Shown here: piece after piece, positions 1-64,000 of the stretch
Layout of the letters: the number at the start of each line of letters is the position of its first letter
Numbering within the stretch: the first letter of the stretch is position 1
Source: Nitrospira sp.
GTDB lineage: Bacteria; Nitrospirota; Nitrospiria; Nitrospirales; Nitrospiraceae
Assembly: GCA_029194535.1 (NCBI GenBank)
Contig: JARFXR010000002.1
Coordinates: 868,001-932,000 of the forward strand
Direction of reading: 5' to 3'
Length of the DNA stretch: 64,000 nucleotides
Notes under the pieces: generated by a model
What the model was told of the DNA's origin: nothing
Databases searched by the model: none
The model's input: the letters and a program-made list of their open reading frames with translations, nothing else
Program-made: the position numbers and the translations under genes

Positions 1-531
1 GGCCGTGACCACGGTATTGAACGGTCCGTCCGTGGGATAGCGCGTATTAAGCCCAAAGGGACTGGTCACGGCGATGCCGACCGTGGCTGCGGACAGTCCG
101 GTCAGGCCGACAGCTCCGAGATTGGCACTCAGATAGAAATGGCTGGGAGGTGGGATCGCGATGCTGCCGCCCAGATCGCCGTGAGTCGTGGCCCCCGTTG
201 AACCGGCAAAATTGATGGACCCACCAACCAGCGCTGTCCCCATGTAGGCCTGAATGCCCGAGACTTGCGTCAATCCGGCCGGATTGTAGTGGATGGCGGA
301 GGGATCATCGGCCTGCGCGACGAAGGCATTGCCCTGGCCTGCTGCGGCGGCTCCCTGTGGCTGGAACCGCAAGGCTTGGGCTTGGACGGGAGAAGCAGAA
401 ATACAGAGACCCCATCCAAAAATGAATACGATGACGAGGACCGGGACCCGTCGCCATCGTAGGAGCGGTTGAGGAGCGGCTCGGGCTGTATGGACTGAGT
501 TAGGGCCGCTTGGACTAGGGCCGAAGGACAC
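1..531 (-). CDS. OmpP1/FadL/TodX-type outer-membrane porin, N-terminal part
   Basis: The minus strand reads without stops from a GTG at 531 to the window edge, so the gene is cut off. The protein has a hydrophobic signal segment ending in a V-Q-A-Q-A cleavage-like site, then ALRFQPQGAAAAGQGNAFVA and DDPSAIHYNPAGLT, which is the classic N-terminal signature of the FadL/OmpP1 long-chain fatty-acid/aromatic transport porins (start of the mature barrel with the N-P-A-G-L motif). A GGAG about ten bases upstream supports the GTG start; there is no ATG in this frame. The family sits in the outer membrane and passes hydrophobic substrates inward. The gene is divergent from luxR with only about 80 bp between them, so both promoters must lie in that gap. 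The substrate cannot be told from the sequence. Confidence 0.8.
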   Translation of the reverse strand, partial: MSFGPSPSGPNSVHTARAAPQPLLRWRRVPVLVIVFIFGWGLCISASPVQAQALRFQPQGAAAAGQGNAFVAQADDPSAIHYNPAGLTQVSGIQAYMGTALVGGSINFAGSTGATTHGDLGGSIAIPPPSHFYLSANLGAVGLTGLSAATVGIAVTSPFGLNTRYPTDGPFNTVVTA

Positions 532-609
532 TATCTTTGCGCTCCGCTCAATATCGCAATAGGAAGACCGATGTGTTATGCTTCAACACCGCTAGATCTG
601 GAGGCGACG

Positions 610-1428
610 ATGGCACATTCCCCCAAGAAGCAGCCCTTCCCGCGACATGTCTTCGACGCTATGTCGAAATCCGAATGTCAGAACTTTATCGAAGTGCTTC
701 ACTACACGACTCAGGCGCAGACTCCGGACGATGTCCGTGACGTCCTGCTCCGTTTTCAAGAATATTTTCCCTTCACGCGCACATTGGGAGGACTCGTCCG
801 TCTCGGCACGGGTGGCACCTTTGCAGGGTTCGCCAATATTGTCAATGGGAGCTATCCGGACGAATGGCTGTACTTGTATTGGAAGAGCGGGTACGCCGAA
901 ATCGACCCGGTCTTCACGTCGGCCTTACGCTCCCCCGGCACACAACATTGGCGCGCCACCTATCAGCACATGACCACGGAGAAACAACAGGAATTCATCG
1001 CGACCGCGAGGCAGTTCGGACTCGGCGATGGTATTACGACCGGCTCGGTCGATCAGGCCTGCGGATTGGCGACCTTCTGTTCGTTCGCCAGCGATCAGGC
1101 TCTCGATGCCGAGCGTCTGATTCCTCTCGTCGAGTATATGGGGTATCACATCCACATGGCCCTGATGCGCACGGCGCCGAAGAGTCTTCGAGAAACGGAT
1201 CGATGTGTCAAAGAACTCTCGCCGCGGGAAGTCACCATCCTCAATTGGATGAAAAACGGCAAGACGAACTGGGAAATCGGCAAAATTCTCGGCGTCAGTG
1301 AACGAACGGTCCGTTTCCACATCGAAGGGATCTTTGCCAAGTTGGAAGTCACCTCTCGATCACAGGCTGTTGCCACGGCCATCGAGCACGGTCTCCCCGC
1401 GCTTCACGGCCTTCCGACTGCCAGTTAA
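610..1428 (+). CDS. luxR: LuxR-family quorum-sensing transcription regulator
   Basis: The 272-residue protein has an N-terminal autoinducer-binding domain and a C-terminal LuxR helix-turn-helix (LSPREVTILNWMKNGKTNWE... then SERTVRFHI). In the ligand domain the W-x3-Y ... DPVF ... W pattern and a GLGDGITTG segment match the conserved acyl-homoserine-lactone pocket of LuxR/TraR proteins. I chose the ATG at 610 because GGAGG stands five bases ahead; an upstream ATG at 571 lacks a ribosome site. The family binds acyl-homoserine lactones in the cytoplasm and then lux boxes. Its 3' end faces luxI (31 bp apart), giving a convergent luxR/luxI pair. It probably controls luxI through the palindrome at 2309-2328. 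The pair resembles the LuxI/LuxR system reported for Nitrospira moscoviensis; identity to it was not tested. Confidence 0.9.
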   Translation: MAHSPKKQPFPRHVFDAMSKSECQNFIEVLHYTTQAQTPDDVRDVLLRFQEYFPFTRTLGGLVRLGTGGTFAGFANIVNGSYPDEWLYLYWKSGYAEIDPVFTSALRSPGTQHWRATYQHMTTEKQQEFIATARQFGLGDGITTGSVDQACGLATFCSFASDQALDAERLIPLVEYMGYHIHMALMRTAPKSLRETDRCVKELSPREVTILNWMKNGKTNWEIGKILGVSERTVRFHIEGIFAKLEVTSRSQAVATAIEHGLPALHGLPTAS

Positions 1429-1448
1429 CCGCTGTTAAAACCGAGCGG
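1429..1448. terminator. Small stem-loop between convergent luxR and luxI
   Basis: CCGCT and AGCGG form a 5-bp stem around a 10-nt loop directly after the luxR stop codon and 11 bp before the luxI stop codon. The place suits a bidirectional terminator, but the stem is short and no U-tract follows. Confidence 0.3.
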
Positions 1449-1459
1449 CGTGCCTAGGT

Positions 1460-2212
1460 CTACGCCGCCAGAACCAATCGCCGCCCTCCCGCCAATTCCG
1501 CGTGAAGCCCATCCGTAGAATTCTCTGAGCTCAGGCTCGGCCGCGTCTCAGCGATGCCGCAGTCGGTGAGCCACCGCAACATGTCAGGGCGTTGCACCGC
1601 CGCCTGACATCGAAATTCATCCAGATCGAGCAACGCGCCGATCGACGACACTTCGGCGGGAGGCAAGGCGACAGGCGCTCCGATGGAACGGCAGGGCCAA
1701 CCCATTCGTTCCACGACCCGCAACAGCCTGTGCTCGACGACCATATAGGTGTAACGGACATCATGGGCCACACACCACTGATACATCCCCTTAAAGATCG
1801 TGCGCACCAGCTTCGCCGAAAGACCTCGGTCGGTAATATCCGGGTCGACGCTCAACCTGGTAATTTCCGCGGTATCCAGCTCTTTCCGTACTTCGTGTTG
1901 TCCCACGAGACAGGCGCTGAATTCGCTTTCCAGCATGAACGGCACCGGGGCCTGCGTCATCCGAACCAAGCCCAGAAGGGTCGAGTCGGCGGAAAACACT
2001 CCGATCGAGGTGCTCCAGGCGTCGTACATGTCGGATTCAAGTCGGTCCGAACGCTCCGGCACCCATCTTAATCGCTCGGCAAATACCCGATGACGAAGCC
2101 GGTACGCCTGGCACCATTCAGATTTCCGTTCCAGTGTCTTCACAAGGAACGCGCCTTCCTGGAAGGAAATCCGCTTTTCTTCGGCTACCACCAAGTCGCT
2201 CGTTCCGCTCAT
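1460..2212 (-). CDS. luxI: Acyl-homoserine-lactone synthase, LuxI family
   Basis: This 250-residue protein shows the invariant LuxI-family residues: R-x3-F then W (YRLRHRVFAERLRW), an acidic D-x2-D (ESDMYD), LGLVRMTQA with the conserved Arg, and the E-x2-R signature in TAEITRLSVDP. LuxI enzymes join S-adenosylmethionine and an acyl-ACP chain to make N-acyl-homoserine lactones that diffuse between cells. At 250 residues it is longer than LuxI (about 190-220), with a C-terminal tail of about 40 residues that has no clear motif. An AAGGAGG sequence stands just upstream of the ATG at 2212. A 20-bp lux box lies about 97 bp upstream, so autoinduction by the neighbouring LuxR is likely. PEP-CTERM-associated acyltransferases are related in fold, but the nearby LuxR makes the signal-synthase reading much better. 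The acyl chain made cannot be predicted. Confidence 0.88.
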   Translation of the reverse strand: MSGTSDLVVAEEKRISFQEGAFLVKTLERKSEWCQAYRLRHRVFAERLRWVPERSDRLESDMYDAWSTSIGVFSADSTLLGLVRMTQAPVPFMLESEFSACLVGQHEVRKELDTAEITRLSVDPDITDRGLSAKLVRTIFKGMYQWCVAHDVRYTYMVVEHRLLRVVERMGWPCRSIGAPVALPPAEVSSIGALLDLDEFRCQAAVQRPDMLRWLTDCGIAETRPSLSSENSTDGLHAELAGGRRLVLAA

Positions 2213-2229
2213 CCTGTCCTCCTTCTGAA

Positions 2230-2263
2230 CAAGGGTTCAAAATCGTCCGAGCAAGGGTTCAAA
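2230..2263. repeat. Two 12-bp direct repeats in the luxI leader
   Basis: CAAGGGTTCAAA occurs exactly at 2230-2241 and again at 2252-2263, 22 bp from start to start (two helical turns). They lie between the lux box and the luxI ribosome site, so they would be in the 5' untranslated RNA or just downstream of the promoter. They could be a second operator or an RNA element. Confidence 0.55.
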
Positions 2264-2308
2264 GCAGTGCAGACGCGACGAATGGTTTCATTTCCCGTCA
2301 ACTCCGTC

Positions 2309-2328
2309 ACCTGGCCGACTCGCCAGGT
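2309..2328. promoter_or_regulatory. lux box upstream of luxI
   Basis: ACCTGGCCGACTCGCCAGGT is a 20-bp near-perfect palindrome whose ACCTG and CAGGT ends and overall length are the same as the Vibrio fischeri lux box. With one more base on each side the arms are 9-bp perfect inverted repeats around 6 bp (2307-2330). On the minus strand a TTGACG hexamer (2301-2296) follows after 7 bp and may be the luxI -35 box; the matching -10 is weak. The site lies in the gap shared by luxI (minus) and the histidine kinase at 2438 (plus), so it could act on either. Confidence 0.75.
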
Positions 2329-2437
2329 GATCGCGCACGACGATCGTGATAGTTAGGGTCCAGTATTGAGAGCGTTGTGTGGCGCAGCCACCGAGACGGC
2401 CACGGCAATCCGCCTGGCGGAAAGGGAGAGGTGAGGC

Positions 2438-3250
2438 GTGGGCGATCGCACGCATGGGTTCCAGGTGATCAGGGGCGCCGGCCAATCCGGCACAAGACCA
2501 CAGCGCTTTCGACCGGCCCAACACAGTCAGGGCGCGGTCGGGGGCATGGAAACCTTCGGCCCAGCGAAGAGCCGCGACGATCTGACCGCGGCATTGCGGG
2601 CCATGGAGCAACGATTGGCGGCCTTGGTCGAGGACCGCGGACAGCTCACGCGAGACTTGCACGACTGCGTGCTGCAGTCGCTGTACGCCATCGGGCTGAC
2701 CATAGAATCGAACCGACGGGCACAGCCTCAGCGGCAGCCGTTGTCCGACCGCGCTGACGATCTGCTCATCGAGCAGCTCAACACCCTGATCCAAGAGGTC
2801 CGGAACATGATCCGCACCCTGGAATCAGGCAACGTGCAGGAATTCGACCTCGTGTCCGAGCTCAAGGCCCTCATCAGGACCTACCGAGACATCAGCACGC
2901 TTCAGATCAGCATTGATATCGCGCCTCGCGCCATCGCCATAGCGACCAACGAAGAAAAGCGGGAAGTCTTGATGATCATTCGAGAGGCGGTGAGCAACTG
3001 CGTCCGCCATGCCAAGGCGACTCGAGCCAGCATCTCCCTCTACGCCCAAGGACCTCACCTCCGGTTGGCGATCGCGGATGACGGGGTGGGCTTCACGCCG
3101 GGAGACAATCGCACAAAGGGGTATGGATTTGCCAACATGTCCGCACGGGCCAAGAAGCTCGGCGGGCGACTCTTAGTCCGCTCGCATGTCGGAGAAGGAA
3201 CCCACATTCTGGTGGAGTTCTCTCTGGAACCCGAGCATCTGGCGCTATGA
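2438..3250 (+). CDS. NarL-type sensor histidine kinase (HisKA_3/HATPase)
   Basis: The protein has a coiled-coil-like stretch, then a HisKA_3 dimerisation box with the phospho-acceptor His in RDLHDCVLQSLYAIGL (His75 from the GTG start), and a GHKL ATPase domain with the N-box REAVSNCVRHA and G-box DDGVGF. No membrane helix or recognisable sensor domain is visible, so it is a small cytosolic kinase that may read its signal through a partner. I use the GTG at 2438, preceded by a GGGAGAGG ribosome-like site; an ATG at 2546 is a fair alternative because the first 36 residues look unstructured. Its stop overlaps the ATG of the response regulator at 3247, the usual sign of a cognate pair. A lux box lies 110 bp upstream, so quorum control is possible. 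Confidence 0.85.
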   Translation: MGDRTHGFQVIRGAGQSGTRPQRFRPAQHSQGAVGGMETFGPAKSRDDLTAALRAMEQRLAALVEDRGQLTRDLHDCVLQSLYAIGLTIESNRRAQPQRQPLSDRADDLLIEQLNTLIQEVRNMIRTLESGNVQEFDLVSELKALIRTYRDISTLQISIDIAPRAIAIATNEEKREVLMIIREAVSNCVRHAKATRASISLYAQGPHLRLAIADDGVGFTPGDNRTKGYGFANMSARAKKLGGRLLVRSHVGEGTHILVEFSLEPEHLAL

Positions 3251-3924
3251 TAAAGGATCTCCCGCTCAAGATCGTCATCGTCGACGATCATGAGGTCGTC
3301 CGACACGGACTCCGCTCGCTGTTGAGCCTGGAGCAGGACTTCAAGATCATCGGGGAGGCCGGGACCGTGGCGGAGGCGTTGGCCGTGGTGGAGCTGGTCA
3401 AACCTCACGTAGTCCTCCTCGACGTCAAATTACCGGACGCGACCGGCATGGACGCTTGCCGCAAGCTCCTCGCCGTTGCGCCCAATCTGCGCATTCTCAT
3501 CTTGACGAGCTACGCGGAGGACGCGTCGATCATCGGCGCCGTGCAGAGCGGCGCCCACGGATACGTCCTAAAGGATATTCGCACCGACGAATTGATCCAG
3601 GCCATCCGCGCGGTCGCCGGCGGCCGCGGCCATTTGGACCCCCGGGTCGCCCAGCAGGCGCTGCATTGGATCCGAACGCAGTACCGGGCGGAGGGCAACG
3701 GCCGCCAAATCCCCAAGCTCTCCCCTCAAGAGCGTTTGATCGTGCCTCTCCTCGCGCAAGGCAAAACCAACAAGGAAATCGCGGCGCATCTGAGCCTAAG
3801 CGACAAGACGGTCAAAAACTACCTCGCGAACATCTTCGAGAAGCTCAACGTCAGACGCCGCACCGAGGCGGTGGCATGGTTCGTCAAGGAAGGCCGTTCG
3901 ACGTACTCGGGGCCCAATACCTAG
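3247..3924 (+). CDS. NarL/FixJ-type response regulator
   Basis: The 225-residue protein has a receiver domain (acidic pair Asp13/Asp14 in IVDDHE, phospho-acceptor Asp59 in VVLLDVKLPD, conserved Lys in GYVLKDI) and a LuxR-type HTH (LSPQERLIVPLLAQGKTNKE, then SDKTVKNYL). It overlaps the upstream kinase by four bases (ATGA) and is surely its partner. It very likely binds DNA when phosphorylated; targets are unknown. Its sequence and design are close to the regulator at 8175, which suggests that the two kinase/regulator pairs arose by duplication. Confidence 0.9.
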   Translation: MIKDLPLKIVIVDDHEVVRHGLRSLLSLEQDFKIIGEAGTVAEALAVVELVKPHVVLLDVKLPDATGMDACRKLLAVAPNLRILILTSYAEDASIIGAVQSGAHGYVLKDIRTDELIQAIRAVAGGRGHLDPRVAQQALHWIRTQYRAEGNGRQIPKLSPQERLIVPLLAQGKTNKEIAAHLSLSDKTVKNYLANIFEKLNVRRRTEAVAWFVKEGRSTYSGPNT

Positions 3925-4044
3925 GAAACCGTTCTGTCTGTTCTACCCGATCTGCCCGTCTCGCTTTCGGCCGGTCCTTTGATCTAGCAATTCCGCGACA
4001 AAGCGTTCTATGCTAGCGGTGCGTCCACGGTCCCGGCAACCCGT

Positions 4045-7000
4045 ATGGCATCGAGCACCGGATTCGATCAGCCGGCCGACCGGTCCGACATGGAGCAGCC
4101 CATGATTCGGCAGTCCGACAGCGAGCCCTCCGCCGCGACCGACCTCCATCTCCTGCTCACGCAATTGACCGAGCTCCGTCGAGCCATGGAGCAATCCGTC
4201 GAATTCGACGATGGACTCGACCAACGTCTAAGCGCCGCGCTCCGCGGCCGTATTCGGGATTGCGACGCGCAGCTTGCGCACGTCATCGGGCACTTGGACC
4301 ACCATCGACGTCAGCATGAATCCGTCGAGTCGGAAAGGCATGAGAGCGAGCAGCGATATCGGTCGCTCTACGACAACAATCCCTCCATGTATTTCACCCT
4401 GTCAGCGGGAGGGGTGGTTATCTCCGTTAATAAGTACGGCGCGGAGCAGTTGGGATATGAGCCGGCCGATTTGATCGGTCGATCGGTTCTTCCGGTGTTC
4501 AAACCGGACGACCATGAGGTCGTCCTGAGACAGCTCAGTCTCTGCATGACGAACCCCGGCAAGTTGTTCGAATGGGAAATTCAGAAGATCCGGAAAAACG
4601 GCACGGAGCTCTGGGTACGAGAACGGGCGCAGGCGATTCAGGATCGAACCGGCCAGACCCTGGTGCTCGTGGTGTGCGAGGACGTGACCGCCAGACGCCG
4701 CACCGAGGAGATCGTCAGGGAGAGCGAGGAGCGGTGGAGGGCCCTCTATGAACATGCAGGGATCGGGATCGCCCAGCTCGATTTGAACGGGCGGTTCGTC
4801 CGCGTGAACCCCCGACTGTGCGAAACGTTGGACTATTCGTCGGCGATGTTGCTCCAGCGGACGTTCCAGGATCTCCTCCATCCCGACGACCTCGAACCCA
4901 GCATCGGATGTCTCCAAGAATTGCTCGCCGGAACCCGCCCGTCCTTCTCGATGGAAAAGCGCTACTTACGCAGCGACGATGTCTGGGTATGGGTCGACAT
5001 GACCGTGTCGCTCGTCCGGGCCGCTTCCGGCGCGCCGGCCTATTTGATCGCCGTCATTCAGAGTATCCACGCTCGGAAGGAAGCCGAGGACGCTGTTCGT
5101 CGAACCACCCATCTCCTCCAGACACTCGTGCGGGCTTCTCCGCTCCCGATCATCAGCCTCGATTGTGACGCGCGGGTGACGACGTGGAATCCGGCCGCGA
5201 CCAGATTGTTCGGCTGGACCGAAGAGGAAGTCCTGGGCCGCGAACTTCCCTATGTCCCGGAAGATGAAGCGTCAACGGCGGACACCCTGTGGGAGCAGGG
5301 CTTGCGCGGAGAGGTCCAAGGGCCGATTGAGCTTCGCCGCCGCCGGAAGGACGGCGCGATCCTGAATCTCCTACTCTGGCCGGTCTTCGTGCGACTGAAC
5401 GACGGAGCGGTCTCGACCGCCGTCGGCCTCTACGTCGATCAATCCGATCTCAAACGAGCCGAAGCGGCTCAGTTGAAGAGCGAACTCCGCCTGCGTTCGT
5501 TCCTCGATGCGCTGGATGATCTGGCCTTCGAATTCGACGAAAACGGGACCTATCTGAGCGTGTGGACGCGCAACGAGGAGAATCTGCTGGTCCCGCGGCG
5601 CGAGGTGGTCGGCAAGCGATTGCGCGACATCTTCGGCGCCCAGGAAGGCGCGCGCTACCTCGACGCCATTCGTCGAGTGCTCGCCACCGGCCGGCCTGAA
5701 CCCATCGAGTACACAATTCCGATCAATGGGCAACCTCGGAATTTCTCAGCCATTATGAGCCGGATTCCTGCCTTCGACGATGCCTCGGCAACCGTGGCAT
5801 GCGTCGTGCGGGATGTCACGGATCAGAAACAAGCCCAAGAGACCTTGCGCGACAGCGAGCAAGCGATCCGGTCGCTGCATGAGGCCACCTCGAATCCCGG
5901 ACTCAGCCACGAGCAACGAATTCAGACCGTCTTGGAACTCGGCTGCCGCCGGTTCCGGCTCCCGATCGGCGTCGTGACCAGACTGCGCGGTGATGAAGTG
6001 GAGATCACGCACATCTGCGGGCCCCTCACTGCCTTTTCCCCCGGCATGCGACTGCCTCTGCGCCAGACGTACTGCTGCGCCACGTTGGAATCGAAGCGAG
6101 TGGTCTCGTTCGAGCACGCGAAGGCCTCGGGATGGGTCGATCATCCAGGCTATGAGACGCTCGGTTTCGAGTGTTACATCGGCACGAGAGTGCGGGGTGA
6201 AAGCAAAATGCACGGCACGATTTGCTTCCTCAGCGCGGAGCCGCGACCGACGCCGTTCAGCGAGGCGGACAAAGACTTCCTGCTGCTGATGGCGAAGTGG
6301 ATCGCCGTAGAATCAGACCGCAGCCTGGCTGAACGACGGCTGGAGCGCATTAACGAGTGTTTTCTCAAGTCTGGAGGCGATCCGCTGGAGAATGTCCAGC
6401 GACTGACCGCCCTCTGCGGAGGGCTCCTCGAGGGGAGCTGCGCCCTCTATTCGCGACTCGAAGGAGAGTTCCTCTCCGCGGTAGGTCAGTGGCAGGCGCC
6501 TCCGGAGTTTCAGGCGGTGGACAGGGCCGAAGGCCATTTGTGCACGGAGTTGATTCGGCGTGGAGAGGCCGACCTCGTCACCATCCGTCATCTTCCCGAC
6601 ACCTCCTATGCCGAGACCGACCCAAACGTCCGCCTGTATCAATTGCAAACATACATCGGCAAGGTCGTTTCGATCGATGACGAGGCGGTCGGTTCGCTGT
6701 GTGTGGTCTTTGATCGTGATTTCATCCCGACCGAAGCGGACGAGCGGTTGATGGGGATACTGGCGGCGGCCATCGGAACGGAGGAACAACGGATCCAGGC
6801 GCAGAAAGCCCTGCGTGCCAGCGAAGAGCGGTTTGCCAAGGCATTTCGATCAAGCCCCTACCCGGTGATTATGACCGTGTTGGACTCGGGAAAGTGTCTT
6901 GAGGTCAACGACGCGGCGCTCAAGCTCTTCGGCTACGAACGGGGCGAGGTCGTCGGCCGAACGGCGGTTGCCTTGGGACTTTGCGCGGACCTTGAGGAAC

Positions 7001-8175
7001 GCGAGACATTCTTCGAGAAGCTGCGGCGCGAGAACGTCGTTCGCAATTACGAAATGTCGCTGAAAGCGAAGGACGGGACCATCCGTCAAGTGCTCGTCTC
7101 CAGCGAAATCATCGAAGTTCACGGGTCGACCTGTGTCTTGACCGTGGGCAGCGACATCACCGAACAGAAGCAAGCCGAGAGCGCGCTGCGCACCAGCGAA
7201 TTGCGTCTGCAGCGGTTCGTCTCCGAAGCGCCGGTCGGGCTGGTCATCTTGGACCGGCACAGGCGGTTGATGAGCGCCAACAGAGCATTCTGCGAACTGA
7301 CGGGATATGACGAGCGGGAGTTGATCGGTCGAAGCTACGACCTCTACACCCACCCGGACGATCTTGCTCCCAATCTCGAACTGACCGACGACTTCTATCG
7401 AGGGATTCTGAAAGAGTACTCGATTGAGAAGCGGTATCTGCGGAAAACAGGCGAGACGATCTGGGTGTCCCTGAAGGCGACCGGGATCGAACTACCCAAC
7501 CAGCCGGGCCCGCTGCTGCTCGCTGTCGTACAGGACATCACGGATCAGAAGCGTGCCACGGAGGAGCGCGAACGACTCAGCCAGGATTTGCACGACAATA
7601 TCCTGCAATCGCTCTACGCGGTAGGGATGCAGCTGGAGGCCAGCGCGTTGGCGGCCGGGAAGTCCGTCAGGAAGTCGAGGAACCACGCGAGCCAGGCGAT
7701 CGACCAGTTGAATCGCCTCGTGAACGACGTGCGGCACTACATCGCCTTGCTGAAGCGGGGCGGAGGCGCAAAGATGAACCTCCACCAGGCGTTGCGCCAA
7801 CTGGTTTCGTCTTTCTCGACGACCGGACATCGTCCTCCCGAGCTGGAGATCAAGGAGGGCGTGCTCGACCTCATCACCACGGAACAGGCCGAGCAGCTGC
7901 TGAATATCGCGCGCGAAGCGCTGAGCAACAGCGTGCGCCATGCCAACGCGACGCATCGGTCCGTCCGACTCAGCTCGCTGGGGCCCGCCGGTATGCGGAT
8001 GCAAATCTGCGACGACGGCATCGGCTTCGTGCCGAAGCTCGAACGCAAACAGGGTCACGGCCTTGCGAACATGGCCGCCAGGGCGAAAAAGATCGGCGCC
8101 CGGCTGCGGCTGACCAGCAAACCGAACTACGGCACCTGCGTCACCGTGGAGCTGTCGCGAACGGAGCCGTCATAA
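4045..8175 (+). CDS. Large multi-PAS/GAF NarL-type sensor histidine kinase
   Basis: This 1376-residue kinase has no membrane segments. Reading from the N-terminus it contains about four PAS domains (residues about 105-220, 230-345, 355-475, 485-600), two GAF domains (about 610-770 and 775-930), two more PAS domains (about 935-1050 and 1060-1175), a HisKA_3 box with LSQDLHDNILQSLYAVGM, and a HATPase domain (AREALSNSVRHA, CDDGIGF). PAS linkers end in the usual DITEQK/DVTDQK signature. It should integrate several cytoplasmic signals. The kinase box is nearly the same as in the small kinase at 2438. The stop codon overlaps the ATG of the regulator at 8175. The start at 4045 has no strong ribosome site, so the exact N-terminus is open. 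Confidence 0.88.
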   Translation: MASSTGFDQPADRSDMEQPMIRQSDSEPSAATDLHLLLTQLTELRRAMEQSVEFDDGLDQRLSAALRGRIRDCDAQLAHVIGHLDHHRRQHESVESERHESEQRYRSLYDNNPSMYFTLSAGGVVISVNKYGAEQLGYEPADLIGRSVLPVFKPDDHEVVLRQLSLCMTNPGKLFEWEIQKIRKNGTELWVRERAQAIQDRTGQTLVLVVCEDVTARRRTEEIVRESEERWRALYEHAGIGIAQLDLNGRFVRVNPRLCETLDYSSAMLLQRTFQDLLHPDDLEPSIGCLQELLAGTRPSFSMEKRYLRSDDVWVWVDMTVSLVRAASGAPAYLIAVIQSIHARKEAEDAVRRTTHLLQTLVRASPLPIISLDCDARVTTWNPAATRLFGWTEEEVLGRELPYVPEDEASTADTLWEQGLRGEVQGPIELRRRRKDGAILNLLLWPVFVRLNDGAVSTAVGLYVDQSDLKRAEAAQLKSELRLRSFLDALDDLAFEFDENGTYLSVWTRNEENLLVPRREVVGKRLRDIFGAQEGARYLDAIRRVLATGRPEPIEYTIPINGQPRNFSAIMSRIPAFDDASATVACVVRDVTDQKQAQETLRDSEQAIRSLHEATSNPGLSHEQRIQTVLELGCRRFRLPIGVVTRLRGDEVEITHICGPLTAFSPGMRLPLRQTYCCATLESKRVVSFEHAKASGWVDHPGYETLGFECYIGTRVRGESKMHGTICFLSAEPRPTPFSEADKDFLLLMAKWIAVESDRSLAERRLERINECFLKSGGDPLENVQRLTALCGGLLEGSCALYSRLEGEFLSAVGQWQAPPEFQAVDRAEGHLCTELIRRGEADLVTIRHLPDTSYAETDPNVRLYQLQTYIGKVVSIDDEAVGSLCVVFDRDFIPTEADERLMGILAAAIGTEEQRIQAQKALRASEERFAKAFRSSPYPVIMTVLDSGKCLEVNDAALKLFGYERGEVVGRTAVALGLCADLEERETFFEKLRRENVVRNYEMSLKAKDGTIRQVLVSSEIIEVHGSTCVLTVGSDITEQKQAESALRTSELRLQRFVSEAPVGLVILDRHRRLMSANRAFCELTGYDERELIGRSYDLYTHPDDLAPNLELTDDFYRGILKEYSIEKRYLRKTGETIWVSLKATGIELPNQPGPLLLAVVQDITDQKRATEERERLSQDLHDNILQSLYAVGMQLEASALAAGKSVRKSRNHASQAIDQLNRLVNDVRHYIALLKRGGGAKMNLHQALRQLVSSFSTTGHRPPELEIKEGVLDLITTEQAEQLLNIAREALSNSVRHANATHRSVRLSSLGPAGMRMQICDDGIGFVPKLERKQGHGLANMAARAKKIGARLRLTSKPNYGTCVTVELSRTEPS

Positions 8176-8855
8176 TGGCGGCGCGCACCGCACACATCCG
8201 CCTCCTGATCGTCGACGACCACGAAGTCGTGCGGATCGGACTGGCCGCCGTCCTGGATCTGACGCCCGGCATCAAGGTCGTCGGACAGGCCTCCCGCAAG
8301 GACGAAGCCACACGGTTGTGTCTCCGGCTCAAACCGGATCTGGTCCTCCTGGATATTCGCCTTCCCGACGGCAGCGGCGTAGAGGCCGCGCGCGATATTC
8401 TCGCGGCCTGTCCGAATACCCGTGTGTTGTTTCTAACCAGCTTTGCGGACGACCATACGGTCCTGGAGGCGATTCTGTCGGGAGGCCAAGGCTACGTGCT
8501 CAAGGACATCGCAGCCGACGTCCTGGTCAAAGCGATCAAGACCGTGGCCTCGGGCCAGCCGTTGATGGATCCCCGACTCACCAAGTACACGCTGCAGCTG
8601 ATCAAACACGGACCGTCGCAGCCGGGGGCGTCCAAGCGTCCCCTCCTGTCCCCGCAGGAACAACGATTGCTTCCGTTCGTGGCCGAGGGCTTGACCAACA
8701 AGGAGATCGCCGGGCAGCTGAACCTGAGCGAGAAGACCGTCAAGAATTACCTGGCAAACATCTACTCCAAGCTTCAGATCGGTCGACGCTCGCAAGTTGC
8801 GGCCTTCTACGCCGGAAGCTTCAAGAATCTGAGCGCACCGCCCACACCCAAGTGA
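8175..8855 (+). CDS. NarL/FixJ-type response regulator
   Basis: This 226-residue protein has a receiver domain (Asp14/Asp15 in IVDDHE, phospho-acceptor Asp60 in LVLLDIRLPDG, Lys in GYVLKDI) and a C-terminal LuxR-type HTH (LSPQEQRLLPFVAEGLTNKE, then SEKTVKNYLANIY). The first base of its ATG is the last base of the stop codon of the multi-PAS kinase at 4045, so the two are translationally coupled and cognate. It is a paralogue of the regulator at 3247. Targets are unknown; the next gene downstream has its own promoter. Confidence 0.9.
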   Translation: MAARTAHIRLLIVDDHEVVRIGLAAVLDLTPGIKVVGQASRKDEATRLCLRLKPDLVLLDIRLPDGSGVEAARDILAACPNTRVLFLTSFADDHTVLEAILSGGQGYVLKDIAADVLVKAIKTVASGQPLMDPRLTKYTLQLIKHGPSQPGASKRPLLSPQEQRLLPFVAEGLTNKEIAGQLNLSEKTVKNYLANIYSKLQIGRRSQVAAFYAGSFKNLSAPPTPK

Positions 8856-8947
8856 CCCCTGCCGTCTGCGTCTACGGGCTCGGTCGGGACCGTCACCATC
8901 CCGGCTTTACCGCTGCGCGATCCATGCGACACAGACGGCTCGAACAA

Positions 8948-8976
8948 TTGACAGCGACGCCGCTCGCCACTAGGAT
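8948..8976 (+). promoter_or_regulatory. Sigma-70-like promoter before the yqhA-like gene
   Basis: A consensus TTGACA (8948-8953) and TAGGAT (8971-8976) are spaced by exactly 17 bp in the 230-bp gap before the gene at 9086. A start point near 8983 would leave a leader of about 100 nt. Confidence 0.55.
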
Positions 8977-9085
8977 ACCGATCACTTGAGTCGGTCCGCC
9001 ACACAGAGAACGGCAGCCGACCGTCCGTTCCGTCGACACTTCCACACGCGCGCATTCACAGAGATCCATTCGTTGAGGAGACACT

Positions 9086-9646
9086 ATGTCCAGCGGAACC
9101 CCGCCCGCTCCCGATAGCGCCCTCGAATCCGACCGGGAGGACACCCATCCCGTCGAGCAAGTGTTCGAAACAATCGTGTTTGCCAGCCGCTGGATCCAGG
9201 CGCCTTTGTACGGAGGCCTGATCGTCGCCGAGCTGCTGTACGCGTACAAGTTTCTCGTCGAACTGTGGGACATGGCGGTGCACATCCGGCGATTGGAAGA
9301 GACGAAGTTCATGCTGGGGGTGCTGGGCCTGATCGATGTGACGATGGTGGCCAATCTCTTGACCATGGTGATCATCGGAGGCTACGCGACGTTCGTCAGC
9401 AAGCTGAATCTTGAGACCCATCCGGACCGCCCCGACTGGCTGACCCACGTCGATCCCGGCACGATCAAGATCAAGCTCGCAGCCTCCCTCATCGGAATCT
9501 CCAGTATCCACCTCCTCAAGGCTTTCGTCGATGTGGCCAATGAAAATCCGGAGCACATCAAATGGAAAATATTCATCCACTTGACCTTTCTCAGCTCGGC
9601 CATTCTGTTGGCCTGGACCGACCGGCTCATGCTGAAGAAGCACTAG
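9086..9646 (+). CDS. YqhA/UPF0114-family inner-membrane protein
   Basis: The 186-residue protein has four predicted membrane helices and the family segments VFASRWIQAPLYGGLI, GLIDVTMVANLLTMVIIGGY and KLAASLIGISSIHLLKAF, which identify the TIGR00645/YqhA family. GAGGAG upstream of the ATG is a good ribosome site. Compared with E. coli YqhA it has about 20 extra polar residues at the N-terminus. The family function is unknown; it is often linked with stress survival. A sigma-70-like promoter stands about 110 bp upstream. Confidence 0.85.
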   Translation: MSSGTPPAPDSALESDREDTHPVEQVFETIVFASRWIQAPLYGGLIVAELLYAYKFLVELWDMAVHIRRLEETKFMLGVLGLIDVTMVANLLTMVIIGGYATFVSKLNLETHPDRPDWLTHVDPGTIKIKLAASLIGISSIHLLKAFVDVANENPEHIKWKIFIHLTFLSSAILLAWTDRLMLKKH

Positions 9647-9767
9647 CGTGCGCAAAGAAGCTGGTCGAGCGTGGGGGCGACTGCTCTCCTCAGGTGAAAC
9701 CGCCCGCCACACAGTGGCGCTGAACATCGGGAACCGCTGAGCCGATTCGAGAAAGGTCGCTATTATT

Positions 9768-11207
9768 ATGATGAGGAGTGTCGCCGTCGCCATGACCCTG
9801 GTCGCCGGGTTGATTCTGACCGGCTGCTTCGCCAAGGTTCAGCACCTGCCGGCGCAGCCGCAGGGCGCTGAGGCCTTGTTTGCTCCGCTCCCCGACCAAG
9901 ATCTCATGGTCGGCTTGGCCGTCTCCGGCGGCGGAAGCAGAGCCGCGACGTTCGCAGCCGGCGCGCTGGAGGCGCTCGCGGAAACACCGGTCCAATTCAA
10001 GGGAACCACGCGCAGCGTCCTCGAGACGGTCGGTTACATGTCGAGCGTCTCGGGCGGAAGCCTGGCCACCGCCTACTATGTGGCCAAGAAGCCGCCGAAG
10101 TCCGAGTCTATGCTGGGTGAGCAGGGGCTTTCCCCGCGCTATCGGGAGTTTTTCTCGGAGTATCGGACGGCCATGCAGACGAACTTTCTGAAACGCGGCC
10201 TGATCCGGCAACTGACGTATTTCCGGGCGCTGAATCCGACCAAGCTGGCCTACTCGCTGTCCGAGGTCTGGGACGCGCAATTCCTCAACGAAATGACCTT
10301 CGCTCAGCTCTACGAGCGTGAGCGGCGCGGCGACATTCCCCGAGCCATTCTCAACGGAACCGTCTACAACTCCGGACAACGCTTCGCCTTCACCACGTTG
10401 CCGGCCGCCGATTTCGACTACGACTTCATCAGCCTTCTCACCAAGGAACTCAAAAGTCCCGCCCGCCCTGTGCCGGTCACCCCCGAAGGTATGGCCATCA
10501 TTCAAAAAGGTCTCGACGAAGCGAGCCGGCACTTTCTCCCGCTGACCTTCGAACGCATCGGGGCGGACTACCGAAACCTCCGGCTGTCGCTCGCCGTCGC
10601 GACGTCGGCCTCGTTCCCTCCCGTCGTCGGCCCCGTGACGTATCAGATCGAAGGAACGCCGACCTACTTGCACGTCGGCGACGGCGGACTGTTCGACAAC
10701 CTCGGAACGGAATCATTGACCACCTTGTTCCTGAAGAAGATCCCTCAGGGATCGCCGAAGCGCGGACTGATCATCGTGATCGACACCTCGTTCCCGTTCG
10801 ACGCCGGAGCCGCCGCCCTGGACCACAACGACAAGGGGTTTCAAGTCTTCCGCGAAGACCCTTCACGCATCGTCGGCATCATGGAGGAGCGGGCCAACAC
10901 CTATCAGACGCTCTTATGGCACAGCCTGCGAACGCAGGGCGTCATCCTACCCGATTTTGCCCATCTAAGAATCGTCGTGCTGAAGCATGTCGACGCCGAG
11001 TGGAGCGGTTACAATGATCTTCCAGACGTTTGCCGAGGCGACTTTCCCGCCGACGTGACTCCCCTCCAGATCAAGCAAACCGTCGCGCTGATTCCCACGC
11101 AGTTCAAGATCAACACGCCGTGTCACGGCGCGCTGCTCGTGAAAGCCGCGCGCAAAGTGGTCGAACAATACAAGCATCGGATCGTCAACTTCATCGAAGC
11201 CTCGTAG
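9768..11207 (+). CDS. Patatin-like phospholipase, lipoprotein
   Basis: The protein begins with a lipoprotein signal (hydrophobic stretch ending LILTGC, Cys20 lipidated). The patatin domain follows: oxyanion loop SGGGSRAATF (residues about 53-62), nucleophile elbow MSSVSGGSLAT, and the catalytic Asp in VGDGGLFDNLG. The family hydrolyses acyl ester bonds of phospholipids with a Ser-Asp dyad. The elbow reads S-V-S-G-G, not a strict G-x-S-x-G, which is common in this subgroup. The protein is probably anchored in the outer membrane facing the periplasm. It lies 16 bp ahead of a second patatin gene, so the two form an operon. Whether it acts on the cell's own lipids or on other cells is not shown. 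Confidence 0.85.
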   Translation: MMRSVAVAMTLVAGLILTGCFAKVQHLPAQPQGAEALFAPLPDQDLMVGLAVSGGGSRAATFAAGALEALAETPVQFKGTTRSVLETVGYMSSVSGGSLATAYYVAKKPPKSESMLGEQGLSPRYREFFSEYRTAMQTNFLKRGLIRQLTYFRALNPTKLAYSLSEVWDAQFLNEMTFAQLYERERRGDIPRAILNGTVYNSGQRFAFTTLPAADFDYDFISLLTKELKSPARPVPVTPEGMAIIQKGLDEASRHFLPLTFERIGADYRNLRLSLAVATSASFPPVVGPVTYQIEGTPTYLHVGDGGLFDNLGTESLTTLFLKKIPQGSPKRGLIIVIDTSFPFDAGAAALDHNDKGFQVFREDPSRIVGIMEERANTYQTLLWHSLRTQGVILPDFAHLRIVVLKHVDAEWSGYNDLPDVCRGDFPADVTPLQIKQTVALIPTQFKINTPCHGALLVKAARKVVEQYKHRIVNFIEAS

Positions 11208-11223
11208 CGGGCGCCGGACCATC

Positions 11224-13863
11224 ATGACGAACTCCCAGGAGCAGGGACCCTATTCGCTGGCCAGGGTGTTGGAGGAGGAATATGCCGCGCTTCACGGGCC
11301 GCTTCCGGCCGGCCCTCCGGCGGCTTCCGAATCTGAACGACTCGCATCGGCCTATGCGCGCATCCATGGCCTCCCACGCCGGCAGGCGGCCCTGTGCCTC
11401 TCCGGAGGAGGCATCCGCAGCGCGACCTTCGCCCTCGGCGTAATCCAAGGCCTGGCCAAGCTCAAACTCCTGGACCGGTTCGACTATCTCTCGACGGTCT
11501 CCGGAGGCGGCTACATCGGCAGCTGGCTGTCGGCCTGGATCAAGAATCACCGGCGAGGTCTTGCCGGTGTCGAAGAGGAGTTGCAACAGCCGCCGCAGCC
11601 GGACTGTGTCGAACCGCTGCCCGTCGCCTATCTTCGCGCCTACAGCAACTACCTCAGCCCGCGCCTGGGGTTCATGTCCGCAGACTCGTGGACGCTGGTG
11701 GGCACCTATTTGCGCAATCTCGTCCTCAATTGGTTGGTCTTCATTCCGTTTCTGCTCGCCGGACTAGCCGTGCCGCTCTTGTACCGGGCGGCGTTGAGGA
11801 GTCTGGCGCCGGACCTGCTCGCCGGGTTCTGCGCATTTCTGGGGAGCACGCTGCTGCTGGTCAGTCTCGTCTATCTCCACCTCTGCCGCCCGAGCCTCTG
11901 GAAACTGCGCACCTCTCCATCATGGCGACGGTTCGAAAGTCAGCCGGCATTTCTTGGATTGTGCCTCGCTCCCTTGCTGCTGGGTGTCGCCAGCCTGTCG
12001 TTCGGATGGTATTGGCATCTACGAGCCGAGCGGACCGTGGAACATATGACGCTCAACGGATGGTCGAGTCTGACGACGTTTTGGGTGGGAGGGGCGCTCA
12101 TGCACACCCTCGCCTGGCTGACTGCCGCGCTGGTGCTGCGACGTCCGTGGAACGACCTCTGGCGCTACCTCGAACTCCTGACCATCGTACTCAGCGGGTT
12201 GCTGGGCGGCAGTTTGTTGTGGCTCACCCTGGCCAAATCGGCTCCGCTGTCCGGACTCCCGCGATTTGAGGACTGGTACACCTGCGCCGCCGTTCCGGGA
12301 TTCTTGTCCCTATTTCTGCTCGCGGCCTCCGTGTTCATCGGCATCGCCAGCCGCTCCACCGGAGACGACGACCGCGAATGGTGGGGCCGTTCTGGGTCCT
12401 GGGTCCTGATCGCCACCGTGAGTTGGACGGGCATCTGCGGGATCGTGCTCTTCGGCCCTCTCGTGCTCGCACAGATCCCCGGCTGGATCACCTCCGCCGG
12501 GGGTGTGACCGGACTCGTGACGATCGCGTTGGGGTTCAGCGCACGAACCGCGGGGCAGCCGGAGCAGGAGCGACCGAACCTGTGGGCAAAAATCGCGACG
12601 AAAGGATACGTGCTCCTGCTCGCGCCGCTGACGATTGTATTGGTGCTGATGGCGCTCGCCACACTGAACAGCGCGGTACTGCACAGCGCGCCCTTGCTGC
12701 AAGTCGGGGCATACATCGCCGGCTTGGCTCTGTTCGCCGTCTTGATGTCCTTCTACATCAATATCAACAAGTTTTCGCTCCACGCCATGTACCGCAATCG
12801 ACTGATACGCGCCTATCTCGGAGCGTCGCGCGGCACGGAGCGAACGCCGAATCTCTTCACCGGATTCGACTCCCACGACAATTTTCAGATGGCGGAGTTG
12901 GCCCCCGTGGGCGCAGCGGTCCAGCGGCCCTTCCACGTCGTCAATATTGCCTTGAACCTGGTCCACGGAAACAATCTGGCGTGGCAGCAGCGAAAGGCGC
13001 AGTCCTTCACGGCCAGCCCGCTGCACTGCGGAAGCGGGAACATGATCCCGGGCGGTTACCGCCCGACTCGGGAATATGGAAAGAATCCCGCGGTAGGCCA
13101 AGCCATCACGATCGGCACCGCGCTGGCCATCTCAGGCGCAGCCGCGAGTCCTAATATGGGCTATCATTCGTCTCCCGCGGTGACGCTGCTGCTGACTCTG
13201 TTCAACATCCGGTTGGGATGGTGGCTGGGAAATCCGGGAGAGGCGGGCCGGACAGCCTATCGGAGATCCTGCCCCGAGTTTGCCGTCGGCCCCCTGCTGT
13301 CCGAAGCCTTCGGGTTGACCAACGACGAGCGGCGCTATGTGTATCTCTCCGACGGCGGGCACTTTGAGAACCTGGCCCTGTATGAGATGGTACGCCGCCG
13401 ATGCCGCGTCATCGTCGTGAGCGATGCCGGCTGCGACCAACTCTCCCGGTTCTCAGACCTTGGGAACGCCATCAGGAAAATTCGAATCGATTTGGGTATT
13501 GAAATCGAGTTGGACGTCGAGAAGCTGCGGAGGAAAGCGGGGTCGCCCTTCAGCGAACGCCGCCACGTGGTCGGCAGGATTCGGTACGATCTCGTCGATC
13601 CCGGCGCGACGAGCGGCCTCTTGTTGTATCTCAAGCCGTCTCTGACGGGACAAGAGCCGACCGACATCCTCGACTATGCGGCAAGCCACCCGGCATTTCC
13701 GCATGAATCGACTGCCGATCAGTTTTTCGACGAATCGCAGTTCGAATCCTATCGGAAGCTCGGCCTATACACCGTCAACGAGGTGTTCCTCGATGCGGCC
13801 GCCGAGACGGGGTTGGCGGACGACCGTCTGTTCGATCTGCTCCACTCGCACGGGAGCGGATGA
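11224..13863 (+). CDS. Multi-pass membrane protein with split patatin-like domain
   Basis: This 879-residue protein opens with patatin motifs (LCLSGGGIRSATFALG at about residues 58-73, elbow STVSGGGYIGSW at 90-101). A long central part then carries about nine hydrophobic helices (roughly residues 165-520), and the chain ends with the second part of the patatin fold, including the catalytic-Asp motif LSDGGHFENLALYEMV. The lipase domain is thus interrupted by a membrane module. Such large patatin-membrane fusions are known in bacteria but poorly studied. It follows the lipoprotein patatin by 16 bp and should be cotranscribed. It is a likely integral-membrane acyl hydrolase of unknown substrate. 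Confidence 0.8.
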   Translation: MTNSQEQGPYSLARVLEEEYAALHGPLPAGPPAASESERLASAYARIHGLPRRQAALCLSGGGIRSATFALGVIQGLAKLKLLDRFDYLSTVSGGGYIGSWLSAWIKNHRRGLAGVEEELQQPPQPDCVEPLPVAYLRAYSNYLSPRLGFMSADSWTLVGTYLRNLVLNWLVFIPFLLAGLAVPLLYRAALRSLAPDLLAGFCAFLGSTLLLVSLVYLHLCRPSLWKLRTSPSWRRFESQPAFLGLCLAPLLLGVASLSFGWYWHLRAERTVEHMTLNGWSSLTTFWVGGALMHTLAWLTAALVLRRPWNDLWRYLELLTIVLSGLLGGSLLWLTLAKSAPLSGLPRFEDWYTCAAVPGFLSLFLLAASVFIGIASRSTGDDDREWWGRSGSWVLIATVSWTGICGIVLFGPLVLAQIPGWITSAGGVTGLVTIALGFSARTAGQPEQERPNLWAKIATKGYVLLLAPLTIVLVLMALATLNSAVLHSAPLLQVGAYIAGLALFAVLMSFYININKFSLHAMYRNRLIRAYLGASRGTERTPNLFTGFDSHDNFQMAELAPVGAAVQRPFHVVNIALNLVHGNNLAWQQRKAQSFTASPLHCGSGNMIPGGYRPTREYGKNPAVGQAITIGTALAISGAAASPNMGYHSSPAVTLLLTLFNIRLGWWLGNPGEAGRTAYRRSCPEFAVGPLLSEAFGLTNDERRYVYLSDGGHFENLALYEMVRRRCRVIVVSDAGCDQLSRFSDLGNAIRKIRIDLGIEIELDVEKLRRKAGSPFSERRHVVGRIRYDLVDPGATSGLLLYLKPSLTGQEPTDILDYAASHPAFPHESTADQFFDESQFESYRKLGLYTVNEVFLDAAAETGLADDRLFDLLHSHGSG

Positions 13864-13881
13864 CGAGCCGGGAGCCGCCCG

Positions 13882-16386
13882 CTACGTCCACGCAGGCCGC
13901 AGCGATCCTTGCGGATCCCTCCATTGAGGCACCCAGGCCAGGGCGACGAGCTTGACGGCGATGTTGGCTTTCGTGAGCTTGATCGAAATCGCTTCGAGTT
14001 TTTCGTTCAGCGGATCGGTCGCCGCGGCCAGAGCCTCGCTCTCGGACTTGAATTGCGCTTCCAGATCGGCCAACTGTCGCTGCAACGCCGCGACGTTTTC
14101 CTCTGCCGCTCCGACGTCCTGAGACTCTTTCATGACCCGCCCGGCGCTTCGAATCGCCGTCGTGGCGCGGCCGATGTTCGCCGCGCTGATGGTCTTGCGC
14201 CCTAGAAACGCGCCGAGGATCGACGCGCCGACTGAAATGGCCGCCTGCACTTGGCTGGAACGCGACTCGGCCTGCTGTTTCTCCTTCGCCGACTCAGCCC
14301 GCCTGATTCTGTCCTGAAGGCTCGCGATCTTCGCCGCATACTTCCGGCGCAGGGCATCCGCGCCCTTATCACGCTGCTCACGGCCCCCCTGCTGTAACCG
14401 GACGCGAAAATCCCGCTCGGACTCGCCGGGTTTCGAGATCTCCCCCGTACTCGGGCTCTTCCAGAGTTCGACCTTCTGCGTGCGATACAGCCATCCACCG
14501 AAATCCTTACTCCACCCTTCATAGTTCTTCACCTTGCCGGCCGACGCCGGCAAGGCGAGAAATTGCGCGCCGTCCTCCGGTGACGACTCAAGATCCCCGA
14601 CCGTCAAATCCACAGCGGCCGCCTTGTCCCAATCGACCGCCACAGGTCCCTCTGTAATCGACGCCAAGACCGTCACATCCTGCGTCTGATCGACCGCGCT
14701 TTTCGAGTCGGCGAAGCGGATCTGCGAAGCGCCCAGCAACATCGGAGCATAGGCGAGATCGCTCCCCTCCGGTTTCGACCCGCGCAGGGGCACAAAATGC
14801 TGCGGCACATCTGGAGGCAGCATAGGACGTGATTTCAGTGCTGAGGACTGAGTGCTGAGTGCTGAGCGGGATGCTGGTGTTTCACGCTCCACGCTTAACG
14901 CTTCGCGTCTCATTGGATCCGTCAACTGCGTAATCTGCGTTCTGGTGAGCGGACCCCTTAGATAGGATAAACACCAGCGCGTCTCGAACACCACCGGCTC
15001 GTCTTCATGCACATTGTTCATCAGAAAGATTCGGCTGCCAAGGCCGGCGAGCGTTTGTTCCATCCGTCCCCTATCGAATGTTTTGCCGGCGCTGGAGGAG
15101 GCCCCTTCCAGCCCTTCCAGTACGCGGGCCTTGTCCCGCTCGGTTTGCAGCCGACCGATGAACCAGGTGCCGGTGTTGGCCAGCCCCTTGTAGTCGAGAT
15201 CGACAGGATTTTGCGTCGCCAAGACGACGCCCAATCCGAACGCCCGCGCCTGTTTCAATAGCGTGAGCAACGGCCCCTTCGACGGCGGATTCGCCACCGG
15301 CGGGAAATACCCGAAGATTTCGTCCATGTAGAGGATGGCCCGCAGACTCGTCGTGCCGGACTGAGCCCGCATCCATCCGACCATCTGGCTGAGCAACAGG
15401 GTCACGAAGAACATGCGTTCTGCATCGTTCAAATGCGCGATCGAGAAGATGGCATGGCGCGGCTTCCCCGACGAGGTATAGAGCAGCCGTTGAATATCCA
15501 GCGCTTCGCCACCAAGCCAAGCCTGAAATCCGGGCGCCGCAAGCAGGTTGTTGAGTTTCATGGCCAGCGCAAACCGTTCCTTAGATGGGAAGAACGAATC
15601 CACGTCCATCACACCGATCTTGGACACAGGCGGCGATTGAATCGCCTGGATCAACGCGGCCAGATCGAGGTCTTCCTCTTTCCTCCACGTCCGGTCGAGA
15701 ATCGTCGAGAGGAGAATGTGCTCGCGGCTTTGGATCGGATCGGCTTCGATCCCGAGCAGGCCCAGCAGGCTGGTCACCGTCGTGCTGATCCGCTCGCGCA
15801 ACAATTCAGCATCGTTCAGCACGTCGGACGCCGGTGCCGCAAAGGATTTCAGAATGGAAACGGGCAAGCCCGCGTTGCTCCCCGGCGTATAGATTGCAAA
15901 GTCCGCCGCGTCGCGTAGGCGCTGAATGCGCGCGCCGTCCTGTTGCCAGCCTGCGAGACCTTTCGTCCAGAGTTCCGCCTGGGCCTTGGCATAATCGGCA
16001 GAGGACATGCCCTTCTTGCGCGCGTCGTCCTCGTTGATCCAGGGTTGAAACTCTTCGCCCTTGAGGCTGGGAAACGTCAGGAGCAAATTGCCGAGATCGC
16101 CCTTGGGATCGATGATGATGGCCGGAATATTGTCGATCGCCGCTTCTTCCAGCAACGAGAGGCAGAGCCCGGTTTTGCCGCTGCCGGTCATGCCCACGCA
16201 GACCGCGTGCGTTACCAGATCTTTGGAATCGTAGAGCAACCAGCCTGGTTTGGCTTGTTTGGCTGCGAGATCGTACGGACGGCCGAGATAAAAGACCCCG
16301 AGCTTTTCGAAGTCTTCGGCGGAGCTCGCCCCCGCCTGGCCCTGAAAGGGCTTCGGCTTAACCGGCTCTTTCTTTTTCGGCGGCAT
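13882..16386 (-). CDS. HerA/FtsK-like P-loop ATPase (DUF87-type)
   Basis: The 834-residue protein carries a Walker A GMTGSGKTGL (residues 65-74), an ADP-binding IIIDPKGDLG loop, a Walker B-type LYMDEIFGYFPP near residue 350 and a sensor-like LATQNPVDLDYKGL, typical of the HerA/DUF853 family of hexameric DNA translocases. The C-terminal third has a long charged coiled coil (about residues 620-720 and 750-800) with a small Ala/Gly-rich segment between. The function in this subfamily is unproved; DNA pumping in repair or defence is the general expectation. It is convergent with the patatin gene (19 bp). A heptad-repeat element (14834-14910) is read through in frame and codes a Ser/Ala-rich linker (SALSTQSSALKS) between the ATPase core and the C-terminal part. 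Confidence 0.8.
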   Translation of the reverse strand: MPPKKKEPVKPKPFQGQAGASSAEDFEKLGVFYLGRPYDLAAKQAKPGWLLYDSKDLVTHAVCVGMTGSGKTGLCLSLLEEAAIDNIPAIIIDPKGDLGNLLLTFPSLKGEEFQPWINEDDARKKGMSSADYAKAQAELWTKGLAGWQQDGARIQRLRDAADFAIYTPGSNAGLPVSILKSFAAPASDVLNDAELLRERISTTVTSLLGLLGIEADPIQSREHILLSTILDRTWRKEEDLDLAALIQAIQSPPVSKIGVMDVDSFFPSKERFALAMKLNNLLAAPGFQAWLGGEALDIQRLLYTSSGKPRHAIFSIAHLNDAERMFFVTLLLSQMVGWMRAQSGTTSLRAILYMDEIFGYFPPVANPPSKGPLLTLLKQARAFGLGVVLATQNPVDLDYKGLANTGTWFIGRLQTERDKARVLEGLEGASSSAGKTFDRGRMEQTLAGLGSRIFLMNNVHEDEPVVFETRWCLSYLRGPLTRTQITQLTDPMRREALSVERETPASRSALSTQSSALKSRPMLPPDVPQHFVPLRGSKPEGSDLAYAPMLLGASQIRFADSKSAVDQTQDVTVLASITEGPVAVDWDKAAAVDLTVGDLESSPEDGAQFLALPASAGKVKNYEGWSKDFGGWLYRTQKVELWKSPSTGEISKPGESERDFRVRLQQGGREQRDKGADALRRKYAAKIASLQDRIRRAESAKEKQQAESRSSQVQAAISVGASILGAFLGRKTISAANIGRATTAIRSAGRVMKESQDVGAAEENVAALQRQLADLEAQFKSESEALAAATDPLNEKLEAISIKLTKANIAVKLVALAWVPQWRDPQGSLRPAWT
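14834..14910. repeat. Two-block heptad repeat inside the HerA-like gene
   Basis: Block 1 (14834-14868) is five 7-nt words: TTCAGTG, CTGAGGA, CTGAGTG twice, CTGAGCG. After 14 nt, block 2 (14883-14910) is four words: CACGCTC, CACGCTT, AACGCTT, CGCGTCT. The two blocks have opposite purine/pyrimidine bias. The element is in frame and translated. Block 1 has the same words as the intergenic element at 43674. Confidence 0.8.
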
Positions 16387-16390
16387 CGAT

Positions 16391-16931
<541 letters not shown>

Positions 16932-16989
16932 TCATACTCCTTGAGGAATTGACATGAGCGTAGACTTCCTGTTCCGACAATGCAAGCGC

Positions 16990-17130
16990 CGCTCTCCAAT
17001 TGCACGTACTATTTGCACACAGCCAGCTCAATGGTCGGCACCTCAGGACAGCATCCACGTACTTCAGATGCCCATACTAGGCAAAGGTCATGAAGATATT
17101 CGAGATCGTCAGCAAGAGAATCGTGTGCAT
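16990..17130 (-). pseudogene. DUF486 membrane-protein remnant with nonsense codon
   Basis: Reading from the ATG at 17130 gives MHTILLLTISNIFMTFA, then a TAG, then YGHLKYVDAV. This matches the start of DUF486 (DMT-like small membrane proteins: M-x-T-I-L-L-L-x-x-S-N-x-F-M-T-F-A-W-Y-G-H-L-K), with the conserved Trp changed to a stop. Similarity fades after about 30 codons, so most of the gene is gone. Confidence 0.7.
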
Positions 17131-17194
17131 GAAATCTGTCCCTTATGCGATGATTACGACCACTACAGACCGGGGTAGTCTGACTCCCTTTCGT

Positions 17195-17440
17195 TCATGA
17201 GTACGCTCCTTCCCACAAACGACCCAGGAACTCTTGCCGAGGAAGAATCTCGATCCCATCGACCAGGCGCGGAGTAGTTTCCAAGCTCACCACGACATAG
17301 TGTTTCAAGCGCCCTTCTTCCCGCAGCGCACGGAGTCCCCACAAATCCCGGTCCGACGCATCGATTATCCCTATTGCCGGGGGCCGAAGAGGAGATAGGG
17401 CAACTGTTCTTGTGGGTCAAGGAGGCGGGGGCGTCCATAC
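17195..17440 (-). pseudogene. Decayed DUF4143-type AAA ATPase (both ends joined)
   Basis: Two fragments in different frames remain. The first reads PRLLDPQEQLPYLLFGPRQ, the run-up to a Walker A motif (F-G-P-R-Q-T-G-K), but a stop follows at the P-loop. The second is the C-terminus: GIIDASDRDLWGLRALREE, then LKHYVVVSLE, then DGIEILPRQEFLGRLWEG and a stop at 17195. This is the usual ending of COG1373/DUF4143 ATPases. About 300 codons between the pieces are deleted. Confidence 0.7.
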
Positions 17441-17471
17441 CCTCCAGGTCATGATATTAGACACTATCGTT

Positions 17472-17493
17472 GTCCATTATCATGATAATGGAC
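17472..17493. promoter_or_regulatory. Perfect 22-bp palindrome upstream of the dead ATPase
   Basis: TCCATTATCATGATAATGGA (17473-17492), extended by a G and C pair, is perfectly self-complementary. It stands about 30 bp upstream of the ATPase remnant and may be its former operator. Confidence 0.5.
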
Positions 17494-17592
17494 GCCACCC
17501 ATGGCATACATCATCTAGCCCAGATCATTTCTTTCGGCGCCACTGGCGTCGCGCTTGAGATTCACACGGATGAATCTTTTCATCTCTGATGC

Positions 17593-17652
17593 TCACCACC
17601 AGGCGAATGTCATGAAGAAGTTGGGGATGATCGGCAGCAGGATCGTGTGCAT
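17593..17652 (-). pseudogene. Second DUF486 remnant
   Basis: From the ATG at 17652 the frame reads MHTILLPIIPNFFMTFAWW and stops. This again matches the first 18 residues of DUF486. About 65 bp here align with the remnant at 17130, so two DUF486 starts lie 520 bp apart. The sequence after the stop resembles the YGHLK continuation only after a frameshift. Confidence 0.6.
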
Positions 17653-17804
17653 CCAGCACACCTCACTGTTTTTGAGATTTGAGGATTTCCACTCTGACTT
17701 GTCCCAAGGGAAGACGTACGAGCAGCATCCTAGCTTGCGCTGAAGACATTGGAATGTTTGCGGTTCGAAGCGGAGAAGTGGTATCCGGAACGTCGCCACC
17801 TTGG

Positions 17805-18506
17805 CTAGCGCTTCTTGTAGTCTGATGTGATGTTTAGTTCTTGGATGCGCTGAGCGGCTAACCGCTCTAACCTTCTCGCCTGGGTCAGAAGCGTGCGCCG
17901 AAGCCCATCGGACACGTCTCGTTCACTGATGACGCGAGCCAAACTCGCGATTGTGGTTGCACGCCGAGCGATTCGGATATCTGGATGTTTGCGATGCTCA
18001 TAAATGGATTCAGGAATGATACATTGCTTGTGTGAGATGGGCAGGGCGACTTCAGCGCGGGGAGCTATTTCCTTCTCGTTCAATACGGCCCCAAGCGCTG
18101 ACTCCCTCAGGACCTTCTGAAACACCGTATACTCTGCACGGTCCAAGAATGACTTCTTTTCAGTCTTGCCAAGGCCTTTGATCTGATCATCCAGAGGCCA
18201 GACCTCAATGTAGGCTACCTCGAAGGGGTCAAGCACATTCATCGCAACCGCATCGGTTCTTTGGTTGGTCAGATGCCTACTAACGCGGCCACTTAGTTTT
18301 TCTTCGGTTTGTCCAACGTATATCGGCTCCCTGTCATAGTCATAGAACGCATAGACCCCGTGCTTAAAGCCTCCTATTCGTCTGGTGCTTGCATCCTTTT
18401 TAGCGAAGAACTTCCTGATCTCCGCGCGTATGGCAGCAACATCTTCTGGCAACCCGGCAGGCTTAGACGACAGCGGCGTATCTTTCTTTCGCGATCTCTT
18501 TGGCAT
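17805..18506 (-). CDS. GIY-YIG endonuclease, probable restriction enzyme
   Basis: This 233-residue protein has a GIY-YIG nuclease domain: GVYAFYDYDREPIYVGQT (residues 50-67) with Arg74 in LSGRVSRHL, and a downstream Glu/Asn pair (AEYTVFQ, VLNEKE). The arrangement resembles Eco29kI-family type II restriction enzymes. The gene starts inside the 3' end of the m5C methyltransferase gene (44-bp overlap), which strongly suggests that it is the cognate restriction enzyme. The recognition site cannot be read from the sequence. Translation through the overlap may delay the nuclease relative to the methylase. Confidence 0.75.
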   Translation of the reverse strand: MPKRSRKKDTPLSSKPAGLPEDVAAIRAEIRKFFAKKDASTRRIGGFKHGVYAFYDYDREPIYVGQTEEKLSGRVSRHLTNQRTDAVAMNVLDPFEVAYIEVWPLDDQIKGLGKTEKKSFLDRAEYTVFQKVLRESALGAVLNEKEIAPRAEVALPISHKQCIIPESIYEHRKHPDIRIARRATTIASLARVISERDVSDGLRRTLLTQARRLERLAAQRIQELNITSDYKKR

Positions 18507-19614
18507 TTAATTCTTTCCATGCAGGTGTCAGGTAGTTCTCCGCTATCCAACGCACAACGGGGACACAAACTGCATCCCCAAATCCAAAGAGAGCCTGATT
18601 TAGAGGAGCGGATATTCTGAAGTTGTCTGCGCCCATGAGACGGGCGCATTCTCGAGGGGTGAGCAAACGCGCACCGTAGCGATTGCTGCCAGCCACGAAA
18701 AGGATCTGTCGTCCGCTCCCACCCCGGGGTGTGCGAAGACACCCAGCAATTCCGTCCGTTCGTAACTCAGCCATGGAACGCCCGTAACGAACTCGACGGA
18801 AGACCGTCCCATATGAAATCGTTTTGCCCTTGATCATTTTGTCAGCTACCGCACGATGCTTCTCACTCATTTGACTGAGAAGATACTCGGCTCTTTGCCT
18901 GCTCCACCAATAAGGTGAATTAGCCGGCAAATCCTCGACGATATCACGCAGCATTGAGTTGGCTCCCACGATACTAGGCAAACTTCTTAACGACCATCGA
19001 ATCTCTGGATGCCAGAGAATAAAGTCTGCCAGTGCTTGAGGTCGGCACGGAGATTCATAAAACCCGAGCGACTCAGCCGAACGATCCGACTTAGGCTTTT
19101 CCTTTATTCCGATTAGAAATAGCCGCTGCCTGCTCTGCGGCACGAATAGGGCCGCATCAATGATGAATGCGTCCACCGCATAGCCCAGCTCGTTTAGGGC
19201 AAGACATGCATCCCGAAAATCATTCCCATCATGAGAGGTCAGAAAACCGGCAACGTTTTCCAGCATCAATAGCGGTGGGCGTCGACGCCCCATCCCACGA
19301 ATCGCGTCGACAAACCCCCAGAATGCTCCTGAATGCTGGCCCGAAAGCCCGCGACGCGCGCCCGCAAGCGAAAGATCATTGCATGGGAATGATGCTGTAG
19401 CTAGGGTGACGGGAGGTATTTCATGTGGCGCGATCGCATGAACGTCACCCAGGACAAAATGAGCGCTTCCATCATCAAAGTGCCCCCGATACATCTTCAT
19501 TTTGTCTTGATCAATATCATTCGCCCATAAAACTTTCCATCCAGCTTGCTCAAGCCCCATGCGCATGAGACCGATTCCAGCAAAGAATTCCGCGACTGTT
19601 CGTGTTTTGTTCAT
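18463..19614 (-). CDS. DNA (cytosine-5) methyltransferase
   Basis: The 383-residue protein has the ordered m5C motifs: I FFAGIGLMRMGLEQAG, IV FPCNDLSLAG with catalytic Cys78, VI LMLENVAGF, VIII VPQSRQRLFLIG, a target-recognition region around GIAGCLRTPRGGSGRQI, and motifs IX/X (LTPRECARLMGAD, FGDAVCVPVV). It transfers a methyl group from SAM to C5 of cytosine. It lies one base after vsr and overlaps the GIY-YIG gene downstream, so vsr-methylase-nuclease form one operon. It likely protects host DNA from the GIY-YIG enzyme. Confidence 0.92.
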   Translation of the reverse strand: MNKTRTVAEFFAGIGLMRMGLEQAGWKVLWANDIDQDKMKMYRGHFDDGSAHFVLGDVHAIAPHEIPPVTLATASFPCNDLSLAGARRGLSGQHSGAFWGFVDAIRGMGRRRPPLLMLENVAGFLTSHDGNDFRDACLALNELGYAVDAFIIDAALFVPQSRQRLFLIGIKEKPKSDRSAESLGFYESPCRPQALADFILWHPEIRWSLRSLPSIVGANSMLRDIVEDLPANSPYWWSRQRAEYLLSQMSEKHRAVADKMIKGKTISYGTVFRRVRYGRSMAELRTDGIAGCLRTPRGGSGRQILFVAGSNRYGARLLTPRECARLMGADNFRISAPLNQALFGFGDAVCVPVVRWIAENYLTPAWKELNAKEIAKERYAAVV

Positions 19615-19615
19615 A

Positions 19616-20014
19616 TCAGCTACATGCCTTGAGCAATCTGGCTATGGTTGATGGTTTCTGAATGGAATCCTCCCATATCCTTATTACATTCCAGCCTTTC
19701 GCCTGGAGCATACCAGTGACGAATTTATCTCTAGCAACATTACGGGCTATTTTCTTTTTCCAATAAGGCCGATTGCTCTTTGGGATTCGGCATTTTCGAG
19801 GGTGCCCATGCCAGAAAATACCATCAACAAACACGGCTACTCGTTTCCTAGGAAAGGTCACATCAGGTTTACCGAGGAGGGGATAGGACCTGCGCCAGCC
19901 TGTGATTTTCTCATTGTGGAGGAGAGCAAGAAGCTTTAGCTCTGTTGATCTATTCCCCGACGATTTTACCCGTGCCATGATCCGCGAGCGTTTGGCCGCC
20001 GAAAAGGTGTCCAT
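19616..20014 (-). CDS. vsr: Vsr-type very-short-patch mismatch endonuclease
   Basis: From the ATG at 20014 the 132-residue protein gives the Vsr signature: MDTFSAAKRSRIMARVKSSG at the start, PDVTFPRKRVAVFVDGIFWHGHP (catalytic Asp and the FxHGC-like region), and KKIARNVARDKFVTGMLQAKGW. Vsr nicks T:G mismatches that arise by deamination of 5-methylcytosine, so it offsets the mutagenic effect of the methylase next to it. A longer frame reaches 20095, but its first 27 residues do not belong to the family. Confidence 0.88.
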   Translation of the reverse strand: MDTFSAAKRSRIMARVKSSGNRSTELKLLALLHNEKITGWRRSYPLLGKPDVTFPRKRVAVFVDGIFWHGHPRKCRIPKSNRPYWKKKIARNVARDKFVTGMLQAKGWNVIRIWEDSIQKPSTIARLLKACS

Positions 20015-20099
20015 TCTCCCACTTATACTTTCGAGTGTTGGAGAGCCATTAGGCTGACACGAACGGCTGAGAACTCCGCAGCATAAACTGGCCAAGGTC

Positions 20100-20794
20100 G
20101 CGGCTACTATCCTCGCTTATCGGAACTCTGTCAAGAAACACCTTCGCTCAAATATGGCTGAGACTGATGGCCATCGATACCATCAGCCACCGCCTCCCCC
20201 ATTTTTCCTTTTAGGCGGACGGAAGGGATGAGCATGGAGAGTTCGCCGTAGCGTCAATTGCCGCTCACCAGCCAGTGAAGGCACTGGGCGCCGTTCCGTC
20301 GGTTCGTCCGGTAAGGCGCGCAGCCAATAGTGCAGGGGACAATACCGGCTTAGCGAATCATTGCATTACGGCAAAGCCGAAGCTGGTCGCCCTTCGTCGC
20401 ACGCTCACCCACCGCTCTTCTCTACCCCACCCACTGCAAAACCCCCGCTATCCTTCTTTCTGGATGTTCGACCTCAGGATAGACCGGCTGATAGTCACAA
20501 GCGCCATTAGCCACCCATTCCCCTTTCCTTTATATCGAGGAAGGATGGGATGCCAAGTACGCGACCTGTGCCGAAGCTCGGGCAACGTACCTATTACTCT
20601 TGTGGGTGGCGTCGATCAATTGCTCGCCCGCAGCGGGGTCCCTACACCGGGCGGGGTGCGAGGACGAGCAATGATCGACGACAGGACCCACGCCATGTCC
20701 CTGAGGCACCGGAGCGCGCGGGCAGCCGATCCCTACATTCCACTGCCTGATGGTGAATCCCGAAAGATCCGCCCTTCGTCACTCCGTCCCTCCC
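20100..20794. other. Gene-free stretch with a 90-nt inverted repeat
   Basis: No convincing gene was found here. A long plus-strand frame (20275-20937) runs into antisense uvrA and has no family signature. The clearest structure is an imperfect inverted repeat, 20602-20626 with 20665-20691: GTGGGT plus GTCGATCAATTGCTCG pairs with CGAGCAATGATCGAC plus ACCCAC. It would fold into a hairpin of about 90 nt. The element may be a small mobile repeat or a structured RNA. Confidence 0.45.
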
Positions 20795-23374
20795 CTACAG
20801 CCCCGCTTCCTTCAACACCTGTCCCGTATACGACCGCTTCGACTTCGCAATCTCCTTCGGCGGCCCCTCCGCCACGATTTCGCCGCCTCGGTCGCCGCCC
20901 TCCGGTCCGAGGTCGAGAATCCAATCCGCATTCTTGATCACATCGAGATTGTGTTCGATCACCAACACCGTATTGCCCGCTTCGACCAGCCGATCCAGCA
21001 CATCCAGTAAGCGCTGGACATCGGCGAAGTGCAGGCCGGTCGTCGGCTCGTCCAAGATGTACATGGTGCGGCCGGTCGCCCGCTTCGACAGTTCGCGCGA
21101 GAGTTTCACGCGCTGCGCTTCACCGCCGGACAGTGTCGTCGCCGATTGCCCGAGCCTCACGTAATGCAACCCCACATCGTGCAGCGTCTGCAGCTTGGCT
21201 CTGATGAGCGGGATGTGCTCAAAGAACTCCAACGCGTCGTCGACCGTCATATTCAGAACGTCCGCGATGCTCTTTCCCTTGTGCAGAATCTCCAAGGTCT
21301 CGCGGTTGTACCGTTGGCCCTTGCAGACTTCGCAGGTCACGTATACGTCCGGCAGGAAATGCATCTCGATCTTGATGAGCCCGTCGCCTTGGCAGGCTTC
21401 GCACCGGCCGCCCTTGACGTTGAAGCTGTAGCGGCCCGGCTTGTACCCCCGCATCCGGGATTCCGGCAGGTTCGAAAACAAGTCGCGGATGTATCCGAAC
21501 AAGCCCGTATACGTCGCCGGATTGGACCGGGGGGTGCGCCCGATCGGCGACTGGTCGATGTCGATCACCTTGTCGAGCGCGTCCACACCGAGCAGTTCTT
21601 TGCACCCATCGAGAGGTATGATGTTTCGGTGGGTCGCCCGTTTCGGGTTTCGGGTTTCGGGTCTTTCTCGCAACTCGGAACTCGCAACTCGAAACGCCCT
21701 ATCAAGCATCTGCGACAACGAATGAAACAGCACTTCGAGCACCAGCGTGCTCTTGCCGGAACCGGACACGCCGGTGACGCAGGTAAGCAGCCCGAGCGGA
21801 ATTTGTGCCGTCAGGCTCTTGAGATTGTGTTTCTGCGCACCGATGATGGACAAAAACCCTCTCGGCTTGCGCTGCCGCGTCGGCACCGACACCGACTGGA
21901 CGCCGCGAAGATATTGGCCTGTGAGCGAATGGGGGTCGGCCATCACGTGCTGTGGCGTCCCTTGGGCAATCACATGCCCGCCATGCGAACCGGCGCCCGG
22001 CCCCATGTCGAGAATGTGGTCCGCCGCCATCATCGTTTCTGCGTCATGCTCGACCACGACGACGGTATTGCCCAAGTCGCGCAACCGAAGCAGCGTTTGC
22101 AGCAACCGGCGATTGTCTCGTTGATGCAGTCCGATCGAAGGTTCGTCGAGAATGTACAGCACGCCCACCAGGCCCGATCCGATCTGCGTGGCCAATCGGA
22201 TCCGTTGTCCTTCTCCTCCCGACAACGTGGCGGCCGTTCGATCCAGCGTCAGATAGTCGAGCCCCACGTTGACCAGAAAGCCGAGCCGTTCGCGGATTTC
22301 CTTCAGGATGCGGTGCGCAATCACCAGTTCTCTGTCGGTGAACTTCAACGTACTGAAAAAGTCTGCCGCAGCCCGCACGGAGAGCTCGGTCACGGCGGCG
22401 ATCGATCGGCCGGCGATTTTCACCGCCAGACTTTCCGGCCGCAGCCTCGCCCCTTTACAGACCTCGCACGGCTCCAGCAGCGACAAGTCCTCGTCCTCGG
22501 GGCAGTCCGACGTCATGGCGAAGCCGATGCCGTCGCAGGCCGGGCAGGCCCCGTGCGGGCTGTTGAACGAGAAGATGCGCGGCGTGACTTCCGGATAACT
22601 GACGCCGCACCGGATACAGGCCAGCTTCTCGCTGTACAGCATCGTCTTGTCGGCTTCGGTCAAAACCCCGACCAGGCCTCCGGCCAGTCTCAGGGAGGTC
22701 TCCACCGAATCGGCGAGCCGGCGCATCAGGGCATCGCCCGGTTTCATCACCAACCGATCGACGATGATCTCGATCGTATGTTTTTTCTGCTTGTCGAGCG
22801 TGATGTCATCGGCGAGATCGACGAGCTTGCCGTCGATGCGGGCCCGAACGTAGCCGGCACGGCGCATTTCCAGCAGCTCTTTCCGATACTCGCCTTTTCG
22901 TCCCCGGACGATCGGCGCGAGAATCTGGAACTTCATCCCTTCCGGCAAGGCGAGGATCGCATCGACCATCTGCTGGACGGTTTGAGCCGTGATCTCCTGG
23001 CCGCACTGAAAACAATGCGGCCGGCCGACGCGCGCAAAGAGCAATCGAAGATAGTCATAGATCTCGGTGACGGTGCCGACGGTGGAACGGGGATTGTGGC
23101 TGGTGCTCTTCTGTTCGATGGAGATGGCCGGCGACAGACCCTCGATCGAATCAACGTCGGGCTTGCCCATCTGATCGAGAAATTGGCGCGCATAGGCGGA
23201 GAGCGATTCGACATAGCGCCGCTGGCCCTCGGCGTAGATCGTGTCGAAGGCGAGCGACGACTTGCCCGAGCCGCTCAGACCCGTGATGACGACCAGCCGG
23301 TCGCGAGGAATCTGAACGTCGATGTTCTTGAGATTGTGCTCGCGCGCGCCCTTGATGACGATGGAGCCGGACAT
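20795..23374 (-). CDS. uvrA: UvrABC excinuclease subunit A
   Basis: The protein of about 859 residues has two ABC ATPase halves (Walker [10 protein letters not shown] and GVSGSGKST, two signature motifs LSGGE, Walker [11 protein letters not shown] and [10 protein letters not shown]), the UvrB-binding region and zinc fingers with CIRCG...CPACDG and CEACQGDG...CEVCKGQ. UvrA finds bulky DNA lesions and loads UvrB. The ATG at 23374 fits the family start ([14 protein letters not shown]). Two oddities: the insertion in the first zinc finger is about 90 residues shorter than usual (CPACDG to CEVCKG is very close), and a heptad repeat (21641-21698) adds about 20 residues (in [17 protein letters not shown]) before the conserved [20 protein letters not shown]. 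Confidence 0.95.
21641..21698. repeat. Two-block heptad repeat inside uvrA
   Basis: Block 1 is three perfect TTTCGGG words (21641-21661). After 9 nt, block 2 is CAACTCG, GAACTCG, CAACTCG, AAACGCC (21671-21698). The element stays in frame and codes an extra loop just before the UvrA motif [10 protein letters not shown]. The architecture is the same as at 14834, with different words. Confidence 0.8.
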
Positions 23375-23536
23375 GGGACGCGAATTATACCACGTCGATC
23401 GCAGCCGCTGAGGACGGCACCCGGCAGTTCGGGTCCAATTGAGTTGCGACACGGCCCCTGGACAGGTCCCGGTGACTGGCGTACCATTTCCTTCGCTGCG
23501 CGTGTTCGCCACCTGTTCCCACAGGCGGGCCGATCG

Positions 23537-26500
23537 ATGATCTTCCTCTCTCAAGACCATCCCATCACCGAGAAAGGCCTGATGGAGTTCCAGCCGTTTG
23601 GTAGACGGGCGGATGGAACGCCGATTCGCGACATCAGCGGCGTGGTCATCCGCGCTTTGGTCGATTCATTGGAGGAGTCGGTGGGCCGGATGCAGGGAAA
23701 GGAGGCGGGTCAGCGCGCGATCGAGGATCTCGTACTGCGGCTGAACAGGTGTGTGCCGGACCGCGCCTACCACGTCACCTCTCAATTCCTTGGCAACCTT
23801 TGGAACAGTTACTCCAACGAGTTTGGAGTGTTTTTGACTCAGTTTTGTTGGGACATTTCGGGGGATCCGCAGTTTCAGTTCAACATGCAAGGGAGAAGGC
23901 GATTTCCCCCGCCATCCAGATCCTCGGCCGGCCCTTTTCGGTTCCGCAGATCTATAGAATGTCGGCCTATTTCTCCCAGCGGTTTGCCAAGGACTCCTTC
24001 CTGACCGATGCCATGGAAGTCTCCGACGGATCAGCGATCATCCGGATGCGGTTCACGGACCGTGCCTTGCAGCAGTTTGGCCCCTACCTTCGATCCTGCG
24101 CCAAAATGTACTGTCTCGCCCACAAGGGCTATTTCGCCGGAGTTCCGGAGAAATTTCACAATCTGCCGCCTGCGATCGTCACTGACCGATGCTGCATGGC
24201 CGAAGGGGATGAGTATTGTGAGTGGAAAGTGATCTGGTCTGAAAGAAGGCCTCGCGGCTGGTCGCCCTTCACATGGCTTGAACGCGGCGCGGGAATCAAC
24301 AGACGCCGGCATCGAGGTCCAGGTATTTTACATCACAATCCGGTTTCGACCGAACAACCGGCGGAATCAGCGGCGGTCTCCCCTCTCCTGTCGAATGAAC
24401 ACCGCATCACCGAGAAGGGCAAGATGGAGTTCCAGCCCTTCGGCGCAGAACGTGATGGAACCGTCATTCGCGATCTCAGCGGAGTGGTCATCCGGGCAGA
24501 CGTGGAATATTTGGAAGCGTACGTGGGTCTGCGGAAGGGCGCTGAGGCGGCTCGAGGCGCGGTCGAGGAATTGATCCATCGCTTGAACGGGCTCATTCCG
24601 GATCCAGCCTACCATGTCACGACGCCGTTCCTTCGCAATCCCTGGAATAGCTACTCCGCCGAGTTCGCTTCCTTCATGGCTGAGGCCTGTATCGACATTT
24701 CGGGAGATCGGGATTTTCTGTTCAACATGGCTCGGCAAAAGGCCATCTCGCCGATCATCACCACCTTAGGCAGGCCGTTCTCGGTTCCCCAGATCTATAG
24801 GATGTCCGCCTATTTCGCGCAGCGATACGCCAAAGACTCCTTTTATACCGAAGCCGTCAGAGTCTCTGAGTCCTCGGCGATCATTCAAATGCGATTCAAC
24901 GAGCGGACCATTCGGCAGTTTGGACCCTACCGAAGAGCCTGTGCCGAGCACTGGTGTAACGCCCATAAGGGTTACTTCGTCGGAGTCCCGAAGATGTTCC
25001 ATGCCCTCCCGGAGGCGAAGGTAACGGACCTGCGCTGCGCCGCGAAGGGCGAGGACTATTGCGAATGGGAAGTGGCCTGGAGTCGGAGCGCGCGCCGAGC
25101 CTGGTTTCCGGTCGGATGGGGCGCCGGACGTCGCTTCGGCAAAGAAATTGAACAGCGCGAACAAATCATTCAAGAGCAGGCAAAGTCGCTCGATCAGTGG
25201 TTCGAGGAACTCAAGAGCGCGTATGCGCAACAGCAGCAATTGTCCGCAGAGCTTCAACGGCGCGTGGATCAATTGACCACGCTGCGCGAGACCGGGCTGC
25301 TCTTTACTTCCACCCTCGACCGTGAAGCGTTGATGACAACCGTATTACAGACCATCGTCGAGAAACTCCGCTATGACCGGGCCATGCTCGCGCTGTACGA
25401 CCCCTCGCGACATGTGAGCCATGACGCCCGCCTCATCGGAGTGTCCGATGAGATCGCGACATACGCCCGTTCGGTGGAGGTTCCGGTCGTTGATCCCGAG
25501 ACATTCGAAGGTACGGTCTTACTGAAGGGCGAGCCGATTCTCGCCGGCGATATCCAACAGGTCTGGCACCGCCTCCACCCTCTCAATCAGCGGCTCGCCT
25601 CCATGGCAAAGGTCACGTCGCTGATCTCGGTGCCCCTGAAAGCGAAGGATGAGATCCTTGGCTCCCTGACCGCCGATCGTACTCATGGACCGCCCCTCAC
25701 GGAAGACGACCTGAACTTATTGGGCACGATGGCCAGCGAGGTCGCGATTGCGCTGGACAACACCCGCGCCTATGGCCGGATCGAGGAGTTGAACCGGGAT
25801 CTGGAAGCGAAAGTGCGTGAACGCACCGCCTCGCTTGAACAGTTTCTCGCCCGAGTCTCACACGATCTCAGGACTCCCCTCGCAGGCATGACGGGGTTTG
25901 TCGATAATATGTTGGCCGGGGTGACCGGCCCGCTGAACGACCAGCAGAAACAGTATCTCACAAGAATCATCGCCAATTGTGGCCGATTAGGGCGTCTGGT
26001 CGACAATCTGCTGGATCTGCTGGTGGACCCGGACCGGATCACGTTGGACCTGAAGGAAGTCTCGTTGGCGTCTCTGGTTCGTGACATGGTGGAGCAAGCG
26101 AGGCCACTGGCGATGACCAAGCGACAACAGTTGGCGGTACAGTGCGTGGATGAGCACATCACCGTCTGGGCGGACGCCGATCGGTTGAGTCGAGTCCTGG
26201 TGAACTTGATCGACAATGCGATCAAATATACTCCGCCCTTAGGGTCGGTCTTGGTCAAGGTGGAACTAGAGAGTATGCACCGTGCCAGAGTATCAGTGAT
26301 CGATACGGGGGAAGGGATCCCACCCGAAGCGCTCCCGAAACTCTTCGATTCATCCCTTCGAATCGAGCGACCAGGGAAGAGTCAGGTGAGAAGCCATCGC
26401 ATAGGGCTCTCCATCGTCAAGGACCTGGTCGAACGACACGGCGGCACCGTCACGGTTCGGAGCGAGGTGGGCAAGGGATCAGAGTTCGCCTTTACTGTCC

Positions 26501-26925
26501 CGATCCCGCGGACCAAGGAAAGAAGCGCGCCGGCGGCAACCGGAAAGAGCAAGCGTCTGCTGGTAGCCGATGATGATCCTGATATCCGCCAACTGTTGTC
26601 GGATCGGCTGACCTCCGAGGGATACAGCGTTCGGACTGCCGGTGACGGGCGTGAGGCGCTTGACGCGTTGCGCGCAGAACAATTTGACGGCTTGATCCTG
26701 GACATCGGAATGCCGGAAGTGACGGGGCTCGACGTCCTTCATCGGGTCCGAGAAGACCAGCCCGGCTTGCCGGTGATCATGATTACTGCCGCGGAGGCTC
26801 GTGAACGCGCGCTCGTCGCCATACGGACCGGAGCCCATGCCTATCTTCTGAAACCGTTCGATGCGAGCCAACTCAAGCAGGTGGTCGAGCAATGGGTTGG
26901 TCCAGCGCGCCGGACGATTTCATGA
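23537..26925 (+). CDS. Hybrid sensor kinase with duplicated V4R-like domain; frameshifted
   Basis: The gene begins at ATG 23537 but needs a +1 correction at about 23887: the frame leaves FQFNM and continues in another frame as [14 protein letters not shown]. The second copy of the domain reads [12 protein letters not shown], which shows that one G is missing from ATG(G)CA. Domains: V4R-like copy 1 (23537-24240), copy 2 (about 24400-25080), both ending GVP...C.A.GE.YCEWEV as in small-molecule-binding V4R sensors; a coiled coil; a GAF domain (about 25290-25780); HisKA with [12 protein letters not shown]; HATPase ([17 protein letters not shown]); and a C-terminal receiver with Asp in [10 protein letters not shown]. 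It is divergent from uvrA. The gene is either inactivated, phase-variable or carries a read error; a shorter product from an internal start would keep copy 2 and the kinase. Confidence 0.75.
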
Positions 26926-27014
26926 TAATCCTCACGCCGATCCCGGCTGCCCGATCGGTGAATGTGCGGTTTGCGGTGGGCCGAGAGAGAAAAAATAATC
27001 GATGCTCGTGCCTG

Positions 27015-27089
27015 ACGGCTAGCCCGACGTTGCTCTTTGGCGCGAAAGAGCTTTTCGATTTCCGGACTTAAGTGGTCGATTCTTTCCAT
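27015..27089 (-). pseudogene. Fragment of a small conserved protein
   Basis: The ATG at 27089 gives MERIDHLSPEIEKLFRAKEQ, the start of a common short protein that follows nucleotidyltransferase-like genes. After about 24 residues the frame leaves the family (no PFPEKV segment), so only the N-terminus survives. Confidence 0.5.
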
Positions 27090-27229
27090 TTTCCTTGTAG
27101 TTGATGCCGACGGAGAACCGTGGCGAGATCCTCATCATCCAACGTGGCCTGCTCTCGGAGAATCCGCACCCGCTCACGATCTTTCCTTCGACCCGTTTGG
27201 AGACAACTAGAGACCAAGTGAGTGGTCAT
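27068..27229 (-). pseudogene. C-terminal remnant of a nucleotidyltransferase-like gene
   Basis: This frame of 53 codons reads QTGRRKDRERVRILREQATL and then LATVLRRHQLQGKWKE before its stop. It resembles the C-terminus of minimal nucleotidyltransferase/DUF6036-type proteins. It overlaps the start of the fragment at 27089, the normal gene order for such pairs. Both genes are decayed. The family match is from memory. Confidence 0.4.
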
Positions 27230-27277
27230 CGTACCATCGGCGTACGATTATAGTATGCAGAGAATTCGAGCTGAGGG

Positions 27278-28873
27278 TTACGGACGTTTGCGGGATCTGC
27301 GGCGGTTCGCATCGAGGGCTTCGCCCCACCGGGTCAGAAAGGACGTCACGAATTCGTGTTCTTCAGCGGGCGGCACGGCTAGGCGAGCCAAGGCCAACGA
27401 GACGGCGAGCGCAATGTGGTAGCCTTCCGAGCGAGAGGCGACCGCGCGGCGATAGGCTGGATGCACGTCGTTGATGACGACCGTGGATTCGACCAGACGG
27501 CCCAGATCCGGGTCTCCCTCGTGCGACTCGAACCGGATGGTAAGTCCATAACGTCCAGGTCGTGACCGGCCTTTGGGTCCCGGCACAACCGCAACGCCCG
27601 ACGAAGACTCCGGTTGAGGATGCGCCTCCTCTTCCGCTTGTTCGTCGGACTCCGGCATTCCGCTCGCGTCCGGCGGCATCTCCGGAACAGTGACCGCCTC
27701 CTCGGAAACTTCCGCACCGCTCATGACCGACTCAGCGAGGAGCGTCTGCCCGTCTTCGGCCGACTCGGGTCGTCCGATGGGCAGACGCTTCTGGCCTCCC
27801 GCCCGCTGCTCCACCAACGATGCCAGCAGTGGAAATTCTTCGGCCAGATCCACCAGGACGGTTTCCAGATCACGCTCCAGGGGCCGTACGGCGCGGCGAC
27901 CAGCCTTGTCGCCGCTTTCACGAACGTCGCCCCAATGAACAAGCTGCCGCGAGACCGCCTCCTGAATAGCCTTGCGATAACCCAGGTACAAGGCCCCGCG
28001 CGCGCCCACCCGGACGAAGTCTCCCTTATTGAGCGTGAGGGCGGCAGCCAACGCCGGCGCCTCGATCATCCCCGCCATTCGGTCCGGCGCGGCCGGCGTG
28101 ATGCCGAGCCAGTCCCATCCGCGTTTGATGACCTTGCCGAAGGTGCTGATCGCCAGACCGCGCTGATCTTCTGGAACCGGAGACTCGCTGCGCCCCAGAT
28201 AGCCGACCGCCGTCGGCTTGCGCTTGCGCGCCAGACAAATCGCCAGCCTCGACATATCGGCGCCGGCAGCATGCTGACGCATCAGCACCCGCCCGTTGAC
28301 CTCGAACCGGAAGCCTTTTGGATAGTGCGCGCTGAGCACCTCGTCGAACTCCGGCTCCAACAGCGGTTGGTATTGCCGGCGTAGCACCCCTTCGAGGTAG
28401 CCGTCATCGAGGAGCGGCGAGAGCGCGTTGTGCAACTTGAGTTGCACCGCCGTGCCATGATCGGCGACCAGCCCCAACGGAGGAATCCATTTCCACGGGG
28501 CCTTGTGCCGTCCGGCCAAATGCCAGCGGCTTGCCACATGTTCCTTGCCACGCCGCGTCTCGGTGACGACGTCCTCACATACGAGCAGACCGAGCTTGAT
28601 CCCGACGCCCGCGAACCCAATCCCATGGCCGCGCGTTTTCGTGCTGGCGGCCAGATCGTGGTAGCGGACGAGATCTCTTCGTCGCATGCCGGAACCATCG
28701 TCCACGATGGTGAGGGTCGAGGCGGCGGGATCAGCCGTAAGCCGCAACAACGTCGCGCCGGAGTCCAGCGAGTTGGCGACGATTTCCGTGAGGATGGTTT
28801 CTTCCAGCGCACCGGGATAGGCATCACGCAGGTCTTCCAGCAGATGATGGAGGTCAACGCGCGTTTCGCCCAA
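27278..28873 (-). CDS. GHKL (MORC/Hsp90-like) ATPase of unknown function
   Basis: The N-terminal 200 residues form a GHKL ATPase: N-box TEIVANSLDSGATLLRL, G1 VDDGSGMRRRDL, and G2 GIGFAGVGIKLGL, as in MutL, Hsp90 and MORC proteins. A middle domain of about 200 residues follows. Then come an acidic low-complexity linker (about 60 residues rich in E, P and S) and a C-terminal block with VVINDVHPAYRRAVA. I place the start at TTG 28873, because GAGGAG stands six bases upstream and the stop codon of the addiction-module gene is only 10 bp away; an in-frame ATG at 28921 would overlap that gene. GHKL ATPases of this kind occur in DNA repair and in phage defence. No nuclease motif was found. Confidence 0.75.
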   Translation of the reverse strand: MGETRVDLHHLLEDLRDAYPGALEETILTEIVANSLDSGATLLRLTADPAASTLTIVDDGSGMRRRDLVRYHDLAASTKTRGHGIGFAGVGIKLGLLVCEDVVTETRRGKEHVASRWHLAGRHKAPWKWIPPLGLVADHGTAVQLKLHNALSPLLDDGYLEGVLRRQYQPLLEPEFDEVLSAHYPKGFRFEVNGRVLMRQHAAGADMSRLAICLARKRKPTAVGYLGRSESPVPEDQRGLAISTFGKVIKRGWDWLGITPAAPDRMAGMIEAPALAAALTLNKGDFVRVGARGALYLGYRKAIQEAVSRQLVHWGDVRESGDKAGRRAVRPLERDLETVLVDLAEEFPLLASLVEQRAGGQKRLPIGRPESAEDGQTLLAESVMSGAEVSEEAVTVPEMPPDASGMPESDEQAEEEAHPQPESSSGVAVVPGPKGRSRPGRYGLTIRFESHEGDPDLGRLVESTVVINDVHPAYRRAVASRSEGYHIALAVSLALARLAVPPAEEHEFVTSFLTRWGEALDANRRRSRKRP

Positions 28874-28883
28874 GGGAAACTCC

Positions 28884-29108
28884 TCAATAAAGAGCTTGTC
28901 GCACCCGGCGAAACACCTCATTGGCGGGTATTTCTTTGGCTCTGCCCTCACGCAGATCTCTGAGTCTTCGCTCCGCTTCAGCAATCCACAGCCGCAAATT
29001 TTCTTCTTCCGAGGGGGCATCCAAACTCAAAATGAGTTTTTCCGCGAGCTGCGCCCTCGCATCCAAGTCAAGTTTCATGATTTCGGCTTCCAGTTCCTTA
29101 TGATTCAT
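28884..29108 (-). CDS. Addiction-module component (TIGR02574-like antitoxin)
   Basis: The 74-residue protein is acidic and helical: MNHKELEAEIMKLDLDARAQ, LAEKLILSLD, then LRLWIAEAERRLRDLREGRAK. This is the pattern of putative addiction-module components that normally stand before a RelE/ParE toxin. Here no such toxin follows; the next gene, 10 bp after the stop, is the GHKL ATPase at 28873. Either the toxin was lost or the ATPase has taken its place. I use the ATG at 29108 since residues ahead of it do not fit the family. Confidence 0.75.
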   Translation of the reverse strand: MNHKELEAEIMKLDLDARAQLAEKLILSLDAPSEEENLRLWIAEAERRLRDLREGRAKEIPANEVFRRVRQALY

Positions 29109-29199
29109 AGCCCTGTCACATCCTCCCGGTCGAGGGGACTGGGCTTTCACGGAAAGTATCCTCACATGGTTCGGACTTCGATGCAACCGCCTAGCCTTG

Positions 29200-29378
29200 G
29201 TAGTGGGTCAGTCTGCCACTAGAAGCACTGGAGTTTGTCATTCCCGCGGAAGCGGGAATCCAGTCAAGGCCTTCTCGTCAGCATAGAGTCTTGATCGAGG
29301 AGTGGATGCCCGCTCCCCGCTTAAAGCATGCGAGGACAAGCTTCGCGGGCATGACGCAAGAGGAAACTGACCCACTAC
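29200..29378. mobile_element. 179-bp MITE-like element with 13-bp terminal inverted repeats
   Basis: GTAGTGGGTCAGT (29200-29212) and its exact complement ACTGACCCACTAC (29366-29378) bound a non-coding stretch. Inside are the palindrome ATTCCCGCGGAAGCGGGAAT and a second GCCCGC/GCGGGC palindrome. About 115 bp match a copy on the other strand at 38431-38552. No transposase is present and no clear target duplication was found. Confidence 0.7.
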
Positions 29379-29461
29379 TCCCCTCTACGCACGCTTGACC
29401 AATAAATGGCTAATATGTACAATTCAGCTTGATTGGTCATTATCCCCCTAGCGAGGTCACC

Positions 29462-29860
29462 ATGTCTAAGCTCACGTTTAGAAACAGCTATGGCCAGCTT
29501 GTGGACATCTCCACCGTGGCTGCCACGAAAGTCAAGAACGAGTTCGGGGCCATCCTGGAGAAAACTATGCACAGTGGCGCGGTCGCTATTACCCGTCACG
29601 ACACGCCCAAGGCCGTGCTTCTCTCGTTCGCCGAGTTCGAATCGCTCATCAAAGAACGCTGCCGCTCACTCGACGATCTGAACGCAGAGTTCGACGGATT
29701 GCTGGCCCGCATGCAGACATCAAAAGCGAGAAAGGGCGTGGAGGCCGCCTTCAACGCCTCTCCTGCAGAACTGGGGCACGCCGCGGTCAAGGCCGCCAAA
29801 AAGCGCCGTATACCGCCGCGCAAACGAGCGCGGCGGGTTCCTGCCGCCGCGCGGGCATGA
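29462..29860 (+). CDS. Phd/YefM-like antitoxin of the zeta toxin
   Basis: The 132-residue protein has a Phd/YefM-like N-terminal fold: ISTVAATKVKNEFGAILEKT, then VAITRHDTPKAVLLSFAEFE, typical of antitoxins that bind DNA. The C-terminal half is a basic tail (KKRRIPPRKRARRVPAAARA). Its stop overlaps the ATG of the zeta-toxin gene (ATGA), so it should be the antitoxin. A Phd-like protein with a zeta toxin differs from the classic epsilon/zeta pair. The ATG at 29462 follows AGGT; an earlier ATG at 29429 adds 11 unlikely residues. Confidence 0.78.
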   Translation: MSKLTFRNSYGQLVDISTVAATKVKNEFGAILEKTMHSGAVAITRHDTPKAVLLSFAEFESLIKERCRSLDDLNAEFDGLLARMQTSKARKGVEAAFNASPAELGHAAVKAAKKRRIPPRKRARRVPAAARA

Positions 29861-30501
29861 GTGCCCCCAAGGGGCCAAGCATTCATGTACTGGCCGGCGT
29901 CAATGGCGCGGGGAAGAGCAGCATCGGCGGAGCGGCCATCCGTCAACACGGAGGCGAGTATTTCAATCCGGATGAAGCGGCTCGCGCCCTCAGGGAGAAA
30001 GATCCTACCCTGACTCAAGCCGACGCCAACAGCGCAGCCTGGCGCCAGGGCGTGAGACTGCTCAAGCGGGCGATCGAAGAATACCTTGATTTCACATTCG
30101 AGACCACCCTCGGCGGGAGCACCATCACGACCCTCCTCATGCAAGCCGCCGAACGAGGCATCGAGGTGCACGTCTGGTATGTGGGTCTGTCCAGCCCGGA
30201 ATTACACATCAAGCGTGTGCAGACCCGGGTCAGCCAAGGCGGGCACGACATCCCTGAGCACGACATTCATCGGCGCTACGAACATAGCCGTCTCAACCTC
30301 ATTACACTGCTTCCCCACCTCACAAGCCTGCACGTATACGACAACAGCGGGGACGCGGACCCCGCGACCGGCCAAACCCCAAAGCCGACGCCGGTGCTGC
30401 ACATGAAGCATGGTAGAATTTTCGGCCCGCCGGACCTGACGTCAACACCGAACTGGGCCAAACCTATCGTCGCAGCAGCGCTCAAGCTGGATCAATTCTA
30501 A
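29857..30501 (+). CDS. Zeta-type toxin (P-loop kinase)
   Basis: The 214-residue protein has a Walker A GVNGAGKSS (residues 14-22), the zeta-toxin NPDEAARAL segment and FTFETTLGGSTI, which matches the substrate-binding region of zeta toxins that phosphorylate UDP-N-acetylglucosamine and block cell-wall synthesis. The lid-like RVSQGGHDIPEHDIHRRYEHS is also conserved. All key motifs look intact. It is coupled to the Phd-like antitoxin by a four-base overlap. The operon lies between a MITE-like element and a dead ubiE copy. Confidence 0.85.
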   Translation: MSAPKGPSIHVLAGVNGAGKSSIGGAAIRQHGGEYFNPDEAARALREKDPTLTQADANSAAWRQGVRLLKRAIEEYLDFTFETTLGGSTITTLLMQAAERGIEVHVWYVGLSSPELHIKRVQTRVSQGGHDIPEHDIHRRYEHSRLNLITLLPHLTSLHVYDNSGDADPATGQTPKPTPVLHMKHGRIFGPPDLTSTPNWAKPIVAAALKLDQF

Positions 30502-30539
30502 ATCCACGCGATTAGAGAACCGAACCACAGTCGGCGGCG

Positions 30540-30957
30540 CGAAAATCCAGCCTCCCCCGAGTGCGGTCTCGACCTGGTCGGGCTCCGAGCGCGAGCGAGC
30601 GGTCCAACGCATGTTCACCGCCATTGCCGGGGAGGACGATCTCAACAACACCCTGCCAGCTTCGGCCTGCATTATCGCTGGAAGAAAATCACGGCCGCCT
30701 CCGTGCCTCCCGTTGAACACGGGACCGTGCTCGACGTCGGAGCCGGGACAGCCGATCTCGCGCTCCTCGTGGAGCCTCGGATGGGCGCGCATGGACGCGT
30801 CATCGCGTCGGATTTGAATCACGCCATGCTCGCCGAGGGATTGAAGAAGATCGATGGTAAAGGCCTGAGAGGAACAATCACGTGTTTACAGGCCAATACA
30901 GAACATCTTGGATTCGTCGACAACTGCCTTCCTAGGCGCGTCGAAGCCGGTCAATAG
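30540..30957 (+). pseudogene. Decayed 5' copy of ubiE
   Basis: This stretch aligns with the first 130 codons of the intact ubiE at 38626, at roughly 70-75% nucleotide identity by eye. It reads MFTAIAGEDDLNNTL, loses frame near 30655 and resumes as HYRWKK, then VLDVGAGTADLALLVEPRMG and CLQANTEHLGF. It breaks off at 30925, just inside the methyltransferase domain. The type III restriction island lies between the two copies. Confidence 0.8.
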
Positions 30958-30993
30958 GGGCAACCAGGTCGGAACACCATGCCGGTCCTGGGA

Positions 30994-31008
30994 TGGGCTT
31001 TTAGCCCA
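30994..31008. terminator. Short hairpin at the 3' end of mod
   Basis: TGGGCTTTTAGCCCA is a perfect 6-bp stem with a 3-nt loop; it overlaps the mod stop codon. Its position suits a weak terminator for the minus-strand island. Confidence 0.35.
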
Positions 31009-33343
31009 CGTTCACCGGCATGAGCGTCATCGTGTCGTTGCCGAAGATGTCGATGACTTTGACGGCGATGGTGTAGCGGCCGGGCTTGTCGTAGCGGTGC
31101 TGGGCGGATTTCAATTCGAGGTCGCGGCTCCGGCGGGTGCGGAAGCTCTGCCATTCGTTCTCGAAAATGTAGGCGCCGGTCCATCGTTCCTCGAAATCCT
31201 CGGCGGATAATTCCAGTTCGCGTTGCAGCGGTTCTTGCCCTGGCAAGAAACCCTGCACGCCGGTCAAGCCGGAGCCTCGCGGCACCTTAATGATTTCCTT
31301 CCGACTCTCGTAATTGAAATCCACGGCCCAGTAGTCCACCCAGTCGGTCCATTTCTTCGTGAGCTTCTCCTTCTGGACGACGCCCTTCTTGTCCTTGCTG
31401 ATTTTGTAGAGGTGGCCCTGCTCGCAGACCACTTCGCTCTTGCCTTCCTTCAATTCAGCCTCGATGGACTTGGCAATGCCCTGCGAGTAGTAGACGGAGA
31501 AATCCGTCAGCTCGACGGCCAGCGTCAGCTTGCCCTTCTTGTCGAATCGCGGCGTGACTTCGATGTAGGCCACGTCGTGGAACCGCACTTGTCCCTTCTC
31601 GACTGCGCGTTTGTCGAAGACTTCCGGTGGAATCGTCTTGGGCGCCAAGTCGAGGCCCTTCTGTTTCGCCTCGTCCAGCACGGCGGGAAACAAGCCCATC
31701 TCGAACTCGAAGGCCAGCACGTCTACGCGAGAGGCACCGCGCTTGCGGCATTCCGTAATGACTTCTTCGATGAACAGCCGCCCGACCGGCAGGTTGATCG
31801 GGCCGACGACGACCAGCCGACCAGCCAGCTTGCCATGGAAGAAGGCTGTTTCAGATAAAGGCTCGGCCCGGTAGGCCTTCAGGATCAATTCGCGGAACTC
31901 TGCCTCTTTCTTGGCGAGAGCTTGCTCTTTCTTCTTGCCAGTGAGACGCCCGGCGACGTTGAGATAGGCCTGGCGTTCGTAGCGGCCCAAGTTGAGCACC
32001 TCGAAGGCGCGGAAGGATTTGCCGGAGGCTTTCAACTCCCGTTGCACTTGAATGAGCCGTTTGCGCGTGGTGTGAATGCCGAACTTGCCCAAGTCGGTGG
32101 CAATCCATTTGCGGCCGAGCTTTTCTGCCACCGCCGCAGTCGTGCCGCTGCCGCAGAAAAAGTCCGCTACCAAATCGCCTTCGTTGCTGGAGGCTTTGAG
32201 GATGCGTTCCAATAGGGCTTCGGGCTTTTGAGTCGGGTAACCCATTCGTTCTTTCGCCGCCGAATTCAGCCAAAACTGGGAGCGTGCCCAAACTGTTTGC
32301 ACAGGAAGCCCCTTCAAATCATCCACGAGAATTTTCAATCGGGGCGTCCCGGTTTTCGTGTAAACAATGCGGTCCTCAGCTTCCAGTTTCTTCATATTCT
32401 CTTCCGTGTAGCTCCACATTCTTCCCTGTGGCGGATACTTGCCCTTCCATGGGTAGATTCCCGTGCCTCGGCCATGCGCTGGTGCTGTCAGGTCACGCTT
32501 TCTGTAGTGTCTACCTTGCTCGTCTGTCTCGAAGTCGTGAGTTTCAAAGAAATCCTTGTCGGGCGGGTCATATTGCTCGTTCCAAGTCACGTTCTCAGCT
32601 TTTCCGAAATAGTAGATGATGTCGTGAACATTTCCGAACCGGTCGGGGTCGTTATGTGACGAAGTCCGCTGCCAGATGATGTCGTTCCGGAAGTTGTCCC
32701 TACCGAAAACTTCATCCATCGCGGAACGGATGAACGCGCTCACTCTCCCGTCGCAATGCACGTAGATGCTGCCTTCTGGGTGCATTAAGTCGCGCATGAG
32801 GATCAGCCGTTCGTAAATCATGGCGATGAAGGAGTCGGCGCCGCGCCCCCACGTATCGCGGTAGGCGATCTGTTCCAAAAGGTTCGGCTCCTTGTGGAAG
32901 GTCTCGCCGCCGATCTCGATATCCATGCTGAAGTCCGCGCCCACGTCGAAGGGCGGGTCGATGTAGATGAGCTTGAGACCGCCGGCCTCCTCGATTTGGC
33001 GGCGGAGCGCCCCGGCCTTGAGCGACGAGAGAATCAGCTTGTTGTCTCCCCAGATGAGTTTGTTGGTCCAGCCTTTAATTTGACGCCCGCCCATGTCGAG
33101 GTCCAGCTCGCCGTTGTCGCGCTGTTCCTTCCGGGGCTCGTCGATGTGTTCGAGGGTCTGAAACGGCAGCACGGCGGTGCAGACTTCCCGGCTTTTGCCG
33201 TTCCACACCAGCTCGACCTCGCGCTTGTCGGCGAAGAGGAGAAAGCGATACTTCTCCGGCAGCGGCTTCCCCTGCTCGATCAGTTTAACGAGGTCGCGCT
33301 TCTCGGCATCGGAGAGGTCGTCATGAGCGGTTTCGCGGGCCAT
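31001..33343 (-). CDS. mod: Type III restriction-modification methyltransferase (Mod)
   Basis: The 780-residue protein is an N6-adenine methyltransferase of the beta class: catalytic motif IV IYIDPPFDVG (near residue 135) precedes the SAM-binding motif I ADFFCGSGTTAAV (near residue 425), as in Mod subunits. The start of the domain carries the LIWGDNKLILSSL motif usual in Mod proteins. The long C-terminal part fits the usual Mod size and would hold the target-recognition elements. Mod methylates one strand of an asymmetric site and guides Res. It is the last gene of a minus-strand set res / AlbA-like / mod. The site cannot be inferred. Confidence 0.9.
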   Translation of the reverse strand: MARETAHDDLSDAEKRDLVKLIEQGKPLPEKYRFLLFADKREVELVWNGKSREVCTAVLPFQTLEHIDEPRKEQRDNGELDLDMGGRQIKGWTNKLIWGDNKLILSSLKAGALRRQIEEAGGLKLIYIDPPFDVGADFSMDIEIGGETFHKEPNLLEQIAYRDTWGRGADSFIAMIYERLILMRDLMHPEGSIYVHCDGRVSAFIRSAMDEVFGRDNFRNDIIWQRTSSHNDPDRFGNVHDIIYYFGKAENVTWNEQYDPPDKDFFETHDFETDEQGRHYRKRDLTAPAHGRGTGIYPWKGKYPPQGRMWSYTEENMKKLEAEDRIVYTKTGTPRLKILVDDLKGLPVQTVWARSQFWLNSAAKERMGYPTQKPEALLERILKASSNEGDLVADFFCGSGTTAAVAEKLGRKWIATDLGKFGIHTTRKRLIQVQRELKASGKSFRAFEVLNLGRYERQAYLNVAGRLTGKKKEQALAKKEAEFRELILKAYRAEPLSETAFFHGKLAGRLVVVGPINLPVGRLFIEEVITECRKRGASRVDVLAFEFEMGLFPAVLDEAKQKGLDLAPKTIPPEVFDKRAVEKGQVRFHDVAYIEVTPRFDKKGKLTLAVELTDFSVYYSQGIAKSIEAELKEGKSEVVCEQGHLYKISKDKKGVVQKEKLTKKWTDWVDYWAVDFNYESRKEIIKVPRGSGLTGVQGFLPGQEPLQRELELSAEDFEERWTGAYIFENEWQSFRTRRSRDLELKSAQHRYDKPGRYTIAVKVIDIFGNDTMTLMPVNVG

Positions 33344-33349
33344 AGGACT

Positions 33350-33503
33350 CCAGTCAATTAACCGTCAATTAAGAATTGGCCTGTCAACATTGGGGGTTAC
33401 CGGTGTTTCGGTGGCTGGACTGGGTTTCTCGTCAATAACACGCTGTTGGCCGTCATGGCTGACCGTAGTCAATCGTAGTTAATCCTAGTCAATCGTAGTC
33501 AAT
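33350..33503. repeat. 10-11-nt tandem repeats between mod and the AlbA-like gene
   Basis: Two 11-nt words, CCAGTCAATTA and ACCGTCAATTA (33350-33371), lie next to the mod start. Four 10-nt words follow at 33464-33503: CGTAGTCAAT, CGTAGTTAAT, CCTAGTCAAT, CGTAGTCAAT. The second set forms the last codons and stop of the AlbA-like gene. Both sets share GTCAAT in the same direction. Confidence 0.7.
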
Positions 33504-35152
33504 CGCCAGGTAGCCCCTTTGGTGCGGCCATCGGTAACCACTTTGCCCTCCCGACGAAGGCGTTGGAGGAGATTGTTAATTTTTCTGGCTTTCTGCTTGC
33601 CGGACAGCAGGTCAGAAAGCTTTCCCGTCAGGAGACGTTCAAAATCAGATCGCTGCCCTTGCTCGAAGGTTTTCAGGAAATCAAGAATCAGATCACAGAA
33701 ATACCGGTCATCGAAGGCCCGGTGTCGGATGTATTCCGCCTGGGTGTCCGTCGCGGCGGCAACATCGGCCGCAACATGGAGCTTGGGTTTGCGGCCTTCA
33801 ATCAGCCCACGGTGGCGGAGGTCTTGCACGAGCGCATCTTCCGGCAGGCCGCCTTTTTGAACGGTGTCGAGCGCCAGCACGTCCAGCCACGGAAGATCGG
33901 CATGGGTGAGCAGAGCGCGGCTGTAATTTTCGTCAATGAAGCGACCCTGGATGCGGAGTGTGACGTGACCCGGCTCGGACAAATCATAATCAGGCAACGG
34001 CAGGTAGCGGCTAGCCTGCCCCTTCCACATGACCTCGCGGATGCCGAAGCCCAGGGTATCAATCATGCGCAGCGTGACCATAGCTTCGGCGAGGAAACGA
34101 TTGCGATACCGGCGGGGCGAACGGTTGGCGCGGATGTAATCGTCGGGTGTGCCGTCGTAAAACTCGCCGGCGTTCTGAAATTCGAGTTCACCAAGCCGCT
34201 CGATGACCAGGATTCGTTCGCAGCGGGTGTAATCCTGATGGGCGATGCAGTTGTGGAGGGCTTCGAGCACGATCTTTTCGTCGTATTTCTGGATGTCCAC
34301 CGGGATCAGCTGACCCGGCGGCAACAGCGAGAGGCGCAGATTGCGAATGCGCTGGAAGAGCCGCGATGTGTTAAGCAAGAAAGGCGGATGGAAATGATCG
34401 TACCCGCGTTCAGGGCCTTCGAGTTTCCACGTCATCTCGGCCACATGAGGGTTGAGCAGTGTAGTGGCCTGTTCCCGGCCCAGCAGGAGCAGACACGCAC
34501 GGGTGATGCCGCCCCGCACGGTCAACTTGGCCTGTTCAAGAAAGGCGGCGTCGTCCCAGGCGCGGATGGTGGCCTCAGGGATGCGGCTGGAATGCCGTGC
34601 AGCAAAGATAGCGCGGGCTTTTGCCAAGGCCTCGGGATCAAGGTCGGCGAGAACAGCCTGCGTGACGACAATGGCAGACCAGTCATCGGCCAGACCTTGG
34701 GCGCGGATTTCGTCCTGCTTGGCAATGCTGAGACCGGTGAGGCTGGACCCGGTCCGGGCATAGAAGTGAGTTTGCCATGCGATGGGAATGCCGCGCGGCG
34801 CGGCGGGAATTTCAAATAACACCACCCGCCCGGATGGAGTGTGAATCTCATGGATTTCACGGAAGCTGGTGGACGGATCTGTACCCTGGGCGATCTGGTG
34901 TTTCAGGCTATGCAGCCGCTCCCGTTCGCGTCGGTACTCGGTGCCGACTACCTGGCGCGTGGTGTTGTCCACGCCAAACACGAGCCACGCGGCGGACAAG
35001 CCGCGCAGATTGGCCTCGTTGCTCAGGGCCGAAAAATACTTGCCGATGTCGGACGTGGAAAAGTTGTCGTTGGCGTCCTTGAACTCCACGCACTCGCTTT
35101 CCCACCCGGTGAGAAGGTGCTGCAAGACTTGCTGGAGTTCCGTCTCGGTCAT
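33485..35152 (-). CDS. Schlafen/AlbA-like (AlbA_2) ATP-binding protein in the type III RM locus
   Basis: From the ATG at 35152 the 555-residue protein begins with an AlbA_2/Schlafen domain: ESECVEFKDANDNF, then YFSALSNEANLRG and AWLVFGVDN, followed by the HFYARTGSSL segment usual in this family. The middle has the RecG-like/HATPase_c_4 features EALHNCIAHQDYTRCERILV and EFQNAGEFYDG. The C-terminus ends in a winged-helix-like region (NNLLQRLRREGKVV). It overlaps the res stop by four bases and is 140 bp from mod, so it belongs to the operon. Members are often called transcription regulators, but Schlafen-like proteins also act in phage defence; the role here is open. Confidence 0.8.
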   Translation of the reverse strand: MTETELQQVLQHLLTGWESECVEFKDANDNFSTSDIGKYFSALSNEANLRGLSAAWLVFGVDNTTRQVVGTEYRRERERLHSLKHQIAQGTDPSTSFREIHEIHTPSGRVVLFEIPAAPRGIPIAWQTHFYARTGSSLTGLSIAKQDEIRAQGLADDWSAIVVTQAVLADLDPEALAKARAIFAARHSSRIPEATIRAWDDAAFLEQAKLTVRGGITRACLLLLGREQATTLLNPHVAEMTWKLEGPERGYDHFHPPFLLNTSRLFQRIRNLRLSLLPPGQLIPVDIQKYDEKIVLEALHNCIAHQDYTRCERILVIERLGELEFQNAGEFYDGTPDDYIRANRSPRRYRNRFLAEAMVTLRMIDTLGFGIREVMWKGQASRYLPLPDYDLSEPGHVTLRIQGRFIDENYSRALLTHADLPWLDVLALDTVQKGGLPEDALVQDLRHRGLIEGRKPKLHVAADVAAATDTQAEYIRHRAFDDRYFCDLILDFLKTFEQGQRSDFERLLTGKLSDLLSGKQKARKINNLLQRLRREGKVVTDGRTKGATWRLTTID

Positions 35153-37860
35153 GACCTGTATTCCGTGAAACTCGCGGCGAGCGCAGCGAAGGTGGTCGGG
35201 CTGTGCTTCTCGAAGCCGGTTTGATCGACGAAGACGAAATCGTATCGTTGTCCGTTCTCCTCGGCGGCAGTGGCGTCGGCGCACCATTGCTTGAGCCGGG
35301 CCATCTTCTGCGGCAAGTCCAATTCAGCCCGCCCCTTGGTCTCGACGATCCAGGTGACGCCGTCGGTTGTCCGGACGAGGAAATCCGGCGTATAGGTGGA
35401 CAGATCCCCGTCGGCCTTCACATAGTCGAGTTTGAAGCCGACTGCGAGGTAGTTCTTGGCGAAGGCCGCCACGTCCTTCGCCGATTCCAGGAAGGCCGCG
35501 AACGACAGCTCGAACCCGCCTGAGTGAGGCTCGCCGACGGTTTTGGTGAAGAGAGATTTCTTGGCGGCGAGGAATGGGCGATGTTGGGTGCGAAAGGGGC
35601 GCGTTTCCCGCAGTCGAATCCTGTCTTCGATGCGCGTGGCGCCGCGGTCCTGAATGGTCAGCGCATTGATGGCAGTCTTGAAGGCATCGTACAGCGTCTT
35701 GGCGACATCCGGTTCGGACAGATTGCGGAGGACGACCGGGTCTTCAAGATTGACCGGTGAGCCGGCGAACAGATGGTCGCGCATGAAGGTCTTCATCTTT
35801 CCATACAGCACATCGTAGCCGCCGACGAGGCGCAGATCCTTGAGTAATTGGCGGGCGAAGAACGCGACCACGGAGCGATAGTCGGCGGGGCCGGAGCCGT
35901 CGAGTTGAATGGTATGGTGAATCTCCGAGTCGAGCATGGTTTTGAAGACGATCTCGCGCGTTTCTTCCGGGGTGAAGGGCTTCAGCGGCGAAGGTCTGTG
36001 GCCCAGGGCCGACGGGTCGAGCGCATCGAGGTCCTTGTAGTCCCGGTGGAAGCGGCGGGTGAGTTTGGGCAGTGGAATGTCCAATTCGTCGAGGTTCTTG
36101 TCGGGATTCTCCGTATCCACTTCGACGATGAGGGAATCCTGGCGCGAGGCACCGCCCCCCATCGGCACCAGTTCGAGACTGACACCCTCCGCCTGGATGG
36201 ATTCGACGAAGTCCATAAACTTGGGCGTGCCCATGACGGAGACCGTTTCCCGCACCAGATCGTTGCCGAAATACATCCGGCGTAGGCCGCGTCCGATGGT
36301 TTGTTCGGGGAGGATGTCGCTCATCGCGGCATAGGCGCGCAGGCCGCAGATCACGGTGACGTTGCGCACGTCCCAGCCCTCCTTGAGCATGAGGACGGAG
36401 ACGATGGCTTTGTAGGGTGACTTCCAGGTGTCGATCTCGTTGGCTTGCTTGCGGAGCGTTTCGAGTTCCTCCTTGCTCTTCCCGGACGCGGCTTCGGAAA
36501 TTTCGCCGTTGTTCTTGGTGTGGATGACGAGCACGCCGCCTTGTAATTCGGGACAAATCTTTTCGAGATAGGCGCCCACTTCATCGCAGTTGCGCGTGTC
36601 GTCCACCATCACGAAGAGCACGGCTTTCTTGCCGAGCGCCTGGTGCTCCGTAAAGCTCTTTCGCCATTCCTCGATGCCCAGTCTGAGATAGTCGTCGTAT
36701 TTCTCGGTGAAGAGGGCGCTCGTTTTCTCCGTCAGCCTGGCGCGGCTGGCGGCGTCCGGCAGGATGGGATGCTTGACGACATTCTGGTGAATGGCTTCGA
36801 CGAGCGGATAGTCGGACACCGTCTGGACGAAGATCGCGCCGTTGTTATGGCGCGGCGTCGCCGTCACGTCCACTTGCAAGGCCAGGCGACGGTCTTTCTG
36901 AAGCATCTTGTGATGAATATCCTGAATGGATTTGAACCAAGCCATCTTGGGGTCGTGAATATGGTGCGCCTCGTCGTTGAAGACGGCCAGTTCTTCCACC
37001 TCACGGACGATCTCGCCGAGGTCGGTTCGGCTGTCGGTGGTCTTGCCGACGGGCTTGGGACCGAACGGCGCGAGAAAGTAATCGCGCAGGTCGTCGTCTT
37101 CCAGCGACGGATCGGTCACGTCGCCGAGAAAGACGCGGTGAATGTTGGTTAGGAACAGATTGCCGGTTTCTCGGACGACGCGCACGTCGTCCTGGATATG
37201 GAGCGTGAGCTGAAAGTCGTCTCGCCAGTTGCGGCCTTCGTGTCCATTAGGAGGAAGAATCGGATCGTTGAAGAAGATTTTCAGGCCGTCGAAATCGGCC
37301 CGCAACCGATCGAGCACAATGATGTTTGGGGCGATGACCAGGAAATTACGCGAGAGGGCAGAGTCTGTCTCGTACAGTTTATGAAAAAAGCTCCAGGCGA
37401 TGAGCAGGGAGAGCACTTTCGTTTTTCCCGCGCCGGTCGCCATCTTCAACATGTAGCGAGGCCAGTCCTCATCGAACATGCCGGTTGAGACCGCGCCCGA
37501 CGCATCGAACCGCATCAGATCGTATTTATCGCGGGCACGGCGAACCTCGAACAGCCAGATGACCGTCTCGACCGCCTCCCGCTGAGCGAAGTAGTAGCGG
37601 AAGGGGGAGCGCGACCCATCGGCGTTTTCGATCAGGTGCTCGGTCTCGAACCAATAACGGAGCAGGGCGACCGAGGTGGTGGAGGCGCCGGCGTATCCAT
37701 TGGCTCGCCAGGCGAAGACTTCCTCGCGGACTTTCGCAACAAGAGGCGGAAGCAGTTTGTCGTACGCCGTTGTGCGGAGCGTTTCGTCGGCAGGAAACCA
37801 GCGCTGATCGGGAATGAGTGGCTCGTACGGAGAGGTTGGGAAGCGTGGATGAAGGGCCAT
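35149..37860 (-). CDS. res: Type III restriction enzyme subunit (Res)
   Basis: From the ATG at 37860 the protein has 903 residues and the features of Res: superfamily II helicase motifs KMATGAGKTKVL (I), FNDEAHHIHD (II, DEAH), VDVTATPRH (III), ILPEQTIGRGLRRM (VI), and a C-terminal PD-(D/E)xK-type nuclease site YTPDFLVRT ... WIVETKGRAE. Res moves on DNA by ATP hydrolysis and cuts when two Mod-bound unmethylated sites meet. Upstream frame extension to 38127 adds 89 residues unlike the family. It is the first gene of the res / AlbA-like / mod set; mod-first order is more usual. The key residues are intact. Confidence 0.9.
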   Translation of the reverse strand: MALHPRFPTSPYEPLIPDQRWFPADETLRTTAYDKLLPPLVAKVREEVFAWRANGYAGASTTSVALLRYWFETEHLIENADGSRSPFRYYFAQREAVETVIWLFEVRRARDKYDLMRFDASGAVSTGMFDEDWPRYMLKMATGAGKTKVLSLLIAWSFFHKLYETDSALSRNFLVIAPNIIVLDRLRADFDGLKIFFNDPILPPNGHEGRNWRDDFQLTLHIQDDVRVVRETGNLFLTNIHRVFLGDVTDPSLEDDDLRDYFLAPFGPKPVGKTTDSRTDLGEIVREVEELAVFNDEAHHIHDPKMAWFKSIQDIHHKMLQKDRRLALQVDVTATPRHNNGAIFVQTVSDYPLVEAIHQNVVKHPILPDAASRARLTEKTSALFTEKYDDYLRLGIEEWRKSFTEHQALGKKAVLFVMVDDTRNCDEVGAYLEKICPELQGGVLVIHTKNNGEISEAASGKSKEELETLRKQANEIDTWKSPYKAIVSVLMLKEGWDVRNVTVICGLRAYAAMSDILPEQTIGRGLRRMYFGNDLVRETVSVMGTPKFMDFVESIQAEGVSLELVPMGGGASRQDSLIVEVDTENPDKNLDELDIPLPKLTRRFHRDYKDLDALDPSALGHRPSPLKPFTPEETREIVFKTMLDSEIHHTIQLDGSGPADYRSVVAFFARQLLKDLRLVGGYDVLYGKMKTFMRDHLFAGSPVNLEDPVVLRNLSEPDVAKTLYDAFKTAINALTIQDRGATRIEDRIRLRETRPFRTQHRPFLAAKKSLFTKTVGEPHSGGFELSFAAFLESAKDVAAFAKNYLAVGFKLDYVKADGDLSTYTPDFLVRTTDGVTWIVETKGRAELDLPQKMARLKQWCADATAAEENGQRYDFVFVDQTGFEKHSPTTFAALAASFTEYRS

Positions 37861-37871
37861 GGCGCACGAGA

Positions 37872-38420
37872 GTCTAGCCAATTCCCCCAGGTGGAGCAAT
37901 GGAAATGCCGGGAGCCAAGCTCTGGATGGCCGACGTGACAGCCGCTTAAACCGGGTACGACGAGATTCGAATGGTGAAAGCCGAAAAGCAGCAAGAAGGT
38001 GATTGTTGTGAGACAGGCGCCGATGGGTGCTTACGCGCCGGCGCCCTTTGCTTCGAGATGCAGTTCTTTCGGAGGGATGCGCGGCTCTCGCGGCGGGGGA
38101 CCGCCCCAGATAAGGACCTCTGGGCATAGGTCAGCGCCTGTCGGCCAAAATACTGCGCCTGCCTCCACACGGACTTCACGGAACCGCGCAGGGTCTTTGC
38201 GAATCGATTCAAAAACGGGCCCGACTAACAAATCGGAAACATCTCGCTCAACCACAGACCCGTCCGTCAGAGTCAGGCGGAGTTGAAAATGATCGAGCGG
38301 CTCGACTTGTTGTATGCGAAGGAATGACGTCATGTGGTGAGTTTACTCCTATCTCATGGTCTAGCCAATCTGCCAAGGGCGTGCAATGGGAATGCCGGTC
38401 ACCAAGCTCTGGAAGATGCG
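37872..38420. repeat. Pair of ~55-bp imperfect direct repeats around DUF2442
   Basis: The sequence starting TCTAGCCAATTCCCCC at 37872 and the one starting TCTAGCCAATCTGCC at 38359 align for about 55 bp (shared words GCAATGG, AATGCCGG, CCAAGCTCTGGA). They stand on both sides of the DUF2442 gene, in the same direction, and may mark a small inserted cassette. Confidence 0.55.
38031..38333 (-). CDS. DUF2442-family small protein
   Basis: The 100-residue protein has the DUF2442 pattern: LDHFQLRLTLTDGSVVERDV, then DLLVGPVFESIRKDPARFRE and VEAGAVFWPTGADLCPEVLI. DUF2442 proteins are usually found next to DUF4160 proteins and are thought to be toxin-antitoxin-like, without proof. No DUF4160 gene is seen here. 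The gene sits just upstream of res on the same strand and between two direct repeats. Confidence 0.75.
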   Translation of the reverse strand: MTSFLRIQQVEPLDHFQLRLTLTDGSVVERDVSDLLVGPVFESIRKDPARFREVRVEAGAVFWPTGADLCPEVLIWGGPPPREPRIPPKELHLEAKGAGA

Positions 38421-38430
38421 GTCGAGGGCA

Positions 38431-38552
38431 GGCTTCGGCGGGTATCCAGTCCCCGATCACGACTGAATGCTGAGGGCAAGGCCCTGACTGGATTCCCGCT
38501 TCCGCGGGAATGACAAACTTCAGCGCTTCTGGCGGCAAACCGACCTACTACC
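38431..38552. repeat. Second, partial copy of the 29200 MITE-like element
   Basis: On the minus strand this reads GGTAGTAGGTCGGTTTGCC, then GTTTGTCATTCCCGCGGAAG and further, matching the first 115 bp of the element at 29200 in order. The far end with the other terminal repeat is missing. It lies between the DUF2442 gene and ubiE. Confidence 0.65.
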
Positions 38553-38625
38553 GTATGGATGGCCGGCTTGACATCACCAGAAAGCGGGTGCTACCACGCT
38601 GGGCATGTTATCTGTGGAGGAGTCC

Positions 38626-39387
38626 GTGCCGCAGACGCAACCACCGTCCGACGCGGAGGCCCGCACCATCTCAACCTGGTCGGGCGAAGCCCGCGAGCAG
38701 GCCGTGCAGCGGATGTTCACGGCGATCGCCGGCGTCTATGATCTGAACAACACGCTGCTGAGCTTCGGACTCCACCACCGTTGGAAAAAGCGTACGGCCT
38801 CGCTCGTCCCGCTCGTTGAGAAGGGTACGGCGCTCGACGTCGGCGCCGGTACGGCTGACCTGGCGCTCTTGCTGGAGCCCCGCATGGGCGCACGGGGACG
38901 GGTCGTCGCCTCCGACCTGAACCATGCCATGCTGGCGGAAGGCCTGAAGAAGGTCGGCGTCAAGGGATTGGCGGGGAAGATCACCTGCCTGCAGGCGAAC
39001 GCCGAGCATTTGGGATTTGCCGACGATAGCTTTGACGCGGTCACGACCGGCTTTTGCATGCGCAACGTCGGCAATCTCTCCCAGGCCGTGGGAGAGATTC
39101 GCCGGGTGATGAAACCGGGCGGCACGTTCGTCTGCCTGGAATTTTCCCGACCGGTGTTCGGATGGCTCCGCGCCCTGTACGATTGGTATTCGTTTACCTT
39201 GCTGCCGTGGATCGGCACGAAGGTCGCCCGCGACAAAACCGGCGTATACGAATACCTCCCGGCCTCGATCCGGACGTTTCCCGATCAGGAACGGCTCTGC
39301 CAAATCATGCGCGAGGCCGGCTTCCGAGAGGTCTCCTATCGAAACCTCTCCGGCGGGATTGTGGCGATACATATTGCGATAAAATAA
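38626..39387 (+). CDS. ubiE: UbiE/MenG-type C-methyltransferase
   Basis: The 253-residue protein has the UbiE signature: VQRMFTAIAGVYDLNNTLLS, SAM-binding LDVGAGTADLALLL, ITCLQANAEHLGFADDSFDA, TGFCMRNVGNLSQAV, and MKPGGTFVCLEFSRP. It methylates the ring of the menaquinone or ubiquinone precursor in respiratory quinone synthesis. I start at GTG 38626, which has GGAGGAG at the right distance; an ATG at 38605 has none. A broken relative of the first half lies at 30540, beyond the type III restriction island. Confidence 0.92.
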   Translation: MPQTQPPSDAEARTISTWSGEAREQAVQRMFTAIAGVYDLNNTLLSFGLHHRWKKRTASLVPLVEKGTALDVGAGTADLALLLEPRMGARGRVVASDLNHAMLAEGLKKVGVKGLAGKITCLQANAEHLGFADDSFDAVTTGFCMRNVGNLSQAVGEIRRVMKPGGTFVCLEFSRPVFGWLRALYDWYSFTLLPWIGTKVARDKTGVYEYLPASIRTFPDQERLCQIMREAGFREVSYRNLSGGIVAIHIAIK

Positions 39388-39389
39388 AG

Positions 39390-39460
39390 TTGTTAGTTGT
39401 GAGTTTTTAGTGTTGAGTGGTTCAGACTAAAAACTCAACACTCAAAACTATGAACTCGAT
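39390..39460. repeat. Two-block heptad repeat between ubiE and the radical SAM gene
   Basis: Block 1 words are TTGTTAG, TTGTGAG, TTTTTAG, TGTTGAG (39390-39417). After 8 nt block 2 runs ACTAAAA, ACTCAAC, ACTCAAA, ACTATGA, ACTCGAT (39426-39460). The fourth word of block 2 holds the ATG of the next gene (39450). The two blocks can base-pair in part (TTTTTAG/CTAAAAA, TTGAGT/ACTCAA). Confidence 0.85.
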
Positions 39461-41075
39461 TCTCTACATTTTCCTCCCCTGCAAGAAGGTCTATCCGATC
39501 GGGATTACCTATCTGGCCGACTTCATTCACCGCCGCAGGCCTGACGTCCGCCAGCAGATTCTGGACCTGTCGCTCTATCCGATCTCACAGCGGAGTCAAG
39601 CGATCAGGGACGCGGCTACGGTGTTCCGGCCGGACCTGGTCTGCTTTTCATGGCGCGACATCCAGATCTTTTCTCCCCATGAAGGAGATTCCTCGCTGGA
39701 ACATGCGTTCAACTTCTACTTTGCGAGCAATCCACTCAAGCGCATCGTCGCGTCGATCGAAGGCGTGAAGCAGCTCTACCGTTATTACCGCCACATCTAT
39801 ACGATCTTGTCCTATCCCTGGCTCATCCGAAAAGAATTCCCCAAGTCTCAGATCATGATCGGCGGCGGCGCCTTCACCGCCTTTGCCGATCAATTGATCG
39901 ACAAGCTGCCGGAAGGCTCCATCGGCCTCCTGGGCGAAGGAGAGGACGCGATTCTCAAGTTGATCGAAGGCCGGTCCATCGAGGACGAACGCTACATTGT
40001 CAAGGAAAACGGCCGGGTGAGAAAGGGACAGCAAGGCTCGCCGGCGTTGCTCGACGCGCTCACGGTGGATCTGCCCTATCTGACGTCGATCTTCCCGCAG
40101 TACCGCGAGTATCAGGGAGAGGCCATCGGCGTCCAGACCAAGCGAGGCTGTCCGTACGACTGCGCCTTCTGCCTCTATCCTTATATTGAAGGCAAGCGAG
40201 TCCGGTATCGACCGCCCGACATGGTGGTGAAGGACATCGCGCAACATTACCATCAATGGGGCGCACGCCGCTTCTGGTTCACCGACGCACAGTTCATTAC
40301 TGGGAAAGAAGCCTATCCCCAGTGCACGGAGATCCTCGAGCGCATCATCAGCGAGAAGATGGAGATCGAATGGTCCGGCTATATCCGGACCTCCCTGATC
40401 ACCCCAGACTTAGCGAAATTGATGGTCCGGTCCGGCGTGGGAGATCTGGAAGTGGCGATCACCTCGGGATCGCAGGAAATCCTCAACAACCTGCACATGG
40501 GCTTCAAGCTCGAACGACTGTATGACGGATGCCGGTACCTTGCAGAGGCTGGCTTCAAGGGCAAGGTGATCCTGAACTACTCGCTGAACAGCCCCAAGGA
40601 AACCGAGGACACCTTGTTGCAGAGCGTCGAGGCCTACAAGACCGTGGCAGCTATTTTAGGCGAAGAGCGGGTGTTCCCCCTGATGTTCTTCCTCGGCATC
40701 CAGCCGAATACGGACTTGGAGCAGCGATTGCTGGAGGAAGGGTATCTCTCGGCCGGCTACAACCCGCTGATGCTGACGCCGACGAGCATCAGGAAGCTAC
40801 TGTATAACCCGGCGCCGCTCAACAAGATCATCGCCAAGGCTTGCCTCAAGGCCTGGGAGCGCAAGAGCGGGAGCCGCGACCCCCGCAAATGGACCGGTTC
40901 CTTGTCGCAAACCTCGGCAGACTCCGGACCCTATGCCGACGCCAACCTCGCCCGCGGCATCGAAGGCAATTCCGGACGGGATGCGTTGCTGTCTCTTGAA
41001 GAGATCCTACGAACCTCCAAGTCCCGCGCTGCATCGCACTCCGAAGAAAAATCTCTGACGGCCTCCTCCACATAA
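39450..41075 (+). CDS. Radical SAM protein with B12-binding-like N-terminus
   Basis: The 541-residue protein has an N-terminal Rossmann-type, B12-binding-like domain (LPCKKVYPIGITYLADFI, then GGGAFTAFADQL and GLLGEGEDAIL) and a radical SAM core with the cluster motif RGCPYDCAFCLYPY. The fold is like MiaB/BchE-type enzymes of the B12-binding radical SAM class. No DxHxxG cobalamin motif was seen, so the N-domain may not bind B12. The C-terminal 80 residues are polar and look disordered. The start codon lies inside a heptad repeat and has no ribosome site. The reaction is unknown. It shares a cluster with USP/PCP_red and a second radical SAM gene. Confidence 0.8.
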   Translation: MNSILYIFLPCKKVYPIGITYLADFIHRRRPDVRQQILDLSLYPISQRSQAIRDAATVFRPDLVCFSWRDIQIFSPHEGDSSLEHAFNFYFASNPLKRIVASIEGVKQLYRYYRHIYTILSYPWLIRKEFPKSQIMIGGGAFTAFADQLIDKLPEGSIGLLGEGEDAILKLIEGRSIEDERYIVKENGRVRKGQQGSPALLDALTVDLPYLTSIFPQYREYQGEAIGVQTKRGCPYDCAFCLYPYIEGKRVRYRPPDMVVKDIAQHYHQWGARRFWFTDAQFITGKEAYPQCTEILERIISEKMEIEWSGYIRTSLITPDLAKLMVRSGVGDLEVAITSGSQEILNNLHMGFKLERLYDGCRYLAEAGFKGKVILNYSLNSPKETEDTLLQSVEAYKTVAAILGEERVFPLMFFLGIQPNTDLEQRLLEEGYLSAGYNPLMLTPTSIRKLLYNPAPLNKIIAKACLKAWERKSGSRDPRKWTGSLSQTSADSGPYADANLARGIEGNSGRDALLSLEEILRTSKSRAASHSEEKSLTASST

Positions 41076-41604
41076 TAACGAGGACGCCTTACCCGTGGAG
41101 TGTCTCGGTGTGGATCCGGGACAATCTCGATCGTCTCCTCACACCGCTCCCTGGCTGTCTGAGCAAACCAGATCGACATCCTGTTCTTTCTAATCTTTTC
41201 GCGATATGTCGCGGCAGGTCGTCATCATCGCCATCCCTCACGGCCAGCGCTTCTGTCAGCCGGTATTTCTTCCTTCCCCGCTCGCGCTATTTCTATCGTA
41301 ATCCTGCTGATTCCGGACGTCGCTCGACATTCCCGCTTCTAGATGAAGCTGGCACCAAGCTTGCGGATCATGGAATCAAGATCGGTCCACGCATCTCCCG
41401 AATTCGACCCTGGCCAGCTCGACTGATGTTGAAGACCGTCGGTCCGGCGCTTGAACGGGAGCCGCTGATCGCCTTGCATTCCCGAGATGGTCGGTGTTAT
41501 CATGCCGCTTCTTTTACACTGGATAGGTTTGTCAACCGTTTGGTTTTTCTGGAGATTATGGCGGTTCCACCTAGCCGGTGAGAGGGCCCGGAGGAGGCAT
41601 CTCG
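41076..41604. other. 529-bp gap before the USP/PCP_red gene
   Basis: No gene is supported here; the one long frame (41108-41581) has no family signature and odd composition. The stretch is long for this dense region and holds the probable promoter at 41474. Confidence 0.5.
41474..41502 (+). promoter_or_regulatory. Possible sigma-70 promoter for the USP/PCP_red gene
   Basis: TTGCAT (41474-41479) and TTATCA (41497-41502) are 17 bp apart, about 100 bp before the ATG at 41605. The match to consensus is moderate. Confidence 0.35.
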
Positions 41605-43671
41605 ATGTATAAGACGATCTATGTTCCGGTCGATAATTCCGACCATTCCAACACCGCCGTCGATATGGGGGTGCACCTGGCCAAGGCGTTCGGCTCGAAG
41701 ATCGTGGGCAGCCATGTCTATGCCGCGAAAATGCATGACAAACGCTTCAAACAGATGGAAGCGGGTCTCCCTGAGGAGTACCACGACGAAAAGGAACTCG
41801 ACCGGCAGCGCCAAATCCATGATTCACTGATTACCCGCGGGCTGCAGATCATCACCGACTCCTATCTCGATTACGTCGACAAGCGGTGCAACGAGGCGAA
41901 CCTGCCGGTCGAGCGACGGTCGCTTGAAGGCCGCAACTGGAAGGTCCTGGCCGAGGACATCAACACCAATGCGTACGATCTCGTCATCATGGGCGCCTTG
42001 GGGGTCGGAGCGGTGAAGGACAGCGTGATCGGCAGCAACACCGAACGGGTGGTCCGCCGTGTCCGCAATTCGGACATGCTCATCATCAAGAATATCCAAC
42101 CGTTCGCCGGCGGGAAGATCGTCGTCGCTGTGGACGGCAGTCCCTATTCCTTCGGCGGCCTCATGACCGGGCTCTCGCTGGGCAAGGCCTTCAACATGCC
42201 GGTCGAGGTGATTTCGGCCTTCGATCCGTACTTCCATTACGCGGCCTTCCATAGTATTTCCGGCGTCCTGAACGAGGAGGCCGGCAAGGTATTCCGCTTC
42301 AAGGAACAGGAAAAGCTGCACGAAGAGATCATTGACAGCGGCCTGGCTAAGATTTACCAGTCGCACCTCGACATTTCGCGCGAGATCGCCCAGGCGGAGC
42401 AGACCGACGTCAAGACCACGCTGCTCGACGGCAAGGCGTTCGAAAAGATCATTCAATACGTCCGCAAGGACGTTCCCGCCCTGTTGATCGTCGGCCGGAT
42501 CGGCGTCCACAGCGACGAGGACATGGACGTCGGCAGCAACACGGAAAATCTGCTCCGAAGCGCGCCCTGCAACGTCCTGGTGTCCAACCGCAAGTATGTG
42601 CCCCCGATCGATACGCAGGCCGAATACACGATCGCCTGGACGGAAGAAGCCTTGCGGCGCATGGAGAAGATCCCCGTATTCGCGCGCGGCGTGGCCAAAA
42701 CGGCGATTCACCGGTATGCCATCGAAAAGGGCCACACGATCATCAGCAACACGGTCGTGGACGCGGCCGTCGGCCACATTCTGCCGAAGGGTGCGATGGA
42801 CGCGATGCGGGCTCTCGGCGGGAACCTCGAGGCCGCCGGCATCGACCGCGACAAGATGCAGGCCGATGATGCGGTCGCGAAGGATCTCATGGGATCGACG
42901 CTCAGCGGCATGATGACCCAGGTCGTCGAGGAGAAGCCGAAGAACTCAGAAGCGACCCAGGCCTATCTCGATCGCATGAGCCAGAACTATTTCGTGTGCG
43001 ATGGATGCGGGTACATCGGGAAGGGCGACACGCCGGTGAAATGCCCCGTCTGCGGCGCCGAAGGCGCCAGGTTCAAGCAAGTCGACAAGAGCATCTTCGA
43101 CGCGGCCGCCAAGTCCGAAGGCGGCCTCGAAACCGATCTGGCTTACGATGACGTGCCGATGCAATGGACCAAGGACGCCAAGGAAGCCATCCGGGCTGTT
43201 CCAGCCGGATTTCAACGGCGACGGGCGAAGGCCAAGATCGAAAAGAGCGCCCGCAAGCTGGGCATGACCACCATCACGCTCGAATACGCCGCGCCGATGA
43301 TCAAGGAAGCTGCGGAAGAAGACTACCAGCCGATCTTCGCCAATAAGGGCGCAGGCACTTCGGCGGAAGCCGAGGCCAAGCTGGCTGCGGTGAGCGCCGA
43401 CGAGACGCATGAGAACGGCCGGTCCGAATCCTCACCCTACACCTGGACGCCCGACGCCCAGGCCAGACTGGACCGCGCTCCGGAAGGATTCATGCGGGAT
43501 TGCACCAAAGCGCTCATCATCAAGCATGCCGAAAAGCTCGGGGTGACGATGATCACGTTGGAGGTCGCCAACGAAGGCATCGAGCAGGCCAAGGGCTATA
43601 TGGCCGAGGCCATGAAGACCGGCAACTTGAAGGACATGATCGCCAACCTCACCGGAAAAGGAAGTGCCTAA
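41605..43671 (+). CDS. Tandem universal-stress protein fused to PCP_red and rubredoxin-like domains
   Basis: This 688-residue protein starts with two USP domains (residues about 1-165 and 170-330; MYKTIYVPVDNSDHS, and GKIVVAVDGSPYSFGG, each with a G-x2-G-like nucleotide loop). Three PCP_red-type helical domains follow, as in the C-terminus of protochlorophyllide-reductase subunit B: WTEEALRRMEKIPVFARG, WTKDAKEAIRAVPAGFQRRR, WTPDAQARLDRAPEGFMRD. Between the first and second is a rubredoxin-like zinc/iron knuckle FVCDGCGYIG ... VKCPVCGAEG. The ATG at 41605 follows GGAGG. The layout suggests ATP sensing joined to a redox or porphyrin/metal-cofactor module, but no function is proved. The next radical SAM gene ends in a PCP_red domain too. 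Confidence 0.8.
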   Translation: MYKTIYVPVDNSDHSNTAVDMGVHLAKAFGSKIVGSHVYAAKMHDKRFKQMEAGLPEEYHDEKELDRQRQIHDSLITRGLQIITDSYLDYVDKRCNEANLPVERRSLEGRNWKVLAEDINTNAYDLVIMGALGVGAVKDSVIGSNTERVVRRVRNSDMLIIKNIQPFAGGKIVVAVDGSPYSFGGLMTGLSLGKAFNMPVEVISAFDPYFHYAAFHSISGVLNEEAGKVFRFKEQEKLHEEIIDSGLAKIYQSHLDISREIAQAEQTDVKTTLLDGKAFEKIIQYVRKDVPALLIVGRIGVHSDEDMDVGSNTENLLRSAPCNVLVSNRKYVPPIDTQAEYTIAWTEEALRRMEKIPVFARGVAKTAIHRYAIEKGHTIISNTVVDAAVGHILPKGAMDAMRALGGNLEAAGIDRDKMQADDAVAKDLMGSTLSGMMTQVVEEKPKNSEATQAYLDRMSQNYFVCDGCGYIGKGDTPVKCPVCGAEGARFKQVDKSIFDAAAKSEGGLETDLAYDDVPMQWTKDAKEAIRAVPAGFQRRRAKAKIEKSARKLGMTTITLEYAAPMIKEAAEEDYQPIFANKGAGTSAEAEAKLAAVSADETHENGRSESSPYTWTPDAQARLDRAPEGFMRDCTKALIIKHAEKLGVTMITLEVANEGIEQAKGYMAEAMKTGNLKDMIANLTGKGSA

Positions 43672-43673
43672 TT

Positions 43674-43810
43674 TTCAGTGCTGAGTCCTGGGTGTTGAGT
43701 GCTTAGTAGCAGCAATAAATTGACCGGACCTGGGCTTACAACTCAGCACATGAATGTCAGCACTCAGCACTAGTTGATCAGCACTCACGTCTCAGCACTC
43801 AGCACTAATT
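43674..43810. repeat. Two-block heptad repeat between USP and radical SAM genes
   Basis: Block 1 (43674-43708) has the words TTCAGTG, CTGAGTC, CTGGGTG, TTGAGTG, CTTAGTA. After a 32-nt gap block 2 begins with ACTCAGC (43741). From 43762 to 43810 it is seven words in strict 7-nt phase: ACTCAGC, ACTAGTT, GATCAGC, ACTCACG, TCTCAGC, ACTCAGC, ACTAATT. The next gene starts three bases later (ATG 43814) with no ribosome site. Confidence 0.9.
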
Positions 43811-43813
43811 GAA

Positions 43814-45211
43814 ATGGGTAAATCGCTTCCTATTCTGAATAATCCTGCGCTCTCCGGAGCGCTGGGTTCGTTCCAACAACAGATTACCCAGTTTTTCACC
43901 CCATCCAAGCCAGGCGCCAATCCAGGCGACAGTCCCGCGGACGGCAGGACCGTGGATGACTTCAAGCCCTATCTGGTGGCCTTGAATCTGACGAAGCGCT
44001 GCAATCTCAAGTGCGACCACTGCTATCTGGATGCCACCACCAAGGCCGCAGGCGGCGACGACGAATTGTCCACCGAAGAATGCTTCCGCCTCATCGATCA
44101 GATCGCCCAGGTCAACAAGGGCTGCCTCCTCGTCATCACCGGAGGCGAACCGCTGGTGCGTCCGGACATCCTCGACATCGCCCGTCATGCGGTGAAATCG
44201 GGCTTCATGGTGGTGTTCGGGACCAACGGCATGCTCATTGACGACCACATGGCCCGCACGCTTGTGGACATCGGCGTGATGGGGGTCGGGATCAGTATCG
44301 ATTCCCTGGACGCGGCCAAGCACAACGCCTTCAGAGGGGTGCCCGGGGCCTGGGAGGCTGCGGTCGCCGGCATCGAGGCCAGCAAGCGGAACGGGCTTCA
44401 ATTCCAAGTCCATTTCAGCGCTCAGCCGATGAACTATCAGGAGCTGCCTGCGGTGATCGAATGGGCGCATGGTTTGGGCGCCAGAGTGCTCAACGTCTTT
44501 TTCATGGTCTGCACGGGACGCGGCGAAGAATTGACCGATATCAGCCCCGCTCAGTATGAAGAGGTGCTCGGCTATCTCGTGACCTGCCAGGACAACTACA
44601 AGGGGATGCTGGTGCGGGCCCGTTGCGCCCCGCATTTCAAGCGGCTCGCCTACGAAAAGGATCCCAATTCGCCCATCACGAAGGCCACGGGCTACATGGG
44701 CGGCGGCTGTCTCGCTGGAACGAACTATGCCCGCGTGACGCCGAACGGCGAGCTCACCCCCTGCCCCTACATGCCCCTGTCCGCCGGTAATGTCCGGCAG
44801 CACAGTTTCGTCGACCTCTGGGAGCAGTCGGACATTTTCAATTCGTTCCGCTATCCGCAGCTGAAGGGCAAGTGCGGCGACTGCGAATATGCCGACATCT
44901 GCGGTGGCTGCCGAGCCCGGCCCTATGTCGATCACGGGGATTGGCTGGACGAAGATCAGTGGTGCCTGTACACACCCAAGGGGGGAGAGAAGATCAAGGT
45001 CGCCTTCAATACGCCGGAAGAGTCCGAAGTCCAGTGGGACGAGGCCTCCGCGCTACGGTTGAGTCGCATCCCTTACTTCCTCAGGGCGATGGTGAAGAAG
45101 GGTGTCGAAACGCACGCTCGCGAACAGCACATCACACTCATCACGGTGGAGTTGATGGAGGAATTGCGCAAGAAGCGGTTCGGGAACGACGCCCCTGTAT
45201 TCAAGTTTTAG
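43814..45211 (+). CDS. Radical SAM/SPASM protein with C-terminal PCP_red-like domain
   Basis: The 465-residue protein has the radical SAM motif TKRCNLKCDHCYLD (residues about 61-74), the GGEPL motif (ITGGEPLVRPD), and a SPASM region with Cys residues at C-LAG, PCPYMP and CGDCEYADICGGCRARPY. This layout resembles NirJ/AhbD-type enzymes of heme d1 and heme synthesis and quinohemoprotein maturases. The last 60 residues (VQWDEASALRLSRIPYFLRA onward) form a PCP_red-like domain, as in the upstream USP protein. The shared domain suggests that they work in one process, perhaps on a tetrapyrrole or metal cofactor. The ATG has no visible ribosome site and stands three bases after a heptad repeat. Confidence 0.82.
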   Translation: MGKSLPILNNPALSGALGSFQQQITQFFTPSKPGANPGDSPADGRTVDDFKPYLVALNLTKRCNLKCDHCYLDATTKAAGGDDELSTEECFRLIDQIAQVNKGCLLVITGGEPLVRPDILDIARHAVKSGFMVVFGTNGMLIDDHMARTLVDIGVMGVGISIDSLDAAKHNAFRGVPGAWEAAVAGIEASKRNGLQFQVHFSAQPMNYQELPAVIEWAHGLGARVLNVFFMVCTGRGEELTDISPAQYEEVLGYLVTCQDNYKGMLVRARCAPHFKRLAYEKDPNSPITKATGYMGGGCLAGTNYARVTPNGELTPCPYMPLSAGNVRQHSFVDLWEQSDIFNSFRYPQLKGKCGDCEYADICGGCRARPYVDHGDWLDEDQWCLYTPKGGEKIKVAFNTPEESEVQWDEASALRLSRIPYFLRAMVKKGVETHAREQHITLITVELMEELRKKRFGNDAPVFKF

Positions 45212-45314
45212 GGCTGAGCCTTGAGTGCTGACTCCTGAGTAAGCGATTCCATGAGAAAACGGCGCCGGCTTTGACACCTCAGCACCGAGGGCTTGAGACT
45301 TAGGACTAAGGAAA
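45206..45314. repeat. Two-block heptad repeat before the CopD-like gene
   Basis: Block 1 has TTTTAGG, GCTGAGC, CTTGAGT, GCTGACT, CCTGAGT (45206-45240) and overlaps the end of the radical SAM gene. Block 2 has CAGCACC, GAGGGCT, TGAGACT, TAGGACT, AAGGAAA (45280-45314). The last word supplies the AAGGA ribosome site of the next ATG (45315). Confidence 0.8.
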
Positions 45315-45824
45315 ATGGACGCATTAGAAAGTATCACCACCGATCTCAACCAGCTGATTCCGATCGTCAACCACTGGTTCCACCTCCTGTCCGCGGTCAT
45401 TTGGATCGGAGGTCTCGCGTTTCTTGTCATGGCGGTGACCCCTGGGCTGCAAAAGGCCGTTCCACGTCAACAAATCAAACCGATCACGGATATCTTCTAT
45501 CAGCACTACAAGAAAGTCGCCGGCATCCTACTGATCGTTCTGCTGTTCACCGGAGGTATCAATCTGCACTACGTGAACCAGGTGCTGCTGTCCCAGACCG
45601 GCGCCGGGGTACAGCATCATGCCAAGTATCTGATGGTGTTCTTCATCAAACTATTTCTCGTGCTCTGCCTCCTGACTCTCTTCCTCTACACGGTCATCTT
45701 TAAATCCGAGGACGACGATGACGAGGCGGAAGCCTACGAAGTCATTCCATTTCAGCGGGCCGCACTCTGGATGGGCTTCTTCATCATCCTCTGCGCTGCT
45801 GCCATGAAACACCTCCACCAGTAG
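45315..45824 (+). CDS. CopD-like four-helix membrane protein
   Basis: The 169-residue protein has four hydrophobic helices and histidines at helix ends: VNHWFHLLSAVIWIGGLAF, INLHYVNQVLL, GVQHHAKYLMVFFIKLF, AAAMKHLHQ. This is the layout of CopD/DUF2269-type proteins, which are linked with copper or heme in the inner membrane. The histidines could bind heme b or a metal. It closes the radical SAM / USP / radical SAM cluster, and the heptad repeat just upstream gives its ribosome site. Function is not proved. Confidence 0.7.
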   Translation: MDALESITTDLNQLIPIVNHWFHLLSAVIWIGGLAFLVMAVTPGLQKAVPRQQIKPITDIFYQHYKKVAGILLIVLLFTGGINLHYVNQVLLSQTGAGVQHHAKYLMVFFIKLFLVLCLLTLFLYTVIFKSEDDDDEAEAYEVIPFQRAALWMGFFIILCAAAMKHLHQ

Positions 45825-46387
45825 ACTCCACCGGCCGCAATCGACGACGGGCCGGTTCTTCCGCGCATCATTGTCGCTCGGACGGCCGAATTCCGGAGCC
45901 ACACAGCAGTGCTCCATTCCCATGCGCCTCAGCCGCATCGGAACGAATGATGTATCCCTTTTGATAATGGCGGTTCCGGATCCGATACTTGTTAGGAGTG
46001 CTAATTGCATGATTCCCCGTCTCCCCTTCTGCGTTGCATCGTAAAACCTTCCGATTGAGCAATCACTTAGCGTGAGATCCACCGATCATATCGCACTGGT
46101 ATGCCGGTTGCTCTACGCCGCCGACGTGATGAGCCAACCAGCGCCGTGCTGAACGACGCCGGCGGAGCGAGGCGCCGATGATGTCCACCAAAATAGACAG
46201 CAGCCTATTCGCGAGGTGGAACGACCTTCGGATCGTGCCCATCCGAAGCGACTTCATCGCCGCGCGCTCATGCCGATGAGGCCGCGTGCGCCGGTAAGGG
46301 GCGCGCGGCCTTTCATCGTCGAGCGGCGAGCCCGGCTCTGCGCGGACACGATCGCCGATCACTCACCTGAAGCCGTGGAGGAACTCT
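45825..46387. other. 563-bp gap with a strong hairpin at 46275-46317
   Basis: No gene is supported. A hairpin with arms GATGAGGCCGCGTGCGCC and GGCGCGCGGCCTTTCATC (46275-46317) is the main structure. It has no U-tract on either strand. It may belong to an RNA or a regulatory site of the gene at 46388. Confidence 0.4.
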
Positions 46388-46753
46388 ATGGGAACGCCGA
46401 TGCCAGTGCCCTCTGTCCAGGACGAACGACCCCTCGGCCCTGCCGTCACCGCATCAATTCCCGAACAACGCCGCCGCCTCCCGCCACGCAAAGTTCGGCT
46501 CACAGTCAACCTGCCGCAAGACCTAGTGGAGCAGGTTCGTGATGCCGTCTTCTGGACACCCGGGCTCACTATCGCCTGGTTGATTGCGCGGGCCATGCGG
46601 ATGTCCCTGGCCGACATGCACTCGACGAACCACGGCCCGTTCCCAAGACGATCGAGGCCTCTGCGAGCCGGCAGACCGAAGCTGACCGGCCAGACAATGA
46701 ATCTCCAGATGAACGGCAGGCTCTTGCCCTCCGGTCCCGTGAACAAGCCTTGA
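46388..46753 (+). CDS. Small basic ribbon-helix-helix-like protein
   Basis: The 121-residue protein has the segment KVRLTVNLPQDLVEQVRDAV, then PGLTIAWLIARAMRMSL and HGPFPRRSRPLRAGRP. This is a common conserved small protein of plasmids and chromosomes in which VNLPxDLVE resembles the beta-strand and first helix of ribbon-helix-helix DNA-binding proteins. GGAGG stands just ahead of the ATG. The C-terminal 25 residues are likely disordered. The role is unknown; DNA binding is the best guess. It is convergent with the dioxygenase gene. Confidence 0.65.
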   Translation: MGTPMPVPSVQDERPLGPAVTASIPEQRRRLPPRKVRLTVNLPQDLVEQVRDAVFWTPGLTIAWLIARAMRMSLADMHSTNHGPFPRRSRPLRAGRPKLTGQTMNLQMNGRLLPSGPVNKP

Positions 46754-46818
46754 TCGGCTTGGAAGGAATCCTTTTACGATTCTGTGCGTGAAACAGCGCA
46801 GCGGGTCGGACGAATGAC

Positions 46819-47577
46819 CTATCGGCGGGCCGATGTCAATGCGCGCTTGAAGACGGCGCGAAGACCGAAATAGGCGAAGGAGTCTTTGAGATTGGAATAC
46901 AGTCGCTTGAAGGTGCCCATGTCGGGATTGGTGACATATTCCATCGTCAGGGCGATCCGTTCCTCGCCGGCACCGAGCGGCGTCACGGCATGCCACAACT
47001 TGTCTCCGTTAAAGATCACCATGTCGCCCGGCGTGGTGATGAGCTCAAGCCGCCTGGATTGTTTGACGGGATCGTCCTTGAAAAGTTCGCACACCAGTTT
47101 GCATTGGGTGGATCGGTCCACCAGACCCATGAGTATCGTGTACCGGCTGCCCTTATAATAGGACGTATCGTAGTGGAATCCGATATGATCGCCCGGCTCC
47201 GTGTAATAATAGAGCGCGCAGGAATGCGGATCATTGTCCGGGCAGAGCATCAACTTAGCGTGGGACAGCCGGCTGAGGAAATCGAGGAAGGCGGGTGATC
47301 GATAGAGATCGAGAAACCGGGGCGCCTTCTCCAGGACCGTGTAATAGCTGACGCTGCCGCCTTTCTTATGGCCGGGAATATAGTTGCGATTGAGGTCGCC
47401 CTTCACGCCCTGAGCCTGGGGAACCAACCATTCCTCGACGAGCGCCCGATCGAGGAACTGCGGAATCACTAGAAACTCATTCTGCTCCCAGTACTCGCGA
47501 TGAAGGCGTTCGAAGTCCACGCGCGCCACAGCCTGATCCACGGCATCGGCAATCGTACTGAGTGTCTGGGACGTCAT
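46819..47577 (-). CDS. 2-oxoglutarate/Fe(II)-type dioxygenase
   Basis: The 252-residue protein has the facial triad of Fe(II)/2-oxoglutarate dioxygenases: H-x-D in HIGFHYDTSYYKG and a distal His in GDKLWHAVTPLGAGEER, with the 2-oxoglutarate-binding Arg close behind (ERIALTMEY). The fold is like phytanoyl-CoA or prolyl-hydroxylase enzymes. The substrate is unknown. GGGGGGAG before the ATG at 47577 supports that start over the ATG at 47589. It lies downstream of lolA and ftsK on the same strand, with a gap of 51 bp. Confidence 0.75.
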   Translation of the reverse strand: MTSQTLSTIADAVDQAVARVDFERLHREYWEQNEFLVIPQFLDRALVEEWLVPQAQGVKGDLNRNYIPGHKKGGSVSYYTVLEKAPRFLDLYRSPAFLDFLSRLSHAKLMLCPDNDPHSCALYYYTEPGDHIGFHYDTSYYKGSRYTILMGLVDRSTQCKLVCELFKDDPVKQSRRLELITTPGDMVIFNGDKLWHAVTPLGAGEERIALTMEYVTNPDMGTFKRLYSNLKDSFAYFGLRAVFKRALTSARR

Positions 47578-47628
47578 CGCTCCCCCCATCCGTTCGTGGC
47601 AGTTGGTATTCGCTTGCGGCCGTCGCGC

Positions 47629-48339
47629 CTACGGCTGGCTCAGCACCGGCGCCTTGACCACCTCGACATCCGCAGGAAACTTGGGCTCAAACAGCTCGTC
47701 GCCCAACCCGACATTGTCCTGAAGCGACGAAAACTCAAAATGAGACACGTTTCCGCTATGCTCATGAAGCGAAATGGTCCGGATAAAATAGGTCTTGGGA
47801 AACACTTCGATCACAATCCGCTGCAATGAGCGCACGGTCTCGTGCCCCTCGCCTTTCGGCAACAAGGTGAGAAGGCGGAGGCCTCCAAGCCCCTTGGCCT
47901 TTCCGGGTGTCGGCTCGACCACAAACGATTCCTCCAACCGCGCGGCTCCCTGGAGCAACTCCAGCGGAGCCCTGGAGGCGGCCATCTGGGTCAGCTTGCC
48001 GACCAGAACCTGCTTGTGCTCTGGCACATAGACTTTGACGTCGTCCCGATTGACATAGATGTCTTCCGTCGACGGATCGAGATAGTTCCATCGCAAGCGC
48101 CCAGGCTTCTTGATATAGACCTTCCCAGTCGACAGCATCGGCCGTTCGAACCCTTCGATGGTCGTCTTCTGAGTGAAGTCCGCCTGCAGGTCCTTGGTTT
48201 TTTCATACCTGGCCTGAAGCCGCTTGACGATGTCCTGGATGTCCTTTCGTTCCTGCGGATCGACCGTCTCCTCCGCCGTGGCCAGACACGGACCGGCCAG
48301 AAGCCACACCGCCATCGCCACCGCTATCGCTCGTCTCAT
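47629..48339 (-). CDS. lolA: Outer-membrane lipoprotein carrier LolA
   Basis: The 236-residue protein has a signal peptide (AIAVAMAVWLLAGPCLATAEE) and the LolA core: LQARYEKTKDLQADFTQ, GKVYIKKPGRLRWNY, DDVKVYVPEHKQVLVGKL. LolA takes lipoproteins from the inner membrane across the periplasm. Its ATG overlaps the stop codon of ftsK by four bases, so the two are coupled. The length is a little above the E. coli protein. Confidence 0.88.
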   Translation of the reverse strand: MRRAIAVAMAVWLLAGPCLATAEETVDPQERKDIQDIVKRLQARYEKTKDLQADFTQKTTIEGFERPMLSTGKVYIKKPGRLRWNYLDPSTEDIYVNRDDVKVYVPEHKQVLVGKLTQMAASRAPLELLQGAARLEESFVVEPTPGKAKGLGGLRLLTLLPKGEGHETVRSLQRIVIEVFPKTYFIRTISLHEHSGNVSHFEFSSLQDNVGLGDELFEPKFPADVEVVKAPVLSQP

Positions 48340-50756
48340 CCTTGTGCCTCTCCCACCGGGCCGCGACGGCCGATCACTTCCCGCCGACCGTCACGGCCGG
48401 CGGCTCCGACCAATCCATCGGTTTCCATCTGCTCGATCATGCGCGCGGCGCGGGGGTAGCCGACACGCAGACGTCGTTGAATCAAGGAGGCCGACGCCTG
48501 GCCCGTAGACAGGACCAGATCCTTCGCCTGCTCGTAGACCTCATCCTGGGCCTCCTCCTCCTTGGCCTCCTCCAGTTTCAATGACTGCAATTCCTGATTG
48601 TAGCTCGGCTGAGCCTGCTCCTTCACACACTCGACGACGCGACGGACATCGTCATCGGAGACGAAGCAACCGTGCAACCGGTTGAGACGCCCGGTGCCCG
48701 ACGCCAAATAGAGCATGTCGCCGCGACCGAGCAGCGCTTCCGCGCCGTTCGCGTCGAGAATCGTCCGGGAGTCCGTCTTCGAGGACACCTGGAACGCGAT
48801 GCGAGCTGGAAAGTTCGCCTTGATCAAACCCGTCAAGACATCCACCGAGGGACGCTGGGTCGCGAGGACCAGATGGATGCCGGACGCTCTGGCCATTTGG
48901 GCCAACCTGGCAATCTTGTCTTCGACGTCTTTCGGAGCCACCATCATGAGATCAGCCAGCTCGTCGATCATGACGACGATGTAGGGGAGCGGCTCGGGTG
49001 GCGTGCGCGGCGGAGCGAACGATCCGGGGCTCCCTTCGGGAATCGCGCTCTCTCCGGCGGCCAACCGATCCTCTTCCGTCAGATACTGGATCGGCAGTTC
49101 CGGCTGCTCGGGCCTGTTCCCGGCCTGACCTTCCCCGAGCACACCCTGTGCTCCAGCGACCTTCATGTTGTAGGCGTCGACGTTTCGTACGCCCGCTTCG
49201 GCCAGCAGCTTGTAGCGGCGCTCCATCTCCTGAACCACCCACCCCAACCCGCGGGCGGCCGATTTGGGATCAGTGATCACCGGCCGCAGGAGATGGGGAA
49301 TCCCGTCGTAGGTCTGGAACTCCAGCATCTTCGGATCGATCAGCAGCAGTTTCACCTCATCCGGCCTGGCGGAGAACAGCAAACTGAGCAACATGGTATT
49401 CAAACTGACGCTCTTTCCGGCGCCGGTCGCGCCGGCCACCAGGAGATGCGGCATCGTCCGCAAATCGGCTGTGGCCGGCGCGCCGAAGATATCCTTGCCG
49501 AGCGCCAACGTGAGTTTGGACCGCGCCCGAGTAAACGCGTCGCTGGTCACGACTTCCCTCATCGAAACCGTCTCACGGTATAGGTTCGGCACTTCGATGC
49601 CTACCACGGACTTGCCGGGCAAGGGCGCGACGATGCGGAGGCTGATCGCCTTCATCGCCAACGCCAGATCGTCCGCGAGATTCACGATCCGCGCCACTTT
49701 CGTCCCGGGGGCCGGCTCGAATTCGTACATCGTCACGACCGGACCCGGCCGAACTTCCGTAACCTTGCCATCGATGCCGAAGCTCGCCAAAGCCTTCGCG
49801 AGGACCTCCGATTGGAGCCTCAGTTCCTCCTCCGTGACCTTCGAGAACGTACCGCTCGGTTCGCTCAGGAGGTCGGCAGCATCAGGCAATTGATAGCTCC
49901 CGGACCCGTCTCCCCTCTTGGTGCCGACCCGGATGCGTTCCGGTTCTTCCACAATCGGTTCGATCGCATCCTGCTCAGGAGGCGCCTGGATCACGGCGGG
50001 AACCGACGCAGGCAACTCCTCCGACGTCGGCAGGACCTCTTCCATGACGCTGCGGACGGATTTCGATCTTCTTGGCCGGACGGTCTTTGGGGCGTCCTCG
50101 TCGGTCTTGGAGTCATGGGCCGGCTTCGACGCGCGAAGGCGCTTCAGCATCCACTGGCTCCATTCGGACAACCGGACGGTCAGTTGGGCCAGCGACAACG
50201 GAGCCGTAAAGAGCATCGCAACGAGAAACCCGGCTAAAATCACGATGTGCGCGCCGGTGCTCGCCAAATAGGTCCGCAGACCGTCCGCCAGGATCTGCCC
50301 GAGGAGCCCGCCCGCCAACCCGCGATAGACTAAGCCGCTCGATACCGTCGGCACCGCCGTCACCTCCAGATGGAGGAACGCGCTCAAGAACAGCAGCGCG
50401 ATAAGCGACGCCCCGGCGTTGCGGAGACGGATCGACAGATCGCTTTGAGTAAAACAACGCGCGCCGAGCAGGCCCAACAGGATCGGGAACAGATAGGCCG
50501 CTCCCCCGATGAGCGAAAACAAGACCGACGAGAACACGGCGCCGGCGGCACCGATGAGATTGTGAGTCGGAGGCGAACTCACGACACCGGCCTTGGTGAC
50601 CGCTTTGGGTTCTCCCGGAACGAAGGACAGCAGACTCAACAACGTGAGCAGACTCAGCGCGATCAGGATCACGCCGATGACTTCTCGTTTGATATGGGAG
50701 GGAGGACTGGGGGCGCGGCGGGCCTCGCTGCGCTTGCCCGGGTTGGTGACGCCCAT
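48336..50756 (-). CDS. ftsK: DNA translocase FtsK/SpoIIIE
   Basis: The 806-residue protein has four N-terminal membrane helices, a proline/glutamate linker, then the motor: PHLLVAGATGAGKSVSLNTM (Walker A), LIDPKMLEF, YIVVMIDELADLMMVA (Walker B), HLVLATQRPSVDVLTGLIK, and the C-terminal gamma winged helix (ASASLIQRRLRVGYPRAARM). FtsK pumps DNA through the septum and activates chromosome dimer resolution at dif via the gamma domain. The length and all motifs are normal. Overlap with lolA suggests an operon. Confidence 0.95.
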   Translation of the reverse strand: MGVTNPGKRSEARRAPSPPSHIKREVIGVILIALSLLTLLSLLSFVPGEPKAVTKAGVVSSPPTHNLIGAAGAVFSSVLFSLIGGAAYLFPILLGLLGARCFTQSDLSIRLRNAGASLIALLFLSAFLHLEVTAVPTVSSGLVYRGLAGGLLGQILADGLRTYLASTGAHIVILAGFLVAMLFTAPLSLAQLTVRLSEWSQWMLKRLRASKPAHDSKTDEDAPKTVRPRRSKSVRSVMEEVLPTSEELPASVPAVIQAPPEQDAIEPIVEEPERIRVGTKRGDGSGSYQLPDAADLLSEPSGTFSKVTEEELRLQSEVLAKALASFGIDGKVTEVRPGPVVTMYEFEPAPGTKVARIVNLADDLALAMKAISLRIVAPLPGKSVVGIEVPNLYRETVSMREVVTSDAFTRARSKLTLALGKDIFGAPATADLRTMPHLLVAGATGAGKSVSLNTMLLSLLFSARPDEVKLLLIDPKMLEFQTYDGIPHLLRPVITDPKSAARGLGWVVQEMERRYKLLAEAGVRNVDAYNMKVAGAQGVLGEGQAGNRPEQPELPIQYLTEEDRLAAGESAIPEGSPGSFAPPRTPPEPLPYIVVMIDELADLMMVAPKDVEDKIARLAQMARASGIHLVLATQRPSVDVLTGLIKANFPARIAFQVSSKTDSRTILDANGAEALLGRGDMLYLASGTGRLNRLHGCFVSDDDVRRVVECVKEQAQPSYNQELQSLKLEEAKEEEAQDEVYEQAKDLVLSTGQASASLIQRRLRVGYPRAARMIEQMETDGLVGAAGRDGRREVIGRRGPVGEAQG

Positions 50757-50894
50757 GGGACGGATGCTAACATAGGGGGGAAGTCATTTCAAACGACGGA
50801 CGGCGTTTCCACGCGCTCCCGCTGCGCATCCGCCGACCTGTCACGCTCCCGCAAACGAAACCGGATTTCACTTGCCGTCCAAGGCAGGATGGCT

Positions 50895-51329
50895 ATGATG
50901 AGAGAAACGCCTGATTCACCCTTTGCATCATTATCGGTCGATACAACCATGACACCATCGGATCGTTCTCTTGACCGGATCATCGAGCGCCGCAAGCACC
51001 GGCGCAGCATGTTGCCGCCCGGCTCGCTGCTGTCCTTTTCTCCCGTGACCGGATCCTCGGACAGCGCATTGGACGCGGAGGGAGAAGGCATTCTCCTCGA
51101 CCTCTCCCAGGGCGGCTGCCGCGTGAGCAGCGAGAGCAGCGTCGTGCTTGAGCAACCCTACACCCTGATCATTCAACTGCCCGACTTCCGCCGTCCGGTG
51201 ACCGTGGAATCGGCGATCGCCCGATGGAAGGGGACGCAAATCTTCGGCGTCATGTTCATCGCGATGCACCGCGAGCAGGAACAATCGTTGAATGAATTTC
51301 TCCGTCACCTCCACTCGAGTGCGGCTTGA
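50895..51329 (+). CDS. PilZ-domain protein
   Basis: The 144-residue protein has the c-di-GMP-binding PilZ marks: an RRKHRRS box (R-x3-R) and LLDLSQGGCRVS (D-x-S-x-x-G), followed by a beta-rich part (LIIQLPDFRRPV, ARWKGTQIFGVMF). It likely binds cyclic di-GMP and may control motility or attachment. I use ATG 50895 with AAGGCAGG upstream; ATG 50949 also keeps the whole domain. The gene is divergent from ftsK. Confidence 0.75.
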   Translation: MMRETPDSPFASLSVDTTMTPSDRSLDRIIERRKHRRSMLPPGSLLSFSPVTGSSDSALDAEGEGILLDLSQGGCRVSSESSVVLEQPYTLIIQLPDFRRPVTVESAIARWKGTQIFGVMFIAMHREQEQSLNEFLRHLHSSAA

Positions 51330-51405
51330 CGCCGGCCGACGACGACATTCGTTCACGCCGGAATCGTTCTCTCCGCTCCGGCGTTCATCCCGATCGCTCC
51401 TACCC

Positions 51406-52209
51406 CTACGCGTAAGCGGACAGCGCGACCTCTAAGTCGATGAATTGCCCGACCGAAAGACGTTCGGCTCGCGCGCTGACCGAAATACCCAAGGCCTCCA
51501 ACGCGGCCGTGACCGACTTCTGGTCGTAGCCTTCGTCGCGCAGCGAATTCACGAGAGTTTTTCGTCTGTGTGCGAACGCCCCGCGCACGAGCGCGCTGAA
51601 CCTGGCCTCCTCATGCGCGGATCGATCCCGCAATTCCTTCGGACGGACCGACACCACCGCGGAACCCACATCGGGCTTCGGCCTGAAGCAGTGGGGAGAG
51701 ACGTAGAACTCCTTGGCGATCTGCGCGACGTGTTGGGCCATGATGGAGAGCACCCCGTAACTCGGGCGGCCGGGGCCTGCCGTCAGTCGATCCGCAACTT
51801 CCTCCTGCAGCATCAGCACCATCCGCGACCATCGCGAGCGCTGCTCAAGCAGCCTGAACAGCAGCGGAGTAGAGACGTAGTAGGGAAGATTGGCGACGAC
51901 CACCGTGCCGACGGGAAAATGGTCCATGGGATAGGCCAGGGCGTCGGCGCAGACCAATTCGACGTTGGGCCATTCCCCTTGCCGTTCCTGAAGCAGGCGG
52001 TACAAGAGGGGGTCGATCTCGACTGCGATCACTCGACGCGCCGCCTTCGACAACGTCGCCGTCAAGGCCCCTCGGCCGGGACCGATCTCGAAGACGGTGT
52101 CCTCAGGCGTCACCGCAGCGACGGCGAGGATCTTGCGGACGATGTTGGGATCGATGAGGAAGTGCTGTCCGAGGCGTTTGTTCGCCGGCGGGAACGGACG
52201 GTCCGGCAC
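51406..52209 (-). CDS. rsmA: 16S rRNA (adenine1518/1519-N6)-dimethyltransferase
   Basis: The protein of about 267 residues has the KsgA/RsmA motifs: NKRLGQHFLIDPNIVRKI, SAM-binding FEIGPGRGALTATL, and the catalytic VVANLPYYVSTPLLFRLL. It dimethylates two adjacent adenines near the 3' end of 16S rRNA late in 30S assembly. A GTG at 52209 is seven bases after GGAGGG; a TTG at 52212 is an alternative. It follows the small gene at 52213 without a gap. Confidence 0.92.
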   Translation of the reverse strand: MPDRPFPPANKRLGQHFLIDPNIVRKILAVAAVTPEDTVFEIGPGRGALTATLSKAARRVIAVEIDPLLYRLLQERQGEWPNVELVCADALAYPMDHFPVGTVVVANLPYYVSTPLLFRLLEQRSRWSRMVLMLQEEVADRLTAGPGRPSYGVLSIMAQHVAQIAKEFYVSPHCFRPKPDVGSAVVSVRPKELRDRSAHEEARFSALVRGAFAHRRKTLVNSLRDEGYDQKSVTAALEALGISVSARAERLSVGQFIDLEVALSAYA

Positions 52210-52212
52210 CAA

Positions 52213-52539
52213 TCACCCTCCGCCGGCCTGGCGTTGAGCTGCTTGAGCCGTTGTCTTCGACAACGCCGTCAGCGGACCCCGGAAACATTCGATGAGGTCA
52301 CCAAACTCTTCGACCAGATCGTTCGAGAAGGAGGGGCCCGGCTGGATCTTCGCAAAGTCTTGTCCGACGTTCTGCCCGAGCGAATCGGTCAGTAATGCAA
52401 TCGTTTTGACCCTCCACTTGGCGACCCGCTCGGTCCCCGCGGTGGTGTTGAGCGTTCCCATCGTCTCCTGCTCGATCTGCTCGAGTTCCTGCAACTGCCG
52501 TCGAATCACGGCCAGCCCTTTGGACGTATCCTGCGTCAT
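52213..52539 (-). CDS. Conserved hypothetical protein between pdxA and rsmA
   Basis: The 108-residue protein is helical, with LAVIRRQLQELEQIEQETMG as a possible coiled coil and a Ser/Gly/Gln-rich end. No known domain was recognised. It lies between pdxA (52555, upstream) and rsmA (downstream) on the same strand with almost no gap, so it is part of their operon. It is probably not a shadow, since the spacing and codon use fit the neighbours. Confidence 0.55.
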   Translation of the reverse strand: MTQDTSKGLAVIRRQLQELEQIEQETMGTLNTTAGTERVAKWRVKTIALLTDSLGQNVGQDFAKIQPGPSFSNDLVEEFGDLIECFRGPLTALSKTTAQAAQRQAGGG

Positions 52540-52554
52540 GATTCTAATGTCCTC

Positions 52555-53583
52555 CTACGCCGTCTGGAAACGCTGTCGTCTCGCTGCGAGGGCCGCTGCC
52601 AGCACGATGGCCTCGATGAGGCTTCCCGGATCGGCAATCCCTTTGCCGACGATATCGAAGGCCGTCCCATGATCGACGGAAGTGCGGATGATCGGCAAGC
52701 CGACCGTCAGATTGACGCAGGTGCCGAAGGCCACGAGCTTGAGGGGAATGAGCCCTTGATCATGGTACAGGGCCACGACCCCGTCGAATTCCCCACGCGC
52801 CGCCTTGCCGAACAATGTGTCCGCCGGCAACGGATCGCTCGCCAGGATCCCCTTCGCTCGGGCGGCGCGGGCAGCGGGACGCACGACGCGCGCCTCTTCA
52901 TCGCCGAACAACCCGTGCTCGCCGGCATGGGGGTTGAGTGCGGCGACGCCGATTCGAGGCCGTTTGAGGCCGAACAACCTGGTCAACGCTGCGTGCGCGA
53001 GGCGGATGCCTTTCTCAATCTTCGGTCTCGTCAACTGGGCAGGAAGTTCCTTGATGGCCACATGAGTCGTGACGAACATGATCTTCAGCGGTCCGCCGAC
53101 GATCATCATACCGGATTCTTTCGCCTTTGTGAGGTCGGCCAGCAGCTCGGTGTGCCCGGGGAACTGACAGCCGGCCATGTTGATCGCTTCCTTGTTGATC
53201 GGCGCCGTGACGATCCCGTCGATACAGCCGAGTTGCGCGAGCTGCACCCCCTTCTTGATGAAGGCGACGGAGGCAGCTCCACCCTCCGGGGTCGCGACGC
53301 CGAGTCTGATCGGACCGAGCGGCGCTTCTATTGGATCCAAGACCGAAATCCGACCGCGCCGGAACGAAGCCCGCCCGTGGCCCTCGACCGGCACCACGTC
53401 GAGCGTGAGGCCCAGACGCTTGACGGTCTGTCGCATGATCGAATGCGATCCGATCACCAACGGCAGACACAGCCGGCGCACTCGCAAGCCGGTCAACGCC
53501 TTGGCGATCACCTCCGGACCGATTCCGGCAGGATCGCCCATGGTAATGCCCAGCAGCGGCAGCTTTGAGTTTTCTTGTTTCAT
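52555..53583 (-). CDS. pdxA: 4-hydroxythreonine-4-phosphate dehydrogenase PdxA
   Basis: The 342-residue protein has the PdxA motifs: ITMGDPAGIGPEVIAKAL, the metal-binding His in FPGHTELLADL, VTTHVAIKELP, ALNPHAGEHGLFGDEE, and YHDQGLIPLKL with TSVDHGTAFDI. It oxidises 4-phosphohydroxy-L-threonine in vitamin B6 synthesis. The start at 53583 fits the family; earlier ATGs in frame (53640, 53655) would overlap the antiporter gene. Confidence 0.92.
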   Translation of the reverse strand: MKQENSKLPLLGITMGDPAGIGPEVIAKALTGLRVRRLCLPLVIGSHSIMRQTVKRLGLTLDVVPVEGHGRASFRRGRISVLDPIEAPLGPIRLGVATPEGGAASVAFIKKGVQLAQLGCIDGIVTAPINKEAINMAGCQFPGHTELLADLTKAKESGMMIVGGPLKIMFVTTHVAIKELPAQLTRPKIEKGIRLAHAALTRLFGLKRPRIGVAALNPHAGEHGLFGDEEARVVRPAARAARAKGILASDPLPADTLFGKAARGEFDGVVALYHDQGLIPLKLVAFGTCVNLTVGLPIIRTSVDHGTAFDIVGKGIADPGSLIEAIVLAAALAARRQRFQTA

Positions 53584-53629
53584 TGGTGTGACTGCGTCTT
53601 CAGCAAGAGGTCGAGATTCAGGGACCTTC

Positions 53630-54637
53630 TCATGAGCCATAGAGAAAGACGGCATACCCTATATAAAGGAGCGCGCAGGCGCTCATCAACCACGGCCGCC
53701 AGAGGCGCCCGACAGCCGACTGGAGCAGGAGCGCCAGCGCCGCGACGACGGCCAGCATCATCGTCAGAAGCGCGGACGGCGCAAGCGCCCACTCCGTGCC
53801 GAACAACCCGACGGAGACCGGGATGGTACCTTGGAACACCATGGCGCCGGTGACGTTTCCGACCGCCAAGCGATCCTTCTTCTGGTAGAGCCACAGAAAG
53901 CTGTTCGACATCTCCGGCAATTCGGTCGCCAGCGGCGCAATCAGCAACGACAGGATCAGGGGCGAAATCGACAGGAACTGGGCCGTGGATTCGGCCGCCG
54001 TCACAAACAGATGCGCGCCGATCACCAGCCCGCCCAAACCGGCCAGGGCTTGCAGCACGATCAGGCCGTAGGGCGGAGTGTGCGCCCGTCTGGCGAAGAA
54101 GAGCGCGCCCAGTTCGTCCAGTTCCCCCGCTTCATCATCCCCTGTGTCGGCGAACTTCAACCTGACGTAGTAGAGATACCAGACCACGAGGCCCACCGCC
54201 GCCGCGGCTTGGACGGGAGCCGGCGCGAAAACACAGCCGAGCGCCACCGCATACGCCGCCGTGAAAAAGATCAGATCGACGGAGACCTCTTTGTAATTCA
54301 GCCGGAAGGCGTCGCTTCGCTTGCCGAGAGCGGCGTAGAGCACGAGCAGCATCGCCAAGATTGGAATCACCAATGTGCTCAGCATGAACGGAGCACCAAG
54401 AATCGCGCCGAGGCCGACTTCGACTTCCTCGCGGGTCGAACCGAAAAAGATGGCGACGATCGGAATGGACGTCTCCGGCAGCGTGGTCCCGATCGCGGCC
54501 AAGACGCTTCCAACGGCTCCCTCGGACAGATTGAGCCGCTTCCCCAGCCACTCGACGGCATTCGTAAACAGCGCGCAGGCGCCCAGCGTCACAATCACCG
54601 AGGCCACGAACAGAAGACCGTACAACAGCAGATTCAC
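53630..54637 (-). CDS. CaCA-family cation (Na+/Ca2+-type) exchanger
   Basis: The 335-residue protein has about ten membrane helices and the two alpha-repeats of the CaCA superfamily: GSVLAAIGTTLPETSIPI and LLIAPLATELPEMSNSFL, each with the acidic residue that binds the cation. It should exchange Na+ or H+ for Ca2+ or a like cation across the inner membrane. It overlaps the larC stop by four bases. Confidence 0.85.
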   Translation of the reverse strand: MNLLLYGLLFVASVIVTLGACALFTNAVEWLGKRLNLSEGAVGSVLAAIGTTLPETSIPIVAIFFGSTREEVEVGLGAILGAPFMLSTLVIPILAMLLVLYAALGKRSDAFRLNYKEVSVDLIFFTAAYAVALGCVFAPAPVQAAAAVGLVVWYLYYVRLKFADTGDDEAGELDELGALFFARRAHTPPYGLIVLQALAGLGGLVIGAHLFVTAAESTAQFLSISPLILSLLIAPLATELPEMSNSFLWLYQKKDRLAVGNVTGAMVFQGTIPVSVGLFGTEWALAPSALLTMMLAVVAALALLLQSAVGRLWRPWLMSACALLYIGYAVFLYGS

Positions 54638-55836
54638 GCGCGGTCCTTCTTGTCCGCACGGCCCCGGCGATAGGCCGCCGCGGCCTCCTCCATGACGGCC
54701 TTGACCGGACGCCTGGTTCGTTCAGCGATTCGCTTGCAGTCGAGGTACTCGGGAGAGCCTTTCGCACGTCCTCGATCGAGATCCGCAACCTTAACCCGGA
54801 CCACTCCTCCAGGAAGTCGCACCGTCACGAATCGGCGAGGCAGGACTTGCCTCACGATCTCGTGCACTCGGACACCCAGGGCGGTGGTCTCCTCGAACAG
54901 CACGTCCAGAAGGGCCGGCACGCGCTCCGGGGCGGCAAGGGCGGCCAGCACGATCCCCGGCCTTCCGCGCTTCATGATGACGGGGGTCAGTGTGACATCG
55001 AGCGCTCGCTGTTGAAAGAGCCGCTCCACGATATGTTCATACGTTTGCGGGTTCATGTCGTCCAGATTGGTTTCGATGTGCACGACCCGATCCTGTTCGC
55101 GGCCCGGCCCGGCCGTCGCCGGGGAGAGAAACACCCGCAGCACGTTGGGCCAATCCGCGGGATCGGCGTCGCCTGCTCCATAGCCGACTGCGCTGGAGGA
55201 GAGCAGCGGCATGGGACCGAACTCGGTCGTGAGGCTCCGCAGGAGCGCCACACCGGTCGGGGTCGCCAACTCCCGCGGAGGACCCGCACTGTAGATCGGC
55301 ATGCCTGTAGCGAGAATCGCCACCGCCGGTCCGGGCGCCGGCAATGTCCCGTGAGCCGATTGCAGCGTTCCACTCCCGACGTTGACCGCCGTCGCCGTCA
55401 CTCGGGATACATCCAAGATTTCACAGCCGATCAGACTGCCGACGATGTCCACGAAGGAGTCCAACACTGAGACTTCATGGAAGTGCACGTGGGCCTTAGG
55501 AACGCGATGTGCTCGACTTTCGGCCTCGGCCAATCGGTCGAACACCGTCCGGCTCTGGCGTTTGACCTGCTCGGACAGTCGGCTCCTCGAAAGGATTGCG
55601 TGGATCTGTTTCAGGGACAAGGGCGCCTGCAACCCGGCGCGAAGCATCACGTCGATTTTCGTCGCATGGAGCGCGGCCCGACGCACGCGGCGGCGGCGCA
55701 ATCGAAAGCCGGAGACGTCCAGTCGCTTGAGACCTCGCACGAGATCGTCGAACGGTACCCCGACGTCTACCAACGCACCCAGCGTCATGTCGCCGCTGAT
55801 TCCTGAAAAACAATCGAAATGAAGATGCGCGCCCAT
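54634..55836 (-). CDS. larC: LarC-type nickel-insertion protein
   Basis: The 400-residue protein has the LarC (DUF111) motifs: FDCFSGISGDMTLGALVD, HVHFHEVSVLDSFVDIVG, PAPGPAVAIL, ELATPTGVALL and HIETNLDDMNPQ. LarC inserts nickel into the pincer cofactor of lactate racemase and related enzymes. No frameshift, as found in Lactobacillus larC, is seen. larB lies 785 bp away on the same strand, with a plus-strand gene between; larE and larA are not in the window. Confidence 0.88.
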   Translation of the reverse strand: MGAHLHFDCFSGISGDMTLGALVDVGVPFDDLVRGLKRLDVSGFRLRRRRVRRAALHATKIDVMLRAGLQAPLSLKQIHAILSRSRLSEQVKRQSRTVFDRLAEAESRAHRVPKAHVHFHEVSVLDSFVDIVGSLIGCEILDVSRVTATAVNVGSGTLQSAHGTLPAPGPAVAILATGMPIYSAGPPRELATPTGVALLRSLTTEFGPMPLLSSSAVGYGAGDADPADWPNVLRVFLSPATAGPGREQDRVVHIETNLDDMNPQTYEHIVERLFQQRALDVTLTPVIMKRGRPGIVLAALAAPERVPALLDVLFEETTALGVRVHEIVRQVLPRRFVTVRLPGGVVRVKVADLDRGRAKGSPEYLDCKRIAERTRRPVKAVMEEAAAAYRRGRADKKDRA

Positions 55837-55991
55837 CCTTTACCTCACACGGCACGACGAAAAGAAGCGCGCCATCTTACCCAAGGCCGTCCGGAACGGC
55901 AATGCGCGCATTGACAGGTCTCGGAAGCTGTGCTATCCCACGGACACGGGTCATCCGCCCCGCGCCAATCTGTGAGCCGTCAGACAGCCGC

Positions 55992-56546
55992 ATGTTGTGT
56001 TCGATCCCTTCCACAGGCACGTACACGAAGCACGGCGCGTGCCGCCGTGACGTTCGTAGCTGGCTCTGTGTCTCCTTGGCGGTCCTGTTCATCATGTCGG
56101 GACCGGCCCTCGCAAAATCGAAAGCCCCACGCCCGCCGCGGCCGGAACCGGATCTGAAAATTCTAGAGTTCAAGATCACCCCGACCCCGTACAGCGTGGC
56201 GGCCGGCAATCTGGAATTCTCCGCCGTGGTGCAGCTTCCAAAAGACTTGGACGGCGCCACCCTGCTCGAGGTCTCGTCGCTGGTCACGTCTCCGTCCAAG
56301 ACCTCGATCCGCTTCCTCTCAACTCGCAAGCCGCTCGATGACCATGACATTCCCGCGGCCACCCCCACGGAGTTTCCACGGCTTCCCATCGTATTGACGT
56401 GGGACGGAATGGACCACCAGAAGATGCCGGCCGGCGCGGGCCTCTATCACTACGAGATGCGCGCCAAGCTCCTTGCCAACGGCGAGAAGGGGCCGAGAAC
56501 GCTCATGGTGTCTTGGCCGAAGCGGGGAACGGTGGAAGTGAAATGA
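55992..56546 (+). CDS. Secreted hypothetical protein with a beta-sandwich-like domain
   Basis: From ATG 55992 the 184-residue protein has a signal peptide (SWLCVSLAVLFIMSGPALAK) and a mature part with LKILEFKITPTPYSVAAGNL, VLTWDGMDHQKMPAGAGLYH and TLMVSWPKRGTVEV. The WDG...G.Y.Y pattern resembles FlgD/Ig-like domains. No enzyme motif is seen. It lies between larC and larB on the other strand and ends in a repeat element shared with larB's 3' end. The start is uncertain (an ATG at 55902 is possible). Confidence 0.6.
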   Translation: MLCSIPSTGTYTKHGACRRDVRSWLCVSLAVLFIMSGPALAKSKAPRPPRPEPDLKILEFKITPTPYSVAAGNLEFSAVVQLPKDLDGATLLEVSSLVTSPSKTSIRFLSTRKPLDDHDIPAATPTEFPRLPIVLTWDGMDHQKMPAGAGLYHYEMRAKLLANGEKGPRTLMVSWPKRGTVEVK

Positions 56547-56621
56547 CGGGATAAGAGGGGTAGCGAGGCGAGGGGTTACGGACTAACCCGTTACACCGTT
56601 ATCCCTTTGTCCCCTTTATCT
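56547..56621. repeat. Two-block repeat (about 8-nt period) between convergent genes
   Basis: Block 1 is G-rich with words such as GGGATAAG, AGGGGTAG, GGGGTTAC (from 56548). Block 2 is C-rich with words such as GTTATCCC, TTTGTCCC, CTTTATCT, CTATCCCC. The arms can pair in part (GGGATAA with TTATCCC). It fits the two-block pattern of the heptad elements but with a longer unit. Between convergent genes it could serve as a terminator. Confidence 0.6.
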
Positions 56622-57377
56622 CTATCCCCCTTGCCCCAGCGCATTGATCCGGTGCGCCAGGCATCCGGCGCCGAATCCGTTGTCGATGTTCATCACCCCG
56701 ACACCCGCAGCACAGGAATTCAGCATCGTCAGCAGCGCCGCCAGTCCCCCGAAACTCGCCCCATACCCGCGACTGGACGGTACCGCCACGATCGGACAGG
56801 ACACGAGCCCACCCACGACGCTGGGAAGCACACCGTCCATGCCTGCGATCACCACGATCACCCTCGCCGAGAGTAATCGGCTGCGGCGATCCAGCAACCT
56901 GTGAATGCCGGCGACGCCGACATCATAGAGAGTCTCGACCCGGCTTCCCATGGTTTCCGCCGTGACCTTGGCCTCCTCGGCGACCGGAATATCCGACGTC
57001 CCCGCTGTGACGACGAGCACCAGCCCCATCGGCCGCCGGCCGGGATCGCGCAGGGCGACGACACGAGCGTCTCTATGGTAGACCGCTCGACGGTGAAGCC
57101 TGGTGATGATCGCCGCGACCTCGGGCGTCGCCCGTGTCGCCAAGAACGGCCGGTGTTGGGCGAGCAACGACTTGGCGATGCTGCGCACCTGCGCCGGCGT
57201 CTTCCCTTCGCAGAGCACGACTTCGGGAAACCCTTGCCGGATCGCGCGATGATGGTCGAGCGACGCAAAGCCCAGATCTTCGAAGGGCAAGGATCGAAGC
57301 TGGTCCACGGCCTGACCGACGGACAGCCTACCGAGGCGCACGCGCTCCAACATCTGTTCCAGGCGTCGCCGGTTCAT
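56622..57377 (-). CDS. larB: LarB-type pyridinium-dicarboxylate synthase
   Basis: The 251-residue protein has the PurE-like LarB features: GFPEVVLCEGKTPAQV, GLVLVVTAGTSDIPVAEEA, VIVVIAGMDGVLPSVVGG and VPSSRGYGASFGG. LarB carboxylates nicotinic acid adenine dinucleotide in the first step of the nickel-pincer cofactor. It overlaps the gpsA stop by four bases, so it is cotranscribed with gpsA. Confidence 0.88.
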   Translation of the reverse strand: MNRRRLEQMLERVRLGRLSVGQAVDQLRSLPFEDLGFASLDHHRAIRQGFPEVVLCEGKTPAQVRSIAKSLLAQHRPFLATRATPEVAAIITRLHRRAVYHRDARVVALRDPGRRPMGLVLVVTAGTSDIPVAEEAKVTAETMGSRVETLYDVGVAGIHRLLDRRSRLLSARVIVVIAGMDGVLPSVVGGLVSCPIVAVPSSRGYGASFGGLAALLTMLNSCAAGVGVMNIDNGFGAGCLAHRINALGQGG

Positions 57378-58390
57378 ACGGCGCCTTTCTCGGGCTTCGC
57401 CCCGCGCTCCATCAGATCGGTCACGGCGCGGCGACAGGATTTTCCCTCGAACAGCACCGCGTTGATTTCCTGCACGATGGGCATTTCGACTCTCGCCCGG
57501 CGGGCGAGACCCAGAGCGGCTCTCGCGGTCCGAACCCCTTCGGCCACGGCCTGCATGCCGCTCAGGACCGTCTCAAGTTTTTCACCTCTCCCCAGCCGGA
57601 CGCCGACCGTGTGATTGCGGCTCAAGGTCCCGGTGCAGGTCAGCACCAGATCTCCGACACCGGACAGGCCGTAGAATGTTCTGGGATCCGCGCCCATCGC
57701 CGTGCCCAGGCGAACCATCTCCGCAAGACCTCTGGTGATCAGCGCCGCACGCGTGTTGTGGCCGAGGCCGAGACCATCGACCACTCCCGCGGCAAGCGCC
57801 ATGACATTCTTGAGGGCGCCGCCCAATTGGACGCCGATGAGATCACTGTCGGCGTAGATCCGCAGCGCCGGCGTCATGCACGCCGCCTGAAAGGCGGAAA
57901 CCAATTCACCGTCGCGGCCCGCCAGGCAGAGGGCGGTCGGCTGACCCTCGCTGACCTCTGCGGCAAAACTCGGTCCCGACAGTACAAGGATTCGGTCGCG
58001 CAGATGCCGCGGAAGCACATCGTCCATGATCTGCGAGATCAACTGAAGCGAATCCTCCTCCACCCCTTTGGTCGCGCTGATGATCGGAAGGTCCGTGGAG
58101 AGGAGCGGAGCCATCTCGCGTAACACGGACCGCGCGACGTGGGACGGGACGACGAACAGGACTCCGTCGCAATTCTGCACCGCCTCTCCCAGAATGTGAG
58201 TGACCACCAACGACCGCGGTAAGATCACACCGGGAAGAAAGAGTCGGTTTTCACGCGACGTATGAATCGACTCAACGACCTCCCGTTCATAGGCCCAGAG
58301 TCGCACGAGAAGACCCTTTTCGGCCAAATGCTTGGCGAGGGCGGTTCCCCAGGCTCCGGCACCGACGATTCCGATACGCGTAATGGGCAT
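57374..58390 (-). CDS. gpsA: Glycerol-3-phosphate dehydrogenase [NAD(P)+]
   Basis: The 338-residue protein has the NAD-binding GIVGAGAWGTALAKHLAEKG, the VVPSHVARSVL segment, and the catalytic-Lys regions SATKGVEEDS and GALKNVMALAAGVVDGLG. It makes sn-glycerol-3-phosphate for phospholipid synthesis. It is the first gene of a minus-strand pair with larB. Confidence 0.93.
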   Translation of the reverse strand: MPITRIGIVGAGAWGTALAKHLAEKGLLVRLWAYEREVVESIHTSRENRLFLPGVILPRSLVVTHILGEAVQNCDGVLFVVPSHVARSVLREMAPLLSTDLPIISATKGVEEDSLQLISQIMDDVLPRHLRDRILVLSGPSFAAEVSEGQPTALCLAGRDGELVSAFQAACMTPALRIYADSDLIGVQLGGALKNVMALAAGVVDGLGLGHNTRAALITRGLAEMVRLGTAMGADPRTFYGLSGVGDLVLTCTGTLSRNHTVGVRLGRGEKLETVLSGMQAVAEGVRTARAALGLARRARVEMPIVQEINAVLFEGKSCRRAVTDLMERGAKPEKGAV

Positions 58391-58703
58391 GGTGGTTAGA
58401 TTCTTAGGTCGGAGGTCTGCCCCGTACTGGTGACGGGCAGCCGCGCGCTGGTGGAGGTCGATTATAGAAATCCGATCTTTCCACTGTCAATCGACGAGTG
58501 TTCACAAGGCGTACGGTCCGACTGGCCAAACAGACAGCGTGCGCGAACGAGACGGATCGATCATCGAATATTCAGGCCGTTGGCTCCCCGTACGATGGCA
58601 TATGGCTTGCTCATCCTCGCCTGGATTTCACAATTATCTTCGCAGGAATCCGATGGACCGATAGGATAGCCGGAGCCACATGAAACCAGCGAGGAACCGG
58701 CAC

Positions 58704-59405
58704 ATGAGCATCACACGATTGGACGGTTGGCCGATCGGATTGGCGACGATCCTGGGCTGCACGTTTGCGCTGATTACTTCCCTGCGGGCGGAGACCTACG
58801 TCGGCGGCCAGGTTGGCATGACGTTCCCGCAACCGCTCAGCAACGGCGAGGTCACACAGAATGGCTTCGGAGGCCTCACCATCGATTCCGACCAAGCGCT
58901 GAAGAACTCCATCCTGCTGGGCGCCAAACTGGGCCATTATTTTTCGAAGGCACGCTGGATCGGCATCGAAACGGGCGTATCCTTTGCCAATCCCCACATC
59001 AAGCAGGGATCACTAACGCTCAGCGGGCCCGGCGGGACAGCTAACCTCGGAACATTTGCCGGCGTCTATCAGCGCATGATCATCTGGGATATGGCAACCC
59101 TCATGCTGCGCTACCCGAAGTACCGCCTCCAGCCCTATATGGGAGTAGGTCCGGCGCTGTTCTTCGGACAATTGAGCGGCCCGACCGCGCCTCCCGGACA
59201 ATCGGCAACAAACATCGGCTTGAACGTGGAAGGAGGCCTCCGCTATTACTTCACCCGCCGCTGGGCGCTTTTCGGAGAAGCACAGTATCACTGGGCCAGA
59301 ATGAACTACTCATCGAACGACAACAATCCTGCCGCGGATCCGTTCGCGTTCAAGGCAAACTATGGGGCACTGAATCTCAGTCTCGGCGTCAGCTTTCACT
59401 TCTGA
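58704..59405 (+). CDS. Outer-membrane beta-barrel protein
   Basis: The protein of about 233 residues has a signal peptide (IGLATILGCTFALITSLRAE) and then alternating strands typical of OmpA/OmpW-like 8-stranded barrels, such as YVGGQVGMTFPQPLSNG, IGIETGVSFANPHI, GGLRYYFTRRWALFGEAQY, ending in SLGVSFHF. The terminal Phe is the usual BAM recognition signal. Ligand and role are unknown. An ATG at 58680 adds eight residues and is also possible. Confidence 0.75.
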   Translation: MSITRLDGWPIGLATILGCTFALITSLRAETYVGGQVGMTFPQPLSNGEVTQNGFGGLTIDSDQALKNSILLGAKLGHYFSKARWIGIETGVSFANPHIKQGSLTLSGPGGTANLGTFAGVYQRMIIWDMATLMLRYPKYRLQPYMGVGPALFFGQLSGPTAPPGQSATNIGLNVEGGLRYYFTRRWALFGEAQYHWARMNYSSNDNNPAADPFAFKANYGALNLSLGVSFHF

Positions 59406-59479
59406 CGGACGACCCCTCTGCCGGCCTGCCATCTAGCAAATCACTGCGATTCCGTGTAGCCTCGCGCAGGACATCGCGC

Positions 59480-59848
59480 ATGAAGACCTGTCCATCCTGC
59501 CGTCGAGAACTTCCGGAGCTGAACCGCTATTGCACGCAGTGCGGCCAGCGCCTCGACGCCTATTCCTTTCAGGATCAGCCGCCCGCGACCGAGACCTCCG
59601 CTCCACAGGACGAACCGGACTCTTTGAATCTTCGCGCCCTGTACGGCATGGCTGGGGCGCTGATCCTGGCCGTCATCTTTCCCCCCTGGGAAACCCCTCC
59701 CTCGCAGGAACCGGAATTCCTGGGACTCCGGTTTGTTCTTGACCCTCCGGCTCCCGACGCCATCATCAGCCGTCTGCTGTTGACGATCGAACTCGTCACG
59801 ATCGCCATCGCGGGTCTGTACGGGGCGTTTCTGTTCCGGAAGAAATAG
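59480..59848 (+). CDS. Zinc-ribbon membrane protein
   Basis: The 122-residue protein begins with a C4 zinc ribbon (CPSCRRELPELNRYCTQCGQ), followed by a polar linker and two hydrophobic helices (YGMAGALILAVIFPPW, LTIELVTIAIAGLYGAFLF). This is a common small bacterial architecture of unknown function; the ribbon faces the cytoplasm in most models. Confidence 0.7.
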   Translation: MKTCPSCRRELPELNRYCTQCGQRLDAYSFQDQPPATETSAPQDEPDSLNLRALYGMAGALILAVIFPPWETPPSQEPEFLGLRFVLDPPAPDAIISRLLLTIELVTIAIAGLYGAFLFRKK

Positions 59849-59855
59849 CGGCTCG

Positions 59856-59878
59856 GACGGAGACAGACGTCCTCCGTC
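59856..59878. terminator. Hairpin between convergent genes
   Basis: GACGGAG and CTCCGTC form a perfect 7-bp stem around nine bases, eight bp after the zinc-ribbon stop and 12 bp before the end of the arginine-dihydrolase gene. No clear U-tract follows. It probably ends both transcripts. Confidence 0.45.
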
Positions 59879-59889
59879 TGCAATCGCCG

Positions 59890-60690
59890 TCAGTCCAGCG
59901 CCAGGGTCAGGCACTTGGCGGATCCGCCGGACTTCATGAATTCGTCCAGCGGGAGAGGATACGGCTGGTAGCCGTGAGACTCCAGGAGGGTCATGGTCTT
60001 GGGGCAATTCTCCGGCAGCACCACGTGTCGGCCGATGCACACGGCGTTGCAGGCAAACTTGAGCGCCTCATCTTCGGGCACCTCAAGCCGCCGCCGCGCA
60101 TCCAGTCGTTCGACGATGGCCGCTCGACCATAGTCATCGAACGCGAGAGGATAGTAGAGCAACTCCCCTCCGCTGAGCGGGCAGAAGCAGGTGTCCAAGT
60201 GATAGAACCGGCCGTCCACCAATTCGACCGGAAGAATCTCCATTCCAAAGACATCACCAAGGATCGGAAAGGCTCGGATGTCCGACCGCTGACGATAGCC
60301 TCCGAACCATCCGTCGGCAAAACCCAAGAGATCCCCGGCCCCTTCAAAGTACAGACCTTCATCCAGCGTCGTCACGTCATAACCATGTTCGCGGAACCAC
60401 GCATCGAAGTACGTTTCCTCCCGCCGCCGCTCCGGATACCGAAACCGGCTGGGAACCGCCTTGCCGCCGACCACCACGCCGGCATTGGCCGTGAAGACGA
60501 GATCCGGCAGGCCCGGGACCGGCTTCATCCGCTCCAGCGTCACACCCAACTCCCCTTCCAGTACCCGGATGAGACGATGCCACTGCGCGACCGCCCGCTC
60601 CCTATTGACGACGTTGGACCGGTGCATCCACGGATTGATCTCGTAATCCACCGTGAAATAGTCTGGGGGACAGACCAACAACCGGCTCAT
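59890..60690 (-). CDS. Arginine dihydrolase-like protein (amidinotransferase fold)
   Basis: The 266-residue protein has the fold marks of the DDAH/amidinotransferase superfamily: DYEINPWMH with Asn19, PDLVFTANAGVVVGG with Asn69, YFEGAGDLL, FYHLDTCFCPL with a catalytic-type His, and a C-terminal Cys in GGSAKCLTL. Two Asn in these places match those reported for cyanobacterial ArgZ/AgrE, which turns arginine into ornithine, CO2 and two ammonia. In cyanobacteria that domain is fused to a LOR/SDH domain; here the LOR/SDH protein is the separate gene just upstream (60824). The pair could degrade arginine to proline. Arginine deiminase or a DDAH is an alternative. Confidence 0.75.
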   Translation of the reverse strand: MSRLLVCPPDYFTVDYEINPWMHRSNVVNRERAVAQWHRLIRVLEGELGVTLERMKPVPGLPDLVFTANAGVVVGGKAVPSRFRYPERRREETYFDAWFREHGYDVTTLDEGLYFEGAGDLLGFADGWFGGYRQRSDIRAFPILGDVFGMEILPVELVDGRFYHLDTCFCPLSGGELLYYPLAFDDYGRAAIVERLDARRRLEVPEDEALKFACNAVCIGRHVVLPENCPKTMTLLESHGYQPYPLPLDEFMKSGGSAKCLTLALD

Positions 60691-60823
60691 CCCTCTCCTC
60701 CGCAGGGATCATGCGCTGAGATCAGGACAAACGTCGCTCCTCATGCGGCGATCTCAGCTCGGTTGAACATGGGAACCGCATCGACTCGTCGCAGGCTTGC
60801 CTGTGCGTCGCGTCCGCCTCGAC

Positions 60824-62068
60824 TCACAGCGTCGCTCCCAATGCGCGCGCGAGTTCCCGCAGAAACGAGGCCGCGTCCATGACCAATCCGACCGCTTGAA
60901 AGCTCCCTCGATCGGCCAATTTGGTGGGAACCGCCGGATTCACGTCGACGCATACCGTCGGAACCGTCGCCGGCAGCAGGTTGCCGGTCGCGACAGAATG
61001 GAGTGTGGATGCGATGAGCAGCGCCAGCCCGACCCCGGGAATCGCCGCCCGCATGGCCGCCTGCGCGAGGACCGAGTCTGTGATGACCCCGGGCAACGGT
61101 CCATCATCGCGAATCGTACCGGCCATCACGATCCGGACGCCGTGACGCACGCAGGCCGCCATGATTCCCTGCTTGATCACCCCGCGCTCCACGGCAGCGG
61201 CGATGCTGCCGATCGCACGGATACGGTTGATCGTCCGCAAATGATGCTCGTGCCCGTGCGGAACGACTCGGCCGGCCGACAGGCCGTAGCCCAAGGAGGT
61301 GCCGTACAGGTCCGCCTCCATGTCGTGTGCCGCCAAGGCGTTGCCGCAGAACAGAACCTGGATGAAGCCCGCCTCGACCAGCCACGTCAAGGCCTCCCGC
61401 CCTCCCGCATGAATGATGGCGGGCCCTCCGACCAGCAATACGTTGGCGTCCTGAAGCCCTGCGCGCCGGCGGTCACGCAGGACTTTCATGCGTGTGGCCA
61501 CATCGGCGATGATATGCCCGTGCGGCCGCTCCGCCGAAACCTGAGACTCCATGAAGCTGAAGACGTCGTGCTCTTGCGGACGTTGGAGTGGGCTGACACG
61601 GACGCCCGACCGTCCGCACACGACCAGCTCGCCCCGTTTCACCTCACCCATGGGGATTGCACGTGCTCCGCCCGACTCTGAGGCTACGACGATGCCGAGG
61701 TCCATTTCGATCCGCTCGACGTCGAGCCATCGCCCCGCCAGCCGCACCTGCGTGGGCAGGTGCGTCGTCGCATAAAAGTCCTCGGGAAAGACCCCATCCG
61801 CCGGAGCGCCTTCGTAGCGGCAATCCGACTCGCGCTCGACCGCCGCACCATGGGGTTGGATCGCCCGGAGAATCTCGGTCAGCAGCGGGGGGGACGAGGC
61901 CCGCACGAGAATGCGCGCGAGGGAAGGTTCCTGTCTGGTCTTTCCGATCGACACGTCACGCAGATCGAACGTGCCGCCCATCATGAGAATGGTGTCGAGC
62001 ACTTTCGCCAGAATCAGCGAATCGATGATGTGGCCCTTGAGAACGACCGTCTCTTGCGCTTCTACCAT
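60824..62068 (-). CDS. LOR/SDH-family protein (ornithine-cyclodeaminase-like, TIGR00300)
   Basis: From ATG 62068 the 414-residue protein shows the LOR/SDH signature: VVLKGHIIDSLILAKVLD, a GGTFDLRDVSIGK segment, DVATRMKVLRDRR, NVLLVGGPAIIHAGGREAL, GNALAAHDMEADLYGTSLG, and RAAIPGVGLALLIASTLHSV. Related archaeal and cyanobacterial proteins deaminate ornithine to proline with NAD. It lies 133 bp ahead of the arginine-dihydrolase-like gene on the same strand, so the two likely carry out arginine to ornithine to proline plus ammonia. The frame extension to 62251 does not fit the family. Confidence 0.8.
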   Translation of the reverse strand: MVEAQETVVLKGHIIDSLILAKVLDTILMMGGTFDLRDVSIGKTRQEPSLARILVRASSPPLLTEILRAIQPHGAAVERESDCRYEGAPADGVFPEDFYATTHLPTQVRLAGRWLDVERIEMDLGIVVASESGGARAIPMGEVKRGELVVCGRSGVRVSPLQRPQEHDVFSFMESQVSAERPHGHIIADVATRMKVLRDRRRAGLQDANVLLVGGPAIIHAGGREALTWLVEAGFIQVLFCGNALAAHDMEADLYGTSLGYGLSAGRVVPHGHEHHLRTINRIRAIGSIAAAVERGVIKQGIMAACVRHGVRIVMAGTIRDDGPLPGVITDSVLAQAAMRAAIPGVGLALLIASTLHSVATGNLLPATVPTVCVDVNPAVPTKLADRGSFQAVGLVMDAASFLRELARALGATL

Positions 62069-62151
62069 ACCGAGCCTCTGATCAATTTTATCACGCGGAA
62101 GCGGTCGGTGGAGCAGCGGAACGGCCGCCCTGCGACGCGGATGGTCGGCCG

Positions 62152-63180
62152 TCACTCGGGAGTCTTCATCAGCTCCCGCAACACATTCGTTGCATACGCG
62201 CCGGGCGGAAGAGAAAACCCGACGGTCAGAACGTTGTCGTCCAAGGCCCACTCGACCGCGTCCGGCCTCACGCGCAACGGCCGGCGTTCACCGCGAAATC
62301 CACAGGCCTTTGCGGCCTCGGTGAGGCGCTCCGGCGTTGCGCCGTGTTCGGTCACAACAGCCCGTTCGATCATTCCCGGCTCCCCTTCGGCCCAGGATAC
62401 GCGCGATCCGAAGAGAATACCCGTCGGACTGATCTCGAACCGATCCGCCCGAGCCTGCTCCTGTTCGGCGTTCTCGACGAGAAAGCACGCGCCGTTTTCG
62501 ATCTTCATCGCCCAATCGCCGGCGAACACCCGGTCCAGCCTATCGATTCTACGGGCCAGAATCTGATTGAACAGGTGCGACTGCAGGCTGTTCAGATACC
62601 ACATGCGTTTGGCGCGGCTCATCTTTTGGCGCCGGGCTTCGTCCGCCAACAGCTCGGCTCCCACCCGGTAGTTGTCCCCTCGTCTCCCCTGCCGTTGCGG
62701 CCCAAAATAGTTGGGCACCCCGCGTTCGCGGAGCATGCCCAGGATCAGCGGAACGGTCCGGCCCGCATGGTCCGCCGGATCCCGTACTACCAATCGAAAT
62801 CGGTTCCCCGCATGGTGTCCCGGACGCAGTCGGTTGCGGTGTCGCCCCAATATCTCCACCGACAACAGCTGTTCGTCGAGCTTCAGCCGTTCCATCCGCT
62901 CCACGGTCACGCCGTGCAGGGACAGCAGTTGCGTCGTCACCGCCCGAGCATCTTTGAAGCCGGCAGATCCGATACCTTGCACCTTGATGCCCAGGACAGA
63001 CGAGATTCTACGGATCAGATCCGGAGTGGACAGCAATCTCTTGGTGATCTTGACATAGAGATGCTCACCTTCTCCGCAAGGAAGATACAAGGGCATCTCT
63101 TCCACCTGAAAATCCTCCGGAACGGCTCTGATACGCCCACCGATCCCGGGAAGCGCAGCGGTCAGATACGGCTGGCTCAT
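62152..63180 (-). CDS. truD: tRNA pseudouridine(13) synthase TruD
   Basis: The 342-residue protein has TruD motifs: PEDFQVEEMPLYLPCGEGEH, the catalytic GFKDARAVTTQ (the Asp after Lys), and GVPNYFGPQRQGRRGDN, with the RAKRMWYLNSLQSHLFNQIL helix. It makes pseudouridine at position 13 of tRNA-Glu. All key residues are present. Confidence 0.93.
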   Translation of the reverse strand: MSQPYLTAALPGIGGRIRAVPEDFQVEEMPLYLPCGEGEHLYVKITKRLLSTPDLIRRISSVLGIKVQGIGSAGFKDARAVTTQLLSLHGVTVERMERLKLDEQLLSVEILGRHRNRLRPGHHAGNRFRLVVRDPADHAGRTVPLILGMLRERGVPNYFGPQRQGRRGDNYRVGAELLADEARRQKMSRAKRMWYLNSLQSHLFNQILARRIDRLDRVFAGDWAMKIENGACFLVENAEQEQARADRFEISPTGILFGSRVSWAEGEPGMIERAVVTEHGATPERLTEAAKACGFRGERRPLRVRPDAVEWALDDNVLTVGFSLPPGAYATNVLRELMKTPE

Positions 63181-63258
63181 GGCGAACCGTCAATGGATGG
63201 AGCGCGACCGGTCGGCTGGTCCGTCAGATTTGGCGACCCTTCATGGTATACTTTCCGC

Positions 63259-63891
63259 ATGATTCCCCCGCATTCACTAGGCACACGACGTCTGGTCGTA
63301 CCGTCCGCTCTTCTTCTCGCCCTCACCACGTCGATCACACCGGCACAAGCGGCACCGGCGTCAGACGACAGCGTCTTCCCACGATTCTCGCGGCATATCA
63401 TCAGTTACGTCCAGCGGGATAAGGCGGCCTTCGCCCAAGCCAGCACCTGCTTATCGTGGTTCTACAAAGGAACCAAGATCGCGCCGCCGATCATCCAGGG
63501 CATTCACTGGCATCCAAGCGCCTTCTCCCAACCCGAGAAAGACTGCCCTGCGATGTACCCCAGCATGGATGCGGCTCGAGACGACTTCGCCAAGACCCAG
63601 GCACAACTGTCGGTCGGTCTGACGGTGTATGAACTGGCCCTGGTCGCCGATCGAAACGACGATTATACGTACAGTGCCGCGGAGCTTCGGGATCTTTTTT
63701 CCTCTCTCTCGCTGAAATTGGATCCGGACGATCCGCCACAGGTTCCCGCATCGGCGTTGACGGAACGATTCGACCGTTGGCACCAAGTCCGTAATCTCGA
63801 GGAAGTCATGAAGAGCATGGGCCTCCTCTACGACCGAGGCTATCGGGTCACGGCGGGGGACCGGGCCGACCTGGATCGGGTCATGAAATGA
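63259..63891 (+). CDS. Secreted hypothetical protein
   Basis: The 210-residue protein has a signal peptide (VVPSALLLALTTSITPAQAA). The mature part is helical, with a possible EF-hand-like loop in DRNDDYTYSAAELRDLF. It includes one Cys pair (ASTCLSWFY and EKDCPAMYP) that could form a disulfide in the periplasm. No family was recognised. Its stop overlaps the ATG of the next gene. Confidence 0.65.
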   Translation: MIPPHSLGTRRLVVPSALLLALTTSITPAQAAPASDDSVFPRFSRHIISYVQRDKAAFAQASTCLSWFYKGTKIAPPIIQGIHWHPSAFSQPEKDCPAMYPSMDAARDDFAKTQAQLSVGLTVYELALVADRNDDYTYSAAELRDLFSSLSLKLDPDDPPQVPASALTERFDRWHQVRNLEEVMKSMGLLYDRGYRVTAGDRADLDRVMK

Positions 63892-64000
63892 CGGTGCCGA
63901 CGGCGAGTTGGCCTGATCGTGTCCGTTCCTGGGTCGGGTCCTGCTTGAGCGAGCCGCTCTATCGCCTCTTCAGTCTGGTGCCGGAGTGGGAAGTCGGCCT
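63888..64000 (+). CDS. Start of an unidentified gene (cut by window edge)
   Basis: The ATG at 63888 overlaps the stop codon of the secreted protein (ATGA) and opens a frame that runs to the window end without a stop: MTVPTASWPDRVRSWV and so on to WEVG. The 37 residues are too few to name a family. Coupling suggests an operon with the gene at 63259. Confidence 0.5.
   Translation, partial: MTVPTASWPDRVRSWVGSCLSEPLYRLFSLVPEWEVG

Follow-up and report, generated by a model that had tools for sequence, protein, structure and literature searches.

The palindrome and its setting

Between a luxI gene and a divergently transcribed histidine kinase gene of Nitrospira sp. lies a perfect palindrome, and its position raises the question of which protein binds it and which of the two genes it serves. 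In the window, the whole 64,000-nucleotide stretch of DNA analysed here, direct reading of positions 2307-2330 gives TCACCTGGC-cgactc-GCCAGGTGA, two 9-nt arms with 100% complementarity around a 6-nt spacer. The first-pass annotation had described a lux box of the form ACCTG-N10-CAGGT with 9-bp arms at this place, upstream of both luxI and the kinase, and the exact sequence confirms the element and its position. The 20-bp box proper (ACCTGGCCGACTCGCCAGGT, 2309-2328, no strand assigned) precedes both genes, luxI by 96 bp (ATG at 2212, minus strand) and the kinase by 109 bp (GTG at 2438). Its fixed bases, 14 in all, read ACCTGGC-N6-GCCAGGT.

The lux box of V. fischeri is a 20-bp dyad with the ends ACCTG...CAGGT, and its -10 follows at a distance of about 22 nt. 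The window element resembles it in the ends of the 20-bp dyad, in its location within a divergent promoter region and in the predicted -10 at about 22 nt. It differs in its core (GGC-N6-GCC), in the divergent gene, which is a kinase and not luxR, and in luxR itself, which is convergent with luxI. Membership in the lux-box class is indicated by an inverted repeat of about 20 bp with CTG/CAG-containing arms, here a perfect dyad, by a position upstream of an AHL-regulated gene, usually luxI, and by phylogenetic co-occurrence with luxI; all of these are found for the window element.

The window's genome was scanned for lux boxes by pattern. ACCTG-N10-CAGGT has a single exact copy in the 64-kb window, at 2309-2328, and when one mismatch is allowed the window holds 2 sites against 1.4 expected from shuffles, a count close to the shuffle level, so that the loose form carries no weight by itself. 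The more fully specified ACCTGGC-N6-GCCAGGT, in contrast to its expected frequency of ~0.035 per 4-Mb genome, was observed twice in the window's genome.

Conservation across the family

A lux-box reading would be undermined if the palindrome were missing upstream of luxI in related strains. It survives this comparison: in a first survey, each of the 34 related luxI loci whose upstream DNA was long enough to judge had a perfect or near-perfect palindrome (34/34), as a rule 100-280 bp before luxI. Among 175 family genomes, 86 have both a perfect box and luxI, 78 have neither, three have the box only and eight have luxI only (Fisher p = 3e-36), while a reversed-pattern control matches only 3 of the 175. 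The conservation at all 34 loci and the co-occurrence with luxI across the 175 genomes together argue that the box is not a product of chance. LuxI relatives are present in 94 of the 175 genomes. The luxI relatives recovered from named genomes all belong to Nitrospira, Nitrospirae or Nitrospirota records.

The eight luxI-only genomes include four with near-perfect boxes (G072, G106, G108, G139), one apparent contig edge (G095), one apparent luxI fragment (G146) and one luxI remnant (G070). The single apparent true loss is G065, in which luxI and luxR are kept, but no perfect box is present and HK1 is not next to luxI. Of the three box-only genomes, G138 is cut at a contig end and G140 shows a clean loss of luxI and luxR; the third is G142, with its perfect box at L126.

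LuxR as the probable binding protein

The luxR gene (610..1428, plus strand, alternative start 571) and luxI (1460..2212, minus strand) are convergent. By domain content their products form an AHL LuxI/LuxR pair, with Autoind_synth (2e-22) in the synthase and Autoind_bind (3e-18) and GerE (2e-20) in the receptor, all Pfam matches above curated cut-offs. A search of the genome identified this LuxR as its only Autoind_bind protein. The closest solved relative is CviR from Chromobacterium violaceum (E = 5e-34), which matches over nearly the full length and whose ligand-pocket residues Y/W/Y/D/W are aligned in register with the window LuxR. CviR, however, is a proteobacterial protein with another regulon.

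A more direct comparison is offered by the Nitrospira LuxR protein NspR1, which was reported in 2021 to bind ACCTGGCGGTTCCGCCAGGT between nspI and a divergent gene, and which in the presence of C8-HSL raised gfp expression 197-fold toward the divergent gene and 14-fold toward nspI (PMC8553950). For its binding, NspR1 needed RNA polymerase. The study (npj Biofilms Microbiomes) dealt with one metagenomic Nitrospira. Its site and the window box share all 14 fixed bases, the location in the gap between luxI and a divergent gene, and the clade. Because of the identity of the fixed bases, the predicted binding of the window LuxR at 2309-2328 can, by homology, be considered close to established. Given the published binding and activation, a lux box in the window would be expected, and the annotation's remark that such a box is unusual for a non-proteobacterial genome has to be dropped: a Nitrospira lux box has been in print since 2021, and LuxI occurs in more than a third of Nitrospirales genomes (PMC12342949).

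The two systems differ in the divergent gene. PMC8553950 names the NspR1 target as a GGDEF/EAL gene, whereas a NarL-type histidine kinase is found here and in 90/92 luxI loci; no GGDEF/EAL gene occupies the divergent position among the loci that we examined, which does not match that description. A search of the text of that paper for 'histidine kinase' returned nothing, and the sections consulted report neither conservation throughout the family nor luxI-less variants. Judged against open-licence papers, the findings described below on the kinase wiring throughout the family, the asymmetry of the promoter and the variants without luxI appear to be new.

The kinase side of the box

The first gene to the right, HK1 (2438..3250, plus strand), encodes a short NarL-type histidine kinase with HisKA_3 and HATPase_c as its only Pfam matches, and thus without a sensor domain recognised by Pfam. 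It overlaps by 4 bp with RR1 (3247..3924, plus strand), a NarL-type response regulator with Response_reg and GerE domains, which lies downstream of HK1 in most loci.

The box might serve the autoinduction of luxI only, with the kinase as a chance divergent bystander. An upstream lux box that autoinduces luxI is the textbook arrangement, and the GAC beside the box varies less towards luxI than towards the kinase. A bystander would not, however, be expected to be such a regular neighbour: of the 92 luxI loci for which 1.3 kb or more of upstream DNA was available, 90 have an HK1 orthologue divergent from luxI. The 92 derive from two overlapping collections and do not represent 92 independent species.

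The promoter geometry also argues against a bystander. A TA located 21-24 nt from the box is present on the kinase side of 63 of 64 non-redundant loci, but on the luxI side of only 2 of 58. Shuffling gave a mean of 14.7 for the kinase side, with 29 as the largest value in 5000 shuffles; these preserve base composition but take no account of shared ancestry, and a better control is provided by the luxI flanks of those loci. When the strict TAnnnT was used as the test for a -10, the kinase-side enrichment was moderate (14/64, shuffle mean 4.8, maximum 13), and the near-invariant feature is therefore the position of the TA and not TAnnnT. In the window, the predicted -10 (tgaTAGTTA, 2350..2355, plus strand), assigned from the TA position across loci, sits 22 nt past the box and is a weak match to TATAAT. 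The kinase side has the layout of a class II lux promoter, with the box at the -35 position and the -10 ~20 nt downstream. The stronger activation by NspR1 toward the divergent gene (PMC8553950) fits a better -10 in that direction.

Directly downstream of the box are HK1 and RR1 only. A second pair, formed by a multi-PAS histidine kinase (4045..8175, plus strand; PAS, HisKA_3, HATPase_c) and the NarL-type response regulator RR2 (8175..8855, plus strand; Response_reg, GerE), begins 120 bp further on, and in some relatives other genes stand in place of its PAS kinase. A terminator scan found none in the 120-bp gap between RR1 and the PAS kinase. Control of this pair by read-through from the box is possible, but unproven.

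The luxI side of the box

With a TA at 21-24 nt in so few loci, the luxI side does not have the class II layout. About 18-28 nt from the box it carries instead the element ATGAAACCAT (2282..2291, minus strand), whose family form is ATGG-AA-CCAT. This motif class occurs in 29 of 58 luxI-side flanks versus 1 of 64 kinase-side flanks (shuffle mean 2.8, maximum 12). The element is palindromic and sits where a luxI-side -10 would be expected. We read the palindrome as a lux box that serves luxI and, very probably, also the divergent kinase.

We also considered the luxI-side ATGGAACCAT as the beginning of a leader peptide, as it provides an ATG in many species. This reading was rejected: the peptide would start ahead of the point where transcription is expected to begin, and in some species the position lacks a start codon. 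Separately, two 18-nt direct repeats of the TCTGAACAAGGGTTCAAA type (family D2; 2224-2241 and 2246-2263, spaced 22 nt, 89%) are located directly upstream of the luxI ribosome-binding site.

Loci without luxI

In six genomes (G074, G119, G102, G090, G070 and G063) an HK1 orthologue is found without an intact luxI. Four of them (G074, G119, G102, G090) retain a box with one mismatch (CCCTGGC...GCCAGGT) upstream of HK1, G070 retains one with two mismatches, and no box was found in G063. The -10 of the five box-bearing loci is TATGAT or TATAAT, with 5-6 consensus matches, compared with mostly 3-4 in luxI-bearing loci. An alignment of four LuxR proteins from luxI-less genomes shows that the N-terminal helix and the HTH are kept and that the AHL-binding core is lost; consistently, Pfam returns GerE and no Autoind_bind for those of G074, G090 and G070. 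The luxI-less variant thus has no intact autoinducer-binding LuxR and does not qualify as an AHL system. G070 combines a stop-interrupted luxI remnant, a LuxR devoid of the AHL core, a degenerate box and a consensus -10 (L121), and we read it as an intermediate stage of circuit decay. In G140 the luxI and luxR genes are missing and uvrC now faces the box, which is perfect and accompanied by HK1 as before; this locus points the same way as the other luxI-less loci.

These loci are most simply explained if selection acts on the kinase promoter itself and if this promoter, after loss of the signal, drifts toward activator-independent strength. A box kept upstream of HK1 in species that lack luxI argues against a role in luxI autoinduction only, which we consider improbable. 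The annotation had proposed that quorum sensing may control both kinase/regulator pairs. For the first of them, the TA position, the divergent HK1 and the luxI-less loci all speak for this, and direct control of HK1-RR1 by the box is strongly supported.

Further boxes and other candidate binding proteins

If not LuxR, RR1 or RR2 could be the protein that binds the palindrome and thereby autoregulates a two-component operon. RR1 has a DNA-binding domain of the same class, a GerE-type HTH, and the box persists in loci without luxI. These same loci nevertheless keep the HTH of LuxR wherever they keep a box, except in G140 as judged at this locus, and together with the experimental binding of the sequence by a Nitrospira LuxR (PMC8553950) they argue against autoregulation by a response regulator. 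Furthermore, G014 has luxI and a box with no HK1 alongside, and additional perfect boxes precede PilZ and RHS genes that are unlinked to HK1. We therefore regard this explanation as very improbable. That the palindrome is a transcription terminator or an RNA hairpin has next to no probability in spite of its perfect 9-pair stem, given its position between divergent genes and upstream of both, the absence of a T-run, a terminator scan that finds nothing at the palindrome, and the conservation of the DNA words ACCTGGC and GCCAGGT around a variable 6-nt centre.

The annotation had suggested a search of the genome for more copies of the palindrome, and this search yielded one further perfect site (C1:2223607), so that the window's genome has two perfect boxes only, this one and that between luxI and HK1. 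The second box (L070:4001-4020, equivalent to G000:C1:2223607-2223626) lies 45 bp upstream of a PilZ gene and has a TACTGT exactly 22 nt away; gene, box and -10 are also present in the congener G001 (L050:3001-3020), the distance to the gene being 45-46 bp over the two genomes. In another genus, G136 and G137 have perfect boxes with TAGTGT or TAATGT before a different PilZ gene. As the window's genome contains 28 PilZ domain matches, a single case of a box beside a PilZ gene means little, and the conservation and the repetition in another genus mean more.

The right geometry, with the -10 at 22 nt, is also seen for boxes in front of an RHS-repeat gene in G014 (L052:3001-3020) and, in G137 (L129:3001-3020), in front of a gene that looks RHS-like by inspection of its sequence only. 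G014 has another perfect box at L051:3001-3020, followed by genes that we take to resemble methionine salvage enzymes. LuxI produces methylthioadenosine, so a link between the box and methionine salvage would make sense. By comparison, the perfect box in G054 (L053) is flanked on neither side by such promoter geometry and appears to be there by chance.

A relaxed search of the window's genome with 2 mismatches returned 20 sites versus 34 for the reversed control, and no regulon can therefore be claimed beyond the two perfect sites. A fuller promoter model of the same genome recovered these two loci and nothing else convincing. The third best site of the genome, C2:690086, was dropped as it is inside a coding region.

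Proposed mechanism

Based on these data, we propose with a probability of about 0.87 that the palindrome is the operator of the LuxR encoded at 610, from which AHL-LuxR would activate both luxI and HK1-RR1. AHL made by LuxI would charge LuxR dimers, which would then bind the palindrome. Leftward activation into luxI would provide positive feedback, and rightward activation into HK1-RR1 would use the box as it overlaps the -35 position, with the predicted -10 (TAGTTA) 22 nt further on. More AHL would thus lead to more of a sensorless NarL-type kinase and its regulator, and the two might relay the population signal onward to further genes. Points against this proposal are the weak match of TAGTTA to TATAAT, the GGDEF/EAL name given to the divergent target in PMC8553950, and G065 with its luxI and luxR but no perfect box.

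Nitrospira are key nitrifiers of soils and treatment plants and are hard to grow and to manipulate. The comparative evidence names HK1-RR1 as a conserved direct quorum output in these bacteria and a PilZ (c-di-GMP) protein as a lineage-specific one. The same evidence predicts that most of the Nitrospira quorum response is relayed via RR1, which could explain the near-absence of other responsive promoters in a lux-box scan of a Nitrospira metagenome. Species that have the promoter and no AHL genes allow the rewiring of a quorum circuit to be compared in nature.

A possible exchange of the signal module

The interval between uvrC and HK1 is normally occupied by fadL-luxR-luxI. The complete interval was read in G074 and G090, and there it encodes a second LuxR-type protein (LuxR2), a 486-aa protein that matches nothing in Pfam, a FabF-like ketosynthase, a P450 and the truncated LuxR. 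As far as G119 and G102 were read, they have the same cassette genes. G159 has both modules side by side, with the cassette downstream of the box and HK1. Orthologues of the P450 occur in 9 of 175 genomes, and an HK1-type kinase adjoins the cassette in the inspected genomes except G012, which has a PAS kinase there. Overall, only some Nitrospiraceae, a minority, carry the cassette, either in the luxI position or next to HK1-type kinases (L134, L140, L116-L119, L121, L135-L139).

LuxR2 gives a weak match to the autoinducer domain and, as aligned, does not keep the tryptophans of the AHL pocket; a signal made and sensed by the cassette may therefore be something other than an AHL. It is tempting, if doubtful, to view box-HK1-RR1 as a fixed output port for swappable signal modules, one of which, the LuxR2 cassette, may use a fatty-acid- or polyketide-like signal; that the cassette makes a signal at all is a guess. 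If true, the LuxR2/ketosynthase/P450 cassette would be a quorum system not yet described.

A FadL-type outer-membrane transporter gene is located beside luxR in the window (1 to about 480, minus strand; Toluene_X 2.5e-32). FadL has been linked to long-chain AHLs in rhizobia (PMC9938287), and on this basis the transporter may admit the AHL signal. The gene is complete in L132:5089-6531, and similar proteins are encoded beside luxR in many related loci.
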